Part shown: in pieces, positions 1-64,000 of the stretch | Numbering within the stretch: the stretch's first letter is position 1 | Layout of the letters: the number at the start of each line of letters is the position of its first letter | DNA from: Columbia Basin potato purple top phytoplasma | GTDB taxonomy: Bacteria; Bacillota_I; Bacilli_A; Acholeplasmatales; Acholeplasmataceae | DNA: 64,000 nucleotides | Reading direction: 5' to 3' | NCBI RefSeq assembly: GCF_028595955.1 | Contig: NZ_JANHJP010000001.1 | Coordinates: 1-64,000 of the forward strand | Translations under genes and position numbers: made by a program | The notes under the pieces: generated by a model | Databases searched by the model: none | The model's input: the letters and a program-made list of their open reading frames with translations, nothing else | Told to the model about the DNA's origin: nothing

Positions 1-103
1 TTTTTTTCATGATTTTTGTATAAAAAAACGAAGTATAAAATAATTTAAAAATATTGATAAAATTTTTTAAATATTTAATTTTTCTTTATGTTTTTATTGA
101 AAT

Positions 104-134
104 AAAAAAAGATCAATTTATTGGATCTTTTTTT
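104..134. terminator. Bidirectional hairpin terminator
   Basis: An A-rich 11-base arm ending in GATC (104-114) pairs with a GATC-plus-T-tract arm (124-134) around a 9-base loop. With A runs on one side and T runs on the other it can terminate in both directions. It probably ends a plus-strand gene lying left of the window. I see no gene in the rest of 1-503. Confidence 0.6.
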
Positions 135-390
135 AATAAATTAATGACTTTATTGAATTCTAGGTTGTTATAAAATGTAGTTTTGATTTATTGATTTGTT
201 TTTTGAAATATTTTTTTTGTTATACATTGATATTAAATCATGATAAATATTCAAAAAAATGTATTTAAAAAATTTAATACTTTAAAAGCATTTTATAAAA
301 AAATATATTTTACTTAAAAATATATAATTTATATATTGAAAAAAATTATAAAATTAAAAATTTAATTGTAATTTTTAAGGCGATAAGAAA

Positions 391-416
391 AATAACTATT
401 ATTAATAATAGTTATT
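391..416 (-). terminator. Palindromic hairpin downstream of the TrmH-family gene
   Basis: This is a perfect 26-base palindrome with 13-base arms (391-403 and 404-416). It lies about 90 bases past the stop codon of the minus-strand methyltransferase gene. It is a plausible transcription end or mRNA-stabilising hairpin for that gene. No clear T tract follows, so the terminator role is inferred from position. Confidence 0.4.
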
Positions 417-503
417 AAATATTGAATAAAATTGTCAATTTTATGATATAAAAAAAATATAATTTATTATATTTCAATAAATAAGATAATGAATATAATT
501 TTT

Positions 504-1217
504 TTATTTTAAAAGATGCATTAAAATACTTCCTGCTACTCCAACATTTAAACTTTCTATATTTTCTATATCAATATGTACAAAATAGTCAGAATGTTTT
601 TGAACTATTTCTGAAATACCTAATCCTTCGTTTCCTAAAATTAAAATTTTTTTACTTTGGGATTTTAAAAAAGAAGATTTTTCTAAGTTTATATTTTTTT
701 TATTTACAGAGGCACTAAAAATAGTATAATTATCTTTTTTAGCTGATAACAAAAAATTTATTATATTGCCTCTTTCTAAAAATAAATGAAATATAGCTCC
801 TTGACTTGATCTTATAGTTTTTTCATTATAAAAATCGACTGATTTGGGACTAATAAAAATATGTCGAAAACCAAAAGCACAAGCACTTCTTAATAAAACA
901 CCTGCATTACTTGGATCTTGAATATCGTCCCAAATTAAAATTTTATCACTTTTTAAGGGTTGAGAATTTATTTTACAAAGAGCACACACAGGATAAAGAG
1001 TTTTGTTTGTATTTAATTCTTTCATTAAATTATGGGAAATTAAAGTTCCTGGTTTAGATGGATCAATTGTATATATTTTTAAAATTACATTTTTTTTTTG
1101 AGCTTCTTCAACTAAATGTTCCCCAAAAACTAAAAATTCTTGATATAAGTTGCGGTATTTTTTTAATAAAAGTTTTTTTAATTTTTTAAATTTTATATTT
1201 TCTTTAGATATAATCAT
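504..1217 (-). CDS. TrmH/SpoU-family RNA 2'-O-methyltransferase
   Basis: A 237-residue SPOUT-class methyltransferase, expected to move a methyl group from S-adenosylmethionine to a ribose 2'-OH in rRNA or tRNA. The first ~70 residues look like the SpoU substrate-binding domain, with the typical FLVFGEHLVEEA stretch. The catalytic domain shows the three family motifs: DPSNAGVLLRSA (motif 1), ILILGNEGLGIS (motif 2) and SLNVGVAGSILMHLL (motif 3). These form the trefoil knot that binds the cofactor. Length is normal for the family and the start is ATG. The exact RNA target (23S rRNA or tRNA) cannot be told from sequence. It lies 42 bases downstream of a YitT-like gene on the same strand, so the two may be co-transcribed. 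Confidence 0.85.
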   Translation of the reverse strand: MIISKENIKFKKLKKLLLKKYRNLYQEFLVFGEHLVEEAQKKNVILKIYTIDPSKPGTLISHNLMKELNTNKTLYPVCALCKINSQPLKSDKILIWDDIQDPSNAGVLLRSACAFGFRHIFISPKSVDFYNEKTIRSSQGAIFHLFLERGNIINFLLSAKKDNYTIFSASVNKKNINLEKSSFLKSQSKKILILGNEGLGISEIVQKHSDYFVHIDIENIESLNVGVAGSILMHLLK

Positions 1218-1259
1218 ATTTTTTTCTCTTTAAATTTATTTGAAGTAAATATTTTTTTA

Positions 1260-2078
1260 TTAAATTATTTTATTATTTTGTTTTGTTAATAAATGAATAA
1301 TACCAAGAGCTATAAAAAATGTTAAGATAGAAAAAAAATATTTTATTATAATTTTGTTTTTATTTTTCTTTTTTCTTATTAAATCCATTAAAAAAGATAA
1401 TAAAATAGTTAAACCATCTACTATTAATAACATTGCAGATAATTCTATTCCACAACAAATTGATGTCGATGTTAAAAATACAAAAATAACATCAGTACCA
1501 CCTGTACTCAGTTCTTTTTTTAAAATATTACCACAACTTATGCCGACAGTAAAACCAGTTATTAAAGAAGATAATAATAATCTATAAAAAATATTATTTT
1601 TAATAAATTGAGGAAATTTTTTAATAATAGAATTTTGTTTTATTTTGAACAAATTAAATATTTTTAGAATAAAAGCAAAAAGAAGACTGAATATTATTGA
1701 TGATAAAAATAAATTAAGTTGTGTTGAATCTTTTAAGTATACAACTAAAGCAAATATTAAAATTAAAATTCTAATAATAATAATATTGTTGTTTTTGCTA
1801 AAAAAATATTTTTGTTTTTGTTTTTTTTTATCATAAAAAAAAATTTTATCTAAAAAAATTAAATTACTTTCTAAACCACCTATGATAAATTTACCAGGTA
1901 AAACTAAAAAATAAACGCTAAATATTAATAATATAAAACTTATAGAAATTTTAGATAGTTCTAAAAAATTATTTAGCATTGGAATGTATAAATTTGTTGC
2001 GAAGCTTAAAATTAACATGAGGAATATTAAAAATATAAATAAAAAAAGGATAAAATTTTCATTTTTATTATGTTTCAT
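1260..2078 (-). CDS. YitT-family multipass membrane protein (copy 1)
   Basis: A 272-residue protein with about six hydrophobic segments. The family signature STGGTDVI occurs near residue 192, in a loop after a Gly-rich segment. Bacillus YitT-type proteins usually continue into a soluble DUF2179 domain of about 55 residues. Here the protein ends after the last membrane segment and a short polar tail, so that domain is missing. The substrate or function of the family is not established. A GGAAGAGG-like ribosome-binding site precedes the ATG. It is one of three divergent YitT-like genes in this window (others at 11545-12321 and 41031-41771). Confidence 0.75.
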   Translation of the reverse strand: MKHNKNENFILFLFIFLIFLMLILSFATNLYIPMLNNFLELSKISISFILLIFSVYFLVLPGKFIIGGLESNLIFLDKIFFYDKKKQKQKYFFSKNNNIIIIRILILIFALVVYLKDSTQLNLFLSSIIFSLLFAFILKIFNLFKIKQNSIIKKFPQFIKNNIFYRLLLSSLITGFTVGISCGNILKKELSTGGTDVIFVFLTSTSICCGIELSAMLLIVDGLTILLSFLMDLIRKKKNKNKIIIKYFFSILTFFIALGIIHLLTKQNNKII

Positions 2079-2644
2079 ATTACACCCTCTTCCTTGTTTC
2101 TATTTTATTTTATTTAATTTTTCAGTTTATTGTTTTATTGAATAAAAATTTATTTTTAAATAAAAGTTTGAAGAAAATTTTAATAAATAAAATGATTTTT
2201 TATGATTTAATGAAATTATTAAAAAGAATTATGAATTTTAAAAAAATGAAATATTTGAGAGATATTCGAGTTAATTAAAATTAATCTATTTTGATTTTAA
2301 TATAGATCAATTTTAAAATCAAAAATTAAAATTTTGTTGAAATAATCATGAAAAAAAGGAAACAAATTTATTGGATATAGTTGATATTTTAAAAATCATT
2401 TGATAATTTATTTTTATTTATAATTTCATTAATAATACAACAATACTATATAAAATTGTAACATAAAAATAACGTATTTTAGTCATTAAATGATTTATTT
2501 TTATAGCAAACATATATTTTTTCAGTTTAATTGATATTATTTCTGTGATTTGTTAAAATTTATATGTATTATTGACATTATTTAATTATTTATTCGATTA
2601 AATATTTTATTAACAAATTTTATACTTAATTTATTGAATTTAAT
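2079..2644. other. AT-rich non-coding region
   Basis: This is the divergent gap between the minus-strand YitT-like gene and the plus-strand rpsF operon. I see no open frame with a ribosome-binding site. It contains a 10-base inverted repeat (2291-2300 with 2313-2322) and a consensus-like TTGACA at 2572-2577 without a well-spaced -10 box. It probably holds the promoters of both flanking transcription units, plus decayed sequence. Confidence 0.5.
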
Positions 2645-2676
2645 TTGTAAATTAAAGTTAATAAATTTAGTATAAT
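2645..2676 (+). promoter_or_regulatory. Candidate promoter of rpsF-ssb-rpsR
   Basis: A perfect TATAAT sits at 2671-2676. The best -35-like match is TTGTAA at 2645-2650, with a rather long 20-base spacing. Transcription from here would give a leader of about 125 bases before rpsF. That leader includes a 10-base stem hairpin (2757-2766 with 2770-2779) just before the AAGGAG ribosome-binding site at 2791-2796. rpsF leaders in other bacteria are often bound by S6:S18; I cannot confirm that motif here. Confidence 0.4.
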
Positions 2677-2809
2677 AAAATGAGATTTATTTTAAATGAA
2701 AAAATATTTTTTAAAATAAAACAAATTTAGGATTTAAAAAATAATTTTAATTCCTTTTCTTATTTTATAAAAATAAGAACAAAAGACCATAAGGAGAATT
2801 TTGAAAAAA

Positions 2810-3097
2810 ATGAGAAAATATGAAATATTATATATTTTAAAACCTACTTTAAACGAAAAACAAGTAGATGAAATTAAAAATAAAATTAATAGTATTTTTG
2901 AAAAAGAAGATAATAAATTAGAATATCAAAACACAGAATTAAAAACATTAGCTTATCCTGTTCAAAAGTTTACTCAAGGTTTTTATAATAATGTATTAGT
3001 AAAGGCTAATAATGATATGGTTACAGAATTCAATCGAATTGCTAATATTACAGAAGAAATTATTCGTTATGTTATATTAAGATTGGATAAAAAATAA
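2810..3097 (+). CDS. rpsF: 30S ribosomal protein S6
   Basis: S6 is a small-subunit protein that pairs with S18 on 16S rRNA. The product begins MRKYEILYILKP, matching the start of S6 in Firmicutes, and continues through a normal-length single ferredoxin-like domain (95 residues). An in-frame TTG at 2801 lies only 4 bases after the AAGGAG site, and the ATG at 2810 lies 13 bases after it. I chose the ATG because it matches the family's N-terminus; the TTG would add three residues. The gene heads the classic rpsF-ssb-rpsR operon and is followed by ssb after 4 bases. Confidence 0.95.
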   Translation: MRKYEILYILKPTLNEKQVDEIKNKINSIFEKEDNKLEYQNTELKTLAYPVQKFTQGFYNNVLVKANNDMVTEFNRIANITEEIIRYVILRLDKK

Positions 3098-3101
3098 AAT
3101 A

Positions 3102-3542
3102 ATGATAAATAGAGTTATTTTAGTAGGTCGTATCACTAAGGATCCTGAATTACGTTTTATTCAAGGCGATATTCCTTTAGTGAATTTTACTTTGGCAGTA
3201 AATAGAAATTTTACTAATAAATCTGGAGTTAAAGAAGTTGATTTTATTCGTTGTTCAGTATGGTATAAACAAGCAGAAAATTTATCTAAGTATGTATTAA
3301 AAGGGGCTCTTTTAGGCGTTGAAGGTAGTATTAGAGTTACAAGTTATGAAAATAATAATCAAAAACAATTTTTTACGGAAGTAAAATGTGATTCGATTCA
3401 ATTTTTATCAAATAAAAACAATTCATCAAATAATAATAATGATTATTATCCTAATAAAGATCATAACAACATGAATGTTGACGAACATCATACACAAAAT
3501 AAAAAATTAGTTATAGATAATGAAGAAGAATTACCTTTTTAA
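3102..3542 (+). CDS. ssb: Single-stranded DNA-binding protein
   Basis: SSB coats single-stranded DNA during replication and repair. The N-terminal ~105 residues form the OB fold, starting MINRVILVGRITKDPELRF. The linker is short and Asn/His-rich. The tail EEELPF is the acidic tip that docks partner proteins. At 146 residues the length is typical. The start lies 4 bases after the rpsF stop, so translation is probably coupled. The position between rpsF and rpsR is the standard Firmicutes arrangement. Confidence 0.95.
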   Translation: MINRVILVGRITKDPELRFIQGDIPLVNFTLAVNRNFTNKSGVKEVDFIRCSVWYKQAENLSKYVLKGALLGVEGSIRVTSYENNNQKQFFTEVKCDSIQFLSNKNNSSNNNNDYYPNKDHNNMNVDEHHTQNKKLVIDNEEELPF

Positions 3543-3602
3543 ATTCGGAATATATAATTAAGTTTGAATATATAAATGAAAGGTATATAAAAATATATAA
3601 AA

Positions 3603-3824
3603 ATGAATAAACGCAAAAAATTTTATAAAAAACGTCCTAAAGTATGTTTTTTTACTGAAAATAAATTTACTAGAATTGATTTTAAAGATGTAAATTTATT
3701 AAGTCGTTTTATTACTGATAGAGGCAAAATTTTACCAAGTAGATTTAATAAAATTTCAGTTAAATGGCAAAAACGTTTATCTAAAGCCATTAAATTAGCT
3801 CGTATTATGGCTTTAATTAAATAA
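3603..3824 (+). CDS. rpsR: 30S ribosomal protein S18
   Basis: A 73-residue basic protein of the S18 family, which binds S6 on the small ribosomal subunit. Recognisable stretches are the basic start, [20 protein letters not shown] and the C-terminal [11 protein letters not shown]. Length is normal for the family. The ATG follows ssb by 60 bases and an apparent terminator lies just downstream, so this is the last gene of the operon. Confidence 0.95.
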
Positions 3825-3828
3825 ATAA

Positions 3829-3867
3829 AAAAACAAGCATTTTTTATTCAATATTGCTTGTTTTCTT
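3829..3867 (+). terminator. Rho-independent terminator after rpsR
   Basis: The stem AAACAAGCA (3831-3839) pairs with TGCTTGTTT (3855-3863). A T-rich stretch follows. It begins a few bases after the rpsR stop codon, as expected for the end of the rpsF-ssb-rpsR operon. Confidence 0.8.
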
Positions 3868-3920
3868 TTTATTATATTTTATTGAAAATAGATTATTAAA
3901 ATATTTAATTTATTTTTATA

Positions 3921-3964
3921 CAGGAAATATTTCGATGGACCGAAATAATAAAATAAAAAATTAG
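3921..3964 (+). promoter_or_regulatory. Leader hairpin with a nine-codon ORF upstream of gdpP-rplI
   Basis: A 7-base stem (3928-3934 with 3941-3947) closes a six-base loop, ATGGAC. The ATG of the loop starts a nine-codon reading frame (MDRNNKIKN, stop TAG at 3962-3964). An AGGA ribosome-binding site lies about 8 bases upstream at 3922-3925. The stop is 27 bases before the gdpP-rplI start, which itself has only a weak ribosome-binding site. It could be a leader peptide controlling the large gene. In DNA this AT-rich, chance is a real alternative. Confidence 0.3.
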
Positions 3965-3991
3965 TATAAGAAACGAGTTTTTGTAAAGTTT

Positions 3992-6505
3992 ATGTATAAA
4001 AAAAATCGATCAAAAATTTTTAATTATAAAAAGAGTATATTAATTCTTTTTTTAATTATTTTTTTTATATATACTTTTAAATTTGATAAAGATAATATAA
4101 CAAAAATTTGTAATAGTCCTGATCAAGCTTTATATGAAATACGTTCAGCTTTAATAAATTTATTAGTTAGTATTTTAGGAAAAATAGTTATTTTTCTTGT
4201 TTTGCTTTGTTTATATTATAATTTTTATCATTTAGTTGAAATTAAAAGATTAAAGAATCGATTAAATTTATGGGCTAACTTATCTTATTATATTAATCAA
4301 GTAGGTGAGGAAGTTTTTAACGAATTACCAATCGGCATTGTTTTAGTCGATAATGTTTTTCATAAAATTCAATGGATTAATAATTATGCTAATAATATTT
4401 TAAAAAAACCTGATTTAGATGCTTATTTAAAAGACGTTAATTCTTCTATGTTTGAATTATTAGAATCTTCAAATAATAAAGTTGTTTTACATATAGGAGA
4501 AGAAGTTTTTGATTGTTTATATAAAAAAGAATTTAATGTTTTTTATCTTTTTAATGTTACCGAAAGAGAACAAATAAAAGAAATTTATAATCAAAAAACT
4601 CCTACTTTAATTTTTGTATCTTTTGATAATTTAGATAATTCATTTAAAAAATTAGATTTGTCAGAACAATCTCAAATTAAAGTAGAGTATTTAAGTGCTT
4701 TATCAGATTTTTTTGAAATTTATGAAAGTTATTTAAAACAATTATCGGATGATAAATTTTTAGTTTTATTAAATTATTATCAATTGGAAAATATAATTAA
4801 GGATAAATTTTCCATTTTAAAAACAGTTCGTGATATATCGAATAAATATAAATTAAAAATTACTCTTTCTATAGGAGTTGCTTGTTATAATTTACCTTAT
4901 AATAAAATTTCTAATTACGCTCAAAATGCTTTAGAATTAGCTCAAAAAAGAGGTGGAGATCAAGCAGTTGTTAATGTAGAAAATAAAAAAATATTATATT
5001 TTGGAGCAACAACTACTTCTTTGGGCACTGATTCTAAAATATCAGCTCGAATTAATTCTGAAATAATTGAAGATTTGATTTTGAAACATCAAAATTGTTT
5101 TATTATGGGTCATATTCATCCTGATTTAGATTCTTTAGGTTCTATGATACTTTTTTATAAAATAGCTTCATCTATTAACACAAATTATAAACATTATTTA
5201 ATTATTGACGAAGACAAGACAGATGCTAATTTTAAATTTATTTATCAAGATTTATTTCAAGAAGAAAAACATTTAGCTAAACAGATTATAAAAACATCGC
5301 AAGCAATAAAAATGATAAATGAAAATTCACTTTTAGTTATTGTTGATACTCAAAGTTTAGATATCGTTAATAGTCCGGAATTATTAAAATTAACTTCTAA
5401 TGTAATTATTTTAGATCATCATAGAGCAACAGAAAATACTATTAATAATATTTTTTCTTATGTCAATTCTATGGCTTCTTCAACTGTTGAAATTTTAACT
5501 GAATTTATTAGTTTTTTTAAATATTCTATTGAAATAACTCCTTTAGAAGCTAGTTTGATTTATGGTGGAATGGTTATAGATACAAATTATTTTACTGCTC
5601 GTACTAGTTCAAGAACTTTGGAAGCGGCAGCTAAATTACTTTCTTTAGGCGCTGATGTTGCGAAAGTGAAATTTTGGTTAAGAGAAGAATTAAATAAAAT
5701 TTTAGAAATGAATGAATTAATTGCTAAAATGGAACTTTATATGGGAAAATTCGCTATTATTAGAAATAATAAGATATGTAATGATCGTTCTTTTTTAGCT
5801 AAAATTTCTGAATATGTTTTAAATATTCAAAGTGTAGATGCTGCTTTTACAGTTTCCAAATTACAAGATAATAAAATAGGTATAAGCGCACGTTCTTATA
5901 GCGAAATAAATGTTCAAATAATTATGGAACAAATGGGAGGCGGTGGACATATTAATAGTGCAGCTACCCAAATAGAAAGTGATAGTTTAGATGATATAAT
6001 TTCTCAATTAAAAAATATATTATCTTTAGAATATAAAGAAAGTTTAAAAAATATGAAAATTATTTTATTAGAAGATGTCAAAAATAGAGGCAAAAAAAAT
6101 GATATTATCGAAATTAAATATGGTTACGGTAATTTTTTAATTAAAGAAAAAAAAGCACTTTTAGCTACTGAACAAAATATTAAACAAATAAAAAAAGAAC
6201 AAATATTACAAGAAGAAGCTCACAAAAAACATAATTTATTAATGCAACAAGTAAAAAAAGATATTGATGATAAACAAATTGATATAATAGTTAATATAGG
6301 TCCACAAGGTAAAATGTATGGTAAAATAACTTTACAACAAATTGTGGATGAATTTCATAATAAATATAATATATTAATTAATAAAAAGAAACTTGTTTTA
6401 GAAAGCGAAATTAATTCTTTAGGAAAATACAAAGCAAATGTTTTTTTAACAAAAGATATTATTGCTTCTTTTATTATAAATATTAAAGATCTAGACAAGA
6501 AATAA
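3992..6505 (+). CDS. gdpP-rplI: GdpP-like c-di-AMP phosphodiesterase fused to ribosomal protein L9
   Basis: One 837-residue frame carries two proteins that are separate neighbours in Bacillus. Residues ~13-75 hold two membrane segments, ~100-170 a PAS-like domain and ~200-330 a degenerate GGDEF domain. The DHH phosphodiesterase domain follows, with GHIHPDLDSLG (~373) and LDHHRATEN (~473). DHHA1 carries GGGGHINSAATQ (~649). This half should hydrolyse c-di-AMP at the membrane. From residue 688, MKIILLEDVKNRGKK begins a complete L9 of 150 residues. There is no stop between the halves. A weak purine-rich stretch before the internal ATG at 6053 could allow separate L9 synthesis. Otherwise L9 must be cut off, or ribosomes would be tethered to the membrane. 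Confidence 0.93.
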   Translation: MYKKNRSKIFNYKKSILILFLIIFFIYTFKFDKDNITKICNSPDQALYEIRSALINLLVSILGKIVIFLVLLCLYYNFYHLVEIKRLKNRLNLWANLSYYINQVGEEVFNELPIGIVLVDNVFHKIQWINNYANNILKKPDLDAYLKDVNSSMFELLESSNNKVVLHIGEEVFDCLYKKEFNVFYLFNVTEREQIKEIYNQKTPTLIFVSFDNLDNSFKKLDLSEQSQIKVEYLSALSDFFEIYESYLKQLSDDKFLVLLNYYQLENIIKDKFSILKTVRDISNKYKLKITLSIGVACYNLPYNKISNYAQNALELAQKRGGDQAVVNVENKKILYFGATTTSLGTDSKISARINSEIIEDLILKHQNCFIMGHIHPDLDSLGSMILFYKIASSINTNYKHYLIIDEDKTDANFKFIYQDLFQEEKHLAKQIIKTSQAIKMINENSLLVIVDTQSLDIVNSPELLKLTSNVIILDHHRATENTINNIFSYVNSMASSTVEILTEFISFFKYSIEITPLEASLIYGGMVIDTNYFTARTSSRTLEAAAKLLSLGADVAKVKFWLREELNKILEMNELIAKMELYMGKFAIIRNNKICNDRSFLAKISEYVLNIQSVDAAFTVSKLQDNKIGISARSYSEINVQIIMEQMGGGGHINSAATQIESDSLDDIISQLKNILSLEYKESLKNMKIILLEDVKNRGKKNDIIEIKYGYGNFLIKEKKALLATEQNIKQIKKEQILQEEAHKKHNLLMQQVKKDIDDKQIDIIVNIGPQGKMYGKITLQQIVDEFHNKYNILINKKKLVLESEINSLGKYKANVFLTKDIIASFIINIKDLDKK

Positions 6506-6553
6506 TATTTCTTGAATTATTTTATAAAATTTATTGGATGAAATTTATTAATA

Positions 6554-7900
6554 ATGAGTGAACAAAATATAAAATTACCTTTTTATCTAGATGCAGAACA
6601 AGCTATTTTAGGTATTATTTTATTAGATCCTAAAAAAATTTTGTCTACGATAGATAGATTAGAAACAGAAGATTTTTTTAATATTGAACATCAATATATT
6701 TATGAAGCTATGAAAACTTTGTTTAAAGAGAACAAAGATATTGATTATTTGTCGGTATTGAAAATTTTAGAACAAAAAAAGCAAAAAATAGGAGACGGTG
6801 CCAAATATTTATTTCAATTAAGTAACAATATTCCGTCTATATATCATTTGGATACTTATATTGATTTTGTGCGCGATGCCTCTCTTAAAAGAGAAATAAT
6901 TACTACTGCATCGGAAATTTATAATGAGGGAATTAGCAATCAGAATATTGATTTTCAACATTATTTAAATATTACAGAAGAAAAAATTTTTCAAATTTCT
7001 AAAAAGAAAAAAACAAGTAATCTTGTTGAAATAAAACAATTATTAAAAGAAATTGAACATAAAACTATTTATAACAAAAGAGAAAATAAAATTATTGGTT
7101 TAAGTACTGGTTATCATAATTTAGATGATATCACTTTGGGATTAAAACCAGAAGAACTTATAATTTTAGCAGCAAGACCTTCTATGGGTAAAAGTAGTTT
7201 TATGTCTAATCTTGCGATTAATATAGCTAAAAAAAATCAAAAAGCTTTTGTTGTTATTTTTAGTTTAGAAATGTCTAATGAACAATTAGGTTCTAGAATG
7301 TTAAGTTCTGAAAGTCAAATTTTTCATAAAAAAATTCAATTAGGACTTTTAAATGAGCAAGAAATAAATTTATTAAAGGTAAATTCTCAAAATTTACAAA
7401 ATTTAAATATTTTTTTCAATGATTCTGCAAGTGCTAATATATTAGATATTCGCGCTCAATGTCGTAAAATGAAAAACCAAAATAAATTAGATTTTGTTAT
7501 TATTGATTATTTACAATTAATCGGAAAAGTTAATAAACCTAATTTTAAAAATTTTTTTAATCGTCAAGAAGAAATAGCTGATATTTCTAAAAGTTTAAAA
7601 CAAATGGCTCGTGAATTAAAAATTCCTGTTTTGGCTTTATCACAGTTATCACGTGAAGTAGAAAAAAGAGAAGATAAAAGACCTATTTTATCTGATTTAA
7701 GAGATTCCGGAAGTATCGAACAAGATGCCGATATTGTTATGTTTTTATATCGTCCTAATTATTATAATAAAGATATGAAAACAGAATTATCAGATTTAGG
7801 TTATACAGAATTAATTATTTCTAAAAATAGACAAGGATCTGTAGGAATTAAAAAATTTAATTTTAATTTAAATTGCCTTTCTTTTTTTGAAATAGAATAA
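6554..7900 (+). CDS. dnaB: Replicative DNA helicase DnaB
   Basis: DnaB is the ring helicase that unwinds DNA at the replication fork. The N-terminal domain begins with the typical LPFYLDAEQAILGIILLD (residues 7-24). The RecA-like ATPase domain has Walker A AARPSMGKSSF (~residue 213) and Walker B FVIIDYLQLIG (~315). The C-terminal stretch ending SKNRQGSVGIKKFNF is also characteristic. Length (448 residues) is normal. It follows gdpP-rplI by 48 bases, matching the rplI-dnaB order of Bacillus. Confidence 0.96.
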   Translation: MSEQNIKLPFYLDAEQAILGIILLDPKKILSTIDRLETEDFFNIEHQYIYEAMKTLFKENKDIDYLSVLKILEQKKQKIGDGAKYLFQLSNNIPSIYHLDTYIDFVRDASLKREIITTASEIYNEGISNQNIDFQHYLNITEEKIFQISKKKKTSNLVEIKQLLKEIEHKTIYNKRENKIIGLSTGYHNLDDITLGLKPEELIILAARPSMGKSSFMSNLAINIAKKNQKAFVVIFSLEMSNEQLGSRMLSSESQIFHKKIQLGLLNEQEINLLKVNSQNLQNLNIFFNDSASANILDIRAQCRKMKNQNKLDFVIIDYLQLIGKVNKPNFKNFFNRQEEIADISKSLKQMARELKIPVLALSQLSREVEKREDKRPILSDLRDSGSIEQDADIVMFLYRPNYYNKDMKTELSDLGYTELIISKNRQGSVGIKKFNFNLNCLSFFEIE

Positions 7901-7952
7901 AATTAAAAAACATTTGTATTTTTTTAATAAAAAAAGGAATTTATGATATAAA

Positions 7953-9035
7953 ATGCTAGAAAAACTCGAAATAATAAAACAAAAATATTTAAATTTACAA
8001 AAAAAAATATTATCTGATACGAAAAATTTAAATAATATAGAATTATTAAAACAAATAAATGAATTAAAAAAAATTGTTTCTGTTTATGATGAATACCTTA
8101 ATTTAATAAAAGAAAAGGAAAATCTTAAAAAATTAATTACACAAAATAATTTACAAAACTCACAAAATGAAAATGAATTTGTTTTATTATTTCAGGAAGA
8201 AAAAAAGATTTTAGATACTCAAATTCAAGAAAAATTAGATAAATTGCAAAAAAAACTATTTACTAAAGATGAAGATAAAAACAAAAATGTTTTAATGGAA
8301 ATTAAAGCAGCAGCTGGAGGAAGTGAATCTAATCTTTTTGTAGCTGATTTATTTCGTGCCTATATTAAATATGCTGAAAGTAAAAAATGGAAGATAGATA
8401 TTATTAATTTAGTTTCTGGTGTTAAAAGTGGTATTTTTGCAGTAGAAATGATGATTTATGGCGATGATGTTTATTCTTTTTTACAATATGAATCAGGAAT
8501 ACATAGAGTTCAAAGAGTTCCTGAGACAGAAAAAAGAGGAAGAGTTCATACTTCTACAGTTAAGATTTTAGTATCTTCTGTATTAGAAGAGACTAAGATA
8601 GATTTAAATTGGAATGATATTCGAGTAGATACGTTTAATTCAAGTGGTCCAGGAGGACAATCAGTTAATACTACTAAATCAGCAGTTCGTTTAACTTATA
8701 TTCCTACAGGCGATAGTGTAGCTTGTCAGATAGCTAAAAGTCAACATCAAAATAAAGAAAAAGCTTTTCAATTATTAAAAAACAAGGTATATAATAAAAT
8801 AATATCTGAAAAACAAAAACAACAAAATGAAATTAAAAAAAATTTAATTAGCAAAGGAGATCGTAGTTCTAAAATAAGAACTTATAATTATGCTCAAAAT
8901 AGAATTACTGATCATCGTATAAATTTAACTTTACAAAAATTAGATTTTTTCATGGAAGGCAGAATAGATTTAATTATAGAACCTTTAAAAGAAGAATTTA
9001 ATAAACAAAATTTGAAAGAACAAATAAAAATATAA
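7953..9035 (+). CDS. prfA: Peptide chain release factor 1
   Basis: RF1 ends translation at UAA and UAG. The anticodon-like tripeptide region is RVPETEKRGRVHTSTV, giving PET at the PxT site. The catalytic GGQ loop is SSGPGGQSVNTTKSAVR. Length is 360 residues, as usual. In Firmicutes prfA is normally followed by prmC, which methylates the GGQ glutamine, and then by a tsaC-type gene. Here the tsaC-like gene follows directly after 4 bases, so prmC is missing from this locus. The start is ATG with an AAAAGGA-like site upstream. Confidence 0.95.
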   Translation: MLEKLEIIKQKYLNLQKKILSDTKNLNNIELLKQINELKKIVSVYDEYLNLIKEKENLKKLITQNNLQNSQNENEFVLLFQEEKKILDTQIQEKLDKLQKKLFTKDEDKNKNVLMEIKAAAGGSESNLFVADLFRAYIKYAESKKWKIDIINLVSGVKSGIFAVEMMIYGDDVYSFLQYESGIHRVQRVPETEKRGRVHTSTVKILVSSVLEETKIDLNWNDIRVDTFNSSGPGGQSVNTTKSAVRLTYIPTGDSVACQIAKSQHQNKEKAFQLLKNKVYNKIISEKQKQQNEIKKNLISKGDRSSKIRTYNYAQNRITDHRINLTLQKLDFFMEGRIDLIIEPLKEEFNKQNLKEQIKI

Positions 9036-9039
9036 ATAT

Positions 9040-9594
9040 ATGTTAAAACACAAAATTATTATTTTTCCTACAGATACGGTTTATGGTTTAGGTTGTTCAA
9101 TATATGATAAAGAAAGTTTAAAAACTATTTATAATATTAAACAAAGAGATTTTAATAAACCTATTAGTATTTTATGTTCTTCTTTGGAACAAATAGAAGA
9201 AATAGCTATTATAGATGAAAAGATTAAAAAATTAATTTCTTATTTTTGGCCCGGCCCATTAACTATTATTGTTTTTAGTAAAAAAAAATATTTTGATAGA
9301 ACTAATGAAAAAAAAATAGGAATTAGAATTCCTAATCATCCTTTGGCTTTGGAAATTTTAAAAATAAAAGGTCCTTTAAAAACTACTTCTGTCAATAAAA
9401 GCGGTGAACCTCCTTTAAATAATTATTTAGAGATTATAAAACAATTCAAACATAAAGTTGATTATATTTATCCTAATAACCCAATTCCTACTATTAATTT
9501 AAGTTCTACTGTTATTGATGCTACTTTATTTAATTTGACTTTGGTGAGAGAAGGTTGTATTTCGTTTGCAAAGATAAATAAAATTATAAATTAA
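9040..9594 (+). CDS. tsaC: Sua5/YrdC-family L-threonylcarbamoyladenylate synthase
   Basis: The family makes threonylcarbamoyl-AMP from threonine, bicarbonate and ATP, the first step of the t6A37 modification of ANN-decoding tRNAs. Signature stretches are IIFPTDTVYGLGCSI near the N-terminus, KQRDFNKPISIL, and WPGPLTIIVF. At 184 residues it is the short TsaC form, without the extra Sua5 domain of Bacillus YwlC. It follows prfA by 4 bases. Its last 11 bases overlap the 3' end of the convergent holA gene, with no terminator visible between them. Confidence 0.88.
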   Translation: MLKHKIIIFPTDTVYGLGCSIYDKESLKTIYNIKQRDFNKPISILCSSLEQIEEIAIIDEKIKKLISYFWPGPLTIIVFSKKKYFDRTNEKKIGIRIPNHPLALEILKIKGPLKTTSVNKSGEPPLNNYLEIIKQFKHKVDYIYPNNPIPTINLSSTVIDATLFNLTLVREGCISFAKINKIIN

Positions 9595-10570
9595 AAATTG
9601 TATTTATTAAAAGATATTTTAAATTGTTTTCGTTTTTTATAATTTCTTTTTTAAATTTGTAATATAAATCAAAGAATATTAAAAATAAATTTTCTATTTT
9701 ATTTAGAGGCAATAGTTTAATTTCTTTTATTAAAAAAAAGGTTTTTTCTATAGGATATTGTAAAATATTACTTATTTCATTTTCTTTTTTATTTTCTATT
9801 ATTAAATGTTTTATTAAAAGCATTCCTTGTAATTTATTTAAAATTTGATAAATAAGCAAAACAGGATCTTTTTTTTTATTTATCAAATTTTCGCATAATA
9901 GATGAATATTTTTTTTATTGATGTTATTATCATTAAGAACTGATTTAATAAATGAAAATATATTTTCATCTTGATGATAAAATATTAATTTTTTAATGAT
10001 TTCCAAATTTTTAATTTCTTTTGTTTGGGTAGATAAATAATATAATTTAATTTTTTGAATTTCTTCTTTTAATAAAAATAAATTATTTTTGATTGTATGT
10101 ATTATAAAATATACAATTTCCGAATTTATTATAAAACCGTCATTTGTGAATTGTTCTTTAGTATATTTAAATAAATCTTTGTAAGATAGTTTATTTTTTT
10201 TGTAAATATGGAAATTTTTATATATTTGTTCTTGTATATCAGACGTAAAATTATTATCTTTTTCTTCTACTAAATAAAGAATAATATTTTCTTGTGGTTT
10301 TTCAAAAAAATTTAATAAAAAATTTAAATTTATATTTTTTTTTTGCATTAATAAAGAAAGATTTTCTATAAAAAGTATTTTTTTATCATAAAAAAAAGAA
10401 CTAGTGTATAATTCTTTTGCTATACTTTGTGCTATTTCTATATAATTATTTATTTTAATAGAATAAAATAAAAAGTGATAATTTTTTTGTTTGCACAAAT
10501 TCTTTAAATTATTTTTTTCTTTTTCTAAAAAAAATTCTTGATTATATATAAATAAATTTAAAGAATGCAT
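9584..10570 (-). CDS. holA: DNA polymerase III delta subunit
   Basis: A 328-residue protein of the HolA family, the clamp-loader subunit that opens the sliding clamp. It matches in overall length, in the N-terminal FIYNQEFFLEKEKNNL region (RecA-like fold without a functional P-loop) and in the C-terminal helical collar. Sequence conservation in this family is weak, so the call rests on general pattern more than on catalytic residues. It is the last gene before the convergent tsaC gene and lies 27 bases after xerD. Confidence 0.72.
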   Translation of the reverse strand: MHSLNLFIYNQEFFLEKEKNNLKNLCKQKNYHFLFYSIKINNYIEIAQSIAKELYTSSFFYDKKILFIENLSLLMQKKNINLNFLLNFFEKPQENIILYLVEEKDNNFTSDIQEQIYKNFHIYKKNKLSYKDLFKYTKEQFTNDGFIINSEIVYFIIHTIKNNLFLLKEEIQKIKLYYLSTQTKEIKNLEIIKKLIFYHQDENIFSFIKSVLNDNNINKKNIHLLCENLINKKKDPVLLIYQILNKLQGMLLIKHLIIENKKENEISNILQYPIEKTFFLIKEIKLLPLNKIENLFLIFFDLYYKFKKEIIKNENNLKYLLINTIFNL

Positions 10571-10597
10571 TATTTTTATAATCCCCTTTTTTATGCA

Positions 10598-11503
10598 TTA
10601 TTTTATGTTTGCTCTAGGATGATATTTAAAATATGTTTTTTTCAAATATTTTTGACTAATATGAGTATAAATTTGAGTAGTAGTAATATCTTCATGACCT
10701 AAAATATTTTGTAAAGTTCTTAAATCCATTCCATTTTCCAATAAATGAGTTGCAAAAGAATGTCTTAATGTATGTAGCGAACATTCTTTTCTTAAATTAG
10801 CTTTTTTAGTTATTTGTTTGAAAATTTTATAACAACCTTGTCGTGATAAACGTTCTCCTTTTTGGTTTAAGAAAACAAAATCATTTGTTTTTTGTTTTAA
10901 TAAGGATGGACGTCCTTTTTTGAAATATTTTTTTAATTTTTTTGTAGAATATTGGGTTATAGGAACAATTCTTTCTTTAGAACCTTTACCTTTAACAATG
11001 ATATAAGATTGTTGTAAATTTAATTTGGATAAAGTTAGGTTTAAAATTTCTGATATTCTTAAACCTGAACTATACATTAATTCGAAAAAAGCTTTATTTC
11101 TTAACGAAATGAAAGTATTTTTATTATCTATGCATTCTAAAAAGATATAAATTTCTTCTAAAGATAAGACTAAAGGTAATTTTTTTTCTATTTTAGGTAT
11201 TTTTAAAACAAGAGTTACATCCTGGTTTACTTTTTTTTCTAAAAATAAAAAAGAATGAAATTTTTTAATAACAATAATTTTTCTAGCTAAACTTCTACTA
11301 CTAATTTTTTGTATATTATTCATGTGTTCTAAAAACAATGAAATATCTTTTTTTGTTATTTGATTAGGTTTTTGGATATTTAAATTAGTAGTTATAAAAT
11401 GGAAATATTGTGATATATCATTTAAATAAGCTTGAACAGTGTTTGATGATAATAAAAGTTCATGCTTAATATATGCTTCAAATTCTAACAAAATATTTTT
11501 CAT
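10598..11503 (-). CDS. xerD: XerD-like tyrosine recombinase
   Basis: A 301-residue site-specific recombinase of the XerC/XerD class, which resolves chromosome dimers at dif. The N-terminal SAM-like core-binding domain covers ~1-90. The catalytic domain has all expected residues: Arg in SSGLRISEIL, Lys in VKGKGSKERIVPI, HxxR in LHTLRHSFATHLL, His in LGHEDITTTQIYTHI and the nucleophilic Tyr in that last motif. Length and start are normal. Only one Xer gene is seen here, and no dif-like site is recognisable, so whether it acts alone is unknown. No integrase-associated genes flank it, which argues for the housekeeping role. Confidence 0.88.
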   Translation of the reverse strand: MKNILLEFEAYIKHELLLSSNTVQAYLNDISQYFHFITTNLNIQKPNQITKKDISLFLEHMNNIQKISSRSLARKIIVIKKFHSFLFLEKKVNQDVTLVLKIPKIEKKLPLVLSLEEIYIFLECIDNKNTFISLRNKAFFELMYSSGLRISEILNLTLSKLNLQQSYIIVKGKGSKERIVPITQYSTKKLKKYFKKGRPSLLKQKTNDFVFLNQKGERLSRQGCYKIFKQITKKANLRKECSLHTLRHSFATHLLENGMDLRTLQNILGHEDITTTQIYTHISQKYLKKTYFKYHPRANIK

Positions 11504-11544
11504 TTTGATCTTGAAACTTTCTTTAATATTAAAAAAATATTATT

Positions 11545-12321
11545 CTAAAAAATTTTTTTATTAGAATCTAATTTGTCTAATACAAAATATATAACACAAG
11601 AATTTATTATTAATTTAACGCAAGTTAAGATTAAAGAATCTAAATTAAATTCGTTTTTATATAGATAAACAAAAAGAACTGAAAATATAGCTATAGAATA
11701 ATTTAATATATTAATATATAAAGATATACTTTTTTGTTTATAAATAGATAAATATTTAGCTATAATATCTATTCCTCCGCTTGAACTACCTATTTTAATG
11801 CAAGAACTAGTAATTAATCCTGAAAAAAAACCAACAATTAGAACTCTGATAAAGGTTAATCTGAAACCACTATTTGGTTTTATTAAGCCAAAACAATTTT
11901 TGAAAAAATTTAAAGAACCATTTGGTTTATTTATTAAAGGAGTCAATATAAAGAATAAAAGAACAAAAAAAATTGTATTTATTAAAGAATTTATACTAAA
12001 TTTGAAATCTAATTTCGGGAAAGCAATGAAGATAAATAATAATAAATTAATTAAACCAAAAAGAATAGCAACAAACCAACCATTAAAAGATGGATTATTT
12101 TTCCATTCATCATTGGTTTGCATTAAAATTTTAGCTATAGCATCACAAAGACCGTGAATTCCTGTTGTGTATAACTGAATATTATAATCTCCACTTATAA
12201 ATACAACATCTAATAAAACATATAATAGAAGTAAAAAGAAAGAAATGATTATTGTTTTAATATTTTTTTTAGTTAAAAATTTATTATTATTTACGTAATT
12301 ATTTGATATTTGTTTTATCAT
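11545..12321 (-). CDS. YitT-family multipass membrane protein (copy 2)
   Basis: A 258-residue membrane protein with about six hydrophobic segments. The family's glycine signature appears as SSSGGIDIIAKYL near residue 180. It ends a few residues after the last membrane segment, without the soluble DUF2179 domain usual in Bacillus relatives. Function is unknown. It lies between ileS and xerD and has its own ATG start. It is clearly divergent from the copies at 1260 and 41031. Confidence 0.7.
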   Translation of the reverse strand: MIKQISNNYVNNNKFLTKKNIKTIIISFFLLLLYVLLDVVFISGDYNIQLYTTGIHGLCDAIAKILMQTNDEWKNNPSFNGWFVAILFGLINLLLFIFIAFPKLDFKFSINSLINTIFFVLLFFILTPLINKPNGSLNFFKNCFGLIKPNSGFRLTFIRVLIVGFFSGLITSSCIKIGSSSGGIDIIAKYLSIYKQKSISLYINILNYSIAIFSVLFVYLYKNEFNLDSLILTCVKLIINSCVIYFVLDKLDSNKKIF

Positions 12322-12379
12322 ATTATAATATTTTTATAATGCACCTATATTCTAATGATTTGATTATATATTTTATTGT

Positions 12380-15136
12380 TCAAAGTATTTTTAAACAACG
12401 ATCACATAATTTGTTTAAATCTTTATTTTCTATGATATTCCAACATCTAGGACAAGCATTACCTGTTGCTGGCAAAACCTTAATATTTAAAGATTTATGT
12501 TCGATTATTTGTATTTGAGACACAATTAATAATTGATGCAATTTGTTTTTAATTTCTAAAGAATTTATTGTTTGGATGTATTCTTGTGGTAAATGTAAAA
12601 TTAATTTAGCTTGTAAAGAAGCAGTTATAATTTTATTTTGTCTCGCTTCTTCTAATTGTTTTAAAATTTGTTCTCTTAAAATAAAAAATAATTTATAATG
12701 ATTTTGTTTTGCATCTAATTGTTGTTTTTGATAATAATTAGTGATCCAATTTTTTAGTTCTTTTTTTTGAGGAATTGATTCTAAATAAATGTCTTCTTTT
12801 TCGGAAAATGATAAATTTTGATATACTTCGGCAGTAGTATGAGGGATTATAGGAGTTAAAATTTTCAAAAAAGACATTAAAAGATCGTATATATTGGATT
12901 TAATTACATTTTTTTCCCAATTATTTTCTTTTTCAATGTATAAAATATCTTTACTAAAATCTAAATAAAAAGCGCTCATTTTATTTGAAATAAAAGGATA
13001 TAATAAGCTCATAATTTTTTCAAAATTATAATTTTCGTAAAAATCTATTATTTGTAAAAAAATATTTTGAAATTCTAATATAAATAATTGATGGAATATA
13101 GGTCTTTTCTCAATAGGAATATAACATTCTTTCGAAGGGTCAAAATTATTTAAATTACCTAACATAAAACGAAAAGTATTTCTTATTTTTTTATATTTTT
13201 CTTCTATTTGTTTCAATATATTATCATTTAATTTCACATCTATATTATAGTTGATATGAGCGATCCATAATCTTAGAATATCCGCACCTTTTTGTTTTAT
13301 AATTTGTAAAGGATCGATAACATTATTCAATGATTTACTCATTTTTTGACCTTTACCATCTAAAACAAAACCATGAGTAATAATTGTTTTATAAGGTTTT
13401 TCATTAAAAGCCGCTATAGAAGTAATTAAAGAAGAATTAAACCAACCACGATATTGATCCGCACCTTCTAAATAGACATCTGCAGATTCCAAATTTTTGT
13501 ATAACTTTTTAAAGGTGCTATAAGAAGTGCCGGAATCAAACCAAACATCCATAATATCCATTTCTTTTTTAAAAATATTATTAGGACTTTGTGGATTTGT
13601 ATAATTATGAGGTAATAATTTTGAAGGTTCCCATTCAAACCAAATTTCTTTACCATTTTTTTCAATTAAATCAGCTACATTTTGGATTACAAATTCATCT
13701 AAAATAGGTGTATTATTTTCTGTATAAAAAATAGGAATTGGTACTCCCCAAATTCTTTGTCTACTAATAACCCAATCTTGTCTATCTTTTATCATATTAT
13801 GCATTTTAATTTGACCCCATTGAGGAATCCATTTTATTTGTTCAATTTCTGATAAAATTTGTTTTTTAATTTTTTTAATATTTAAAAACCATTGCGGGAT
13901 AGCTAAATAAATAATTGGTTTTTTAGTTCTTTCATCATGAGGATAAGAATGATTGAATATTTCAGAATGTAGTATGAGTTTTTTTTCTTTTAAATCTGAT
14001 ACAATCATATGGTTAGCTTTTTCGTAAAATAAACCTTTATATTTACCAGCAATTTCAGTCATTAAACCTTTTTGATCAACGCTCAATAATATATCTAAAT
14101 TATATTTTTCACTTAATATAAAATCATCATAACCATGTCCTGGAGCGATATGAACTAATCCAGTTCCTTCTGTATCTGAAACAAAACTATCTAAAATAAT
14201 TTGTCTTTTTTGCTTAAATAATTCATTTTGATAAAAACAGTTTTGTAACAAAATTCCTTTAAAATTTTTAATAATTTTTATTTTTTCCCAATTAAATTTT
14301 ACTTTTAATTTATCTAAAACCGAAGTACCTAAGATATATTTTTTTTTATCGTTTATTTGAATTAAACAATAATTTTTGTCTGGGTGTAAACAAACAGCTG
14401 TATTAGCCGGCAAAGTCCAAGGTGTTGTGGTCCAAACTAATAAAGACGTATTTTTAAATATATTTTCTTTTAAGTTTATGTTTAAAAGAGGAAACAGAAC
14501 AAAAATAGATAAAGATTGATGATTTTTATATTCTATTTCTGATTCAGCTAAAACAGATTGTAAAAAAGGAGACCAATAAATAGGCTTTAATTTTTTAAAG
14601 ATTAATTTTTTAGCAATCATTTTACTAAAAATACGGATTTGATCAGCTACAAAAGTATTATTTAAAGTTAAATAAGGTTTCTCCCATTGTCCTAATATAC
14701 CTAATCTTTTAAAATTTGTTTTTTGTTTTTCTACAAATTTTAAAGCTATTTCTTCGCATTTATTTAAAAAATTTTTTTTAGAAGTTAATTGATTTTTAGA
14801 AAATTTTTTTAATACAACTGATTCAATAGGTAGTCCATGACAATCCCACCCAGGAATATAAGGAGCGTTAAACCCTTGCATTGTTTTGAAACGTAATATA
14901 AAATCTTTTAAAATTTTATTTAAAGCATGTCCAATGTGAATATTGCCGTTGGCATAAGGCGGCCCATCATGCAAAAAAAAACAAAGGTTATTTTTGTTCT
15001 TTTTTAAAACTTTATCATATAATTGAATATCTTCCCATTTTTGTTCTATTTCAATTTCTTTTTGGCTTAAATTACCTTTCATCGGAAATTTTGTAGAAGG
15101 CATTGACAATGTATTTTTATAATTTATATTTGTCAT
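12380..15136 (-). CDS. ileS: Isoleucyl-tRNA synthetase
   Basis: A class I aminoacyl-tRNA synthetase that charges tRNA-Ile. The HIGH motif is in PPYANGNIHIGHALNKI (~residue 60) and KMSKS in GKGQKMSKSLNN (~597). The CP1 editing domain lies between them. The C-terminus carries a zinc finger, CPRCWNII...LCDRC. Length is about 918 residues, normal for the family. Two in-frame ATGs exist, at 15151 and 15136. A GGAG site overlaps the first and sits 9 bases before the second, so 15136 is preferred. No T-box leader is visible in the 44 bases between ychF and ileS. Confidence 0.96.
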   Translation of the reverse strand: MTNINYKNTLSMPSTKFPMKGNLSQKEIEIEQKWEDIQLYDKVLKKNKNNLCFFLHDGPPYANGNIHIGHALNKILKDFILRFKTMQGFNAPYIPGWDCHGLPIESVVLKKFSKNQLTSKKNFLNKCEEIALKFVEKQKTNFKRLGILGQWEKPYLTLNNTFVADQIRIFSKMIAKKLIFKKLKPIYWSPFLQSVLAESEIEYKNHQSLSIFVLFPLLNINLKENIFKNTSLLVWTTTPWTLPANTAVCLHPDKNYCLIQINDKKKYILGTSVLDKLKVKFNWEKIKIIKNFKGILLQNCFYQNELFKQKRQIILDSFVSDTEGTGLVHIAPGHGYDDFILSEKYNLDILLSVDQKGLMTEIAGKYKGLFYEKANHMIVSDLKEKKLILHSEIFNHSYPHDERTKKPIIYLAIPQWFLNIKKIKKQILSEIEQIKWIPQWGQIKMHNMIKDRQDWVISRQRIWGVPIPIFYTENNTPILDEFVIQNVADLIEKNGKEIWFEWEPSKLLPHNYTNPQSPNNIFKKEMDIMDVWFDSGTSYSTFKKLYKNLESADVYLEGADQYRGWFNSSLITSIAAFNEKPYKTIITHGFVLDGKGQKMSKSLNNVIDPLQIIKQKGADILRLWIAHINYNIDVKLNDNILKQIEEKYKKIRNTFRFMLGNLNNFDPSKECYIPIEKRPIFHQLFILEFQNIFLQIIDFYENYNFEKIMSLLYPFISNKMSAFYLDFSKDILYIEKENNWEKNVIKSNIYDLLMSFLKILTPIIPHTTAEVYQNLSFSEKEDIYLESIPQKKELKNWITNYYQKQQLDAKQNHYKLFFILREQILKQLEEARQNKIITASLQAKLILHLPQEYIQTINSLEIKNKLHQLLIVSQIQIIEHKSLNIKVLPATGNACPRCWNIIENKDLNKLCDRCLKIL

Positions 15137-15180
15137 AATATTATTCTCCATTTTTTTATAATAAAAAAATTTTAATTATT

Positions 15181-16299
15181 TTATTTCATTTTATTTTGTT
15201 TAGACACATTAAAGTAAAAAGTAATAATATCTCCATCTTGAACTAAATAATTTTTTCCTTCTAATCTTAATTTACCGTTTTCTTTTATTTTAACAAAATT
15301 TTTATTTTGTATTAAATCTTTAAAATTAAAAATTTCTGCTTTGATAAAACCTTTTTGAAAATCACTATGAATTATGCCTCCACATTCAGGAGCTGTCATC
15401 CCTTTATAAAAAGACCAAGCTTTTGTTTCTGTTTTTCCTGTTGTAAAATAAGTTTGTAATCCTAAGAGTTTATAACTTTTTTTAATAATTTCTTGTAAAG
15501 CACTATTTTTTAAATTATACATTGATAAAAAATTTTCTTTTTCTTTTTTATTCAAAATAGATAATTCTTTTTCTAATAAAATACAAACCGGAATAAATTC
15601 TCTTTCTTTTTTTTGAGCATGTTTTGACATTTTTTGAAAAAATGAATTATTTGTTAAATCTGATAAATCTTTTTCTTTAAAATTACCAATATAAATCATA
15701 GGTTTCAAAGATAATAAATTAAAATTTTTAATTATTTTTAATTCTTGACTGTTTAAATTTAATTGAGATATATTATTGTCTTGTTCTAAATTAGATTTTA
15801 TTTTTTTTAATAAATCTTCTTCTTTTAGTGTTTCTTTATTTAACAAATTTTTTTTTTGTCTATTTATTTTAGATAAACGTTTTTCAATTTGTTCTAAATC
15901 AGATAAAATTAATTCTGTTTCTATTGTGATACTTTCATCGACAGGATCTACTTTATCATTAACATGAATAATATTTGGATCATCAAAACATTTAACTACA
16001 TGACAAATAGCATCTACATCTCTAATATGATTTAAAAATTGATTTCCTAATCCTTCTCCTTTAGATGCATTTTTGACTAAACCAGCTATATCTATAAATT
16101 CAATTTGTGTTTTTATAATTTTTTGAGATTGAAAAAGATTAGCTAAAAAATTTAAACGTTCATCTTGAACGGACACAATACCAACGTTAGGTTGTATAGT
16201 AGCGAAAGGATAATTAGCTTCTAATACTTTCATATTTGTTATTGCATTAAATAAAGTTGATTTCCCAACATTAGGTAATCCCACGATTCCTACTTTCAT
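15181..16299 (-). CDS. ychF: Redox-regulated ATPase/GTPase YchF (Ola1 family)
   Basis: A conserved translation-associated P-loop NTPase that prefers ATP. G1 is GLPNVGKSTLFNAIT at residues 6-20, followed by NYPFATIQPNVGIV and DIAGLVKNASKGEGLG (G3). A coiled-coil insert covers ~130-200. The C-terminal TGS domain contains the family hallmark TGKTETKAWSFYKGMTAPEC and GIIHSDFQKGFIKAE. Length is 372 residues, as usual. The gene is followed by ileS 44 bases downstream. Confidence 0.95.
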   Translation of the reverse strand: MKVGIVGLPNVGKSTLFNAITNMKVLEANYPFATIQPNVGIVSVQDERLNFLANLFQSQKIIKTQIEFIDIAGLVKNASKGEGLGNQFLNHIRDVDAICHVVKCFDDPNIIHVNDKVDPVDESITIETELILSDLEQIEKRLSKINRQKKNLLNKETLKEEDLLKKIKSNLEQDNNISQLNLNSQELKIIKNFNLLSLKPMIYIGNFKEKDLSDLTNNSFFQKMSKHAQKKEREFIPVCILLEKELSILNKKEKENFLSMYNLKNSALQEIIKKSYKLLGLQTYFTTGKTETKAWSFYKGMTAPECGGIIHSDFQKGFIKAEIFNFKDLIQNKNFVKIKENGKLRLEGKNYLVQDGDIITFYFNVSKQNKMK

Positions 16300-16628
16300 T
16301 TTTGTCTTTACCTTTTGTGAATTTATAAATATATTTATTATTATTTTTTCAAAGAATTGATATTTTTTTATTTAAAATTAATGAGTTTTTATAATATAAA
16401 CTATATATAATTATTTTACTTGAAAAAAGTTTTTTAATTTATATTAATAAAAATATCTTTTATGAAAGATGCTTTTCAAAATATTTATTTATCATAAAAT
16501 TTATATAAATATGCCTGAATAAATATCTAAAATAATTTTTATAAAAAATTATTTTAGATATTTATTGGATTTAATTTTTAAAATATTCTAATTTTTTATT
16601 CTATTAAAAAAGTCATATTAAAATAAAT
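16300..16628. other. Intergenic region with strong hairpins
   Basis: This gap between ychF and the metal ATPase gene has no credible ORF. It holds a short hairpin, ATCTTTTATGAAAGAT, around 16453-16468, and the 23-base-stem hairpin described separately. The ychF promoter is presumably here, but no box stands out. Confidence 0.5.
16518..16566. repeat. Perfect 23-bp stem inverted repeat
   Basis: Arms 16518-16540 and 16544-16566 are exact reverse complements around a 3-base ATA loop. The structure lies between the ATPase gene's own terminator (16629-16658) and the start of ychF. It is much longer than needed for a terminator. It may be a bidirectional transcription barrier or an mRNA-stabilising element. 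Confidence 0.75.
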
Positions 16629-16658
16629 AAAAAAACTATTTCGTGAAATAGTTTTTTT
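16629..16658 (-). terminator. Terminator of the metal ATPase gene
   Basis: The arms AAAACTATTTC and GAAATAGTTTT flank a 2-base loop at about 16643. A and T runs on either side make it usable in both directions. It overlaps the TAA stop codon (16657-16659) of the minus-strand ATPase gene. Confidence 0.75.
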
Positions 16659-18654
16659 ATTTAATGTTGTTTCTTAATCTTAAACAATTAAAAATAACTA
16701 ATAAAGTACTACCTTCGTGAGCGATAACCGCTATAGGTAATGATATTTTCCAAATAAAATTAATTAAAGAAAATATTACTATAATTAAAAAAGCAAATAC
16801 AATATTTTGCCATATTATTTTATTTAACTTATAAGATATTTTATGAGCGTATACTATTTTTTTTAAATCATTTTTTATTAAAATAATATCTGCAATGTCT
16901 ATAACGGCATCACTTCCTTCTTGTAAAGTTATGGAAACATCTGAGTTAGCTAAAGCTGGTGAATCATTTATTCCGTCCCCTACCATAGCTACAATATGAT
17001 TTTGTTTTTTTATTTTTTCAATATATTGAAATTTGGTTTCTGGTAAACAATTAGATAAAAAATAATTCAAATTTAACTTAGAAGATATATCTTCTGCTAC
17101 TGTTTCATTGTCACCTGTTAACATTACTGTATTTATTTTTTTATTATTAAAATATTCAATTAGCTCTTTGGCTTCTGTTCTAATTATATCAATTATAGCA
17201 ATTGACATAATAATTTCATTATTATGACTTAAATAAACAACTGTATTCCCTTTTTTTAAAAATTCTTGAGTTTTTTTTTCTATTTCTAAAGGGACTTTAT
17301 CAAAAATATTATATTTAGCTACTTTATATAAATTATTTTTTTCATCTGTAGCTTCAATTCCGATTCCGATTAAATTAAGAGTTTTTAGTTTTAAATTAAA
17401 GTTTAAATTTAATTTTTCTTTTAAGTGTTTCTGTATTGCAAAAGCTATTGGATGATTCGAATTTTTTTCGATTGTCCATAAAATATTTAAATATTCATTT
17501 TTTGTTTCGTCGGAAATATTAGATTTAAAAAAAATTTCTTGAACTTTGATTTTTCCTTTTGTTAAAGTACCTGTTTTATCAAAAACAATAGTTTCTACAT
17601 TAGATAAAACACTTAATGATTGACCATTTTTTAATAAAATTCCTTTTTGTGCTAAATTCGAAATAGCTGAAAGAGTAGCGGGAATATCAGCAACAGCTAA
17701 AGCACAAGGAGAAGATACAGTTAAAAATACCATACTTTTGTAAAAAATTTTGGAAAATTCTAAGTGTTGAGACAAATAAGCAAAATTTGAATTATCATAG
17801 TGTTGTAATACTATATATATTAATTGTGTTATAATTACGAAAAAAAAAGTAATTAAAAGAACTGCTTTAACATATAAAGGTTCTAATTTTTGAATAAAAG
17901 ATGCTTTTTTAGAAACATTTTCTTGAATTTGTTGAGTTAATTTAATTATTTTAGAAAAAATAGTTTTATCTTCGGTTGTAGTAATTTCTATTATTAGAGT
18001 ATTGGTTAAATTTATATTACTACCAAAAACTTTATCTCCTACTGTTTTATCTAAAGGCATACTTTCACCTGTGATTGTTGATTCATCTATAGAAGAATTT
18101 CCAGATATAATAATGCCATCAGAAGGTATTTGTTCTCCGTTTAAAATCATTACTTTATCGCCTATTTTTAAATCACAAACATCAACTAATTTAAAATCAT
18201 TATTTTTTTGTAATAATTTAGCTTTTTTAGGTTTTATATCTAAAAGTTTTTTTATTTCTTTTTGATTTTTTTCTTCAACGTATTCTTCTAAAAAATGAGC
18301 TCCTCCGAAAATAATAATTAATAAAACAGCTTCATTATAATTTTCCTGGTATAAAGAACCAACAGCAGCTAAAATCATTAAAATATGTACATTTGGAGTT
18401 AATTTTTTATTTTTTTTAGTATTTTTATAAGTTTCAATTAAACCTTCTTTAATAACTGAATATCCAGTGAAAAATAAAATAAAAAATGTTAAAAATTTTT
18501 TTATATAATTCGTAATATTATTGTTATCAGAAATTAAATTGGGAACAAAATTAATAGGTATAAAAATTACAAAATAAATTAATAAACCAACAAAAAATAA
18601 ATAAATAAATTTTTTTGGATTTTCGCTTTCTTTTTCTTTGGAATTATTATTCAT
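16657..18654 (-). CDS. P1B-4-type heavy-metal transporting ATPase (Co/Zn/Fe efflux class)
   Basis: A 665-residue P-type ATPase that should export a transition metal. It has the TGES actuator motif (~193), the phosphorylation site DKTGTLTKG (~360), the HP dipeptide in NSNHPIAFA and the hinge GDGINDSPALANSDV (~560). The membrane metal site is SPC (~314) rather than CPC. The last membrane segment carries HEGSTLLVIFNCLR (~651). SPC plus HEGxT is the signature of the P1B-4 group, whose members export Co, Zn or Fe(II). There is no N-terminal HMA metal-binding domain, only a short basic tail. It stands alone, with no visible metal regulator gene beside it. Confidence 0.88.
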   Translation of the reverse strand: MNNNSKEKESENPKKFIYLFFVGLLIYFVIFIPINFVPNLISDNNNITNYIKKFLTFFILFFTGYSVIKEGLIETYKNTKKNKKLTPNVHILMILAAVGSLYQENYNEAVLLIIIFGGAHFLEEYVEEKNQKEIKKLLDIKPKKAKLLQKNNDFKLVDVCDLKIGDKVMILNGEQIPSDGIIISGNSSIDESTITGESMPLDKTVGDKVFGSNINLTNTLIIEITTTEDKTIFSKIIKLTQQIQENVSKKASFIQKLEPLYVKAVLLITFFFVIITQLIYIVLQHYDNSNFAYLSQHLEFSKIFYKSMVFLTVSSPCALAVADIPATLSAISNLAQKGILLKNGQSLSVLSNVETIVFDKTGTLTKGKIKVQEIFFKSNISDETKNEYLNILWTIEKNSNHPIAFAIQKHLKEKLNLNFNLKLKTLNLIGIGIEATDEKNNLYKVAKYNIFDKVPLEIEKKTQEFLKKGNTVVYLSHNNEIIMSIAIIDIIRTEAKELIEYFNNKKINTVMLTGDNETVAEDISSKLNLNYFLSNCLPETKFQYIEKIKKQNHIVAMVGDGINDSPALANSDVSITLQEGSDAVIDIADIILIKNDLKKIVYAHKISYKLNKIIWQNIVFAFLIIVIFSLINFIWKISLPIAVIAHEGSTLLVIFNCLRLRNNIK

Positions 18655-18762
18655 AAGATATAAAAGTATCTTTCTAAAGATTAATGATTTTGTGCAATAA
18701 ATAATCTTGTATTTTTTGAAATTTATTTCAAATAATTATGTTTTTATAAATTTTTTTAGTTA

Positions 18763-19470
18763 TTAACAGTTATTAACATTATTTTCATTTGAATTTTCAT
18801 TATTATTATCAATTATGTTTTCTATTTTTGAATTATCATTTTCATCATTGCGATTGTTTGTATTTTTTGCTTTTTCGTTTGCCTTATTATCTTTATTATT
18901 CATCATTTCTTGAAAAACTTTTTTACATTCTGTTTCAATCATTTGTCTTGTTTCTTGTTTTATAGGATGAGCGATATCTACATAAACACCTTTAGAATTT
19001 TTTGTACTTGGCATTGCAATAAAAAGACTTCTTTCTCCTTCAATAATTTTAATACCATGAATCACAAAACAATTATTTATTTTAATAGAAGCTTTGGCTC
19101 TTAATCTAGTTTTACTATTTAGATGTAAATTTACTTTAACATCTGTTACTCGAAAATTATTTGTGATGTCTATATTTTGATGTGTTTTTATTTCCATTTT
19201 ATTTTCTTCTTTATCGACCATATTTTGAAAAGTTTTTTTAATATTCTCTTCAATCATTTTTCTTGTTTCTTGTTTTATAGGATGAGCAATATCTACATAA
19301 ACACCTTTAGAATTTTTTGTACTTGGCATTGCAATAAAAAGACCTTTTTCTCCTTCCATTACTTTAATATTGCGAACCACAAAACAATTGTTGAATATAA
19401 TAGATGCAATGGCTTTCAATTTGTTTTTGCTAGTATATAATAAATTTGTTCTTACACAAGTTATTTCCAT
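18763..19470 (-). CDS. spoVG: Tandem double-domain SpoVG protein
   Basis: Bacterial SpoVG is normally a single domain of about 95 residues that binds nucleic acid and regulates genes post-transcriptionally. This 235-residue protein has two SpoVG domains in one chain, ~1-88 and ~105-192. Each carries the family core: KAIASI or RAKASI, NNCFVV or NNCFVIHGIKI, LFIAMPSTKNSKGVYVDIAHPI, then a K/R-rich helix. They are joined by a short charged linker. A tail of ~43 residues is rich in Asn, Glu and Lys. The DNA of the two domains is nearly identical over 108 bases (see the repeat entry), which suggests recent duplication or gene conversion. It is upstream of the metal ATPase gene and downstream of rsmA. 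Confidence 0.9.
   Translation of the reverse strand: MEITCVRTNLLYTSKNKLKAIASIIFNNCFVVRNIKVMEGEKGLFIAMPSTKNSKGVYVDIAHPIKQETRKMIEENIKKTFQNMVDKEENKMEIKTHQNIDITNNFRVTDVKVNLHLNSKTRLRAKASIKINNCFVIHGIKIIEGERSLFIAMPSTKNSKGVYVDIAHPIKQETRQMIETECKKVFQEMMNNKDNKANEKAKNTNNRNDENDNSKIENIIDNNNENSNENNVNNC
18934..19356 (-). repeat. In-frame direct repeat inside spoVG
   Basis: Copies at 18934-19041 and 19249-19356 are 108 bases each and differ at only 4 positions. The period is 315 bases, or 105 codons. DNA outside these blocks but still inside the two SpoVG domains is clearly more diverged. The repeat encodes the LFIAMPSTKNSKGVYVDIAHPI core. Confidence 0.9.
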
Positions 19471-19580
19471 TTTAAATATATTCCTTATTAGTATTTACTT
19501 TTTTTATTTATATTTGAATTAAAAATCATTAATTTTAATTACTATAAATTATATTAACATAATTATTAAAAAATATAATT

Positions 19581-20435
19581 TTAATTTGTTTTTTCTTTAT
19601 TTATTATATTTATTTTGTTTAAATTAAAAAAATAAAAAAAAAGAGAAGTTATTTCTTTGAATTTGTCAATATCTATTTCTTCTGCTCTAATATTTAATGA
19701 AATGTTATTTTTTTGAAAAAACATTGAAATTTCTTTCTTACAAATATGAAAATTTTGACTTAAATTATTGATTAAAAATTTTCTTTTTTGTTTAAAAGCC
19801 GCTTTAATAAAGGGATAAAACATTTTTTCCAAAAATATTTTATCTTTTTCATCTAATTCAAATTTATCAAATTTTAAAACAATACCATCTACTTTAGGTT
19901 GAGGGAAAAACATATTTTTTTTTATTATTTTAATTTTAGTCACACGAGTTAAAGATTTTATAAAAACACTTAAAGCATTATAATTTTTGTTTTTTTCGTT
20001 GGATAAAATCCTTAATCCTACTTCTTTTTGGATCATAATAGTAAAAGTTTTTATTTGAGGCAAAAATAAAATTTTAAATAAAAGAGGAGTCGTGATATAA
20101 TAAGGCAAATTACCTATCAAAACTATTTCTTCTTTAGGGAAGTATTTTTCAAAATCTGCTTCTAAATTACGTGATAAAAAATTATCATAAATAATATTAA
20201 TTTTTGGATTATTCTCAAAATTTAAAAAAAATTTTAAATCTTGATCAATTTCATAAGCTAAAATTTTTTTAGCTTTATTTAATATCAAACGAGTTAAAAC
20301 ACCTTTGCCTGGTCCAATTTCTACAACATTTTTATTTTCTATATCAGCTGCTTTAACGATCATTTTTAATAAATTAATATCATTTAAAAAATTTTGTCCG
20401 TATTTTTTTTTGAATATATGTTTGTTTTTATTCAT
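19581..20435 (-). CDS. rsmA: 16S rRNA dimethyladenosine transferase (RsmA/KsgA)
   Basis: RsmA dimethylates two adjacent adenines near the 3' end of 16S rRNA, a late ribosome-assembly step. The start KKYGQNFLNDINLLKMIV is typical. The S-adenosylmethionine site is VEIGPGKGVLTRLIL (~40), and the catalytic motif NLPYYITTPLL (~112) matches the family NLPY. The C-terminal domain is helical and basic. Length (284 residues) is normal. The first codons overlap the end of the upstream HD-domain gene by 8 bases, so the two are probably translated together. Confidence 0.95.
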   Translation of the reverse strand: MNKNKHIFKKKYGQNFLNDINLLKMIVKAADIENKNVVEIGPGKGVLTRLILNKAKKILAYEIDQDLKFFLNFENNPKINIIYDNFLSRNLEADFEKYFPKEEIVLIGNLPYYITTPLLFKILFLPQIKTFTIMIQKEVGLRILSNEKNKNYNALSVFIKSLTRVTKIKIIKKNMFFPQPKVDGIVLKFDKFELDEKDKIFLEKMFYPFIKAAFKQKRKFLINNLSQNFHICKKEISMFFQKNNISLNIRAEEIDIDKFKEITSLFFYFFNLNKINIINKEKTN

Positions 20436-21699
20436 TTTTATATTTTCTATAAAAAAATTTTGAATCTGTTTTTTGTAAATTTTTATCTTGCAAACGTCTA
20501 CTTAATAAATTAATGATGGGGGATTCCTTGCTTAAAGTAGTAGTGTTTTGTTGTTTAAAATCTTTGTAAATTAGAATATTATCGCCAATATTATTTTTAT
20601 TTTCTTTATAAATAATCGATGTAATTTTTTTATCATCATAAGTATAATAATTTACTTCATCGATTTTATAATGATTTTTAATTTCTTGAATTTTTTGTTG
20701 ATTTTCTTTGTTAATATCTAAATAAGACCAAATGTTACGATTTAAAAAATCATTGCATAAATTAATTAAAATATTATCTTTTTCTGTTTTTAAATAAAAA
20801 ATTAAAACATGCATATAGAAATCATCAATATTTAAATAATTATAAATATCATCAGGTTTATTTATAAATTTTTCTAAAATCGAAATAACATCTGAACATT
20901 GAAATTTATATTTGTTTTTAAATAAAAAATCAATTCTTTTAAAAATTTGTTCTAAAATAACTGAAAAACCTATTACTTTAGTATGATAATACACTCTGCA
21001 ATACATATGATAACGATTGATTAAGTAATTTTCTATAGAAGTTATACTGCTTTTTTTAAAAACGATGTTGTTGTTTTTTTTATCTATTTCCATACTTCTG
21101 ATTAAAAGATCAGAATCAATATATCCATAACTTACTCCTGTAAAAAAGGCATCTCTTCTTAAATAATCTAAACGATCAAAATCTAATTGACTAGATAAAA
21201 GTTGTTCAATTAATTTAAATTTACCTTCTTTGTTTATGATAGAAGCAACATCATTTTTAAAATTAAGATCTATTTTATTTAAAATATTATTGATTTCCTT
21301 GTGTTCCAAAATTATTTTGGCACTTTGTTTTTCGTGGTTTGTTTTAAAAATAATTTCAAAAGTATGAGAATAAGAACCATGTCCTATATCATGTAATAAA
21401 GCTGAAGTTAATAAAAGCATTTTAGTTCTATGGTCAAATATATTTATCAAAATATTATTATTTATTTCTAAAAATCTTCTAGCTAATTCATAAACCCCTA
21501 AACTATGATTAAAACGTGATTGTTCGGCGCAACCAAAAATCATATGTACAAAACTTAATTGTTTTATTCTTCTTAGTCTTTGCATAGGACTAGTATCAAT
21601 TAATTTTTTTAAAAAAAGATAATTGATGTATATATATCCATAAATAGAATCACTAAAAACTTCAGGTTTTTTTAATTCTTCTGGTTTATTATAATTCAT
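20428..21699 (-). CDS. HD-domain phosphohydrolase (YwfO/dNTPase-like)
   Basis: A 423-residue HD-superfamily protein. Metal-binding residues are visible as RFNHSLGVYELARR (~63) and LLHDIGHGSYSHTFE (~100), with a later Asp in SSQLDFDRLDYLRRD. The N-terminal VFSDSIYGYIYI and QRLRRIKQLSF are typical of the Bacillus YwfO / SAMHD1-like group, which hydrolyses dNTPs or related nucleotides. The true substrate is unknown. It overlaps rsmA by 8 bases. The last ~100 residues are less conserved and charged. Confidence 0.78.
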   Translation of the reverse strand: MNYNKPEELKKPEVFSDSIYGYIYINYLFLKKLIDTSPMQRLRRIKQLSFVHMIFGCAEQSRFNHSLGVYELARRFLEINNNILINIFDHRTKMLLLTSALLHDIGHGSYSHTFEIIFKTNHEKQSAKIILEHKEINNILNKIDLNFKNDVASIINKEGKFKLIEQLLSSQLDFDRLDYLRRDAFFTGVSYGYIDSDLLIRSMEIDKKNNNIVFKKSSITSIENYLINRYHMYCRVYYHTKVIGFSVILEQIFKRIDFLFKNKYKFQCSDVISILEKFINKPDDIYNYLNIDDFYMHVLIFYLKTEKDNILINLCNDFLNRNIWSYLDINKENQQKIQEIKNHYKIDEVNYYTYDDKKITSIIYKENKNNIGDNILIYKDFKQQNTTTLSKESPIINLLSRRLQDKNLQKTDSKFFYRKYKNE

Positions 21700-21810
21700 A
21701 AATATTATTTAACATTTCAATAAAATTTCTTTCCAAAGATTCATTTTATTATATATTACTTTATTTTTTTGAAATTATAAAAAATTTAGATTTTTAATAA
21801 TAAATAATAA

Positions 21811-22398
21811 TTAAATTATTTTAGGATTAATTAATTTTGCTTTATCACCTGTTTTTAATAAAAAAGCACTAGCATCATCAGTATCTAAATGACATTCTAA
21901 AGAAAAATTTTTATCTACACGACATAAAACATTACCCAAAATACCTGATTTAATTCCGTCGATTTCAATATTTACTACTTGTTTATCAAAAACATTAAAT
22001 TCATTAGCTTCTTCTAATGAAAAATGAATATGTCTATCAGCAATAATCACTCCTTCTTTAATTTCAACTTTGCCTTTCGGCCCTATTAAAGTAGCTGAAG
22101 CTGAATTTTTAATATCACCTGAAGATCTCACAGGAGCTTCAAATTTACATCTTAAATTATCACTTTGGCTTATTTCTATTTGATCTAAATTTCTAACTGG
22201 ACCTAAAATGCGAACATTTTTTAAAATTTGTCCTGATGAACTCATGATATCAATTTTTTCTTCAGAAGCATATTGTCCTTTTTGTTTTAAATCTTTGAAA
22301 AAAGTTAATTTATAATTTGGAGTTCCAAATAAAATATCTAATGTTTTTTGAGATAAATGTGCATGTCTACCCGAAATTCCTAATGTTATTAATTTCAT
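21811..22398 (-). CDS. pduL: PduL-type phosphate acyltransferase
   Basis: PduL swaps CoA for phosphate on acyl groups (acetyl-CoA + Pi to acetyl-P + CoA, or the propionyl equivalent) and can replace Pta. Metal-binding motifs of its two barrel repeats are visible: GISGRHAHLSQ near the start and VIIADRHIHFS at ~130. VGIDIKSGI-like and GNVLCRVD segments follow. I start at the ATG at 22398, which has an AAAAGGA site about 10 bases upstream; a longer frame to 22446 adds 16 unlikely residues. There are no microcompartment shell genes nearby and no encapsulation tail. It most likely serves the cytosolic route from pyruvate dehydrogenase to acetyl-phosphate. Acetate kinase is not in this window. Confidence 0.85.
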   Translation of the reverse strand: MKLITLGISGRHAHLSQKTLDILFGTPNYKLTFFKDLKQKGQYASEEKIDIMSSSGQILKNVRILGPVRNLDQIEISQSDNLRCKFEAPVRSSGDIKNSASATLIGPKGKVEIKEGVIIADRHIHFSLEEANEFNVFDKQVVNIEIDGIKSGILGNVLCRVDKNFSLECHLDTDDASAFLLKTGDKAKLINPKII

Positions 22399-22572
22399 AA
22401 ATTTAATTATCCTTTTTTGATTATTTGATTCTTCATTTATATACATTTAAAATGCAATTTATTATTTATAAATTTAAATTTGAAATTGTTATATTTAAAT
22501 GATTATTTAAATATTATATAAATAATATAACACAAATATACTTTAAAAGTGACTTTTTTTATTTTTTATGAA

Positions 22573-24237
22573 TTAGGAGGAGGTTTTTTTATTTAATATA
22601 GATTCAAAACTGTTTTTGTCTAATTTAAAATATTCACATTTTTTATCATTCAATTTTAGTTCATTAAAGTCTTTTTTATTCATTTTATTTTGTGTTTTTA
22701 ATTTTCTTTTTAATTCTTGGAATATTTGTTTATATTCTTCTTCTGTACCATATTTTTCCATAATATGTTTAGCTATTATATATGAATTGTTAATAATATT
22801 ATTTATTTCTTCTGTCTGGCGACCTTCTGATATAATATTTTCTGTTATAATTTTTGTCTTGTCAGAGTTTAATTTAAAACACATACCTAATTCTTGAACC
22901 ATACGGTTCGCTAATGCTCTAGCTTTTTTTAAATCATCTGAAGAACCAGAACTAATATTATTTGATCGGAATATTGCTTCTGCTGCCCTTCCTCCTAATA
23001 AAATAATAATACGCTCAATTAGGTCACTTTGAGTTGGCAAAATTATTTCATTTTTAGAATTAGATATTGTGTAACCACCTATTTGTCCTTTAGATTCTAC
23101 GTTAATGCGATTTACTTCTATACCTAAAGCTTTAGTTACTAAAGCATGACCTAATTCATGTTCAATAATTTTGTCTTTATCTTCTTCAGATTGTTCTTTT
23201 TCGTTTTGAACTCCCATTTGTATTGTGTCAAAAGCATTATATAAATCGTCTATTTGTATATTTTCCTTATCAGGAGCTAATTTAATTGTTTCTTTTATTA
23301 AAGAATTTATATCTGAGGTAGTTAAAAAAGCGCTTGATAAAGTGTTTAATAGTCCTTGATCATCTTTTTCTAAAAGTTTATTTATTGTTTTGAATTTAAT
23401 TTTGTTTTTACTTAAGAAAAATTTAATAAGTTGTTGTATTTCTTTTTTATTCGGATGCCCTAAATAAATTTTTTTACCTAAGCGACCTTCTCTAATTAAA
23501 GCATTATCTAATAGTTCTTCTCTATTGGTAGAACCGAACACAATACCATATGGCTCATTATTAGAGTTAAATCCATCTATTTCACTTAATAGAGCATTTA
23601 ATGTGTTTTCCGATTCAATATTAGCAGAATTTCCATCAGAACTTCTTTTTCTACCTATCGAATCTATTTCATCAATAAAAATAAAAAAATATTTTTTCTT
23701 TTCTTTATTAGCTTCTTTTTTAGCAGTTTCAAAAAGACTTCTAATACGCAAAGCACCTACTCCTACATATTTTTCCACTAAATCTGAACCATTAACAATA
23801 AAAAAAGGAGCATGTTTTTGAATAGAACCAGCTAAACATTTGGCTAAATAAGTTTTTCCTGTACCTGGCGGTCCATGCAACAAAAATCCTCTCGGAATAT
23901 TTTCGCTTTGTTCTTTGATATTTTGAATTAATTTTTTTATATCATTTTTTACAGAATCAAAACCATGAAAATCATGCATTGTTAATATATTATTTTTAAC
24001 TTTTTTATCTAATGCCCATTGCACGTTTGACTGATCATTTGAAAATAAATTTTTATTATTTTTTATTTGAATTACAAGTCCAAAAAATAGAATAATCATT
24101 AAAATATTTAAAATAATACTACTAATTTTTTGAACTAATGATAAAACATCTTTTTTATTTTGTTGGAAGAATATTTCAGGTTCTTTTTTTGGATTAAATT
24201 CTTTATTTGGTCTTGGAAATTGTGGTTCGAAATTCAT
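22573..24237 (-). CDS. ftsH: Membrane AAA+ metalloprotease FtsH/HflB
   Basis: A 554-residue ATP-dependent zinc protease that degrades membrane and regulatory proteins. Only one membrane segment is visible, at residues ~41-60. The canonical protein has two, with an extracytoplasmic loop between them. Walker A is HGPPGTGKTYLA (~118), the pore loop YVGVGALRIRSLFE, Walker B FIFIDEID, and the second region of homology ends in IREGRLG. The zinc site is EHELGHALV (~359), with a third ligand in SSDDLKKA. With a single segment the orientation of the ATPase half is unclear. Phytoplasma FtsH homologues are often multiple and have been discussed as virulence-linked. The stop overlaps no gene; the start overlaps the upstream exonuclease stop by 4 bases. 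Confidence 0.93.
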   Translation of the reverse strand: MNFEPQFPRPNKEFNPKKEPEIFFQQNKKDVLSLVQKISSIILNILMIILFFGLVIQIKNNKNLFSNDQSNVQWALDKKVKNNILTMHDFHGFDSVKNDIKKLIQNIKEQSENIPRGFLLHGPPGTGKTYLAKCLAGSIQKHAPFFIVNGSDLVEKYVGVGALRIRSLFETAKKEANKEKKKYFFIFIDEIDSIGRKRSSDGNSANIESENTLNALLSEIDGFNSNNEPYGIVFGSTNREELLDNALIREGRLGKKIYLGHPNKKEIQQLIKFFLSKNKIKFKTINKLLEKDDQGLLNTLSSAFLTTSDINSLIKETIKLAPDKENIQIDDLYNAFDTIQMGVQNEKEQSEEDKDKIIEHELGHALVTKALGIEVNRINVESKGQIGGYTISNSKNEIILPTQSDLIERIIILLGGRAAEAIFRSNNISSGSSDDLKKARALANRMVQELGMCFKLNSDKTKIITENIISEGRQTEEINNIINNSYIIAKHIMEKYGTEEEYKQIFQELKRKLKTQNKMNKKDFNELKLNDKKCEYFKLDKNSFESILNKKTSS

Positions 24238-25097
24238 AATTCAATATTGCCTTTTTTTAATTTATATTTTTCTAAAAAAGTTTTTAATAAAAATATATTT
24301 TTATTTTGAATTTTAGTTTGAGTATAATCAAAAGATAAAGGGACAAATTTGTTAATAGTTACTAAAACACGATTAAAAAAAATTTCTTTTTTAAATTGAA
24401 TCAATTTAGTTCTTATTTTTGAATTGATTTGTTCTAAATTATTAAAAATGTTTTCTAAATTATTAAATTTATTTAATAATTTAGTAGCAGTTTTAGGCCC
24501 TATTGAAGGAACACCTTTAATATTATCCGAACTATCACCTGTTAAACTTTTAAAATCAATTATTTGATTTGCTTTTAAAAAAAATTCATTTTCTAACATT
24601 TGAGAATTATAATAAATAACTTTTGTCAAACCTTGTTTAATTAAACCAACTGTAATATTACAATTTATTAATTGAAGTAAATCTTTGTCACTAGATAAAA
24701 TAAGAACAGAAATATTATTTTGACTTGCTTGATTAGCGATGGTACCAATAATATCATCTGCTTCATAACCATCTTGAGAATAATGATGGATCCCTGATAA
24801 TGTTAAATATTCTTTTATTAAATAGATTTGATTAATTAAAGATTCTGGCGTTTTTAGACGACCTTTTTTATAATCTTCATAAAGTGTATGTTTTTGTGTT
24901 TTATGTTTAGAATCGAAAGCGACACAAATATGATTTTCGGTTTTTTCTAAAATTTTTTTAAACATATTTATAAAAACTATTAATGCGTTTATATCTTCGC
25001 CTTCATTGTTTTGCATTAATTTGACTTTTTTATAATAAGTAGCGTAATAAGCCCTAAAAACTAAAGAATTACCATCTACCAGAACTATTTTACGCAT
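24234..25097 (-). CDS. Stand-alone 5'-3' exonuclease (Pol I N-terminal domain homologue)
   Basis: A 287-residue flap nuclease equal to the N-terminal domain of DNA polymerase I, without polymerase or 3'-5' exonuclease domains. Such proteins remove RNA primers and flaps from Okazaki fragments. Acidic metal-site residues are seen in VDGNSLVFRAYYATY, VAFDSKH, YEADDIIGTIA, ILSSDKDLLQL and LTGDSSDNIKGVPSIGPKTA, the last with the helix-hairpin-helix that follows. A free-standing form is common in mollicutes. It overlaps ftsH by 4 bases, so the two are likely co-translated. Confidence 0.92.
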   Translation of the reverse strand: MRKIVLVDGNSLVFRAYYATYYKKVKLMQNNEGEDINALIVFINMFKKILEKTENHICVAFDSKHKTQKHTLYEDYKKGRLKTPESLINQIYLIKEYLTLSGIHHYSQDGYEADDIIGTIANQASQNNISVLILSSDKDLLQLINCNITVGLIKQGLTKVIYYNSQMLENEFFLKANQIIDFKSLTGDSSDNIKGVPSIGPKTATKLLNKFNNLENIFNNLEQINSKIRTKLIQFKKEIFFNRVLVTINKFVPLSFDYTQTKIQNKNIFLLKTFLEKYKLKKGNIEL

Positions 25098-25149
25098 ATT
25101 TTTTTTATATTTTGTCTCCGTAAATAAATGTTTATCAAAAAAATTATTT

Positions 25150-26499
25150 TTAATTTAAAAATTTATTTAATAAATCTTCAGGATTATTTAGTTCATTTGA
25201 ATCTAAATTCCCTATTTGTTTAGATATTTGTTTTTGTTTTTGAATAAAAATTATTAAATTATTTATGTCACTCATTTGATTACCTGATCCTTTAATAATT
25301 CTTGTTCTTCTTCTGTTATTTTCTTCAATTAATTTAGGGTTTAATTTTTCTTCTTCGGTCATACTTTGTATAATAGATTTAAATTTTTTAATAATATCAT
25401 TTTCTAAAAAAGGTATTTGTTTTATTTTAGAACTGATCCCTGGCATGAAATTTAATATTTTTTTAATAGATCCTATTTTGCTCAATAAATTAAGTTGTTT
25501 CATTAGATCATTATAATTATAATCATTTTCTAAAATTCTATTTAAAACCTGTTTATCTTGTTTTGTATTTATTTTTTCTTTTACATTTTCCATTAGAGTT
25601 AAAATATCGCCCATACCTAAAATTCTAGAAATCATACGTTCTGGATGGAAAATTTCAAAATTATCATCATTATGTTTTTCTGAAGAAGAAGTGAATTTGA
25701 TAGGTAATTTAGTGACATATTTCATTGATAAAGCTGCCCCACCTTTAGCATCTGAATCCATTTTTGTTAAAATTATTCCTGTAGCTTGTATTTGTTGATG
25801 GAATTGTTTAGCTATATTAACAGCTTGTTGACCTAAAAGGGAATCAGCTACAATTAATATTTCTGAAGGATTATATTTGTGTTTAATATTTTGTATTTCT
25901 TCTATCATTTTAGGGTCAATAGTTAAACGTCCAGCTGTATCAATGATAACTACTTCAAAATTCTTTTGTTTAGCATATTTTATACCATTTTCAATAATAT
26001 TTAAAGTTTTTTCATTTTCTTGAGAAAATACTTCAATATTAATGTTTTCTCCGATATATTTTAATTGTTCTATCGCTCCGAATCTATAAGTATCAGCAGC
26101 AATTAATAAAGTTTTTTTGTTAAGTTTCTTTTGTATAAAAAAAGATAATTTGCCGGCTGTTGTTGTTTTACCGCTTCCTTGTAAACCTATTAAAAGAATA
26201 ATATTTAAATTTCTATTTAAATTTAAAGCGGTATTTTTGTGACCTAAAATAATTGTTAAAATATTTTTTATAATTTTGATAATTTGTTCTTGTGGTTTAA
26301 TCCCTTTAAGAATTTCTTGTCCTAAAGTTTTTTGTTTTATTAATTCATTAAATTCAGTTATAACTTCGTAACTAACATCTGATTCTAATAAAGCTAAACG
26401 AATATCTTTCATTATTGCTTCAAAATCTTGTTCATTAATAAATTTTTTGCCTTTAATTTTGTTTATTATTTTAGAAAAACCATTACTTAAAAAACTCAT
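25150..26499 (-). CDS. ffh: Signal recognition particle protein Ffh (SRP54)
   Basis: Ffh binds signal sequences on the ribosome with SRP RNA and delivers them to FtsY. The N domain covers ~1-90. The G domain shows GLQGSGKTTTAGKL (~107), DTYRFGAIEQLK, DTAGRL and TKMDSDAKGGAALS. The C-terminal M domain, which binds RNA and signal peptides, includes MPGISSKIKQIP and RRRTRIIKGSGNQMSDIN. At 449 residues the length is normal, although the M domain is less Met-rich than usual. ftsY lies 23 bases upstream in the same direction. The SRP RNA gene itself is not seen in the window. Confidence 0.96.
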   Translation of the reverse strand: MSFLSNGFSKIINKIKGKKFINEQDFEAIMKDIRLALLESDVSYEVITEFNELIKQKTLGQEILKGIKPQEQIIKIIKNILTIILGHKNTALNLNRNLNIILLIGLQGSGKTTTAGKLSFFIQKKLNKKTLLIAADTYRFGAIEQLKYIGENINIEVFSQENEKTLNIIENGIKYAKQKNFEVVIIDTAGRLTIDPKMIEEIQNIKHKYNPSEILIVADSLLGQQAVNIAKQFHQQIQATGIILTKMDSDAKGGAALSMKYVTKLPIKFTSSSEKHNDDNFEIFHPERMISRILGMGDILTLMENVKEKINTKQDKQVLNRILENDYNYNDLMKQLNLLSKIGSIKKILNFMPGISSKIKQIPFLENDIIKKFKSIIQSMTEEEKLNPKLIEENNRRRTRIIKGSGNQMSDINNLIIFIQKQKQISKQIGNLDSNELNNPEDLLNKFLN

Positions 26500-26522
26500 T
26501 TTATTTCGTTTATAACCCCTTT

Positions 26523-27497
26523 CTAGTTATTATTAATTTCAAAATTATAATCAAATAAAGTATGGATATAATGATTAATATCGAATTCTATTAAATCATT
26601 AGCTTTTTCGCCAATACCTATATATTCAGTGGGCAAATTATAAATATGTTTTGTAGTTAAAATCAACCCCCCTTTACCTATTCCATCAAGTTTAGTCAAA
26701 ATAATACCTGTTAAAGGGACTACTTGGTTAAATACTTCTATTTGTTTCAATCCGTTTTGTCCAGTCATAGCATCTAAAATTAGAAAAGTTTTATGAGGAC
26801 CTTCAGGAAATATTTTACCAATAACTCTTTTAATTTTTTCTAATTCTTTCATTAAATTAACTTTATTTTCTAATCTTCCTGAAGTATCACATAAAATTAT
26901 ATCAAAATTATTATTGTTTGCGTAAGTTAAAGCTTCAAAAAATAGACTAGAAGGGGATATATGCCCTTTTTTATAAAAAACTTCGTTATTTGTTTTTTCT
27001 CCCCATATTTTTAATTGTTCTATAGCACCAGTTCTAAAAGTGTCTCCAGCAACTAATAAAATTTTTTTGCCTTTTGCTTTAAATTGGAAAGCTAATTTTC
27101 CAATAGTTGTTGTTTTGCCTACTCCATTTGCACCAACAAATAAAAAAACTTGTTTTTTGTGTTTTGAGGTATTTATATTTTTTTGTTCTATGCATTCATT
27201 GCCTTTTTGATAAAAAGAGATAAGTTCGTTTTTTATTAAAGTTAATAATTGTTTAGATTTTGAAATTTTTTTTTCTTGAATTTTTTGTTTGAATTGTTGA
27301 ATCAAATAAGAAGAAGTTTTTACTCCTATATCTGATTTAATAAATAAAATTTCTAAATCATTTAATAAAGATAAATCAATATTTTCTTTTTGTAAAATAA
27401 CTTGAACCCATTGATTAAAATTATATTCTAATTTTTGTATTCCTAATAAATTTTGTTTATTTTTTTTTTTTAAAATTTTTTTTATGAAATTAAACAT
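26523..27497 (-). CDS. ftsY: SRP receptor FtsY
   Basis: FtsY is the membrane-associated receptor that docks SRP-ribosome complexes to the Sec translocon. This 324-residue protein has a short basic N-terminus in place of a long acidic A domain. The NG domain follows: GANGVGKTTTIGKLA (~120), DTFRTGAIEQLKIWGE, DTSGRL (where DTAGRL is usual) and TKLDGIGKGGLI. The pairing with ffh 23 bases downstream supports the assignment. The Ala-to-Ser change in the G3 motif is conservative. Confidence 0.95.
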   Translation of the reverse strand: MFNFIKKILKKKNKQNLLGIQKLEYNFNQWVQVILQKENIDLSLLNDLEILFIKSDIGVKTSSYLIQQFKQKIQEKKISKSKQLLTLIKNELISFYQKGNECIEQKNINTSKHKKQVFLFVGANGVGKTTTIGKLAFQFKAKGKKILLVAGDTFRTGAIEQLKIWGEKTNNEVFYKKGHISPSSLFFEALTYANNNNFDIILCDTSGRLENKVNLMKELEKIKRVIGKIFPEGPHKTFLILDAMTGQNGLKQIEVFNQVVPLTGIILTKLDGIGKGGLILTTKHIYNLPTEYIGIGEKANDLIEFDINHYIHTLFDYNFEINNN

Positions 27498-27561
27498 AAA
27501 TACACCTTTTTTTATATATTATTTTAAAGAAAGTTATTGAAACTTAAATTAATAATTTTGA

Positions 27562-29517
27562 TTATTTGTTTTTGCTTTTACTTTTTTTTAAATTTATAAT
27601 GTTTTTACATTTAGGAAAAACACTACAACCTAAAAAATCACCATATTTTCCTTTTCTTTGAACTAAAAAAGAACCACATAATTCACATTTTTCTTCAGTT
27701 AATAAAACATTTTTGTTTTGTTTTTTTAAATTTATAATGTTTTTACATTTAGGAAAAGCACTACAACCTAAAAAATCACCATATTTTCCTTTTCTTTGAA
27801 CTAAAAAAGAACTACATAATTCACATTTTTCTTCAGTTATAATTGGTTTAGGTTTTTCTATTTTTTGTTGTGCTATTTCACAAAGTTCTTGAAATTTTTT
27901 ATAAAAATTTTGTAATAAATCTAATTTATTTATTTTACCCAAAGAAATTTCATCTAATTTTTGTTCCATTTTAGCTGTATATTCGACATTTATTATTGAA
28001 GAAAAAAATTGATCTAAAGTGTTTTTAGTTAAAATACCTAATTCTGTGCAAACCATTTTTTTCTCTTCAACAACAATATAATATCTTTTTTTTAATATTT
28101 CGATAATTGAAGCATAAGTAGACGGTCTACCAATTTTGAAATTTTCTAATTCTTTAATTAAAGAAGCTTCTGTGTAACGAGAAGGTGGATTAGTCATTTT
28201 TTTTATTATTTGAATTTCTTTAGGTTTATATTCTTTATTTATTTCTAAAGGAGGTAACATAATTTTGTTAAATGGATTTTTGGATATTTTGTAATAACCT
28301 TCAAAAATCATTTCATTTGTTTCTGTTAAAAAAATATATTTATCTACTTCAAAGAATAATTGAGTTTTATTAATTATAGCTTCTGACATAAAACAAGATA
28401 AAGTGCGTTCATAAATTATACTATATAAAGCTAATTCATATTTATTAAGATATTGTTTTAAACTTTCAGGAGTTTTATTTATATCAGTAACTCTAATAGC
28501 TTCATGAGCATCACTAATATTTTTATTTTTTATATTTTTTGTTTTTTGTATATGACCTACATATTCAGAACCGTATTGATTTTGAATAAAATATTTAATT
28601 TTTTTTTCAAAATCAGAAGAAATTCTAACAGAGTCAGTTCTCATATAAGTAATTAAACCGACTCTTTCATTATTTATATCAATTCCTTCATAAAGTTTTT
28701 GAGCTGTTATCATTGTATTTTTAGCGCTTATAGAAAGATGTTGAAAAGTATATTGTTGTAGAGTGGACGTAATAAAAGGTTTAGGAGGTTTTTTTTTGGT
28801 TTTTGTATTTTTAATATTTTTTAATAAAAAATTTTTATCTTTGATTTTATTAAAAATTTCAAGCGCTTCTTTTTCTTTTATTTTATGATTTTCAGGTTTA
28901 ATTATTAAATTGGATTGAAAATGTTCAAAATTTGCTTTAATTAAGTTATATTCTTCTGGAACGAATTTATTACGTTGTTCTTCTAATTCGACAATTAATT
29001 TTAAAGCAACTGATTGAACTCTACCTGCTGATTGAGATTTAATTTTTCTAATGATTCTAGATAATTTAAAACCAATAATTCTGTCTAACATTCTTCTAGT
29101 TTCTTGAGATTCTACTAATTTTTTATTAATGCTGCAAGGAGATTTGAATGCTTTTTGGACTACATCTTTAGTGATTTCGTTAAATAAAATTCTATTTTTA
29201 TCTTTTTCATCTAATTTTAAAACTTGTGATAAGTGCCAAGCTATTGCTTCACCTTCTCTATCTGGATCAGTTGCCAAAAAAACTTTTTTGTTTTTAGTTT
29301 TTTGAATTAATTCTTTTACTATTTGTTTTTGTTTGTCTATTATTATATAATCCGGTTTAAAGTTATTTTTAATATCAATACCTAAACGTTCTACCCCTTT
29401 TAAAGATAAATCTCTAATATGTCCTTTAGAATGCAAAACTAAGATATCATCGCCGAGATAATTATTAATGGTTTTAGCTTTTGCAGGAGATTCCAAAATA
29501 ATTACTTCTTTTTTCAT
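27562..29517 (-). CDS. topA: DNA topoisomerase I with duplicated zinc ribbon
   Basis: Type IA topoisomerase that relaxes negatively supercoiled DNA. The TOPRIM domain starts VIILESPAKAKTINNYL and includes ATDPDREGEAIAWHL. The catalytic Tyr lies in GLITYMRTDSVRIS (~290). Two C-terminal four-Cys zinc ribbons follow (~560-600 and ~606-645), each of the form CELC...GDFLGCS.FPKC. The two ribbons differ at only two residues. I start at the ATG at 29517; a TTG at 29529 would add four residues. Length is about 651 residues. It lies between rbgA and ftsY on the same strand. Confidence 0.95.
   Translation of the reverse strand: MKKEVIILESPAKAKTINNYLGDDILVLHSKGHIRDLSLKGVERLGIDIKNNFKPDYIIIDKQKQIVKELIQKTKNKKVFLATDPDREGEAIAWHLSQVLKLDEKDKNRILFNEITKDVVQKAFKSPCSINKKLVESQETRRMLDRIIGFKLSRIIRKIKSQSAGRVQSVALKLIVELEEQRNKFVPEEYNLIKANFEHFQSNLIIKPENHKIKEKEALEIFNKIKDKNFLLKNIKNTKTKKKPPKPFITSTLQQYTFQHLSISAKNTMITAQKLYEGIDINNERVGLITYMRTDSVRISSDFEKKIKYFIQNQYGSEYVGHIQKTKNIKNKNISDAHEAIRVTDINKTPESLKQYLNKYELALYSIIYERTLSCFMSEAIINKTQLFFEVDKYIFLTETNEMIFEGYYKISKNPFNKIMLPPLEINKEYKPKEIQIIKKMTNPPSRYTEASLIKELENFKIGRPSTYASIIEILKKRYYIVVEEKKMVCTELGILTKNTLDQFFSSIINVEYTAKMEQKLDEISLGKINKLDLLQNFYKKFQELCEIAQQKIEKPKPIITEEKCELCSSFLVQRKGKYGDFLGCSAFPKCKNIINLKKQNKNVLLTEEKCELCGSFLVQRKGKYGDFLGCSVFPKCKNIINLKKSKSKNK
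27583..27838 (-). repeat. Near-identical tandem repeat in the topA 3' end
   Basis: Copies at 27583-27700 and 27721-27838 are 118 bases each, with 2 differences. The period is 138 bases, exactly 46 codons. Each copy encodes one zinc ribbon. Both differences change amino acids (Ser/Gly and Ala/Val). Confidence 0.95.
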
Positions 29518-29573
29518 AATATGAATCAACTTTCTTTTTTTAGATATATCTTTTTTTATTTTACTTTATGTAT

Positions 29574-30428
29574 CTATAAAAAATCTTTAAAATTAAGATC
29601 ATAATTAATTTTCGGCATTTTATTACTTTTAATTTTTTTAAAAATTATTGATAATAAGTTATTTTTTTGGTTAAGATCGTAATCATTTGAAGCAATATTA
29701 GGATACATTTTATTTATTAAAATTTGTAATAAATCATTTTTTTCTAATTCGAAATTATTTAAATTAAAAATTGTTTTTAAATTATCAGGATATTTTGTTT
29801 TTAAATATTTTAATAAATAATCTATAATTTCTTCTTTTATAAAAATATTTTCTTTTATACAACCACAAATAGTTAAAGAATAACCTATTTCTTTATATTT
29901 AAATTTAGGCCATAAAACACCTGGAGTATCTAGTAATTTCATATTATTATCTAAATTAATCCATTGCATTTTTTTTGTAATACCTGGCAAATTTGATGTT
30001 TTAGTAATTTTTTTACCTGCTAAACAATTAATTAAGGTTGATTTGCCTACGTTTGGTACTCCTATAATCATAAATTTTAAAAATTTTTTTACTTTTTGTT
30101 TTTTATAATTTAAAATTTCTTTAATTTTAGGATATATTTTATGAGTATTTATTTTGTTTTTGGCATCTATGTTTAGAGTATGAAATATTTTTTTTTTATG
30201 AAAAAAATTTAAAAAAAAACTATTTTGTTCTAAATCTGCAAGAGAACTTTTATTGAATAAAATTAAAAAAGGTTTATTGTTTAAATATTTTAAAAGTTCA
30301 AAATTCATACTTGAAAAAGGAATTCTTGCGTCTAAAATAATCAAAATACAATCTACGAATTTTAAATTTTTTTGAATATCTTTCAAAGTTTTAGACATAT
30401 GGCCTGGAAACCATTGAATATTTATCAT
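29574..30428 (-). CDS. rbgA: Ribosome-biogenesis GTPase RbgA/YlqF
   Basis: A circularly permuted GTPase needed for late assembly of the 50S subunit. The N-terminal NIQWFPGHMSKTLKDIQ is diagnostic. The permuted order shows G4 first (~60), then G1 GVPNVGKSTLINCLAG (~122), PGITKKMQWI (G2) and LLDTPGVLWPKF (G3). The G4 motif reads FNKSSLAD, where the family has NKxD. The Asp that normally reads guanine is therefore replaced by Ser, unless the Asp three residues later substitutes for it. The C-terminal RNA-binding domain is present but diverged. Length (284 residues) is normal. Confidence 0.92.
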   Translation of the reverse strand: MINIQWFPGHMSKTLKDIQKNLKFVDCILIILDARIPFSSMNFELLKYLNNKPFLILFNKSSLADLEQNSFFLNFFHKKKIFHTLNIDAKNKINTHKIYPKIKEILNYKKQKVKKFLKFMIIGVPNVGKSTLINCLAGKKITKTSNLPGITKKMQWINLDNNMKLLDTPGVLWPKFKYKEIGYSLTICGCIKENIFIKEEIIDYLLKYLKTKYPDNLKTIFNLNNFELEKNDLLQILINKMYPNIASNDYDLNQKNNLLSIIFKKIKSNKMPKINYDLNFKDFL

Positions 30429-30457
30429 AAATTTAAAACCATTCTTTATTACTTTTA

Positions 30458-31201
30458 TTATAAATTATTTTTTTTTGTTTTTAACTCTTTTTCTAATTCA
30501 TTTAAAATATCATTTATATTTTGTGTTGGCGAGAAAATTTTTTTACTATAGATTTGATAAATTTCTTCTCCTATAATTAAAATAATTGTGCATCCAATCT
30601 TATCAAGAATTTTACTAAAAGCTATTTTAATAAAAAATTTTTTCGCCCAATGAAAAGGATTAAAACAATTTAAAGTATTAGATGCAAAATTTAATATTTT
30701 ATTAGTTTTTTGATATTTTTTCAGATATTTTTTATCTATTAATTTTTGTTTTAAAACAAAAATCTGTCTTAAAGTCATTTTGCGAAAATAGAATATAATT
30801 TTTTTGTCAAATAAATTTTCTAATCTATCATGCAAATATTTTATTAAAGTTAAAATTTCTTCAATAGTAATTTCTAAATAAGGGAATGGCGAATTAGGAT
30901 AAAAAATGGAAGAAGTTTCTAAAATTAAATTTTTACAATTATTTAACAAAGACGGAATATAATCGTCTGGATTATCTTTAATATCTTCCTGAAATATTTT
31001 TTGTTTTTCTTTTATTAATTTATTCATTTCTTCGTTAGATAATTTATTATTTTTAATATCTTTTATTTTATTTTTTTGCTTATTTAAGTTTTTTAAAACA
31101 GAATATAAATATAATAAACTAAATATTGCAAAACCAATGATTAAACCTGCAAAAAAAGCAGCAAATATTTGAAATTTTATTAACCAATCTGTAGATATCA
31201 C
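30458..31201 (-). CDS. Unrecognised membrane-anchored protein
   Basis: I do not recognise this 247-residue protein. An N-terminal hydrophobic segment (about residues 11-33, AAFFAGLIIGFAIFSLLYLY) is followed by a lysine-rich charged stretch to ~75. A helical region with several aromatic residues comes next. A second hydrophobic stretch lies near 195-215 (IGCTIILIIGEEIYQIY), then a charged tail. The start is GTG, chosen because a strong AAAGGAG site lies 8 bases upstream and no ATG is suitably placed. It sits between tilS and rbgA in a run of housekeeping genes. A role in the envelope or in ribosome/tRNA metabolism is possible but unsupported. Confidence 0.75.
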   Translation of the reverse strand: MISTDWLIKFQIFAAFFAGLIIGFAIFSLLYLYSVLKNLNKQKNKIKDIKNNKLSNEEMNKLIKEKQKIFQEDIKDNPDDYIPSLLNNCKNLILETSSIFYPNSPFPYLEITIEEILTLIKYLHDRLENLFDKKIIFYFRKMTLRQIFVLKQKLIDKKYLKKYQKTNKILNFASNTLNCFNPFHWAKKFFIKIAFSKILDKIGCTIILIIGEEIYQIYSKKIFSPTQNINDILNELEKELKTKKNNL

Positions 31202-31295
31202 AAAAAAAACTCCTTTAATATAGTTCTGAAAAATATTTCTTGTTTCTTTTTTTAAAAAATATTTCGAATTTAAAAATTATATTATATATATTTTG

Positions 31296-32567
31296 TTATT
31301 TTTCTTTTTTTAAACCAAAATAAAGATATTTTTTTTGACCGAGTGTAGAATTTAAATATAAATTTGGAATCCAAATAATAATATTTTGTTGATCAACAAC
31401 TAACCAAATTTTATCTCTTTCCGTTAAAGGAATTTTCAAATTAATAAAAAATTTTTTTAATTTTTGTTTCCCAAAAGAAAATCTTAAAATATCGCCTGGT
31501 TGTCTTTTCCTTAAAAAAAAAGGAGGTTTAATATTGTTTGGATCATATAATATTTTTTGAATTAAACAACAAAAAGATAATAAATCTTTCTTATTTGAAT
31601 AATATAACAAAGGTTTTAAAAATTTATTATTTTTTTCTTGTTTTCTTTGTTTTGTTTGCCAAAAAAATTTATTATATTGTTTTATAAATAACCATTCAGA
31701 TGATAATGAATTCCAAGTTATATTAGATTTTTGATCATTTTGTAAACCTTTGATAATATTATTTATTAAATCAAAATTTTTATTAATTTTTTTTTCTTCT
31801 AATAAAAATAAAATGATATCTTTTTGAATAACAATATCTAATTTTAAAAAAGATTTTAAATTGAAACAAAAATTATTTTGTTTTTTTTCTAAAAAATCAT
31901 GAGTTTGTTTTCTGATAAACATGTTTATTTCTGTCATTTGAAGATGAAATTTTTTAATATTTTTTAAAAAATTATTTATTTCTTTGAAACAAGGTATAAT
32001 TTGATTTCTTATCTTATTTCTAGTATATATATTTAAATTATTAGTATAATCTTCTAAAAAAGTAATTTTTTTGTTAGAAGCATAAGATACAATTTCTTGT
32101 TTGGGAATATATAATAATGGTTTTAAAAAATAAAAACCATTATTAAAATATGATGTTTGCATTCCGCTATATCCTAAAATAGAACTACCACGAGCGATTT
32201 TGAATAAAATAGTTTCAGCTAAATCATCTAAATGATGTGCCGTGATTATATAATTGGTTTTATGTTTTAAAGCAATTTGTTTTAATTTTTCTTGTCTTAA
32301 TAATCTAGCTTCATTTTGGAAATTTTTTTCTTTTATGTTTAATTCGAAATAATAAAAAGATATTTGTTTTGAACAACAATATTTTTCGATTAAAATTTTA
32401 TCTTTTAAGGAGTCTTTTCTTTTTAAATGGTTAAAATTTACCACGATTAAATTATACTTGGAATTATATAAATAATCCAATAATACCATAGAATCCACAC
32501 CACCACTTACAGATATGATATATGTATTTTTTTTATCGAATTTCAAACATAGAGAAGAAAAAATCAT
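31296..32567 (-). CDS. tilS: tRNA(Ile)-lysidine synthase
   Basis: TilS attaches lysine to C34 of the CAU-anticodon tRNA-Ile, so that it reads AUA codons, which are abundant in a genome this AT-rich. The PP-loop is SVSGGVDSMVLLDYL near the N-terminus. TAHHLDDLAETILFKIARGS and the CFKEIN-type region follow. The C-terminal part shows KKFFINLKIPLTERDKIWLV, typical of the TilS C-terminal domain. The ATG at 32567 has an AAAGGA site upstream. A longer frame to 32597 would need a TTG start lying over that site. Length is about 423 residues. Confidence 0.94.
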   Translation of the reverse strand: MIFSSLCLKFDKKNTYIISVSGGVDSMVLLDYLYNSKYNLIVVNFNHLKRKDSLKDKILIEKYCCSKQISFYYFELNIKEKNFQNEARLLRQEKLKQIALKHKTNYIITAHHLDDLAETILFKIARGSSILGYSGMQTSYFNNGFYFLKPLLYIPKQEIVSYASNKKITFLEDYTNNLNIYTRNKIRNQIIPCFKEINNFLKNIKKFHLQMTEINMFIRKQTHDFLEKKQNNFCFNLKSFLKLDIVIQKDIILFLLEEKKINKNFDLINNIIKGLQNDQKSNITWNSLSSEWLFIKQYNKFFWQTKQRKQEKNNKFLKPLLYYSNKKDLLSFCCLIQKILYDPNNIKPPFFLRKRQPGDILRFSFGKQKLKKFFINLKIPLTERDKIWLVVDQQNIIIWIPNLYLNSTLGQKKYLYFGLKKEK

Positions 32568-32605
32568 AATATTAGATCCTTTTTTAAGACTTAACAATTA
32601 TTTTA

Positions 32606-34363
32606 TTATTTATCTTTATTTTCTGATTTTTTTAATTTTAAAATTTCTAATTGTTTTTCATCAATTAAAATAGGACTTTGCATCATTAAATCTTGTCCAC
32701 TTTGAGTTTTAGGAAAAGCAATTACATCTTTAATATTATTTGTTTTAGTAAATAACATGACTAAACGATCCAAACCTAAAGCGATACCACCATGGGGAGG
32801 GGCGCCATATTTTAAAGCTTCATTAAAAAAACCAAAATTTTGTTCAATCTCTTCTTTTTTTAAACCTAACTTATTAAAAATAAATTCTTGAACTTTATAT
32901 TGATAATTTCTTAATGAACCGCCACCCACTTCATGACCATTCCAAATTAAATCATAAGTTTGTGCTTTAACTTTATCAGGGTTTTCATATAATTGTTGGA
33001 CATTTATAGGAGCAGTAAAAGGGTGATGCATGGAATAATATTTCATTTCTGATCGATCAAATTCTAATAAAGGAAAATCCACAACCCATAATAAAGATTC
33101 TTTTTTAGGATCATATAAATTTAAAGTTTGAGCTAACTTATTTCTTAAATAACCTAAAGATTTTAATATAATGTCATTATTTTCATTATCTAATGCTGGA
33201 TTGCTCTGTGATATAATAAAAAGACAAATTTCTTCTTCTTCTATAAAAAAATTTTTTGCAATAAAATTGCTTAAATACCCTTTTAAAACATTGTTTTTTA
33301 TTTGTATAATATGTAAATTTAAAGAAAACTTTTGTTGAATTAAATCTTTATATTCATCAATTTTTTTTCTGGAAAAAAATTCTTTGTATTCTTTAATATT
33401 TATTTTAATACCTTTTATTATTTTTGTATTATTATCTTCATGTATGAATTTATTATCAAAATAAGGCGTTAAATTTTCAATTAATAAATCAAATCTTAAA
33501 TCTGGTTTGTCTGTTCCATATAAATTAAGAGCTTCATTATAAGTTATTTTGGGAAAAGGTGTTTTTAAAGTTTTGTTGAAAATAGAATGAAAAAGATTTT
33601 GCATGATTTCTTCTACTAAAGTCATAATTTCTTCTTTAGTAAAAAAAGAGGTTTCGATATCTATTTGAGTAAATTCTGGTTGTCTATCAGATCTTAAATC
33701 TTCATCACGAAAACAACGTGCTATTTGAAAATATTTTTCAAAACCAGCAATCATATATAATTGTTTAAATATTTGCGGTGATTGAGGCAAAGCATAAAAT
33801 TTAAAAGGATGCATACGAGATGGAACTAAATAATCTCTAGCTCCTTCGGGGGTAGATTTAGATAAAATAGGAGTTTCTAACTCTAGAAACTTATTGTCTA
33901 AAAGAGTTTGTCTTATACTTTGGGTAATTTGATGACGCTTTATTAAATAATTTTTTTGTTCTGTTTTTCTTAAGTCTAAATAACGATATTTTAAACGGTG
34001 CTCTTCTGATGCTTCTGTTTGTTCAAAGACATTTAAAGGTAAAGTATGAGCTTCTGATAGAATATTAATTTTTTCAATTAAAATTTCTATTTCTCCCGTT
34101 TTTAAATTTAAATTTTTATTTATTCTTTCCTTTACCCAACCTATAACTTCGACTACAGTTTCTATTTTTATAGAAATTATTTGATCGTATTGTGGATGAT
34201 TTTTATCAGCAACTAATTGTATGATTCCTGAAAAATCTCTTAAAATTAAAAATATTTTTGCACCAATATTTCTTTTTCTGGCCAACCAACCTTTAATTAA
34301 AACTTTTTGTTCTTTTTGTTTTAAAGTTATTTCATTATTAGAAAAAATATATTTGGTTTTCAT
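32606..34363 (-). CDS. aspS: Aspartyl-tRNA synthetase
   Basis: A class IIb synthetase that charges tRNA-Asp. An N-terminal OB fold binds the anticodon (GWLARKRNIGAKIFLILRDFSG). Class II motif 2 is in FRDEDLRSDRQPEFTQID and motif 3 in GGIALGLDRLVML. The bacterial-type GAD insert lies between ~290 and 420. Length (585 residues) is normal for the bacterial form. The start codon abuts the hisS stop codon with no spacing, so hisS and aspS are one operon, as in Bacillus. Confidence 0.96.
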   Translation of the reverse strand: MKTKYIFSNNEITLKQKEQKVLIKGWLARKRNIGAKIFLILRDFSGIIQLVADKNHPQYDQIISIKIETVVEVIGWVKERINKNLNLKTGEIEILIEKINILSEAHTLPLNVFEQTEASEEHRLKYRYLDLRKTEQKNYLIKRHQITQSIRQTLLDNKFLELETPILSKSTPEGARDYLVPSRMHPFKFYALPQSPQIFKQLYMIAGFEKYFQIARCFRDEDLRSDRQPEFTQIDIETSFFTKEEIMTLVEEIMQNLFHSIFNKTLKTPFPKITYNEALNLYGTDKPDLRFDLLIENLTPYFDNKFIHEDNNTKIIKGIKINIKEYKEFFSRKKIDEYKDLIQQKFSLNLHIIQIKNNVLKGYLSNFIAKNFFIEEEEICLFIISQSNPALDNENNDIILKSLGYLRNKLAQTLNLYDPKKESLLWVVDFPLLEFDRSEMKYYSMHHPFTAPINVQQLYENPDKVKAQTYDLIWNGHEVGGGSLRNYQYKVQEFIFNKLGLKKEEIEQNFGFFNEALKYGAPPHGGIALGLDRLVMLFTKTNNIKDVIAFPKTQSGQDLMMQSPILIDEKQLEILKLKKSENKDK

Positions 34364-35632
34364 TTATAAGTTTAATCCTTCTTTTAAAAAATTGATTATT
34401 TTATTTTTATTTATAGTAAATGTTGTTTGATCAGAAATATTTTTAATATTAACTTTATTGTTTTCTATTTCTTTTGGTCCTATAAAAATAATATATTTAG
34501 GTTTTAATTCTAATATTTTGCGGAATTGTTTTTTAAAATTGAATATTTTATAATTCATTTCGGCTTTTATATTGTTTTGTCTGATTTTTCTTAATAAAAG
34601 AAACGTATCTAACATAATCATTTCATTTAAATTAAATAAATAAACATCTAAACCATATTCTTTTTTATAATTTTCAAAAAACATATTTTCTTCTAAAATA
34701 TCCATTAATCGTTCTATTCCGAAAGCAAAACCAATACTCTTAATTTCATAACCACTAAATTCTTTTATAAGATTATTATAATTACCGCCGCCACCTAAGA
34801 TATAGTTTTGTTTATTTATATGAGAAAAAATAGAAATTTCAAAAACAAGATCAGTATAATAATCTAAACCCCTTACTAATTGAAAATCTATTTCAAAATT
34901 AATTTGGGATTTACCTAAAATATCTAAAGTTGTTTGAAATTTATTTTTAGATTCATGAGTCAAATAATTAAATATAATAGGTGCTTCTTTTAAAATTGCT
35001 TTAGATGAACATTCTTTACAGTCGAAAATTCTTAAAATATTTTGATCTTTTCTTGTTAAACATAAATTACATAATTCATTTTGATGATTTGTTATATAAG
35101 GTTTAAAATCATTTAAAAAACGGTTACGGGATTCCAAATCTCCTAAGCTATTAATTTTGATTTTAGCTTCTTTTAAATTAAGTATATTTAAAAGATCACT
35201 TAGTAAAAAAAATATTTCTATTTCTGATAAAAAATTTTTAATTCCAATAACTTCAACTCCAAATTGATGAAACTGACGATAACGTCCTTTTTGGGGTCTT
35301 TCATAACGAAAAAAAGGACCGTAATAGTAGAATTTTGTTAAATCATTTGTATTATAAAGTTTATTTTCGACATAACTTCTAGCGATAGAAGCTGTTCCTT
35401 CTGGTCTTAAAGCAATATTTCTACCTTTTTTATCTTTAAATTGAAAAATTTCTTTCATAACCATTTCAGAATATTGAGCAGAACGTTGAAATAATTCACA
35501 ATATTCTAAAATAGGTGTTCTGATTTCTTGAAAATTATATTTTTCCAAATATATTTTAATTTTATTTTCTAAAATTTTCCATTTTTCAATTTCAGTGAAT
35601 AGTAAATCTCTAGTACCTTTAATTTTTTGCAT
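34364..35632 (-). CDS. hisS: Histidyl-tRNA synthetase
   Basis: A class II synthetase of 422 residues. It begins KIKGTRDLLFTEIEKW, typical of HisRS. It contains RPEGTASIARSYVENKL, the motif 2 region YGPFFRYERPQKGRYRQFHQFGVE, the HisA region LVRGLDYYTDLVFEI, and GFAFGIERL (motif 3). The C-terminal anticodon-binding domain follows. Its stop immediately precedes the aspS ATG. The upstream rel gene ends 6 bases before its start. Confidence 0.96.
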   Translation of the reverse strand: MQKIKGTRDLLFTEIEKWKILENKIKIYLEKYNFQEIRTPILEYCELFQRSAQYSEMVMKEIFQFKDKKGRNIALRPEGTASIARSYVENKLYNTNDLTKFYYYGPFFRYERPQKGRYRQFHQFGVEVIGIKNFLSEIEIFFLLSDLLNILNLKEAKIKINSLGDLESRNRFLNDFKPYITNHQNELCNLCLTRKDQNILRIFDCKECSSKAILKEAPIIFNYLTHESKNKFQTTLDILGKSQINFEIDFQLVRGLDYYTDLVFEISIFSHINKQNYILGGGGNYNNLIKEFSGYEIKSIGFAFGIERLMDILEENMFFENYKKEYGLDVYLFNLNEMIMLDTFLLLRKIRQNNIKAEMNYKIFNFKKQFRKILELKPKYIIFIGPKEIENNKVNIKNISDQTTFTINKNKIINFLKEGLNL

Positions 35633-35638
35633 AATCTT

Positions 35639-37879
35639 TTAATTGATTCCTCTATAAATTTGATAAATATTAGGTAATTGTGATAAAGTAGAAATCAATT
35701 TTTCAATTTCTTTAATATTATGAATTAAAATTTTTAATTTAATTTTTGTTTCTGATGATTTATCATTAATAACATTTATTTTTAAAATATAAATTCCTAA
35801 TGTGTTAATTTTTTTATTAATATCTATTAAAAGTGTAGAATTACGAGAACCTATTAAAAAAATCCAAGCAAAATATTTTAATTTAGGATTATCCTTGTAC
35901 CAATTAGCATCAATAATTTCATTTGAATCATATTTTTTTATATTAGAGCATGTTTTTCTATGAATATTAATACCTTTTCCTTTAGAAATAAAACCTATAA
36001 TATCTTCATTAAATACAGGAGTACAACAATTAGCTAATTTTAATTTAATATTTTCTACTCCTTCAATAAAAACTCCACTATTATTACAATAAGATGCTTT
36101 ATTATTATAATTTTTTATTATTTGTTTTTCTAAAATATTTTTATTTTTTTCTAAGGATAGATTAATTTGATTAATTACATAATTACAATTAATTTTTTTA
36201 TTAGCGATAGCAATATATAAATCATTAATATTTTGAATATCTTGTTTATGAAAAAATTCAGTTAAAAAATTTTTATCAATTATAAAGTTTATTTTTTTAT
36301 TATTTAATTCTTTTTCTAAAATCTCTTGACCTGTTTTGATTAAATATATATTTTTTTGTTTTTCTTGATTTAAAACTTTTTTGATTAATTTTTTAGCATA
36401 AGTAGTTTTTACAATTTTTAACCATTCTTTGTTAACGCGAAATAAATTTTTATTAGTTGTGATAGAAATAATATCACCATTTTTCAAAATATAATCTAAA
36501 GGAACAATTTTACCGTTCACAATAGCTCTAGTCATTCTATATCCAATTGAGGAATGAATAAGAAAAGCGAAATCAATTGGTGTTGAACCTTTGGTTAATT
36601 CATAAACTTCTTGTTTAGGAGTAAAAACATAAACATTTTCGGTTAAAATATCATTTTTAATGGCATTTACAAAATTTTTAGGATTTTTATTTAAATAATC
36701 ATCAGAATCTTGAGTTATTTTAATTAATTCTTGATACCATCTTAATTTTTTAGCAATTTCCAATTGTTTATCTTGTTTGGAATATATTTTATTTTCTTTA
36801 TATCCCCAATGCGCAGCAATCCCTTTTTCGGCAATTTCATCCATTTCTTTAGTTCTTATTTGTAATTCGAATAAAGTACCATCTTTAGATAGAACAGTAT
36901 TATGTAATGATTGATATAAATTAGGTTTAGGAACAGCAATATAATCTTTAAATCTTAAAGGTAAAGGTGAGTAATGAGAGTGAATAATACCTAAACAACG
37001 ATAACATAAATCTACTTCGTTTACAATAATACGAATAGCTAATAAATCAAAAATTTCTTCTAATCCTACTTGTCTTTGTTTCATTTTTTTATAAATGCTA
37101 TAAATATTTTTGCTTCTACCGCTAATAGAAAAATTTGTAATATTAGATTGGTTCAACAAAATCTTAATATTGTTAATTATTTCTTGAATAGATTTCTCTC
37201 TTTGATTTTTTTTCATATTGATTAAGCTAGATATTTGATAATATTTTTCAGGTTGAATATAACGAAAAGAGAGATCTTCTAATTCTGATTTTATTTTAAA
37301 TAAACCTAAACGATGAGCTAAAGGAACATAAATAGTTAAAGTTTCTTGCGAAATACGTATTCTTTTATCAGGTCTCATTATTTTTAAAGTTTTCATATTA
37401 TGAAGTCTATCAGCTAATTTAACAAGTACTACCCTAATATCATTTGCCATAGCTAAGAACATTTTTTGTTGATTTTCGATTTGTCTTTGTTGTTGATTAA
37501 ACATAAGTTTAGTTAATTTAGTGGTTCTTTTTACTATATTTGCTATATCTTCGCCTACATTTGATTTTAGTTCTTCAAAAGTTAAATCGGTATCTTCTAA
37601 AACATCATGCAATAAACCCGCCATTAAAGTATTTGGTTCACTTTGTAAATCAGCTAAAATTTGAGTTACATAAATAGGATGAATAATAAAATTTTCTCCT
37701 GTTATTCTTTTTTGATTTTTATGTTTTTCTTTAGCTAATAAATAAGATTTATTTATTTGAATTAAAATATTTTCATTTGTTATATATGACTTAATTTTAG
37801 ACATTAATTCTTGGAATATTTTTTGTTCTTCTTTATTTAATTCATTTTCGTTATTAGATTGATCTTTAGATAATAACAC
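35639..37879 (-). CDS. rel: RelA/SpoT-type (p)ppGpp synthetase/hydrolase
   Basis: A long bifunctional-type stringent-response enzyme of 746 residues. The HD hydrolase domain has HPIYVTQILADL and GLLHDVLEDTDLTFEEL (~85-110). The synthetase domain has RFKDYIAVPKPNLYQSLHNTV and ELQIRTKEMDEIAEKGIAAHWGYKE (~310-360). A TGS domain (NVYVFTPKQEVYELTKGST) and a C-terminal ACT-like region follow. The start is GTG, with an AAGGTGG site 7 bases upstream and no ATG near. Motifs for making and breaking (p)ppGpp both look intact. The gene heads a rel-hisS-aspS cluster, an order also known in Bacillus. Confidence 0.95.
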   Translation of the reverse strand: MLLSKDQSNNENELNKEEQKIFQELMSKIKSYITNENILIQINKSYLLAKEKHKNQKRITGENFIIHPIYVTQILADLQSEPNTLMAGLLHDVLEDTDLTFEELKSNVGEDIANIVKRTTKLTKLMFNQQQRQIENQQKMFLAMANDIRVVLVKLADRLHNMKTLKIMRPDKRIRISQETLTIYVPLAHRLGLFKIKSELEDLSFRYIQPEKYYQISSLINMKKNQREKSIQEIINNIKILLNQSNITNFSISGRSKNIYSIYKKMKQRQVGLEEIFDLLAIRIIVNEVDLCYRCLGIIHSHYSPLPLRFKDYIAVPKPNLYQSLHNTVLSKDGTLFELQIRTKEMDEIAEKGIAAHWGYKENKIYSKQDKQLEIAKKLRWYQELIKITQDSDDYLNKNPKNFVNAIKNDILTENVYVFTPKQEVYELTKGSTPIDFAFLIHSSIGYRMTRAIVNGKIVPLDYILKNGDIISITTNKNLFRVNKEWLKIVKTTYAKKLIKKVLNQEKQKNIYLIKTGQEILEKELNNKKINFIIDKNFLTEFFHKQDIQNINDLYIAIANKKINCNYVINQINLSLEKNKNILEKQIIKNYNNKASYCNNSGVFIEGVENIKLKLANCCTPVFNEDIIGFISKGKGINIHRKTCSNIKKYDSNEIIDANWYKDNPKLKYFAWIFLIGSRNSTLLIDINKKINTLGIYILKINVINDKSSETKIKLKILIHNIKEIEKLISTLSQLPNIYQIYRGIN

Positions 37880-37963
37880 ACAAAAACCACCTTAAAAATT
37901 TTTTTAATGTTTTTTTTAAAAAAAGAAGAATAAATTATTTATAATGAGTCATAAAATCAAAAC

Positions 37964-39112
37964 TTAAGTGTATAATAATTTTTTATTTTGAGAATAAACT
38001 TCCTTTATTATACCAGCGCCTAAACAAAAATCTTCTTTATAAAAGGCACAAATTTGTCCAGGCGTAACTAATTTAATTTTTTGCGAATAATAAACTTTAA
38101 TTATATTTTCGCTTAAAAATATAATTTCAACTTCTTGATCAGGCTGACGATATCGAAATTTAGCTGATATTTTCATTTTAGCATTTTTTTTATAAAAATA
38201 ACATCCACAATCTCTCCAAACTATATTTGTAACTAAAGCTGAATCACTATATAAATAAGGACTTTCAGGATTTTGATCTACATAAAGAGTGTTAGTTTTT
38301 AAATCTTTACCTACCACAAACCAAGGATTTTGATTCTCTTTTGTTATTTTTAAATTTAATCTTTTTCTTTGGCCGATAGTATATTTCATTACACCTTCAT
38401 GTTCTTTTAAAAAAACACCTTTTGTATCTTTGATAGGTCCTTTTTGTGATTTTATATAATTATTCAAAAAAACAAAAAAATTTCTTTCTCCTATGAAACA
38501 AATGCCTGTAGAATCTTTTTTATTAGCGGTAATGAGTTTTTCTTGAAGAGCGATTTTTCTTACTTGTTCTTTTGTTATTTCACCTAAAGGAAAAATAATT
38601 TTATTTAATTGTTCTTCTTTTAATTGAGATAAAAAATAAGTTTGATCTTTGTTTTTATCTAAAGCTTTAGCTAAAATTTTTCTTTTATTTTTATGAATAA
38701 TTTTAGCATAATGACCCATAGCTATATAATCAGGTTTAAATTGCTCTACATATTTGGTAAAAATTGAAAATTTAATTTTATTGTTGCATAATACATCAGG
38801 ATTAGGAGTTAAATTTTGTTTTATATCGTTTAAGAAAGAAGCAAAAACTTGATTCCAATAATTTTCTGAAAAATCAACTTTATGACATTTAATTTGTAAT
38901 TGTTCAGCGATTTTTAAAGCATCATTGAAATCTTTTTCTTGAGGACAAATATTATTGTTAATAAATGGATTTCCTTTAATATCATAATTTAAACTACTAT
39001 CCCAATTACGCATAAAAACACCTTCAACGTCGTAACCTTGTTTTTTTAAAAGAAAAGCAGCTACACTACTATCGACGCCACCAGATAAACCAATAATTAT
39101 TTTTTTTTTCAT
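37964..39112 (-). CDS. mnmA: tRNA-specific 2-thiouridylase MnmA
   Basis: MnmA thiolates U34 of tRNAs for Lys, Glu and Gln. The PP-loop is GLSGGVDSSVAAFLLKKQGY at the N-terminus, followed by GVFMRNWD. The two catalytic cysteines are in NPDVLCNNKIKF (~105) and STGICFIGERNF (~205). MGHYAKI and TIGQRKRLNL are also typical. Length (382 residues) is normal. It lies 20 bases downstream of the nadE-like gene, on the same strand. Confidence 0.95.
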   Translation of the reverse strand: MKKKIIIGLSGGVDSSVAAFLLKKQGYDVEGVFMRNWDSSLNYDIKGNPFINNNICPQEKDFNDALKIAEQLQIKCHKVDFSENYWNQVFASFLNDIKQNLTPNPDVLCNNKIKFSIFTKYVEQFKPDYIAMGHYAKIIHKNKRKILAKALDKNKDQTYFLSQLKEEQLNKIIFPLGEITKEQVRKIALQEKLITANKKDSTGICFIGERNFFVFLNNYIKSQKGPIKDTKGVFLKEHEGVMKYTIGQRKRLNLKITKENQNPWFVVGKDLKTNTLYVDQNPESPYLYSDSALVTNIVWRDCGCYFYKKNAKMKISAKFRYRQPDQEVEIIFLSENIIKVYYSQKIKLVTPGQICAFYKEDFCLGAGIIKEVYSQNKKLLYT

Positions 39113-39132
39113 ATTTTACCTTTGAATTTGAA

Positions 39133-40908
39133 TTATTTTTTTATTTCTTGTCTTAAAATATTATTCGGCACTTTGAATTCTGTACGATAAGATAGACCAC
39201 AAGATACAATTTTAACACCAGAAGAAATTTTATTTCTTTTATGTTGGTTTTGATAGAAATTCTTAATATATTGCGAAACTAATGTAAAACTTTCGTTATA
39301 AGAACAAAAAAAAGTTTTTTCTAATAAGAAAATTATTTTTTCTTTAGATAAACCATTATTTAAATAATGATATAAAATAAAATCTTCTATAATAACTTTA
39401 CGATTTAAAAATTTATTTATTTTATTTAAATAAAAATTTTTAATATTTTCTTCAATAAAGATTTTTTTCTTTTTAAAATGGAATAAAATCAATTCTGTCA
39501 TTAAAGTATTAGGTATACCAGCATTTATGTTATATACAAAACTATTAGATGGACAACTATAATTTATTTTACCATACGCGATATTAGATAAATTATTACT
39601 TAGTAAAATTAATTTATCTAAATTATTTTTTAAAAGCGATTCAGAATTATTTATATTTTCTTTATTTATAAATTTAATATTATTTATCCCTAAGTTATTT
39701 AATAATTGTTTATCAAAAGATAAACTTTGAGAATCATGATAATAATCTAATTCATTTATTATAATTTCTAAATCTTTGAAAGATTTTTGATTATCATTCA
39801 AATATTGAACAACAACTAAAATCATTAAAATATCATTTAGTGTATTTTTTATTTCTAATAAAATTTTAGATTTTTTTATATGAAAAATTTGAGATTTTAA
39901 AGATAATGTTTGAATTGTATTTGATAATTTTAATTGTTTGCTTAATTCTTTTGGGTTATCATTTAAAAAAGGTTTAGGATTTAATGGTTTTTCGAAATCA
40001 TATGATTCATTTTCTTTTAAATCGAAATAAGATTTCACAAAAGGCCATTCTTTTCCAATTGTTTGATCTGCATAACTTGTATCAATTCTTCTTTGATGTT
40101 TAATATAATCTATAAATACATCAACTACTAAACTAATATCTTCTTGTTCTGTTAAATTTTTTTCTCCAATAATTTCTCCTAAAACAGCAGCAATTTTATG
40201 ATTAGAAAAAAGAGTATCTGTAGAAGATTCTGTTATTCCACTGCTAGTATAAAAATATCCTCCTATTTGTTTACGAGAATGATTTAAAACAGCTAATTTA
40301 CGCATTTGATCTTTTCCAATATGTTCTGTTGAAGAAGATAAATTAAAAATCAAATGAGCGCCGTTTAAAACCATTTTATCACTAGGCGATGTAATAGTCC
40401 ATAAATCTTGACAAATTTCAACACCAAACACAATATTAAATTTTTTATTAATGAATAAAATATCTCCTATAGGAACTTTTTGTCCTAATAAATCAATTAT
40501 TTCATTATTTATATATTGCCCTGAGTGAAACCATCTTTTTTCATTAAATTCTTTATAATTAGGTATTGTTTTTTTAGGCACAATGCCTAAAATTTTTTTA
40601 CCTTGAATAACAATAGCTACATTAAATAAAATTTCTTTGAATAAAAAAGGCATTCCAATTATGAAAACGCCTGGAAAATTATTATTATTAATAATAAAAT
40701 CAAGAGAAGATAAGTTTTCTTCTAAAAAATTAGTTTCAAAAAACAAATCTCCTGCTGTATAACCGCTTAAGCATAATTCTGGAAATAAAACAACACTTGC
40801 TTTACTTTTGTTTAAAATTTCAATAATGCTTTTGGCATTTTTTGCAGAGTTTCCTACATATAAATTAGGACTAGACATTTCTATTTTGATAGACCCGTTT
40901 TTATACAT
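39133..40908 (-). CDS. nadE: NadE-like protein: intact glutaminase, degenerate NAD synthetase domain
   Basis: Glutamine-dependent NAD+ synthetase has an N-terminal nitrilase-fold glutaminase and a C-terminal ATP-using synthetase. The glutaminase here (~1-290) is complete: Glu44 in LFPELCLSGYTAGDL, Lys in IVPKKTIPNYKEF and Cys166 in GVEICQDLWT. In the C-terminal half, the ATP-binding SGGxDS aligns without gaps to KNTLND (~354-359, in ILLEIKNTLNDILMILVVV). The TGNKSE/GYxTLYGD region is shortened and unlike the family. The ending VKIVSCGLSYRTEFKVPN still matches. So homology is clear (591 residues) but synthetase activity is doubtful. It may be decaying, act as an ammonia-releasing glutaminase, or serve a new role. 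Confidence 0.8.
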   Translation of the reverse strand: MYKNGSIKIEMSSPNLYVGNSAKNAKSIIEILNKSKASVVLFPELCLSGYTAGDLFFETNFLEENLSSLDFIINNNNFPGVFIIGMPFLFKEILFNVAIVIQGKKILGIVPKKTIPNYKEFNEKRWFHSGQYINNEIIDLLGQKVPIGDILFINKKFNIVFGVEICQDLWTITSPSDKMVLNGAHLIFNLSSSTEHIGKDQMRKLAVLNHSRKQIGGYFYTSSGITESSTDTLFSNHKIAAVLGEIIGEKNLTEQEDISLVVDVFIDYIKHQRRIDTSYADQTIGKEWPFVKSYFDLKENESYDFEKPLNPKPFLNDNPKELSKQLKLSNTIQTLSLKSQIFHIKKSKILLEIKNTLNDILMILVVVQYLNDNQKSFKDLEIIINELDYYHDSQSLSFDKQLLNNLGINNIKFINKENINNSESLLKNNLDKLILLSNNLSNIAYGKINYSCPSNSFVYNINAGIPNTLMTELILFHFKKKKIFIEENIKNFYLNKINKFLNRKVIIEDFILYHYLNNGLSKEKIIFLLEKTFFCSYNESFTLVSQYIKNFYQNQHKRNKISSGVKIVSCGLSYRTEFKVPNNILRQEIKK

Positions 40909-41030
40909 TATAAAAAAACCTTTCTAATTTTGTTTTTCGTTTTTCATTGGATTTTAAAGGTTTATAAAATAATTTTTTAATTTTTTTCTATTAATTTTGA
41001 CTCAAAATAATAATTTTATGATTTAAAAAT

Positions 41031-41771
41031 TTATTTATTTTTCTTTTTTATGATAAGATTATCTCTTTTTTCCATTACAAAACCTACTATAATTATAGAT
41101 AAAAGAGAACAAAATAATTTAATTAAAAAAAATCCAATTTGTGCATGGAGGAATGAAGAACACAAAACGATTATTCCATCAGTTAATAATAAGGTTAAAA
41201 CAAAATTTATACCATAAATATCTTTTAAAATTTTTTGACAAATATCCAAACCACCTGTATTATAGCCTAAATTACGAATATTACTTAAAGTGTATCCAAT
41301 CAAAAAACCACCTAAAGTACCAGATATTATATATGAAAAAATGCGCTTTATTTTAGGATGATTTTCATTAAAATTTAATTGCAAAGTCGATAAAATACGT
41401 TCTACATCATTTTCTTTTATACAAAGATCTAAAAGAAAAAAAATCCCGCTTAAAAATAAAGCTAAAAAAACTGTTTTTTGACAAAAATTTTTGCCAAAAA
41501 ATTTATAAGCTAAAAATATAGTAATTAAATTATAAAAAAGATGCAAAATAACAAAATATGAGTTAAAATTACCTTTTATACTTGGTTCAATATATTCAAT
41601 AATTTGTGTTGTTAAAGAAGAAAAACCATCTAAACCGCCATTATTTAATCTAGGACCTATAATAAAAAAGAAAATAGAGATAGCTAAAATTATATCATTT
41701 AATATAAGCAAAAACCATTTATAATACTTATTATTATAATTTTTATTTTTTTTAAAAATATTTTTGAACAA
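41031..41771 (-). CDS. YitT-family multipass membrane protein (copy 3)
   Basis: A 246-residue membrane protein with about six hydrophobic segments. The family signature is NTGGLDICQKIL near residue 175. An earlier IIGPRLNNGGLDGFS resembles the first half of the same repeat. As in the other two copies, the soluble DUF2179 domain is absent and the chain ends in a lysine-rich tail. It lies between prfB and the nadE-like gene. Function is unknown. Confidence 0.72.
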   Translation of the reverse strand: MFKNIFKKNKNYNNKYYKWFLLILNDIILAISIFFFIIGPRLNNGGLDGFSSLTTQIIEYIEPSIKGNFNSYFVILHLFYNLITIFLAYKFFGKNFCQKTVFLALFLSGIFFLLDLCIKENDVERILSTLQLNFNENHPKIKRIFSYIISGTLGGFLIGYTLSNIRNLGYNTGGLDICQKILKDIYGINFVLTLLLTDGIIVLCSSFLHAQIGFFLIKLFCSLLSIIIVGFVMEKRDNLIIKKKNK

Positions 41772-41856
41772 ATGAATTTTTCCTTTATGCTCTATTTAAT
41801 TTTTAAAATAAACAATTAATAAATAGTTTCAAAAAAAATTTATATTTCGATATTAT

Positions 41857-42945
41857 TTATTTTTTTAAAAAAGAATTTATAAAATCATCTAAATAACCAT
41901 TCATAACTGAATCAATTTGAAAAACTTCACAATTAGTACGATGATCTTTTACCATCTGATAAGGATGAAAGATATAACTTCGGATTTGATTACCCCAACT
42001 TATATTTTTTTGATCTTCTTTTAAAATATTTTTATTTTCTTTTTGTTTGGAAACTTCTAATTCTAATAATTTAGTTTTTAAAATTTGTAAAGCTTTTTCT
42101 CTATTTTTTATTTGGCTTCTTTCGTTTTGACAATTAACTACTATATTAGTAGGTAAATGTGTTATTCTTACTGCAGAATCCGTTGTATTAACATGTTGTC
42201 CGCCTGCTCCACTACTTCTAAAAACATCAATTCTTAAATCTTCGTCTTTTATATCAATTTTAATTTCTTCTTTTATATCGGGTAAAACTTCGCAAGATAC
42301 AAATGAAGTGTGTCTTCGCAAATTAGAATCAAAAGGTGAAATTCTGACTAATCTATGAACTCCCATTTCCGACTTTAAATATCCATAGGCATAAGAGCCT
42401 TTGATTAATAAACTAACTGTTTTGAGACCGGCTTCTAATCCTTGTTGTAAATATAAAATTTTGACTTGAAAGTTTTTTCTTTGAGCATATTTTTGATACA
42501 TTTGAAAGAGCATTTCGCACCAATCTTGTGATTCTGTGCCTCCTGCTCCAGGGTGCAAAGTTAAAATAGCGTTGTTTTCGTCATAAGTTTTATTTAATAA
42601 AATACTAATTTCGAAATTTTTAATATCTTTTTGGAGTTTATTTAAATCTTTTACTAATATTGAATAGTCATCATCATTTTCTTTTATTAAATCTAATAAA
42701 GTAATCAAATCATTGAATTTTATATTTAAATCTATAAATCGATCTATTTGTTCTTGTAATTTATGAAATTTTTTTGTTTTTTTAGTGATATTAATATTAT
42801 TTTGATCCCAGAAAGAACTTTCTGTCATTGATTTATTAAATTGATTAATCTTATGTTTTTGCTCTTTTATATTTATTTTATATTCTAGATTTAATAAAAT
42901 TTTTTTTAAATTTTCTAAAATTTTATTAATTTCATATTTTTCCAT
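41857..42945 (-). CDS. prfB: Peptide chain release factor 2
   Basis: RF2 ends translation at UAA and UGA. The SPF recognition tripeptide is seen in RISPFDSNLRRHTSF, and the GGQ loop in SSGAGGQHVNTTDSAVR. I start at ATG 42945; a TTG at 42954 would add three residues. Most bacterial prfB genes carry a programmed +1 frameshift with an in-frame UGA near codon 25. Here that place reads CTA GAA TAT and the frame is open, so this autoregulation is absent. A full RF2 supports UGA being a stop codon in this organism. secA lies 31 bases upstream, the usual secA-prfB order. Confidence 0.95.
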   Translation of the reverse strand: MEKYEINKILENLKKILLNLEYKINIKEQKHKINQFNKSMTESSFWDQNNINITKKTKKFHKLQEQIDRFIDLNIKFNDLITLLDLIKENDDDYSILVKDLNKLQKDIKNFEISILLNKTYDENNAILTLHPGAGGTESQDWCEMLFQMYQKYAQRKNFQVKILYLQQGLEAGLKTVSLLIKGSYAYGYLKSEMGVHRLVRISPFDSNLRRHTSFVSCEVLPDIKEEIKIDIKDEDLRIDVFRSSGAGGQHVNTTDSAVRITHLPTNIVVNCQNERSQIKNREKALQILKTKLLELEVSKQKENKNILKEDQKNISWGNQIRSYIFHPYQMVKDHRTNCEVFQIDSVMNGYLDDFINSFLKK

Positions 42946-42976
42946 ATTTTTCAATAAATCCTTGTGTCAAAATATT

Positions 42977-45499
42977 TTAATTCCATGGTTTTTTAACTGA
43001 TTTATATTTTATTTTTTTTTGTCTATTCATAATATTTTTTTTTAGATTATTTTTATTTACAATAGATTCTTGTTTATTTATTTCTGATAAATCATTTGGA
43101 GCAAAAGAAAATTTTAAAATAATACGTGTTATTTCTGATGAAATATTTTTAATCATTTCATTAAAGAAATTACGTCCTGTATCTTGATAAACTGTTAAAA
43201 CATTTTGTTGCCCATAGCTTACAAAATTAATACTTTGTCTTAAAGTATTCATATCTGAAATATGACATTTAAAATGATTATCAATAGTTCTAAGCATGAT
43301 AAATTTTAAAGTTTCGAAATAATAATTTTTATTTTCAATAATTAAGTTTTTTTTATGTTGCGCTAAAATATTTTTTATTTTTTCATGAACCAATTCAGTT
43401 ATTGGTTTTTTCAGATTTTTTTTATTTTCTTTTTCTGTTATTTTTTTTAATTCTTCTAAGTTAAAAATATTTTTAGGAAAAAATAAGTTCTCTAAATAAT
43501 TTATGAAATTAATTAAATCTTCATCTTTATTTTGTGTCATTTTATTGAATAAAAAATATTTTATTTTTATATTTATTGTTTTTATTATTATATTTAAAGC
43601 TAATTCTTCTGTGTTTTCGGTTTGTAAAATTTGTTTTCTTTGTTTATAAATAATGTCTCTTTGCAAACCTAATACAGAATCGAATTGTAAAATAAATTTA
43701 CGATAATTAAAGTTAGAAGCTTCGATTTTTTTTTGTATATTAGTGAAAAATCTAGTAAAAATTTTGAAAGAAATAGGTTTATTGTCGTTTTGTGTATTTT
43801 GATTTTTTTGTAAAAAGGAAATTATTTTTTGAATTTTATTCCCACCAAAACGTTGTATTAGTTCATCTTCGCCTGATACAAAAAAAACTGAAAATCCTGG
43901 GTCTCCTTGTCTTCCTGCACGACCTCTTAACTGATTATCGATTCTTCTGGATTCATGTCTTTCAGTTCCTAAAACTGCTAAACCTCCTAATTCTACTACT
44001 CCTTTGCCTAAACGAATATCTGTTCCACGTCCAGCCATATTAGTCGCTATTGTAATAGAACCTTTTTGCCCAGCTTTAGCAATTATTTCTGCTTCTTTTA
44101 AATGATTTTTAGCATTTAAAATTTCATGAGGAATTTTTCTTTTTTTTAAATTTTTAGAAATTTGTTCAGAAACTTCAACAGTAACAGTTCCAATTAAAAC
44201 AGGTTGTTTTTTCTTATATCTTTTTTCTATTTCTTGAAATAAAGATTTCCATTTGTCTTCTAAAGTAGCAAAAACAAAATCAGGAGCATCTTCTCTAATC
44301 ATTGTTTTATTAGTTGGAATTTCGATTACTTTCATATTATAAATGCTAATAAATTCTTTTTCTTCTGTTTTGGCTGTACCAGTCATACCAGATATTTTTT
44401 TATAAATACGAAAGAAATTTTGATAAGTAATAGTTGCGTTAATTTCTGTTTCTGGTTCTATATTGCAACCTTCTTTTGCTTCTAGAGCTTGATGTAATCC
44501 ATCACTAAATTGACGCCCTTGCAAAATTCTACCTGTGAATTGATCTATAATTAATATTTTATTCTTATCTAATAAATAATCTTTATTTTTATCCATAAGA
44601 AAAAAAGCTTTTAAAGCGTTTTTGATACAATGTAATAAAGAATAATTATCTCCACTATATAAATTTTTAATTTGAAAAAAAGTTTCAGCTTTTTTAATAC
44701 CTTCTTCTGTTAATTCAATTGTTTTAGATTCTAAATCAACTATATAACTTTCTTCTTTTAAAGTTTTAACAAAACGATCAGCATCCCTATAAAATTTTAT
44801 ACCTTGTTTTTTTTGACTAGAAATAATTAAAGGAGTTCTAGCTTCATCTATTAAAATTGAATCTACCTCATCGATAATAGCGTAATTATATTTTTTTTTC
44901 ATTAATACATTATCAAAATTTGTTTCAATGTTATCTCTTAAATAATCAAAACCTAATTCACTATTAGTAGAATAAAGAATATCACAATTATAAGCTAATT
45001 TTTTTTCTTCAATAGTTTTTTCTTTAATATTTAAACCAACAGTCATTCCTAAAAAACGAAAAACATCACCTATTTCACCTTCGGCTTCACGACGAGCTAA
45101 ATATTCATTAACAGTAACGATATGAACGCTTTCACCGCTTAAAGCATTTAGATAAGCAGGCATAACTGAAGTTAAAGTTTTACCTTCACCTGTTTTCATT
45201 TCAGCAATTTTACCTTCATGTAAAACAATTGCGCCTAAAAGTTGAACATTGTAAGGAGTTAAACCTGTTACTCTTTTACAAGCTTCTTTTGCTAAAGCAA
45301 AGGCTTCTACTAATAAATTATTTAATGAAGTTCCTTCTTGATAAAGTTTTTTTAATCTTTCTGTTTCTTTAGGGAAATCATCATTATTTAATTTTGAAAA
45401 TATATCGTCAAAATAGTTAATTTTTTTAACTGTTAAATTAGCCTTTTTTAGATATTTTCTAGAATAATTGAAAAAATTTTTTAAAAAACAAAAAATCAT
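42977..45499 (-). CDS. secA: Preprotein translocase ATPase SecA
   Basis: SecA drives proteins through the SecYEG channel. Walker A lies in [21 protein letters not shown] (~102) and the DEAD-type box in [17 protein letters not shown] (~212). Also present are [34 protein letters not shown] and the preprotein cross-linking domain. Length is 840 residues. The chain ends in a basic tail, without the C-terminal CxCxSGKxxxxCH zinc motif that binds SecB and phospholipid in many bacteria. Mollicutes lack SecB, so this loss is unsurprising. An AAAGG site lies about 12 bases before the ATG. Confidence 0.96.
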
Positions 45500-45568
45500 T
45501 TTATATGATGACCTTTCTTTGCGATAATTCTAAATTTAATTTTTAAACTAAAAATAAATATAAATTTT

Positions 45569-45624
45569 TTTTAGAACTTTTAAAAAAAATATAAAATTTT
45601 ATATTTTTTTTAAAAGTTCTAAAA
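45569..45624. repeat. Perfect 56-bp palindrome
   Basis: Bases 45569-45596 and 45597-45624 are exact reverse complements with no loop. The non-AT core of each arm is AGAAC / GTTCT. It lies between the NADH oxidase gene's terminator and the start of secA, so it may act as a transcription barrier in either direction or as an mRNA 5' structure. Confidence 0.85.
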
Positions 45625-45694
45625 TTTAAATATTTATAATTTATTTTTATTTTGAATTGGTTTTTGCTCCATTTATTTACAAAAATAAAATAAA

Positions 45695-45725
45695 AAACTA
45701 TGTTTATATTTAGTAAACATAGTTT
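45695..45725 (-). terminator. Terminator of the NADH oxidase gene
   Basis: Twelve-base arms AAACTATGTTTA (45695-45706) and TAAACATAGTTT (45714-45725) enclose a 7-base loop. On the minus strand the stem is followed by T-rich sequence. It lies about 35 bases past the oxidase stop codon. Confidence 0.78.
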
Positions 45726-45757
45726 GTTTATCTATTTTGTTGCTTATTTATTTATTT

Positions 45758-47101
45758 TTATTTTACAGATTCTAAATATTTTAACCCTACTAAGTTTAAT
45801 AAATGCCATGGTTTGCTAAAATATGGATGAAAAGAAAAGTCTTTGAAAGCTAAAGCATCTACAGTAGTTTGTTGTTCTATAAACACACTTAAAGTATTTA
45901 TTTTTTCAGTTAAATCAGTATTAGATAAGATTTGCCCTCCTAAAATAATACCTGTTTCTTTTTCAAACACAATTTTTAATAATACAGAATCATATTCAGG
46001 CATAAATTCAGGTCTGTTAGCATCTTTTATGGTAATTGAATCATAATTAATGTTTAATAGTTTTGCAGCGTGTTCATTTAAACCTGTAGAAGAAATACTT
46101 AAATCATTAATTTGAATACAACTTGTTCCTTGAGTTCCTAAATATTTGCAAATATTTTTTTTAATGTTTAATCCTACGATAGTACCAGTTCTTATAGCGT
46201 TAGTAGCTAAAGGCATATACATATTTTTTTTATTTAATGGATTATAAATAATATTTATATTATCTCCGCAACCATACACATCAGGATGAGAAGTTTGTAA
46301 ATATTCATTAACTTTTAAAGCGTTATTAGAATCTAATTCTAAAATATCTTTTGCTAAATCTGTGTAAGGTCTAAAACTAATACATGCGATAACCATTTCT
46401 GTTTCATAACTGTTTTTATCAGTTATAACATGAGTAACTAAATCGTTTTGAGTTTTAAATTCAACTACTTTTTGACTTAAAGCTAAATTAACATTATGTT
46501 GTTGTAAACTATCTTCAGCTATTGAAGTAAATTCTTTATCTAGATATTTAGGCATTATTCTATCTTCTATATCTATTAAAGTTACTTCTTTTTTTTGTTT
46601 TGAAAAAGCTTCGGCTAATTCTACTCCTATGTAACCAGCACCTATGATTGTTATTTTATTAACATTTTTTCCGTAATCTATAATATTATTAGCATGTTCT
46701 AAATTTTTAGATAAAAAAACATTTTTAGATTGAATTCCTTTTATTTTAGGTATAACCGGCCAAGAACCTGTAGACAAAATCAATTTATCGAAATGATCAA
46801 TAAATTCTTTACCAGTTTTTAAATCTTTTGCTAAAATATTTTTTTTCTCTAAATCGATTTTAATGACTTCATGTTTTAATTTTACATCAGCACCTAAATT
46901 TGATAATTCTTCAGCGCTAGAATAAAATAAACCTTTTCTATCTTTTACTACTCCGCCAATATATAAGGCTATTCCGCAAGATAAAAAAGAAACATTGTCA
47001 TTTTTTTCATAAATACTTATTTCAATATCTTTATTTTGTTTTAATATTGTTCTAACCGCAGCTGTTCCTGAATGATTACAACCAATAACAATTACTTTCA
47101 T
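45758..47101 (-). CDS. nox: NADH oxidase / CoA-disulfide reductase family flavoenzyme
   Basis: A 447-residue FAD- and NAD(P)H-dependent pyridine nucleotide-disulfide oxidoreductase. The N-terminal FAD site is VIVIGCNHSGTAAV. The redox-active Cys42 lies in SFLSCGIALYIGG, exactly where NADH oxidases and peroxidases carry it. The NADH site is ITIIGAGYIGVELAEAF (~150), and the second FAD motif is VYGCGDNI. The C-terminal region contains GTQGTSCIQINDLSISSTG, closer to water-forming NADH oxidase than to CoA-disulfide reductase, though the two are hard to separate by eye. It would recycle NADH from pyruvate dehydrogenase and remove oxygen. It is monocistronic. Confidence 0.85.
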   Translation of the reverse strand: MKVIVIGCNHSGTAAVRTILKQNKDIEISIYEKNDNVSFLSCGIALYIGGVVKDRKGLFYSSAEELSNLGADVKLKHEVIKIDLEKKNILAKDLKTGKEFIDHFDKLILSTGSWPVIPKIKGIQSKNVFLSKNLEHANNIIDYGKNVNKITIIGAGYIGVELAEAFSKQKKEVTLIDIEDRIMPKYLDKEFTSIAEDSLQQHNVNLALSQKVVEFKTQNDLVTHVITDKNSYETEMVIACISFRPYTDLAKDILELDSNNALKVNEYLQTSHPDVYGCGDNINIIYNPLNKKNMYMPLATNAIRTGTIVGLNIKKNICKYLGTQGTSCIQINDLSISSTGLNEHAAKLLNINYDSITIKDANRPEFMPEYDSVLLKIVFEKETGIILGGQILSNTDLTEKINTLSVFIEQQTTVDALAFKDFSFHPYFSKPWHLLNLVGLKYLESVK

Positions 47102-47245
47102 TAATATATTTTATTTAACCTCATTCCAAATAATTTTGAATTTTATTGTGAAATAAAATTCAAAATATTTCAAAAAATATTATTCACTATAATTATAACT
47201 TAATTTAAATAATATTACAAATTTGTTTATTTTTAAATAAAAAAA

Positions 47246-50200
47246 TTATTCTAAAGGTAATTTTTCTACTAATTTAAGTTCTTCTATTATTTTTTTGGAA
47301 ATAGTTTTATTTAATTTAACTCTTTTAAAAAAATCTAATTGTGTAAATAATTTATTTTTTCTTTCATTAACTATATTGGTAGCAGCTTTTTCTCCTAATC
47401 CATCTATTGCAATAAAAGGCATTATTAAAGAATTATTATCATACATCACAAATTCAAAAGCTTCTGATTTATTTAAATCAATTGGTAAAAATTTAAAACC
47501 TCTTTTGATCATTTCCGAAGCAATATTTAAAGTATTCAACATATTTTGTTCTTTTGCAGTATTTTTTTCTTTTTTATTTGCATTTATTAAATATTGAATT
47601 TTTTCATCAATTTTATAAGGTGTTTGTAACATTACATCATAATCAAATTGCTCTAGTCTTGTTGAAAATACACCACTATAAAATAAAAGAGGATGATAGA
47701 CTTTGAACCATGCAATTCTTAAAGCCATTAAAACATAAGCAGTAGAGTGTGCTTTCGGGAAAAGATATTTTATTTTGGTTAAAGAGTCAAAATACCAATC
47801 AGGAATGTTTGTGCTTTGTTTTAGTGTATTTATAATTTCTTTCCATTTTTTAGGCTCAGAATGTTGTTGTCCTTTACGTACTAATTCCATAATTTCGAAA
47901 GCTTTTAAAGGATCTACATTTTGTTGAATTAAGTATAGCATAATATCATCGCGACAACCAATAATTTCATTAAAAGAAATATTCATTTTACTATTTTTTA
48001 AATAATAAAAATCTCCTTCTTTATTTAAAATATCTTTAGCATTTTGATTCCAAACATCAGTTCCATGAGATAAACCAGATACTTTTACTAAAGTTCCGAA
48101 ATTAAATTTTTGTTTTTCTTTTATATAAATATCTTTTAACATTTTTTTTACAAAATCTGTACCAAATTCTGGGATAGCAATTGTTGTAATAGGTGTTTTG
48201 TTATCTTTTGTTAATAATTCGTTGGAAAAAAGTTTATAAATTTTAGGATCATCTACCGGAATATTTTGATAAGAATCAAAAGAAAATTTATTTTGATTTT
48301 TTTTTACATAATCCATAAAAAATTTAATTAAGATAGGATCATCATGTCCTAAAATATCCATTTTAAATAAATTATGTTCAAAAGAATGATAATCAAAATG
48401 AGTAGTTTTCCAATTAGATTCTATATCATTTGCCGGAAATTGAATTGGGGTAACTTCATAGATAGAAATATCTCGTGGCACAACAATAATACCGCCAGGA
48501 TGTTGACCTGTAGAACGTTTAACTCCTTCGATTATGTTAGCTCTTCTATAAATTTCCCAATTTCTTGTTTGATTTTCTAAATTTTTGTCTTTAATAAAAC
48601 CTTTTACATAGCCAAAAGCAGTTTGTTTAGCTACTGTTTGGATCGTTCCTGCTCTAAATGCACAATTTTCTCCTAATAACTCTTTCATATAATCGTGTGC
48701 TTTTGATTGATAATCACCTGCAAAATTTAAATCTATATCAGGTGTTTTATTACCTTCAAACCCTAAAAAGGTTTCGAAAGGAATATTTTGTCCATCTTTT
48801 GAAAAGTTATTGGAACAAAAAGGACATTTTATATCTGGCAAATCATAACCTGATAAAATATTTGTTTCAAAATTTGAATAATTATTTAAATCTGATTTTT
48901 CATATTGCATTATATATTCTTTGTATGTCTGTGTTTCTTTTTGTTCTTGAGTCATTTGTGGAAAAACAGTGTATTGACATTGTTTACAAAGATAATGAGG
49001 TTTTAAAGGATTTACTTCTGTTATTCCTAATAGAGTTGCTACAAAAGAAGAACCTATAGACCCACGTGAACCTACTGGATAACCCTTTTCTATTGAATTT
49101 TTGGCTAACAAATGAGCTAAGTAATATATAGGAGAAATACTATTGTTATTATTTGTATCTTTCTCATCCCCGATAATACTTTTCAATTCTTTTTTTATTC
49201 TTTCATCTACTAAAGGATGTAGTTTAATTCCATATAATTTTTGTAATTTATTTTTAATTAATGTTTGTAATTCTTTTTTAATACTTGGGATTTTTAAGTT
49301 TATAGCGAAATTGTCATCTTTTAACGAAAATAATTGTTTAGGAAAAATTTGAATTTTATCAATTTTATCATTTAAGATATGAGTATTGTTAATAACTAAA
49401 TCTTCTTTAAGTTTTTGATCTTTTATAAAATCAAAAGCATTTAACATTTCTTGAGTAGTTAAAAAATGATTATCTGGTAAATTATTGGTTTTATATTTCG
49501 ATAATTTATGCAAACCCCCACCAATTAATTTAGCATTAATATAAATTTCTCTATAAATTTTATCGTAAGGATTTAAATAATGAACATCTCCAGTAGCAAT
49601 AATTATTTTATTTTGTTTTTGAGCTTCTTCAATAATTTTTAAAATTATTTCTTGAATAATACTTTTATCTTTAGATGAATCGTCACCTGTTAAATCATAA
49701 ATAATATGTTTATAACTTTCTATAGGTTGAACTTCTATATAATCATAAAAAGAAATTGCTTCACTTAATTCTTTATCATTTTTATTTAAAGCAGCTTCAA
49801 AAACATTACCTTCATAACAACCGCTTCCTATTAACAATCCTGTTCTATATTTCTCTAAATTAGATTTTAATATTTTAGGTTGTTTATAAAAATCTTTAGT
49901 TAAAGAATCACTTATTAAATGAAATAAATTTTTATATCCTATTTGATTTTGAACCAAAATATTAATATGATAAGATCTTTCAAATTTTATATCTAAACTA
50001 CCTTTTAAATCATAAAAATATAAAATATTTTGTTCTTCTAATTTTTTAAACATTTCTAATAAAACAAGCGCCGTTATATGAGAATCAAATAAAGCTCTGT
50101 GATGTTGACTCTCTAAATCACTTTTCACCTTAAAATATTTAGCTACTCTTTTCAAAGAAAAAAATTTTAAATTTTGATCAAAATATTTTTGGCTCAAATA

Positions 50201-51802
50201 TAAAGTATCTATAAAAGGTTGATCTTCGAAAGGTATTTTTAATTGTTTAGCTTTTTCTTTTAAAAAACCGATATCAAAAGAATAATTATGTGCAACCAAA
50301 ACATAACCTTTAATAAACTTGAAAAATTTGGTTAAAATTTCTTTAATTTTAGGTTTATTAATTAAATCTTCATCTTTAATTCCTGTAAGTTCTGTAATAT
50401 TTTTATTTAATTTAATTTCTGGATCAATTAATTCATCAAAAATTTGATCTGTTATTTTACCATTTTCTATTTTGATAGCTGATATTTCAATAATTTTATC
50501 TCTATGTTTAGAAAAACCTGTAGTTTCGATATCTAAAACAATATAATTATGTTTTTTCAAAAGAAAATTAGCAAAAATAGGATTTTGTTCTTGATTGGTA
50601 ATAAAAATAGGTTTTTCTTCGATAAAATTGGATTCTAATCCTAAAATAGGTTTAATATTTTTGCCATGAGAATATTTATTAATGTCAGGATAAGCATAAA
50701 GCCCATTATGATCTGTAAATGCAATTGCTTTATGTCCCCATCGTTCTGCTGTTTCAATATAATCTTTAACACTATTTGTCGCATCTAAATTAGACATTTT
50801 TGTATGTATATGGAATTCAATTCTTTTTTTTCCTGGATAATCATCTATTCTTTTTAAATATAAAGGAGTATGATCTAAAACTTTATATTCATCTATATCA
50901 AAATAAAAATTGTCTTTTTTATAAGTATCTTTCACAAAAGAAGTTAAAATTTCAATTAAAATTCCTTCTTGAAAATCTTTTTCTATTTGTTTATATTTTT
51001 CTGTTTTAGGATTGAAAAATTTTTTCAAAAATATAGAATCTGTTTTCGTATCAGGCTCTATTAAATAAAAAGAAAATAAAATTTGTTTATTTTTAGTTTC
51101 TTTTTTAGATATTTGTTGAACATAACCTTTTATCCAAAATTTCTTTTTTTTACTTATTAATTCAGAAGCTTCTTGATAAGTCAAAGGAATATCTTTAAAA
51201 TTTAAAAAAAATTTATCATTATATATTTTTTGTGTTATTTGTAGTAAATTTATTTTTTGCAAATTTAAATCTAAATCAGAATTATATTCTTTTTTTAATA
51301 ATTTATCTAATTTTTGAATTGTATTTTTTATTTTTTCTTCATTATATTGTGGACTATTTTCATTAAATTGAATTTTTATTTGACATATTTTATTTTGGAA
51401 ATCAATTTCTTGAATTTCTATAACTCTAATATAACTATTAGATAAAATATAAAAATCTTCTGTTTCATTTTTTTTATTAATAATTTTGTTCAAAAGATAT
51501 TTAAATATTTCGGACCATATTTTTTCATCTTTTATATTTTTTAAATTTATAAATGAAAATTTAATGCTAATCTGAAAATTTTGAATAAAACTTTTTACTT
51601 CGTTATATAAAAAAGTTTTAATTTCTTGTTTGAATATTTCTGAAGAACAAATGTTTAATAAATTTTGTTCTCCTGAGATTTCTAAAATCCATTTATTATT
51701 TTTTTTTTCAACAAGTGTTTTATTAAGTTTGTAAGTAGTTTTGTTTTTCTCATTAAATCTTTGCATAAAAGAATTAAAATTATTGTTAATATTTAGATTC
51801 AT
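47246..51802 (-). CDS. polC: DNA polymerase III alpha subunit, PolC type
   Basis: PolC is the replicative polymerase of low-GC Gram-positives and mollicutes. This 1518-residue protein has the full architecture. An N-terminal region and OB fold cover ~1-320. The PHP domain starts with RIEFHIHTKMSNLDAT (~330). The DEDDh proofreading exonuclease has VLDIETTGFSKHRDKIIE (~420), HNYSFDIGFL and HHRALFDSHITALVL, and is inserted in PHP. Four cysteines (CKQC and CPFC) lie just before the catalytic PDIDLNFAGDY (~1020), and the C-terminal fingers follow. It starts at the ATG 51802. tRNA-Leu lies upstream. No obvious truncation. Confidence 0.96.
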   Translation of the reverse strand: MNLNINNNFNSFMQRFNEKNKTTYKLNKTLVEKKNNKWILEISGEQNLLNICSSEIFKQEIKTFLYNEVKSFIQNFQISIKFSFINLKNIKDEKIWSEIFKYLLNKIINKKNETEDFYILSNSYIRVIEIQEIDFQNKICQIKIQFNENSPQYNEEKIKNTIQKLDKLLKKEYNSDLDLNLQKINLLQITQKIYNDKFFLNFKDIPLTYQEASELISKKKKFWIKGYVQQISKKETKNKQILFSFYLIEPDTKTDSIFLKKFFNPKTEKYKQIEKDFQEGILIEILTSFVKDTYKKDNFYFDIDEYKVLDHTPLYLKRIDDYPGKKRIEFHIHTKMSNLDATNSVKDYIETAERWGHKAIAFTDHNGLYAYPDINKYSHGKNIKPILGLESNFIEEKPIFITNQEQNPIFANFLLKKHNYIVLDIETTGFSKHRDKIIEISAIKIENGKITDQIFDELIDPEIKLNKNITELTGIKDEDLINKPKIKEILTKFFKFIKGYVLVAHNYSFDIGFLKEKAKQLKIPFEDQPFIDTLYLSQKYFDQNLKFFSLKRVAKYFKVKSDLESQHHRALFDSHITALVLLEMFKKLEEQNILYFYDLKGSLDIKFERSYHINILVQNQIGYKNLFHLISDSLTKDFYKQPKILKSNLEKYRTGLLIGSGCYEGNVFEAALNKNDKELSEAISFYDYIEVQPIESYKHIIYDLTGDDSSKDKSIIQEIILKIIEEAQKQNKIIIATGDVHYLNPYDKIYREIYINAKLIGGGLHKLSKYKTNNLPDNHFLTTQEMLNAFDFIKDQKLKEDLVINNTHILNDKIDKIQIFPKQLFSLKDDNFAINLKIPSIKKELQTLIKNKLQKLYGIKLHPLVDERIKKELKSIIGDEKDTNNNNSISPIYYLAHLLAKNSIEKGYPVGSRGSIGSSFVATLLGITEVNPLKPHYLCKQCQYTVFPQMTQEQKETQTYKEYIMQYEKSDLNNYSNFETNILSGYDLPDIKCPFCSNNFSKDGQNIPFETFLGFEGNKTPDIDLNFAGDYQSKAHDYMKELLGENCAFRAGTIQTVAKQTAFGYVKGFIKDKNLENQTRNWEIYRRANIIEGVKRSTGQHPGGIIVVPRDISIYEVTPIQFPANDIESNWKTTHFDYHSFEHNLFKMDILGHDDPILIKFFMDYVKKNQNKFSFDSYQNIPVDDPKIYKLFSNELLTKDNKTPITTIAIPEFGTDFVKKMLKDIYIKEKQKFNFGTLVKVSGLSHGTDVWNQNAKDILNKEGDFYYLKNSKMNISFNEIIGCRDDIMLYLIQQNVDPLKAFEIMELVRKGQQHSEPKKWKEIINTLKQSTNIPDWYFDSLTKIKYLFPKAHSTAYVLMALRIAWFKVYHPLLFYSGVFSTRLEQFDYDVMLQTPYKIDEKIQYLINANKKEKNTAKEQNMLNTLNIASEMIKRGFKFLPIDLNKSEAFEFVMYDNNSLIMPFIAIDGLGEKAATNIVNERKNKLFTQLDFFKRVKLNKTISKKIIEELKLVEKLPLE

Positions 51803-51975
51803 TATTTATTTACTCTTATAACTATTATTTTTTAAAATTTATTATTATTTCGCTAATAATTATTTTATATGTAAGAAAGTAATTTATAGTATAAAAAAAT
51901 AAACACATGAATTTGTTCATGTGATTATTTTTCTTATATTATTTGATATTAGCTTTATTTATAAAAAAATTTATT

Positions 51976-52062
51976 TGGTACTGATGGTCGGACTCGAACC
52001 GACATGAGTTTAAGCTCGTTTGATTTTGAGTCAAATGCGTATACCAATTTCGCCACACCAGC
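51976..52062 (-). tRNA. tRNA-Leu (anticodon CAA)
   Basis: Read on the minus strand, this 87-base cloverleaf starts GCTGGTG and ends CATCAGT-A-CCA. The acceptor stem pairs fully, with G-U at position 1-72. The anticodon stem TTTGA/TCAAA holds loop CTCAAAA, giving anticodon CAA, which reads UUG. The long variable arm is class II, as in Leu tRNAs, and the T stem GTCGG/CCGAC holds TTCGAGT. CCA is encoded in the DNA. Confidence 0.95.
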
Positions 52063-52636
52063 CTAACAACAAATTTATTTATTACAAGGATAAAATCCCA
52101 AAACGAAATAAATAAAATGTTTCTATACTGTATTATTTTAACATAATATTTTATAATAATATTTATTATATATTTATGCTTTTAAAACATAAATAAATTA
52201 AATATTGTAAATGTTGTTAATTGTGAAAATCCTAGATTCAAATAAGTTATAATTATTAAGTAAGTTTGTAATATTATAAAATTTATAAATTATTTTGATT
52301 ATGAATTATTTTAAATGTTTAGATAAATTTTTATAATATGGCATAAATAGTTATTTATATATTTTTTTTAATTTTTTAATTGTAGAATTGATATATGTTT
52401 TATATAATTTTGAGTATTTTTGATTTAATTTTTTTTATTATGTTTATAATTGAAATATGTTTTGCATAAAACAATGCAAAAACGAAATACGAATGTACAT
52501 TAAAATAAAAAATATGTGTATTTATTTATGCATTTATATTTTATGTATAGTAATATAATATTGTAATTTTGATTATTATAAAAAATATTGTAATTTTAAT
52601 TATTATAAAAAAATTAGTAAAAAGGGCTTTTTGTTT
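52063..52636. other. Non-coding region upstream of the pdh operon
   Basis: No credible ORF is seen. This divergent gap must hold the promoters of the tRNA-Leu gene (minus) and of pdhA (plus). The most structured part is a 27-base direct repeat just before pdhA. Several TATAAT-like strings occur, but in DNA this AT-rich none can be singled out. Confidence 0.5.
52559..52612 (+). repeat. 27-bp tandem direct repeat upstream of pdhA
   Basis: Units 52559-52585 and 52586-52612 differ at one base (GATT versus AATT in the middle). The second unit ends about 10 bases before the pdhA ribosome-binding site. It could be an operator or the product of slippage. Confidence 0.8.
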
Positions 52637-53737
52637 ATGGAAGAAATATTTGAATTATATAATCCTTTAAAAAAAGAAAAACTGCAAATTTTAGATGTAG
52701 AAGGTAAAGTAATTAATCCAGATTTAGAACCTAAAATATCTAAAGATGAATTAATGAAAATGTATAAAACAATGGTTTTATGCAGAATTTCTGATTTAAA
52801 AGCTGTTCAATATCAACGTCAAGGTAGAATGTTATCTTATGTTATTAATCGAGGTCATGAAGCTTCACAAGTAGGAACTGCTTCTGCTTTACAAAATCAA
52901 GATTGGATTTCGCCTTATTTTAGGGATATAGGTTTATATTTGTATCGTGGTATTTCATTGGAAAATATATATCTTTATTGGTTTGGTAATGAAAAAGGTT
53001 CTAAAATGGATCCTAATAAACGTATTTTACCTGTTAATATTATAATAGGTTCTAGTGTTACTATGGGATCAGGTTTAGCTTTAGCAAGTAAAATACAAAA
53101 TAAAGATGAAGTCACTTTAGCTACGATAGGCGATGGTGGTACTGCTCATGATGAATTTTATGCAGGTTTAAATTTTGCTTCTGTTTTTAAAGCTCCTTTA
53201 GTAGTTGTTATCCAAAATAATCAATATGCTATTTCTACTCCTAGACAAATCGCTTCTAATTCTGAAACTTTAGCTCAAAAATGTTATGCTTTCGGAATTC
53301 CAGGCATGTTAGTTGATGGTAACGATGTTTTAGCGGTTCATACAGCTGTTAAATATTTTACTGAAAGATCACGACAAAAAAAAGGTCCTGGTTTGTTAGA
53401 AATTGTAACTTATCGTATGGGCGCTCATACAACTAATGATAATACAACTTTATATCGTTCGAAAGAAGAAGAGGATGAATGGCAATTAAAAGATCCTATC
53501 GTTCGTTTTCAAAAATATTTATTAAATAAACAAATTTTAACACAAGATATAATAGAACAAATAGACAAGGAAACAGAAGAATATGTTTCTCAAGTTCATA
53601 AAAATATTATGTCCTATGGTACTAAAGTAGAACCTATTGAAATTTTTGAGCATATTTATAGTGAAATGACTCCTGAATTAAAAAAACAATATTCCGAATA
53701 TGAAGAATTTTTAAAAATAAAAAATCAAAAAAAATAA
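52637..53737 (+). CDS. pdhA: Pyruvate dehydrogenase E1 alpha subunit
   Basis: E1 alpha, with E1 beta, decarboxylates pyruvate using thiamine diphosphate. The cofactor motif runs from IGDGGTAHDEFYAGLNFA to the NN of VIQNNQYAIST (~170-205). ISPYFRDIGLYLYRG and the regulatory-loop region RMGAHTTNDNTTLYR are also family-typical. Length is 366 residues from the ATG at 52637. A TTG at 52631 would add two residues but leaves only about 4 bases after the AAAGGG site. It is the first gene of pdhA-pdhB-lipoyl-E2-lpd, all on the plus strand. Confidence 0.95.
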   Translation: MEEIFELYNPLKKEKLQILDVEGKVINPDLEPKISKDELMKMYKTMVLCRISDLKAVQYQRQGRMLSYVINRGHEASQVGTASALQNQDWISPYFRDIGLYLYRGISLENIYLYWFGNEKGSKMDPNKRILPVNIIIGSSVTMGSGLALASKIQNKDEVTLATIGDGGTAHDEFYAGLNFASVFKAPLVVVIQNNQYAISTPRQIASNSETLAQKCYAFGIPGMLVDGNDVLAVHTAVKYFTERSRQKKGPGLLEIVTYRMGAHTTNDNTTLYRSKEEEDEWQLKDPIVRFQKYLLNKQILTQDIIEQIDKETEEYVSQVHKNIMSYGTKVEPIEIFEHIYSEMTPELKKQYSEYEEFLKIKNQKK

Positions 53738-53771
53738 TAAATATTTATTTTCGAAATAAATATTTATTATT
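53733..53771 (+). promoter_or_regulatory. Perfect 18-bp stem hairpin between pdhA and pdhB
   Basis: Arms 53733-53750 and 53754-53771 pair perfectly around the loop TCG. The left arm includes the pdhA stop codon. There is no T tract, so it looks more like an mRNA processing, stability or attenuation element than a full terminator. About 110 bases separate it from pdhB, which has its own AAAAGGAAAG site. Confidence 0.6.
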
Positions 53772-53883
53772 ATATGTTTTTATAATTTTTTTTATTGCAT
53801 AATAAAAAAAGTGATTTTAATCATATAATTATTCATCTAAATTTATGGATAAATAATATAAAAAGGAAAGTCAATAAATAATA

Positions 53884-54870
53884 ATGTCAAATAAAGTTTT
53901 AATGAATTTATTACAATCTATTAATCATACTTTAGATATTCAATTAGCAAAAAATCCAAAAATAGTTTTATTCGGTCAGGATATTGGTAAATTAGGCGGA
54001 GTTTTTCGAGTAACAGCCGGTTTACAAGATAAATATGGAAAAGAACGTGTTTTCGATAGTCCAATAACAGAATCTGGTATTGTAGGAAATGCTATAGGAA
54101 TGTCTATTAATGGATTAATTCCGATTGCAGAAATTCAATTTGATGGTTTTGTTTACGTAGGTTTACAAGATCTAATTTCTCATGCAGCTAGAATGAGAAA
54201 CCGTTCTAGAAATAGTTTTACATGTCCTATGGTATTAAAATTTCCTGTAGGAGGAGGAGTAAAAGCTTTAGAACACCATTCAGAATCTTTAGAAGTTATT
54301 TTAGGTTCGATTCCAGGTTTAAAAGTAGTTGTTCCTTCTAATCCTTATGATGCTAAAGGACTTTTAATCGCGGCTATCAATAGCCCGGATCCTGTTATTT
54401 ATATGGAGCCAAAACTTTTATATCGTGGTAAAAAAGAAGAAGTACCTTTAGAAGAATACGAAGTGGAAATAGGAAAAGCTAAAGTAGTTAAAGAAGGCAA
54501 TGATATTACTCTAGTTGCTTGGAGCTCTGCTGTTCCAATTTCTAAATTAGCTATAGATGAATTAGATAAAGAAGGTATTTCTATAGAATTAATAGATTTA
54601 AGAACTATTAATCCAATAGATAAAGAAACAATTTTAACTTCTGTTAAAAAAACAGGTAGATTATTAGTAGTTCATGAAGCTACTCAAACTTATGGCCCAG
54701 CTGGAGAAATAATAACTTTAGTTAATGAACATATTTTTGATTCTTTAAAATCAGCTCCTCAAAGAGTTACAGGTTTTGATATTATTATGCCTTTAGCTAG
54801 AGGAGAATATCATCAAAATTTAAATCCTGATAAAATTATTTACAAAATTAAAAAAATATTCAATAAATAA
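53884..54870 (+). CDS. pdhB: Pyruvate dehydrogenase E1 beta subunit
   Basis: E1 beta completes the thiamine diphosphate site and passes acetyl groups to lipoate. Typical stretches are VLFGQDIGKLGGVFRVT, RVFDSPITESGIVGNAIG, PVGGGVKALEHHSESLE and the C-terminal transketolase domain with VVHEATQTYGPAGEI. Length (328 residues) is normal. It is followed by the free lipoyl protein after 30 bases, with a ribosome-binding site in the gap. Confidence 0.96.
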   Translation: MSNKVLMNLLQSINHTLDIQLAKNPKIVLFGQDIGKLGGVFRVTAGLQDKYGKERVFDSPITESGIVGNAIGMSINGLIPIAEIQFDGFVYVGLQDLISHAARMRNRSRNSFTCPMVLKFPVGGGVKALEHHSESLEVILGSIPGLKVVVPSNPYDAKGLLIAAINSPDPVIYMEPKLLYRGKKEEVPLEEYEVEIGKAKVVKEGNDITLVAWSSAVPISKLAIDELDKEGISIELIDLRTINPIDKETILTSVKKTGRLLVVHEATQTYGPAGEIITLVNEHIFDSLKSAPQRVTGFDIIMPLARGEYHQNLNPDKIIYKIKKIFNK

Positions 54871-54900
54871 AAAAAATACTAGGAAAGGTGATTATTTATA

Positions 54901-55131
54901 ATGTTTGAATTACGTTTTTCAGATATAGGAGAGGGAATTACGGAAGGAAAAATTATTAAATTTTTGTGCAAAGTAGGAGATCAAGTTAAAGAAGGACAAG
55001 ATTTATTAGAAGTTGAAACTGATAAAGTTTCTGTTTTTATTCCTTCTGTTGCTACAGGTAAGATTAAAGAAATTTTTTTCAAAGAAGGCGATGATATCGA
55101 AGTTGGAGATTTATTATTAACAATCGAATAA
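54901..55131 (+). CDS. Free-standing lipoyl-domain protein of the PDH complex
   Basis: A 76-residue protein consisting of exactly one biotinyl/lipoyl domain. It starts FELRFSDIGEGITEGKI and carries the lipoylation site as VETDKVSVFIP (Lys43), followed by GKIKEIFFKEGDDIEVGDLL. This is normally the N-terminal domain of E2. A TAA stop ends it and a separate gene encodes the E2 core 37 bases on. Its own AGGAAAGG site lies about 12 bases upstream. It should act as a mobile carrier of acetyl groups between E1 and E2 and of electrons to E3. No subunit-binding domain follows, so how it is held in the complex is unclear. Confidence 0.9.
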   Translation: MFELRFSDIGEGITEGKIIKFLCKVGDQVKEGQDLLEVETDKVSVFIPSVATGKIKEIFFKEGDDIEVGDLLLTIE

Positions 55132-55168
55132 TTTTTCGGTAATTTAGAAAAAGGAAAAGTTATAATAT

Positions 55169-55927
55169 ATGGAAAATAATAATAATAATAATAATATAAA
55201 AAGTGATAACAAAAACACAGAAAATGAAATAGAAATTTGTAAAATTTCAAAAATAAGAGAAGTAATATCTAAGAAAATGGTTGTTGCAAAAACAGAAATT
55301 CCTGATGTGACTGTTACAGAAGAAATAGATATTACTGATTTAGTTTTTTTAAGAAAAAGATTAAAAAATGAATTAGAACCTCAAGGTATTAAATTAACTT
55401 ATATGGCTTTTATAGCTAAGGCAGTTATTTCTGCTTTAACTGAATTTCCTTTGTTTAATTCTAGTTTTGACTCTGTTAAAAACGAAATAATTATAAAAAA
55501 ATTTATTAATTTAGGTATTGCAGTAGATACTCCGCGGGGTTTAATGGTTCCTAATATTAAAAACGCTGATAAATTAAATATCATTGAGTTAGCTCAAGAA
55601 ATTAATAAATTAGCTAAAAATGCTCAAGAAGGCAAATTAACATTGAAGCAACTCCAAAATGGAACTTTTACTTTAAGTAATTTTGGTTCTATTGGCGGTC
55701 TACAATGCACACCTATTATTAATTTGCCTGAATTATCTATTTTAGGGATTGGCAAAATTATTAAAAAACCAGTAGTTAAAGATAATAATATTTGTATTGC
55801 TGATATTTTACATGTTTCTTTGACATTCGATCATCGTGTTATAGATGGTGCTGATGCTTCTAGATTTTTAAACAAAATTACTTCAGTATTAACTAATATT
55901 ACAGAATTAGAAAAATACATTTATTAA
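55169..55927 (+). CDS. pdhC: PDH E2 catalytic core without lipoyl and subunit-binding domains
   Basis: A 252-residue acyltransferase core that moves acetyl from lipoate to CoA. After a low-complexity start with seven Asn from an AAT repeat, the core begins ICKISKIREVISKKMVVAKT and ends with the catalytic LTFDHRVIDGADASRFLNKI. A usual E2 is about 400 residues or more: lipoyl, ~35-residue subunit-binding domain, core. The lipoyl domain is the preceding gene. The 37 bases between the genes and the ~25 residues before the core leave no room for the subunit-binding domain. The gene has its own AAAAGGAAAAG site. The Asn tract could grow or shrink without breaking the frame. Confidence 0.92.
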   Translation: MENNNNNNNIKSDNKNTENEIEICKISKIREVISKKMVVAKTEIPDVTVTEEIDITDLVFLRKRLKNELEPQGIKLTYMAFIAKAVISALTEFPLFNSSFDSVKNEIIIKKFINLGIAVDTPRGLMVPNIKNADKLNIIELAQEINKLAKNAQEGKLTLKQLQNGTFTLSNFGSIGGLQCTPIINLPELSILGIGKIIKKPVVKDNNICIADILHVSLTFDHRVIDGADASRFLNKITSVLTNITELEKYIY

Positions 55928-55970
55928 AAAAATCGATAAATTTTTTAGAAAGAAGACAAAGAACAAATAT

Positions 55971-57350
55971 ATGACAAAATACGATATTTTAATTATTGGT
56001 AGTGGCCCGGGGGGCTATGTTTCTGCTATTAAAGCAGCTCAGTTAGGCGCTAAAGTTGCTTTAATAGAAAAACATAAAGTTGGTGGTATTTGTCTTAATT
56101 ATGGTTGTATACCAACTAAATCATTTTTAAAAAGCGCTAAGGTTTTTGATATTGCTAAAAATATTGATAATTACGGTATTAATAAAATAAATGATATTTC
56201 ATTTGATTGGTTATCTATTTTGAATCGTAAAGATAAAATAGTTAAACAATTATATAATGGTATTCTTTTTTTATTAAAAAAAAATAAAATTGATTTATAT
56301 AATTCTTTTGCAGAAGTTTTAACTCCAAATTTAGTTCAAGTAGGGGATAAACAATTAGAAACTAAAAAACTTATTATTGCTACAGGTTCTAGCGCTTTTA
56401 TACCTCCAATTCCTGGAGCTAAAGAATCTTATGAAAATAAATTTCTTTATACTAGTAAAGAATTAGTTCAATTAGAAAAATTTCCTAAGAAATTAATTAT
56501 TATTGGTGGAGGAGTTATTGGAGTAGAATTCGCAACTCTTTTTGCTAAATTAAATTCTGAAGTTATAATTATAGAAAAGCAAAAAAATATATTAAGTAAT
56601 ATAGATCATGATATTGTTAAACTTTATGCTAAAAAATTAAAAAAAGATCGTATTAAAATTTATACAGATTCTACAGTAGTAAAAATAGATAATAATAAAG
56701 TTCATTATGAAATGGATAATCAAATATATCAGGATGAAGCAGATTTAATTTTAATGGCTGTCGGTATTAAACCTAATTTAGATGGAATTCAAAATTTGAA
56801 TTTAAAAACAGATAGAAGCGGTATAATTACTGATAATTTTTTAAGAACTTCTGTTGAAGGAGTTTATGCTATTGGAGATGTGAATGGTAAATATACGTTA
56901 GCTCATGTTGCTAGTCATGAAGGTATTATAGCTGTTTCTCATGCTTTAAACTCTAAAGAACATCTTTTCCCTATGGATTATAATTTAGTTCCTAATTGTA
57001 TTTATGGCTTTCCTGAAATATCTACTATAGGTATGACAGAAGAACAAGCAAAAGATAAGGAAATAAATTATAAAGTTTCAATGTTTCCTGTCAGTGCTAT
57101 AGGAAAAGCTTTAGCGGATGGAGAAACTGATGGTGTTGTTAAATTAATTGTTAATAAAGATAATTCAAAAATTTTAGGTATGCATATATTATCTTGTAAC
57201 GCTACAGAATTAATTAGCGAAATTGGTGTTGCTATAAGCCTAGAAGCAACAGTTTATGATATGATCAAAGTAATTCATCCTCATCCTACTTTATCAGAAA
57301 TAATTTCGGAAACTTTTTTAGGAGCAATAGATAAACCTATTCATCTTTAA
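55971..57350 (+). CDS. lpd: Dihydrolipoamide dehydrogenase (E3)
   Basis: E3 reoxidises dihydrolipoamide and makes NADH. FAD site ILIIGSGPGGYVSAIKAAQLG and redox disulfide GGICLNYGCIPTKSFL (~40-53) are intact. The NAD site is LIIIGGGVIGVEFATLF, the second FAD motif is VYAIGDVNGKYTLAHVA, and the C-terminal active-site HPHPTLSE is present. At 459 residues there is no N-terminal lipoyl domain, which some mollicute and streptococcal E3 proteins carry. It ends the pdh operon and a terminator follows. Confidence 0.96.
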   Translation: MTKYDILIIGSGPGGYVSAIKAAQLGAKVALIEKHKVGGICLNYGCIPTKSFLKSAKVFDIAKNIDNYGINKINDISFDWLSILNRKDKIVKQLYNGILFLLKKNKIDLYNSFAEVLTPNLVQVGDKQLETKKLIIATGSSAFIPPIPGAKESYENKFLYTSKELVQLEKFPKKLIIIGGGVIGVEFATLFAKLNSEVIIIEKQKNILSNIDHDIVKLYAKKLKKDRIKIYTDSTVVKIDNNKVHYEMDNQIYQDEADLILMAVGIKPNLDGIQNLNLKTDRSGIITDNFLRTSVEGVYAIGDVNGKYTLAHVASHEGIIAVSHALNSKEHLFPMDYNLVPNCIYGFPEISTIGMTEEQAKDKEINYKVSMFPVSAIGKALADGETDGVVKLIVNKDNSKILGMHILSCNATELISEIGVAISLEATVYDMIKVIHPHPTLSEIISETFLGAIDKPIHL

Positions 57351-57384
57351 TTTTATTCAAATAAATATTTCGAATATATATTAT

Positions 57385-57408
57385 AAAACCCAATTATTTG
57401 GGTTTTTT
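57385..57408 (+). terminator. Terminator of the pdh operon
   Basis: AAAACCCA (57385-57392) pairs with TGGGTTTT (57399-57406) around a 6-base loop and is followed by Ts. It lies about 35 bases past the lpd stop. Confidence 0.85.
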
Positions 57409-57455
57409 ATTTATTAAATAGTAAAAATTAATTTGTTAAAAGAGAAATAAAAATT

Positions 57456-58217
57456 ATGTTAATTGATACACATGTTCATTTAAATTTTGATTATTTTGAT
57501 AAAGTTTTAAATAAAGTTCTTGAAAGAGCTTATAAAAATGATATTCAATATTTTATTGTACCTGGCGTGGATAAAGCAACAAACGAAAAAGCAATTGAAT
57601 TAGCTTCTCGAAATAAATCCATTAAAGCTGCTGTCGGAATTCATCCTTGTCATTGGTTAAATGAAGATCCTTTAAGTATTATAAAATATTTGAGACATCC
57701 ACAAGTAGTAGCTGTAGGAGAAATTGGTTTAGATTTATATCATGACAAAAGTTCTTTACTAATTCAAAAAAAATTTTTACAAATCCAAATTAAATTAGCT
57801 TTAGAGTATAATTTGCCTATTATTTTACACGCAAGAGAATCTTTTGATGAAATATATTCAATGTTATTACCTTATAAAGGTAAAATTAGAGGAGTATTTC
57901 ATTGTTTGACTAGTCATCTTATAGAAGCCAAAAAAGCTATAGAATTAGGTTTTTATGTAGGATTAGGAGGTATTATTACTTATAAAAATGCTATTGAAGC
58001 GCAAAAAATCGTTCAACAAATTCCTTTGGATAAAATTTTGTTAGAAACAGATGCTCCTTTTTTAACTCCATTTCCTTTAGACAAAAATAAAACAAATGAA
58101 CCTGGATTTATGAAAATTATAGCGGAAAAAATATCTTATTTAAAACAAATAAGTTTAAAAGAAGTCACTCAACAAACAACATATAATGCTAGTAAATTAT
58201 TTAATTTAAATATATAA
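57456..58217 (+). CDS. tatD: TatD-family metal-dependent deoxyribonuclease
   Basis: A 253-residue TIM-barrel hydrolase. The metal-binding HVHL is in LIDTHVHLNFDYFD at the start. Further ligands are in AVGEIGLDLYHD (~90), ILHARES and VFHCLTS, and ETDAPFLTP (~200). Family members act as 3'-5' DNases or D-aminoacyl-tRNA deacylase-like enzymes; the exact role here is unknown. In Bacillus the homologue lies near rsmA; here it stands between lpd and ligA. Confidence 0.9.
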   Translation: MLIDTHVHLNFDYFDKVLNKVLERAYKNDIQYFIVPGVDKATNEKAIELASRNKSIKAAVGIHPCHWLNEDPLSIIKYLRHPQVVAVGEIGLDLYHDKSSLLIQKKFLQIQIKLALEYNLPIILHARESFDEIYSMLLPYKGKIRGVFHCLTSHLIEAKKAIELGFYVGLGGIITYKNAIEAQKIVQQIPLDKILLETDAPFLTPFPLDKNKTNEPGFMKIIAEKISYLKQISLKEVTQQTTYNASKLFNLNI

Positions 58218-58362
58218 TACTTTTATTATTTAAGTAATTTTTTTTATAAAATAAAAATAATTTTTATATTTATTATATATAATGAAAGAATATTTTTTGT
58301 TCATTTTGTAAATTATTCAAAATTAATTATATGTTATAACATTAAATAAAAAGGTTATAAAA

Positions 58363-60378
58363 ATGACATTTGAAATAAAAAATAAAATTAGAACTTTAAC
58401 AGATAAAATTTGTAAAGCTAATTACGAATATTATCAATTAAACGAAACAGAATTAACAGATTCTCAATATGATGCGTTATTGCAAGAATTGATTTTATTA
58501 GAAAAAGAATATCCTGAATATAAATTGTCTTATAGTCCTACTTTTAAAGTAGGTGGCTTTTTGAGTTCTAAATTTGATAAAGTATCGCATGATGTACCAA
58601 TGTTATCTTTAAATAATGTTTTTGATTTTAAAGAATTAAAACTTTTTTGTGATCGTTTATCAAAACAACAAATTCCTTTTTGTTTTAATTTAGAACTTAA
58701 AATAGACGGAGTCGCTATTAGTTTAAAATATAAGAAAGGTATTTTATTTCAAGCTTTAACAAGAGGGAATGGTTATGTTGGCGAATTAATAACCGATAAC
58801 ATAAAAACTATTAAAGATATTCCTTTAAAATTACCAGAATCAATAGATTTAGAAGTAAGAGGGGAGATTTTTTTTGATCATGATTCGTTTGAACAGTTAA
58901 ATAAAGAACAAAAATATCAAAACAAATTTTTATTTTCTAATCCTCGTAATGCAGCTTCAGGAACTTTAAGACAATTAAATTCTGCAATAGTATCTAATAG
59001 GAAATTATCATCTTTTATTTATTCTATCATTAATCCCCCTTCTTTTATTAGAACACAATATGAAGTTTTAATGTTTTTAAAAAAAATGGGTTTTTCTGTA
59101 AATACTTATTTTAATGTTGTTTATTCTTTTGATGAATTAAAAGAAAAAATTAATTATTACGAGAAACTTAAAAATAATTTACCTTATGATATAGATGGAG
59201 TTGTTATTAAAGTTAACGAATTAAATTTACATAATTTAATAGGTAATACAAGTAAATATCCTAAATGGGCTATTGCTTATAAGTTTAATTCTTTGAAAGG
59301 CGAAACTGTAGTAAAAAATATTAATTTTCAAATTGGAAGAACAGGTGTTTTAACTCCTATTGCTGATATTCAGCCTATTATTTTAGATGGTAGTTTATTA
59401 TCTAAAATATCACTTCATAATTATGATTATATCCAAAGAAAAGATATTCGTATTAATGATTTTGTTTTAGTCCATAAATCAGGCTCTATTATTCCAGAAA
59501 TTTTAGAAGTTGTAAAATACAAAAGAACTAACCAAATACCTTTTCAAATGTTGAGTAATTGTCCTTTTTGCGGAGAAGTTTTAACTAAAAAAGAAAATGA
59601 AGTAGATTATTTTTGTTTAAATAATTATTGCGAAGAAAAGCAAATAAAAAAAATTATTCATTTTGTCTCTCGGGAAGCTATGGATATTAATGCTTTAGGT
59701 AAAAAAACTTTAGTTACTTTTTTTCAAAAAGGGATAATTAAAAAAATTTCTGATTTATATTTTTTAAAAGATAAGTATCCTCAATTGAAACAATTGTTTG
59801 GTTTTAAAGATAAAAAAATAACTAATATTTTAAATTCTATAGAACAAAGTAAGACTCAATCTTTTTATAGAATTTTATTTGCTTTAGGCATTGATCATGT
59901 AGGTATACAAATATCTAAATTATTAAGTAATAAATTTCAAAATGTTCATAATTTACAAAAAGTTACTTTTGAAGAATTAATGAAAATCCCTGAAATAGGT
60001 CCAGAAATTTCAATTAGTATATGTCAATATTTTCAAAATAAGAAAAATATTGAAGAAATTAATTTATTACAATCTAAGGGAATTGTTTTTGGTTCTTCAG
60101 TACAAAATTCTGAAATTATTCAATCTAATAAAAATATATTACAAAATAAAAAAATAGTTTGTACAGGGATTTTAAATAATTATTCAAGAAAAGATATAAC
60201 TACTCTTTTAGAAAAATATGGCGCTTTTGTTTCTAAAAGTATTTCTTCTAAAACTGATTATTTGATTGTGGGTAAAGAAAATAGTGATTCTAAATTAGAA
60301 AAAGCGCGTTTATTAAAAATTAAGATAATAGATGAAAAAGAATTGAATTTTATTATAAATTCAATTAACGAGTCTTAA
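58363..60378 (+). CDS. ligA: NAD-dependent DNA ligase
   Basis: LigA seals nicks using NAD+. The adenylated Lys is in LELKIDGVAISLKY (~113). NAD-binding domain Ia (YEYYQLNETELTDSQYDALLQEL), FSNPRNAASGTLRQL and PYDIDGVVIKV are all present. A four-Cys zinc finger (CPFC...CLNNYC, ~400-425), helix-hairpin-helix region and C-terminal BRCT domain (~593-671) follow. Length (671 residues) is standard. It depends on NAD+, which matters because the nadE-like gene in this window looks unable to make it. acpS follows after 20 bases. Confidence 0.96.
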   Translation: MTFEIKNKIRTLTDKICKANYEYYQLNETELTDSQYDALLQELILLEKEYPEYKLSYSPTFKVGGFLSSKFDKVSHDVPMLSLNNVFDFKELKLFCDRLSKQQIPFCFNLELKIDGVAISLKYKKGILFQALTRGNGYVGELITDNIKTIKDIPLKLPESIDLEVRGEIFFDHDSFEQLNKEQKYQNKFLFSNPRNAASGTLRQLNSAIVSNRKLSSFIYSIINPPSFIRTQYEVLMFLKKMGFSVNTYFNVVYSFDELKEKINYYEKLKNNLPYDIDGVVIKVNELNLHNLIGNTSKYPKWAIAYKFNSLKGETVVKNINFQIGRTGVLTPIADIQPIILDGSLLSKISLHNYDYIQRKDIRINDFVLVHKSGSIIPEILEVVKYKRTNQIPFQMLSNCPFCGEVLTKKENEVDYFCLNNYCEEKQIKKIIHFVSREAMDINALGKKTLVTFFQKGIIKKISDLYFLKDKYPQLKQLFGFKDKKITNILNSIEQSKTQSFYRILFALGIDHVGIQISKLLSNKFQNVHNLQKVTFEELMKIPEIGPEISISICQYFQNKKNIEEINLLQSKGIVFGSSVQNSEIIQSNKNILQNKKIVCTGILNNYSRKDITTLLEKYGAFVSKSISSKTDYLIVGKENSDSKLEKARLLKIKIIDEKELNFIINSINES

Positions 60379-60398
60379 AATTAATAAGGATGCAAAAA

Positions 60399-60743
60399 AT
60401 GAAAAATATTGGCATTGATTTGGTTGAAATGCAAGAAATTGAAAAAATAGGCGTAGACAAAATAGCTGATAGAATTTTATCTGATGCAGAATATTTTATA
60501 TATAAAGATATTAGTCATTTAAAAAGAAAAATAAGTTTTTTAGCGGGCAGATGGGCCGCTAAAGAAGCTATTTTTAAAGCTTATCAAAAAGGTAATTTAA
60601 AAAATAATTATTGTGATTGGTCTATTTTAAATGATTCTATTTCAGGATTCCCTTATGTTATTCATTCTTATTTGTCTGCTCAAATTATGATTTCTATTTC
60701 TCATAGCACAAATTATGCTTTAGCTTTTGTTATTTTGTTATAA
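60399..60743 (+). CDS. acpS: Holo-[acyl-carrier-protein] synthase
   Basis: AcpS transfers 4'-phosphopantetheine from CoA to acyl carrier protein. The metal-binding Asp is in NIGIDLVEMQEI at the start and the Glu in AGRWAAKEAIFKAY (~52). The ending ISISHSTNYALAFVIL is typical. Length is about 114 residues. An ATG at 60390 lies directly on the AAGGA ribosome-binding site. The next ATG at 60399 has good spacing and the family's usual N-terminus, so it is preferred. No fatty-acid synthesis gene is in the window, and phytoplasmas are thought to lack that pathway. Confidence 0.9.
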   Translation: MKNIGIDLVEMQEIEKIGVDKIADRILSDAEYFIYKDISHLKRKISFLAGRWAAKEAIFKAYQKGNLKNNYCDWSILNDSISGFPYVIHSYLSAQIMISISHSTNYALAFVILL

Positions 60744-60756
60744 TTCGGATTGTTTT

Positions 60757-60788
60757 AAAAAAAAAAGAGTTTTATAAACTCTTTTTTA
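60757..60788. terminator. Bidirectional terminator between acpS and the convergent membrane-protein gene
   Basis: AAAAAAGAGTTT (60761-60772) pairs through AAACTCTTTTTT (60776-60787) around TAT. A and T runs on both sides serve acpS on the plus strand and the minus-strand gene, whose stop codon (60772-60774) lies inside the hairpin. Confidence 0.85.
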
Positions 60789-61787
60789 ACAAAAATTTTT
60801 TATTTTCAATTTTTTGGCAAAAATTATTTTTATTTTTCTTTTTAAAAAATATATAAATTAATATATAAAAAATTAAATTAAAAATTAATATAATAATTTG
60901 CCATTTTTTTATTTTTTTTTGCTCATTAAATAAAGTAATAATTTTATCATCATTATTATTTGGCATTTGTTGTTTTTCTGCTGTATCTTTTTGAAATATT
61001 TCTATAAAAAAATTTTTTAATTTAATTTTTAAGTTTTGGCATTTTTCAAAAATATCTTGATAATAATGTATTACATACTCATATTGATTATTTGCATTTA
61101 CTCTATTATGCATATTGTTACCGCTGTCCCCAACGTTATCATTTACTTCTTGTAATTTTGATTTGGCTTTTTCTAACAAATAAATTATTGTGTTTTTTTG
61201 TGTTGTATTTCCTATTTCATTATTTATTTCTTTTTTTAAATTTATTGCTTTTTCTGTATCATAGAAAAAATCATTGGTTTTATCTATCATTTTATTGATT
61301 TCTACAAATTCTTTTTCTGCTATTTCTTTATGAACTAAAGCTTTATATTTTTTGATATTAGTTATACTTTTTTTATAACTTTGAAGAGAATTTTGTAATA
61401 AAGTATAAATTTGTTCTAAAAGGATTTCATTTGTTGCTGTTTGAAATTCTTTTTCTGCTGCTTTAAATTGACCTATAGCTGTATTTGGATCTTTTTCATT
61501 TTCTATCATTTTGATTTCTTCTGTTAATAAAAAATTTTTATTAAAAGAATCATCAACTTTCTTTTTTATTGATTTAGCCGTATTTAATTCTTTTTCGGCA
61601 TCTTGTTTTATTTTTAAAATCTGTTCTCTTATTGAATTAATTTTTTCTTCTTCTTGAATTTGGATTCCTTTAATGGTGCTAAAAAAACTAATTAAGAATA
61701 AATATATAAAATAATATATAATTAAAAATAAATAATATTTATTTTTTGGAAAATACTTTGTTTTTAATGATTTAATTTTTTATTCAT
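60772..61787 (-). CDS. Candidate phase-variable membrane protein with AEKE repeats; 5' end out of frame by one base
   Basis: The uninterrupted ATG frame starts at 61509 (245 residues), but the same frame stays open to 61779 and encodes a signal-anchor (KNKYYLFLIIYYFIYLFLIS) with no ATG, GTG or TTG. An ATG at 61787 lies behind an AG-rich site but runs off-frame after eight codons. One extra A in its A6 tract (61776-61781) would join both into a 338-residue protein. That protein has an N-terminal anchor, a Lys/Glu-rich helical middle and a C-terminal membrane segment (WQIIILIFNLIFYILIYIFF). Three AEKE[LF] motifs recur at about residues 64, 111 and 157. The layout resembles immunodominant membrane proteins of phytoplasmas (IdpA/Amp type), but I see no sequence match. 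A sequencing error is possible. Confidence 0.6.
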
Positions 61788-61800
61788 TCTCTTTTCTATT

Positions 61801-61871
61801 ATTTTTATTTTATTTTTATTTTATTTTTATTTTATTTTTATTTTATTTTTATTTTATTTTATTTTTATTTT
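61801..61871. repeat. 11-bp tandem repeat (VNTR-like)
   Basis: The unit ATTTTTATTTT occurs five times in a row, then a 5-base partial unit, then once more, with no other variation over 71 bases. It ends 13 bases upstream of the ATG at 61787 of the minus-strand membrane-protein gene, where it would fall in the promoter or 5' leader. Confidence 0.92.
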
Positions 61872-62123
61872 CAAAAGATAAAAGTTAAAAAGGATATTTA
61901 TATATTCGATAAATAAAAAATATCCAAATAATTATATCATATTTTCCGTAATTTTTATTTTATAAAAATAAAAAAGATATTAATAAAAACGAAATTATAA
62001 AATTTTATTATATGCGAAGTTTATTATAAATAATGATAAAATAAATTTAGATAATTTAAATGAAGGTTAATTTTTTCTATTATTTTTTTGTTTTTAATCA
62101 AATACTATAAAGAGGTTGTTTTT

Positions 62124-62642
62124 ATGAAAAAAGGATTAATGTTTTTATCTGATGATTTTGAGGATTGCGAAGCTTTAGCTACAAGATCATTTTTAAGAAA
62201 AAATTTTTTAGATGTCAAAACTTTTACTTCTAATGTTTCTTTAAAAGTTTTATCTTCTCAAGGGCTTATGGTAATGTCAGATTTATATATTGACGAAATT
62301 AAATTATCTGAATATGATTTTTTAATTATTCCAGGTGGCCCATATGTAAAAAGAATGTTAGATGATAATGATTTAAATTTAAATAAACTTTTTAAAATTA
62401 TAAAATATTTTGCAGAAAATAAAAAAATTATTGGCGCTATTTGTGCTGCTCCTGCTTTTTTAGGTAAATTAAATTTATTAGAGAATCATAATTTTATTTG
62501 TTATCCTGGTTATGACAAATACATAAAAGGAAATTATTGTCCTTTAGAAAGAGCTATTACTAGCGATATTTTTATTACTTCTCGCTCTCCAGAAACAGTT
62601 TTTGATTTTGTAAATCATTTATTAAATAAAATTAAAAAATAA
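62124..62642 (+). CDS. DJ-1/PfpI (ThiJ) family protein
   Basis: A 172-residue single-domain protein of the DJ-1 branch. The conserved Glu is in SDDFEDCEALATRSFL (~15) and the reactive Cys in IIGAICAAPAFLG (~107), with IIPGGPYV between. Family members serve in protein or metabolite deglycation, oxidative-stress defence or chaperoning; the activity here is unknown. The ATG at 62124 has an AAAGAGG site 8 bases upstream. A frame extending to a TTG at 62088 would add 12 unlikely residues. A hairpin terminator lies just downstream. Confidence 0.9.
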   Translation: MKKGLMFLSDDFEDCEALATRSFLRKNFLDVKTFTSNVSLKVLSSQGLMVMSDLYIDEIKLSEYDFLIIPGGPYVKRMLDDNDLNLNKLFKIIKYFAENKKIIGAICAAPAFLGKLNLLENHNFICYPGYDKYIKGNYCPLERAITSDIFITSRSPETVFDFVNHLLNKIKK

Positions 62643-62689
62643 AATATTTTAGATTTTTATAAAGATGCTTAAATTGAATTTAATAACAT

Positions 62690-62733
62690 AAAAAAGACTA
62701 GTTGAAAAAACTTCACCATCTCTAGTCTTTTTT
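62690..62733 (+). terminator. Terminator after the DJ-1 family gene
   Basis: AAAAAAGACTAG (62690-62701) pairs with CTAGTCTTTTTT (62722-62733). The 20-base loop can form a small inner TGAA/TTCA stem. It lies about 50 bases past the stop codon. Confidence 0.78.
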
Positions 62734-63186
62734 ATAATCATTTTTTATATTTTTTGATTTAATAATTCAATTTTTAATATTATATTGTTTTTTTTGAATG
62801 ATAATTTAATGGATGGCGCTTACGAAGAAGTAATTGTAAATATTTTTAATAAATCAATATTCATAATTCATTCAAATACTTAACAAAATATTCGAAGTTT
62901 AAACTAATGAATTTAGATAAATTTTTTAGATTAGATTGATTAGTTAGAATTTATAATTTTCAAAAAATTAACCTAAAAATTTATTAATTCCATAAAATAT
63001 TCTATAAAAATTTTATTTTTTATAGGAATATGACTTTTTTAAATTTAATATTTGATTTAAACTTTATATAAATGAAATATTAAAATTCAAAATGAACATT
63101 TTATTTTAATATTTATTAGATTATTAAATTAAATATTAAATTTAAAATATTTAAAACAAAGAAAGAAGGGTATATATAAGTTTATT
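62734..63186. other. Non-coding region before the citC-like gene
   Basis: I see no credible ORF here. The stretch is very AT-rich with several short inverted repeats. A GAAAGAAGGG purine tract at 63161-63170 is the only ribosome-binding-like site, 16 bases before the ATG of the next gene, which is unusually far. Confidence 0.5.
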
Positions 63187-64000
63187 ATGTTTTTATCAAT
63201 ACCTAAAATTATTTATCCTAATGATAATAAAGAAATTATTACTAAAATAGAAAAACTTTTATGCGAAGAAAATTTAAAAAATGATTTTATAGAAGAATAC
63301 GCTATTATTTTATCTGATGAAGATGAATTAATTGCTGCAATTGGTCGTTATTTAAATAATTTACGTTGTTTAGTGATAAAAAAAGAATATCGAAATTACA
63401 ATTTAGCTAATATTTTAATAGATTTTATGATTAAAAGAATTTATAAAAATCATTTTAAAGAAATTTTTGTTTTTACTAAACCTATTAATTTCAAAATTTT
63501 TCAAAATTTAGGTTTTCGGATGATATATAATAATGATGAATTTGGTTTTTTAACAAATAGATTCGATCTTTTCGATAAATATTTAAAATATTTATCGAAT
63601 CAAAAAGAAGATAAAGAAAATAGCAGTGTTATAGTTATGAATTGTAATCCTTTTACCAAAGGACATGAATATTTAATAAAAAAAGCTTGCGAAAATAGTT
63701 CTTTTGTTTATGTTATTATGGTTAGCGAAGAAGGTTCATTATTTACATACAAAGAACGTTTAGATATGATTAAATTAGCTACTCAAAATTTTTCGAATGT
63801 TAAAATTTTAGAAGGAAGCAATTATTTAGTATCGAAAAATATTTTCCCTTCTTATTTTTTACCTTCCAAAGAAGAAGTTGTTAAGCAACAAATAATTTTA
63901 GATACATTTATTTTTGTTAATTATATAGCTCCTGCCTTAAATATAAAAAAAAGATTTGTAGGCGAAGAACCTTTTTCAAATACTACTAATTTATATAATC
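63187..64000 (+). CDS. citC: [Citrate (pro-3S)-lyase] ligase-like protein CitC (partial, cut by window end)
   Basis: The first 271 residues of a CitC-type protein, about four fifths of the usual ~340. Residues ~1-120 resemble the GNAT domain (IAAIGRYLNNLRCLVIKKEYRN and IFQNLGFRMIYNN). From ~155 a nucleotidyltransferase domain begins with VIVMNCNPFTKGHEYLIKKA, whose TKGH is the HxGH-like ATP site. Known CitC activates citrate lyase by acetylating its prosthetic group with ATP and acetate. No citrate lyase subunit gene (citD, citE, citF) is in this window, so the real partner is unknown. The 3' end lies outside. Confidence 0.82.
   Translation, partial: MFLSIPKIIYPNDNKEIITKIEKLLCEENLKNDFIEEYAIILSDEDELIAAIGRYLNNLRCLVIKKEYRNYNLANILIDFMIKRIYKNHFKEIFVFTKPINFKIFQNLGFRMIYNNDEFGFLTNRFDLFDKYLKYLSNQKEDKENSSVIVMNCNPFTKGHEYLIKKACENSSFVYVIMVSEEGSLFTYKERLDMIKLATQNFSNVKILEGSNYLVSKNIFPSYFLPSKEEVVKQQIILDTFIFVNYIAPALNIKKRFVGEEPFSNTTNLYN

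Follow-up and report, generated by a model that had tools for sequence, protein, structure and literature searches.

The window, by which we mean the whole 64,000-nucleotide stretch of the Columbia Basin potato purple top phytoplasma contig analysed here, contains a gene that by type is a long-form, glutamine-dependent NAD synthetase, NadE, in which the loop for ATP pyrophosphate has been replaced. The locus therefore raises the question of whether its product can still make NAD+ and, if not, why it is kept. As the initial annotation had described, the reading frame is open over 591 codons; it starts with an ATG and lies on the minus strand (Table 1). The ORF at 39133-40908 matched the long-form NadE model NF002730 with an E-value of 6e-93 and 312.1 bits, below the curated cut-off of 473, and M. 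tuberculosis NadE (3dla) with an E-value of 1e-35; the strong part of both matches is limited to approximately residues 2-375. A Pfam search of the 591-aa protein found CN_hydrolase (PF00795, E 1.7e-8) and no NAD_synthase domain. Whole-length homology, fold, and operon place nevertheless make the protein a member of the NadE homologous family by descent. Its CN_hydrolase domain, triad, and second Glu are the features of a putative nitrilase-superfamily glutaminase. Two terminator-like hairpins lie within the gene, at 40648-40672 (-) and 40572-40592 (+), and these are the 2 found in 37800-42100 vs 0.3 expected from shuffles. A 35-nt direct repeat, 94% identical, has one copy inside the gene (39389-39423) and another at 41007-41041, where it overlaps the end of the neighbouring ORF upstream (41031-41771). 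A promoter scan around the gene returned a count below the shuffle mean.

Table 1. Features of the NadE-derived locus and related genes, in window coordinates. Positions of the former ATP loop and of the C-terminal tail are derived from residue numbers.
Feature	Position	Strand	Remarks
NadE-derived protein, whole ORF	39133..40908	-	ATG start, 591 codons, 591 aa
Nitrilase-type glutaminase half, residues 1-290	40039..40908	-	Triad Glu44/Lys112/Cys166, YRE-type loop 118-123
Degenerate NAD synthetase half, residues 341-591	39136..39888	-	Fold still predicted NadE-like
Former ATP pyrophosphate loop, residues 354-359	39832..39849	-	KNTLND replacing SGGLDS
Conserved C-terminal tail, residues 564-583	39160..39219	-	GVKIVSCGLSYRTEFKVPNN
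mnmA	37964..39112	-	SGGVDSS intact; 20 nt downstream of NadE-derived gene
tilS	31296..32567	-	PP-loop intact; internal control
LigA, NAD-dependent DNA ligase	58363..60378	+	
Citrate lyase ligase	63187-64000	+	PF01467 match; runs off window

To define the loss we aligned the window protein with sequences from the family, 26 of them from other phytoplasmas and 54 from non-phytoplasmas. Of the genomes carrying the gene, 27 of 28 among phytoplasmas and 54 of 57 elsewhere are represented; the copies excluded were broken (one), split (one), or incomplete (two). SGGLDS aligns without gaps to KNTLND at residues 354-359, as the initial annotation had it. The GTGDxSE region of the window protein reads LLSNNLSN. 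The shortening that had been placed at the TGNKSE region is real but lies elsewhere: the TYENAQARxRT segment just before that region is deleted in the phytoplasma proteins, and the P2-loop segment PELxxxQxTExxIG is likewise lost. The window protein thus lacks the SGGxDS, P2 loop, TYENAQARxRT, and GTGDxSE of functional long-form NadE and scores below the NF002730 cut-off. The eight residues at 352-359, the former loop, exist in 22 different versions among the 27 phytoplasma sequences. Of the sites that 90% or more of non-phytoplasma NadE sequences share, phytoplasmas keep 52/67 in the glutaminase half, 4/4 in the linker, and 18/103 in the synthetase half (Fisher p 5e-15, glutaminase vs synthetase half). 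The remainder of the C-terminal domain is still recognisable, including the final VKIVSCGLSYRTEFKVP stretch that the earlier reading had picked out, and the tail is eroded in four phytoplasma sequences (L020, L023, L025, and L026). Within a single phytoplasma subgroup (L021, L022, L024, L027, and L029), the dead synthetase half carries an Asn/Thr-rich low-complexity insertion of varying length. Since tilS in the same window has an intact PP-loop, PP-loops as such are not being lost. With its ATP loop, NaAD-binding segment, and P2 loop gone, the protein should be unable to make NAD+ in the usual way, as first proposed, and NAD synthetase activity has almost certainly been lost.

The gene is carried by 85 of 88 family genomes, 28 of 29 phytoplasmas and 57 others. 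None of the 28 phytoplasma copies has SGGxDS (the broken copy in G047 being counted by its downstream frame), and 56 of the 57 others do, the remaining one, G087, having SGGLDY. Recurrence in 28/28 genomes excludes chance, and likewise decay confined to one species or a faulty assembly of the window. What was noticed in a single gene is thereby confirmed for the whole genus. Simple decay, which the initial annotation had said would be indicated by close relatives with a normal SGGxDS and relaxed selection, does not hold inside the genus. Phytoplasma NadE sequences group as a single, fully supported clade (SH-aLRT), whose stem is long at 1.03 changes per column. Two sister Acholeplasmataceae genomes (G009 and G010) adjoin it and both keep SGGLDST. 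The simplest account is that SGGxDS was lost once, on the phytoplasma stem. G055, a single-contig phytoplasma with a contamination estimate of 7, has no such gene and showed no trace of one over 16 kb; the function is therefore dispensable there. Beside its mnmA at 8354, ssb-like, DNA-binding, and sigma-like ORFs occupy approximately 1-8000 of L037, presumably resembling a phytoplasma potential mobile unit. The G047 copy is frame-broken, with one-base gaps clustered in about 120 bases (L038, approximately 5090-5210) vs a 99% identical intact copy, and so tight a cluster suggests sequencing error.

The glutaminase half is preserved. Glu44, Lys112, and Cys166 (the earlier reading had named Glu44, the Lys region, and Cys166 as conserved) and the second Glu123 are each present in 27/27 aligned phytoplasma sequences, as are Tyr50, Tyr118, Glu120, Phe121, Ser193, and Lys199. 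M. tuberculosis NadE uses the triad Glu52/Lys121/Cys176 and an essential second Glu132 (PMC6946656); in our own residue mapping these correspond to Glu44/Lys112/Cys166 and Glu123. The glutaminase of the M. tuberculosis enzyme is described as nearly silent until the synthetase site is filled, with a 179-fold activation by the synthetase intermediate (PMC6946656), and loss of the P2 loop could therefore leave the phytoplasma enzyme weak or slow. Human NadE without synthetase ligands, however, has a basal glutaminase kcat of 0.18 per s with a Km of 34 mM (PMC6946656), and in phloem glutamine is one of the predominant amino acids (PMC3322544), so an unactivated enzyme could still work. The fully conserved triad and YRE loop favour a glutaminase over a pseudoenzyme, the two roles first suggested, although sequence by itself does not settle the choice. 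The mirror-image loss occurs in the NadE of L048, L049, and L050 (from G013, G014, and G012), where SGGADS is intact and the glutaminase Cys is replaced by Gly or Ala; these are probably ammonia-only enzymes.

Maintenance of the protein, another of the early proposals, is borne out by selection. Across 18 close phytoplasma pairs, which are not independent, the glutaminase half has a dN/dS of 0.05-0.28 and the synthetase half one of 0.12-0.46, with the synthetase value higher in 18/18; a bootstrap interval for the difference excludes zero in 4 of the 11 pairs computed. The synthetase/glutaminase dN ratio has a median of 2.44 in phytoplasmas (5-95%: 1.98-3.02; 351 pairs) and 0.83 in non-phytoplasmas (0.60-1.19; 1430 pairs). 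Relative to the glutaminase half, the synthetase half is evolving about three times faster in phytoplasmas than in relatives. The dead half is thus relaxed yet constrained, and the glutaminase half tightly held. With the frame open in 27/28 phytoplasma copies and dN/dS below 0.5, hence well below 1, in 18/18 pairs, the gene does not look like a pseudogene and is not simply decaying. A moderate AlphaFold2 model of the 591-aa protein (pLDDT 72.3, pTM 0.56, six sequences; poor at residues 556-591 and 115-131) aligns with M. tuberculosis NadE over 554 residues (Z 36, rmsd 6.4), and Foldseek agrees. On this model, the synthetase half appears to have kept its fold while losing its active site.

If the synthetase is dead, NAD must come from elsewhere, and the genomes agree with the initial annotation on this point. 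Searches of 29 phytoplasma genomes found no NadD (control genomes, 11/14), NAD kinase (12/14), PncB (8/14), or PnuC (5/14). A PF02540 search found no second NadE in the 29; matches were mainly to the PP-loop of the neighbouring MnmA, with one sub-threshold extra match each in G047 and G070 and one short match just above the cut-off, with an internal stop, in G050. PF03219, for NTT-type NAD/nucleotide transporters, matched no phytoplasma genome and no control genome either, and no NAD transporter was identified by these searches. PF01467, which covers NMNAT of other families, matched 8/29 phytoplasma genomes, and in the genome of the window the match is the citrate lyase ligase. NadD is present in 58 of 59 non-phytoplasma family genomes (G028 gave a weak partial match only), and judging adjacency by coordinates, 57/57 non-phytoplasma genomes with nadE have nadD upstream of it at a distance of about 35 nt or less. 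Downstream, mnmA follows within about 130 nt in 27 of 28 phytoplasma genomes with the NadE-derived gene and in the same order in 13 of the 18 non-phytoplasma loci for which wide flanks were read. The ancestral order was thus nadD-nadE-mnmA, from which phytoplasmas lost nadD, and the MnmA pairing is ruled out as a phytoplasma invention. The window nonetheless encodes the NAD users that had been listed, LigA, PDH components, and an NADH-oxidase-like flavoprotein, and the presence of LigA indicates that NAD is still needed by the cell. An NADPH-using FolA has been reported for phytoplasmas (PMC3322544); given this and NAD kinase in 0/29 genomes, NADP may be imported too.

Judged from these comparisons, we favour, as somewhat probable, that the phytoplasma protein is a NadE turned uncoupled glutaminase in NAD-importing auxotrophs. 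The phytoplasma common ancestor would have abandoned NAD synthesis (nadD and pncB were not found) and would then have become dependent on NAD that is presumably imported. Its glutamine-dependent NadE would subsequently have lost ATP and deamido-NAD binding and been retained for the glutaminase half, which is predicted to convert glutamine to glutamate and ammonia, ungated by the synthetase. The leftover synthetase fold would probably serve as a scaffold for the oligomer and for the glutaminase active-site loops. Behind this reading stand the site loss, its genus-wide spread, the intact glutaminase residues, purifying selection, and the missing pathway genes; counting against it are G055 without the gene, the relaxed synthetase half, and the tail eroded in four genomes. 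No consumer of the ammonia or glutamate was identified. We put forward more tentatively that the protein might be a self-standing oligomeric glutaminase whose ex-synthetase half gates activity through a new ligand or partner, in a genus of plant pathogens living on imported NAD.

Other readings would explain part of the same evidence. The protein could be maintained with its hydrolase half now turned to some amide that is not glutamine, or it could as a whole be a non-catalytic scaffold or regulator. The nitrilase fold houses many amidases, structural matches include formamidases, Nit2, and a nicotinamide-bound amidase, and at seven positions of the synthetase half, 25 or more of the 27 phytoplasmas share a residue that is not the commonest one in relatives. 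However, triad, second Glu, and neighbouring residues match the functional-looking NadE of relatives in 27/27, a match that speaks for an unchanged substrate and for retained catalysis, and we regard this possibility as a credible but minor one. Unlikely, in our judgement, is a slow relic, a useless dying gene held open by its place among operon genes. Its absence from G055, the break in G047, and the roughly threefold relaxation of the synthetase half relative to relatives would all fit; but across a diverse genus the frame is open and nearly full length in 27 of 28 copies, the G047 break resembles sequencing error, and even the dead half has a dN/dS of 0.12-0.46, against 0.05-0.28 for the glutaminase half.

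Two further readings are very improbable. The glutaminase could supply ammonia to another ATP-pyrophosphatase, for example the adjoining MnmA, whose gene lies within some 130 nt in 27/28 phytoplasma genomes with the gene. The order nadE-mnmA, however, also occurs in 13/18 non-phytoplasma loci and is hence inherited. MnmA keeps its Cys-containing PDVLC and GIC segments, which we take to be catalytic, and cysteine desulfurase, the usual sulphur source of MnmA, is present in 28/29 genomes. G055 moreover has mnmA without the NadE-derived gene. We give equally little credence to continued NAD+ synthesis with ATP bound at a non-standard site. In its favour are the predicted retention of the overall fold, the NAD-dependent enzymes of the cell, and a review that assigns NadE this role (PMC3322544), but each of PP-loop, NaAD segment, and P2 loop has been lost or varies, and the upstream substrate-making enzymes were not found in 29/29 genomes.

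Taken together, our results indicate that phytoplasmas probably import NAD and use the NadE-derived protein otherwise. The nutrient needs of phytoplasmas are read from their genomes. If NadE is dead genus-wide, NAD+ itself must be taken up, and probably NADP+ too, as NAD kinase was not found. This would alter media design and point to a new transporter. The protein is also a clear natural example of an ammonia-channelling enzyme in which one half has outlived the other. According to a 2012 review (PMC3322544), phytoplasmas have resisted cell-free culture; its passages on NAD record NadE in all four phytoplasma genomes then known and no other NAD-synthesis proteins, and propose probable import of deamido-NAD or a precursor. 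Import of deamido-NAD followed by a NadE step is contradicted by the loss of the synthetase sites. The main text of a classification of NAD synthetases (PMC3376133) uses none of the terms phytoplasma, Mollicutes, and Acholeplasma, and where nadE is mentioned in passages of PMC4518686, PMC11857868, PMC11123874, PMC8026896, and PMC13259348, it is solely a neighbour gene or marker. We found no published report of NadE synthetase loss in phytoplasmas in the open-licence literature.

Among known systems, the closest by type is long-form NadE (NF002730; M. tuberculosis 3dla/6ofc), with which the phytoplasma protein shares the two halves, the triad, the YRE loop, and the predicted overall fold. It differs in being without SGGxDS, TYENAQARxRT, GTGDxSE, and the P2 loop, and in its sub-cut-off score. 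The NadE of G009 and G010 is nearest in the tree and likewise adjacent to mnmA; unlike phytoplasmas, both retain SGGLDST and have nadD directly upstream. The Cys-Glu-Lys triad fold is also that of nitrilase-superfamily amidases and glutaminase subunits (PF00795). Those stand alone or with a live synthetase, whereas the phytoplasma protein has a degenerate but constrained synthetase half attached. NAD biosynthesis has been given up in the host NAD salvage of Chlamydia and Rickettsia as well, as covered in PMC3376133; in contrast to these, phytoplasmas keep a derived NadE.

Follow-up and report, generated by a model that had tools for sequence, protein, structure and literature searches.

The window analysed, 64,000 nucleotides of the Columbia Basin potato purple top phytoplasma (contig NZ_JANHJP010000001.1, positions 1 to 64,000), encodes a pyruvate dehydrogenase (PDH) set together at one locus, in the order E1 alpha, E1 beta, lipoyl domain (LD), E2 acyltransferase core and E3, all on the + strand. 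The pdhA ORF for E1 alpha (52631..53737, first ATG at 52637) has E1_dh as its sole full-length Pfam domain, and the pdhB ORF for E1 beta (53884..54870) has Transket_pyr and Transketolase_C, with relatives among the solved structures bound to the peripheral subunit-binding domain (PSBD), 1w85. The pdhD ORF for E3, dihydrolipoamide dehydrogenase (55971..57350), has Pyr_redox_2 and Pyr_redox_dim and is matched by solved E3 structures including 1ebd. No extra domain was detected by Pfam on the E1 or E3 of the window, including a lipoyl domain on E3, in agreement with the initial annotation, in which neither enzyme had gained a domain.

The E2 of this locus is encoded by two ORFs in different reading frames. 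The first (54901..55131, +) encodes a stand-alone LD protein of 76 amino acids, in which Biotin_lipoyl covers residues 3-75 (80.6 bits) and the lipoyl-lysine motif is ETDK. The second (55169..55927, +) encodes the acyltransferase core of 252 amino acids, in which 2-oxoacid_dh covers residues 20-247 (287.9 bits), a short Asn-rich N-terminal tail lies ahead of the core, and the active-site motif is DHRVIDG; neither a lipoyl domain nor a PSBD was detected in this protein by Pfam. The 37-base spacer between them (55132..55168, +) contains the ribosome-binding-site-like sequence AAAAAGGAAAAG ahead of the second ATG. The initial annotation had described exactly this arrangement, a 76-codon gene for the LD only, followed after 37 bases by a separate core gene with its own ribosome-binding site, and its statement that no PSBD lies between the two holds, as the Pfam domains leave nothing between them. 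Elsewhere in the window, at 45851-46792 on the - strand, a distant E3-like flavoprotein frame (450 aa) shows 28% identity to E3; given this low similarity, it is unlikely to be a further dihydrolipoamide dehydrogenase.

In the textbook view, complexes of this kind depend on the PSBD and the tethered lipoyl arm for their assembly and for active-site coupling. Canonical Gram-positive and Mollicute PDHs, such as those of Geobacillus stearothermophilus, acholeplasmas, 'Ca. P. mali' and the aster-yellows group, share with the window locus homologous E1 alpha and beta, E2 core, E3 and LD, as well as the gene order. In contrast to their LD-PSBD-core E2, in which the LD is covalently tethered to the core, the LD in the window is on a separate ORF and the PSBD is gone, with ten fused relatives as positive controls.

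The assembly of this phytoplasma has draft status, with 71 contigs and a completeness of 90.5. E3_binding (PF02817, the PSBD) had zero matches in it, and 10 control genomes were positive; since the PSBD of all ten fused relatives scored over the cut-off, the search is sensitive. The remaining sub-cut-off PF02817 matches were partial, scored 11-16 bits and lay within other ORFs. A profile made from phytoplasma PSBDs gave a sole match in the assembly, 16.6 bits at C11:89332-89400 inside ruvB, which was rejected as a hidden PSBD and regarded as a chance match. The genome contains one E2 core and one LD, the latter being the sole PF00364 match in the assembly. Two of the objections that the initial annotation had raised against itself, a second complete E2 gene elsewhere and a PSBD hidden in another protein, were thus not borne out by the genome search.

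The 76-residue protein might instead be a lipoate relay of the GcvH/LipL type, with the complex using another lipoyl domain as its carrier, and stand-alone lipoyl relays do exist, namely GcvH and GcvH-L of S. aureus (PMC7873978). However, no other LD was found in the assembly, so that nothing else would be able to receive the lipoate, which makes a relay highly improbable. The genome has no match to the GCV_H family, and the LD protein scored 12.7 bits against GCV_H, under the cut-off of 22.2. The lipoate ligase LplA is present.

The comparison of the pdh locus across phytoplasmas and acholeplasmas that the initial annotation had proposed covered 29 phytoplasma genomes. Eighteen of these encode a split LD and a core without PSBD, 10 encode a fused LD-PSBD-core E2 (421-463 aa, PSBD above the Pfam cut-off), and one is without the locus; the E2 of the acholeplasma outgroup is fused. 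The split species include 'Ca. P. vitis', luffae, phoenicium, pruni, pini, sacchari, oryzae, citri, australasiaticum and the Texas Phoenix palm phytoplasma, and the fused species include tritici, australiense, a strawberry phyllody phytoplasma and mali. We also count the aster-yellows strains OY-M and AY-WB as fused. The pdh genes of the split phytoplasmas are adjacent with their order retained, and LplA was found in 29 of the 29 genomes. Beyond the phytoplasmas, the surrounding family and order yielded few short E2 frames; three of these were examined and retained the PSBD, and several others were fragments.

The LD and core ORFs lie side by side and retain the ancestral order, as would be expected if a sequencing error, which the initial annotation had also named as an objection, or a programmed frameshift joined both into an ordinary E2. 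However, no PSBD-coding sequence is available to be joined, and the split is common to 18 species, in which the spacers between LD and core range from 18 to 77 nt, the three relative frames occur in 7, 4 and 7 species, and ribosome-binding-site-like motifs precede most of the second ATGs. This variation of spacer and frame excludes an error or frameshift, the probability of which we regard as negligible.

A tree was built from E1 alpha, E1 beta and E3, leaving out the genes of the trait itself (LD and E2). In this tree, the 18 split species form one clade with support of 100/100, the fused 'Ca. P. mali' is sister to it, and eight fused acholeplasmas form the outgroup. These results indicate that E2 fission and PSBD loss occurred once, on one branch, and were then kept.

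The dN/dS values between split pairs were 0.16-0.38 for the E2 core and well under 1 in most pairs for the LD. The lipoyl lysine is retained in 18 of the 18 split species, and the E2 DHRxxDG residues (D221, H222, R223, D226 and G227) are invariant. These sequence comparisons indicate that both split genes are under purifying selection. In the rice/sugarcane/Cynodon subgroup, the LD dN/dS was 0.39-0.84, suggesting weaker constraint there. The lipoyl motif has drifted in these phytoplasmas to ENDK, LNDK and EYEK, and in G007, G012, G013 and G017 (L041, L050, L049 and L042) the LD is evolving much faster than E1, E2 and E3.

In one further phytoplasma, G028, the LD, the E2 and the beginning of E3 are missing exactly at the end of its 750,803-base record, which ends within the E3 gene (L169, G028:C1:744000-750803, 5900-6802). 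E1, E2 and LD were sought at the opposite end of the record and were not found. Because the gap coincides with the record end, a loss is not shown, and either an assembly gap or a real loss would account for it.

The faster LD evolution in one subgroup, the reductive nature of these genomes and the case of G028, though its gap falls exactly at a record end, might be read as signs of early decay, with a broken E2 in a complex that is being lost. Against this, 18 species have kept both parts since one ancestral split, with intact frames and active sites and low dN/dS, and LplA is universal. These observations make decay unlikely, and we consider its probability to be very low.

A class-wide search revealed short E2 frames in further Mollicutes. 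Most of these, considered as candidates for PSBD-less E2s, were rejected as artefacts in genomes where TGA encodes Trp, and among those fetched and read with this code the PSBD was present in all but G213 and G195. In these two genomes, code-4 Mollicutes of one genus (g50), a 238-aa E2 core without PSBD is followed by a 92-aa LD-only ORF (L194, G213:C1:404000-420000, 7721-8676; L193, G195, 7129-8084). On the 708-kb main contig of G213, E1 alpha and beta, E3 and LplA lie at other loci, such that the PDH genes are dispersed over three loci (further loci of the G213/G195 architecture, L214, L216 and L220), and this contig contains a single LD and a single E2 core, with no PSBD found on it.

The G213 E2 clusters with mycoplasma E2s, in most of which the PSBD was demonstrated, with support of 100/99, and a tree joining it with the split phytoplasmas was rejected (AU p = 1.0e-6). 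These results indicate that the mycoplasma lineage reached a free LD and a PSBD-less core independently of the phytoplasmas. Since PSBD loss and a free LD have co-occurred twice, the two are suggested to be linked; once the subunits no longer dock, there would be little left for a tether to offer.

For the E2 core, AlphaFold2 on the split-E2 alignment gave a confident prediction (mean pLDDT 81.6), except for residues 1-18, which were below 50 and are predicted to be disordered. The closest solved E2p cores matched the predicted window E2 with Z of 28, and the predicted structure leaves no space in which a PSBD could be hidden. The N-terminal tails of E2, which in the window comprise residues 1-18, are of low complexity and align poorly across species, and the tails of the LD proteins of the split species are short and variable. 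Therefore, no conserved docking segment is visible in either protein.

In the Geobacillus PDH, the E1-beta C-terminus is presumably part of the PSBD site. In the split clade, this tail is variable, longer and basic, and the standard deviation of its length is 3.1 residues, compared to 0.5 in the fused phytoplasmas and 1.0 in the acholeplasmas. The PSBD binding site of the Geobacillus enzyme is at the two-fold axis of E1 (PMC2663715). The irregular E1-beta tail is consistent with a lost PSBD interface, but does not prove it. The alignment columns that changed in the split clade are found in E1 alpha as well as in E1 beta and E3. Because E1 alpha also changed, these columns are no specific sign of a lost interface, and a specific decay of the PSBD interface of E1 or E3 was set aside as not provable.

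The missing PSBD does not show that subunit association is missing. A bound complex might form by other means, with E1, E3 and perhaps the LD docking on the E2 core directly or via an unrecognised adaptor. A precedent for an adaptor is the eukaryotic 2-oxoglutarate dehydrogenase (DLST/E2o with MRPS36/KGD4), which shares with the split phytoplasmas an E2 without PSBD, and in which an unrelated adaptor, MRPS36, is proposed to have taken over E3 recruitment from the PSBD (PMC9974300); unlike in the split phytoplasmas, the LD of E2o is still fused to the core. The adjacency and retained order of the pdh genes in the split phytoplasmas also fit a stoichiometric assembly, although the order may be mere inheritance, and in the mycoplasma case the genes are scattered. 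The lack of a visible docking segment in the E2 or LD tails and of a gained domain on E1 or E3 also argues against such docking, which we consider possible but the less probable course.

The reading preferred here, judged from sequence, is that the locus encodes a functional PDH in which E2 is divided between two proteins, the PSBD has been lost and a free lipoyl protein shuttles between the enzymes, which we regard as probable. With a slighter leaning, we propose that this PDH would run without any tethering, a freely diffusing LD serving a separate E1, E2 core and E3, and that such a system arose on at least two occasions among wall-less bacteria whose genomes are reduced. The initial annotation had left the choice between a complex assembled differently and a diffusing carrier like GcvH; this either/or still stands as the best reading, and the second independent origin supports it.

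In the proposed mechanism, LplA would lipoylate the small LD protein, which would diffuse to E1 for reductive acetylation, visit the self-assembled E2 core for acetyl transfer to CoA, and be reoxidized at E3, in the manner in which GcvH shuttles in glycine cleavage. Such a cycle would dispense with both a covalent tether and PSBD docking, at the price of the channelling that a tethered arm provides. E1 accepts the isolated lipoyl domain as a substrate, but not free lipoic acid (PMC6270654), and by our own estimate a modest copy number would give a micromolar concentration of LD in a phytoplasma-sized cell. As the LD protein is the only lipoyl protein found, no other was found to serve E1 and E3. 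GcvH, used here as a working analogy, is likewise a lipoyl protein that stands alone and would be expected to serve several enzymes, whereas the phytoplasma LD falls outside the GCV_H family and belongs to the E2-type lipoyl domains.

According to a 2023 study (PMC9974300), the PSBD is retained by E2p and E2b in all three kingdoms; the split phytoplasmas contradict this statement for E2p. The 'Ca. P. sacchari' genome paper simply gives pdhA, B, C and D (PMC10577292). In the open-access literature searched, neither a mention of the phytoplasma E2 split, nor a PDH with a free LD plus no PSBD, nor an untethered LD in a PDH was found. An LD on E1 or E3 and PSBD loss in eukaryotic E2o are already known, whereas the combination of a free LD with a missing PSBD in a PDH is new within the literature searched. 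The actinobacterial hybrid PDH/ODH (OdhA) also departs from the standard 2-oxoacid dehydrogenase layout (PMC10415282); OdhA unites E1 and E2 activities by fusion, whereas the split phytoplasma E2 represents a fission accompanied by PSBD loss.

At least 18 species, forming one clade, have had neither PSBD nor tether since their common ancestor, and a mycoplasma lineage repeats this independently; these split PDHs raise the question of how much of the textbook acetyl-CoA-making complex is needed. If the untethered PDH is true, the giant-complex architecture would be dispensable in those wall-less bacteria. The fused sister 'Ca. P. mali' offers a natural before/after comparison, making the contribution of tethering to flux testable with purified proteins.

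The LD has also left E2 elsewhere, being located on E3 in Mycoplasma hyopneumoniae, Neisseria and Alcaligenes and on E1 in Zymomonas (PMC7873978), but these PDHs carry it fused to a different subunit. Where the LD lies off E2 in the mycoplasma loci checked, the PSBD is kept on E2, except in G213 and G195. In G348 and G204 (L186 and L187), the E2 of 352-358 aa lacks a lipoyl domain and has two PSBD matches in tandem, and an adjoining ORF of about 575 aa, which is probably E3, bears the LD. In Spiroplasma-like and related code-4 genomes (L173-L178), an LD is present both on E2, which keeps its PSBD, and on the adjoining ORF; in G325, the case checked among these, the LD-bearing ORF beside E2 is E3.
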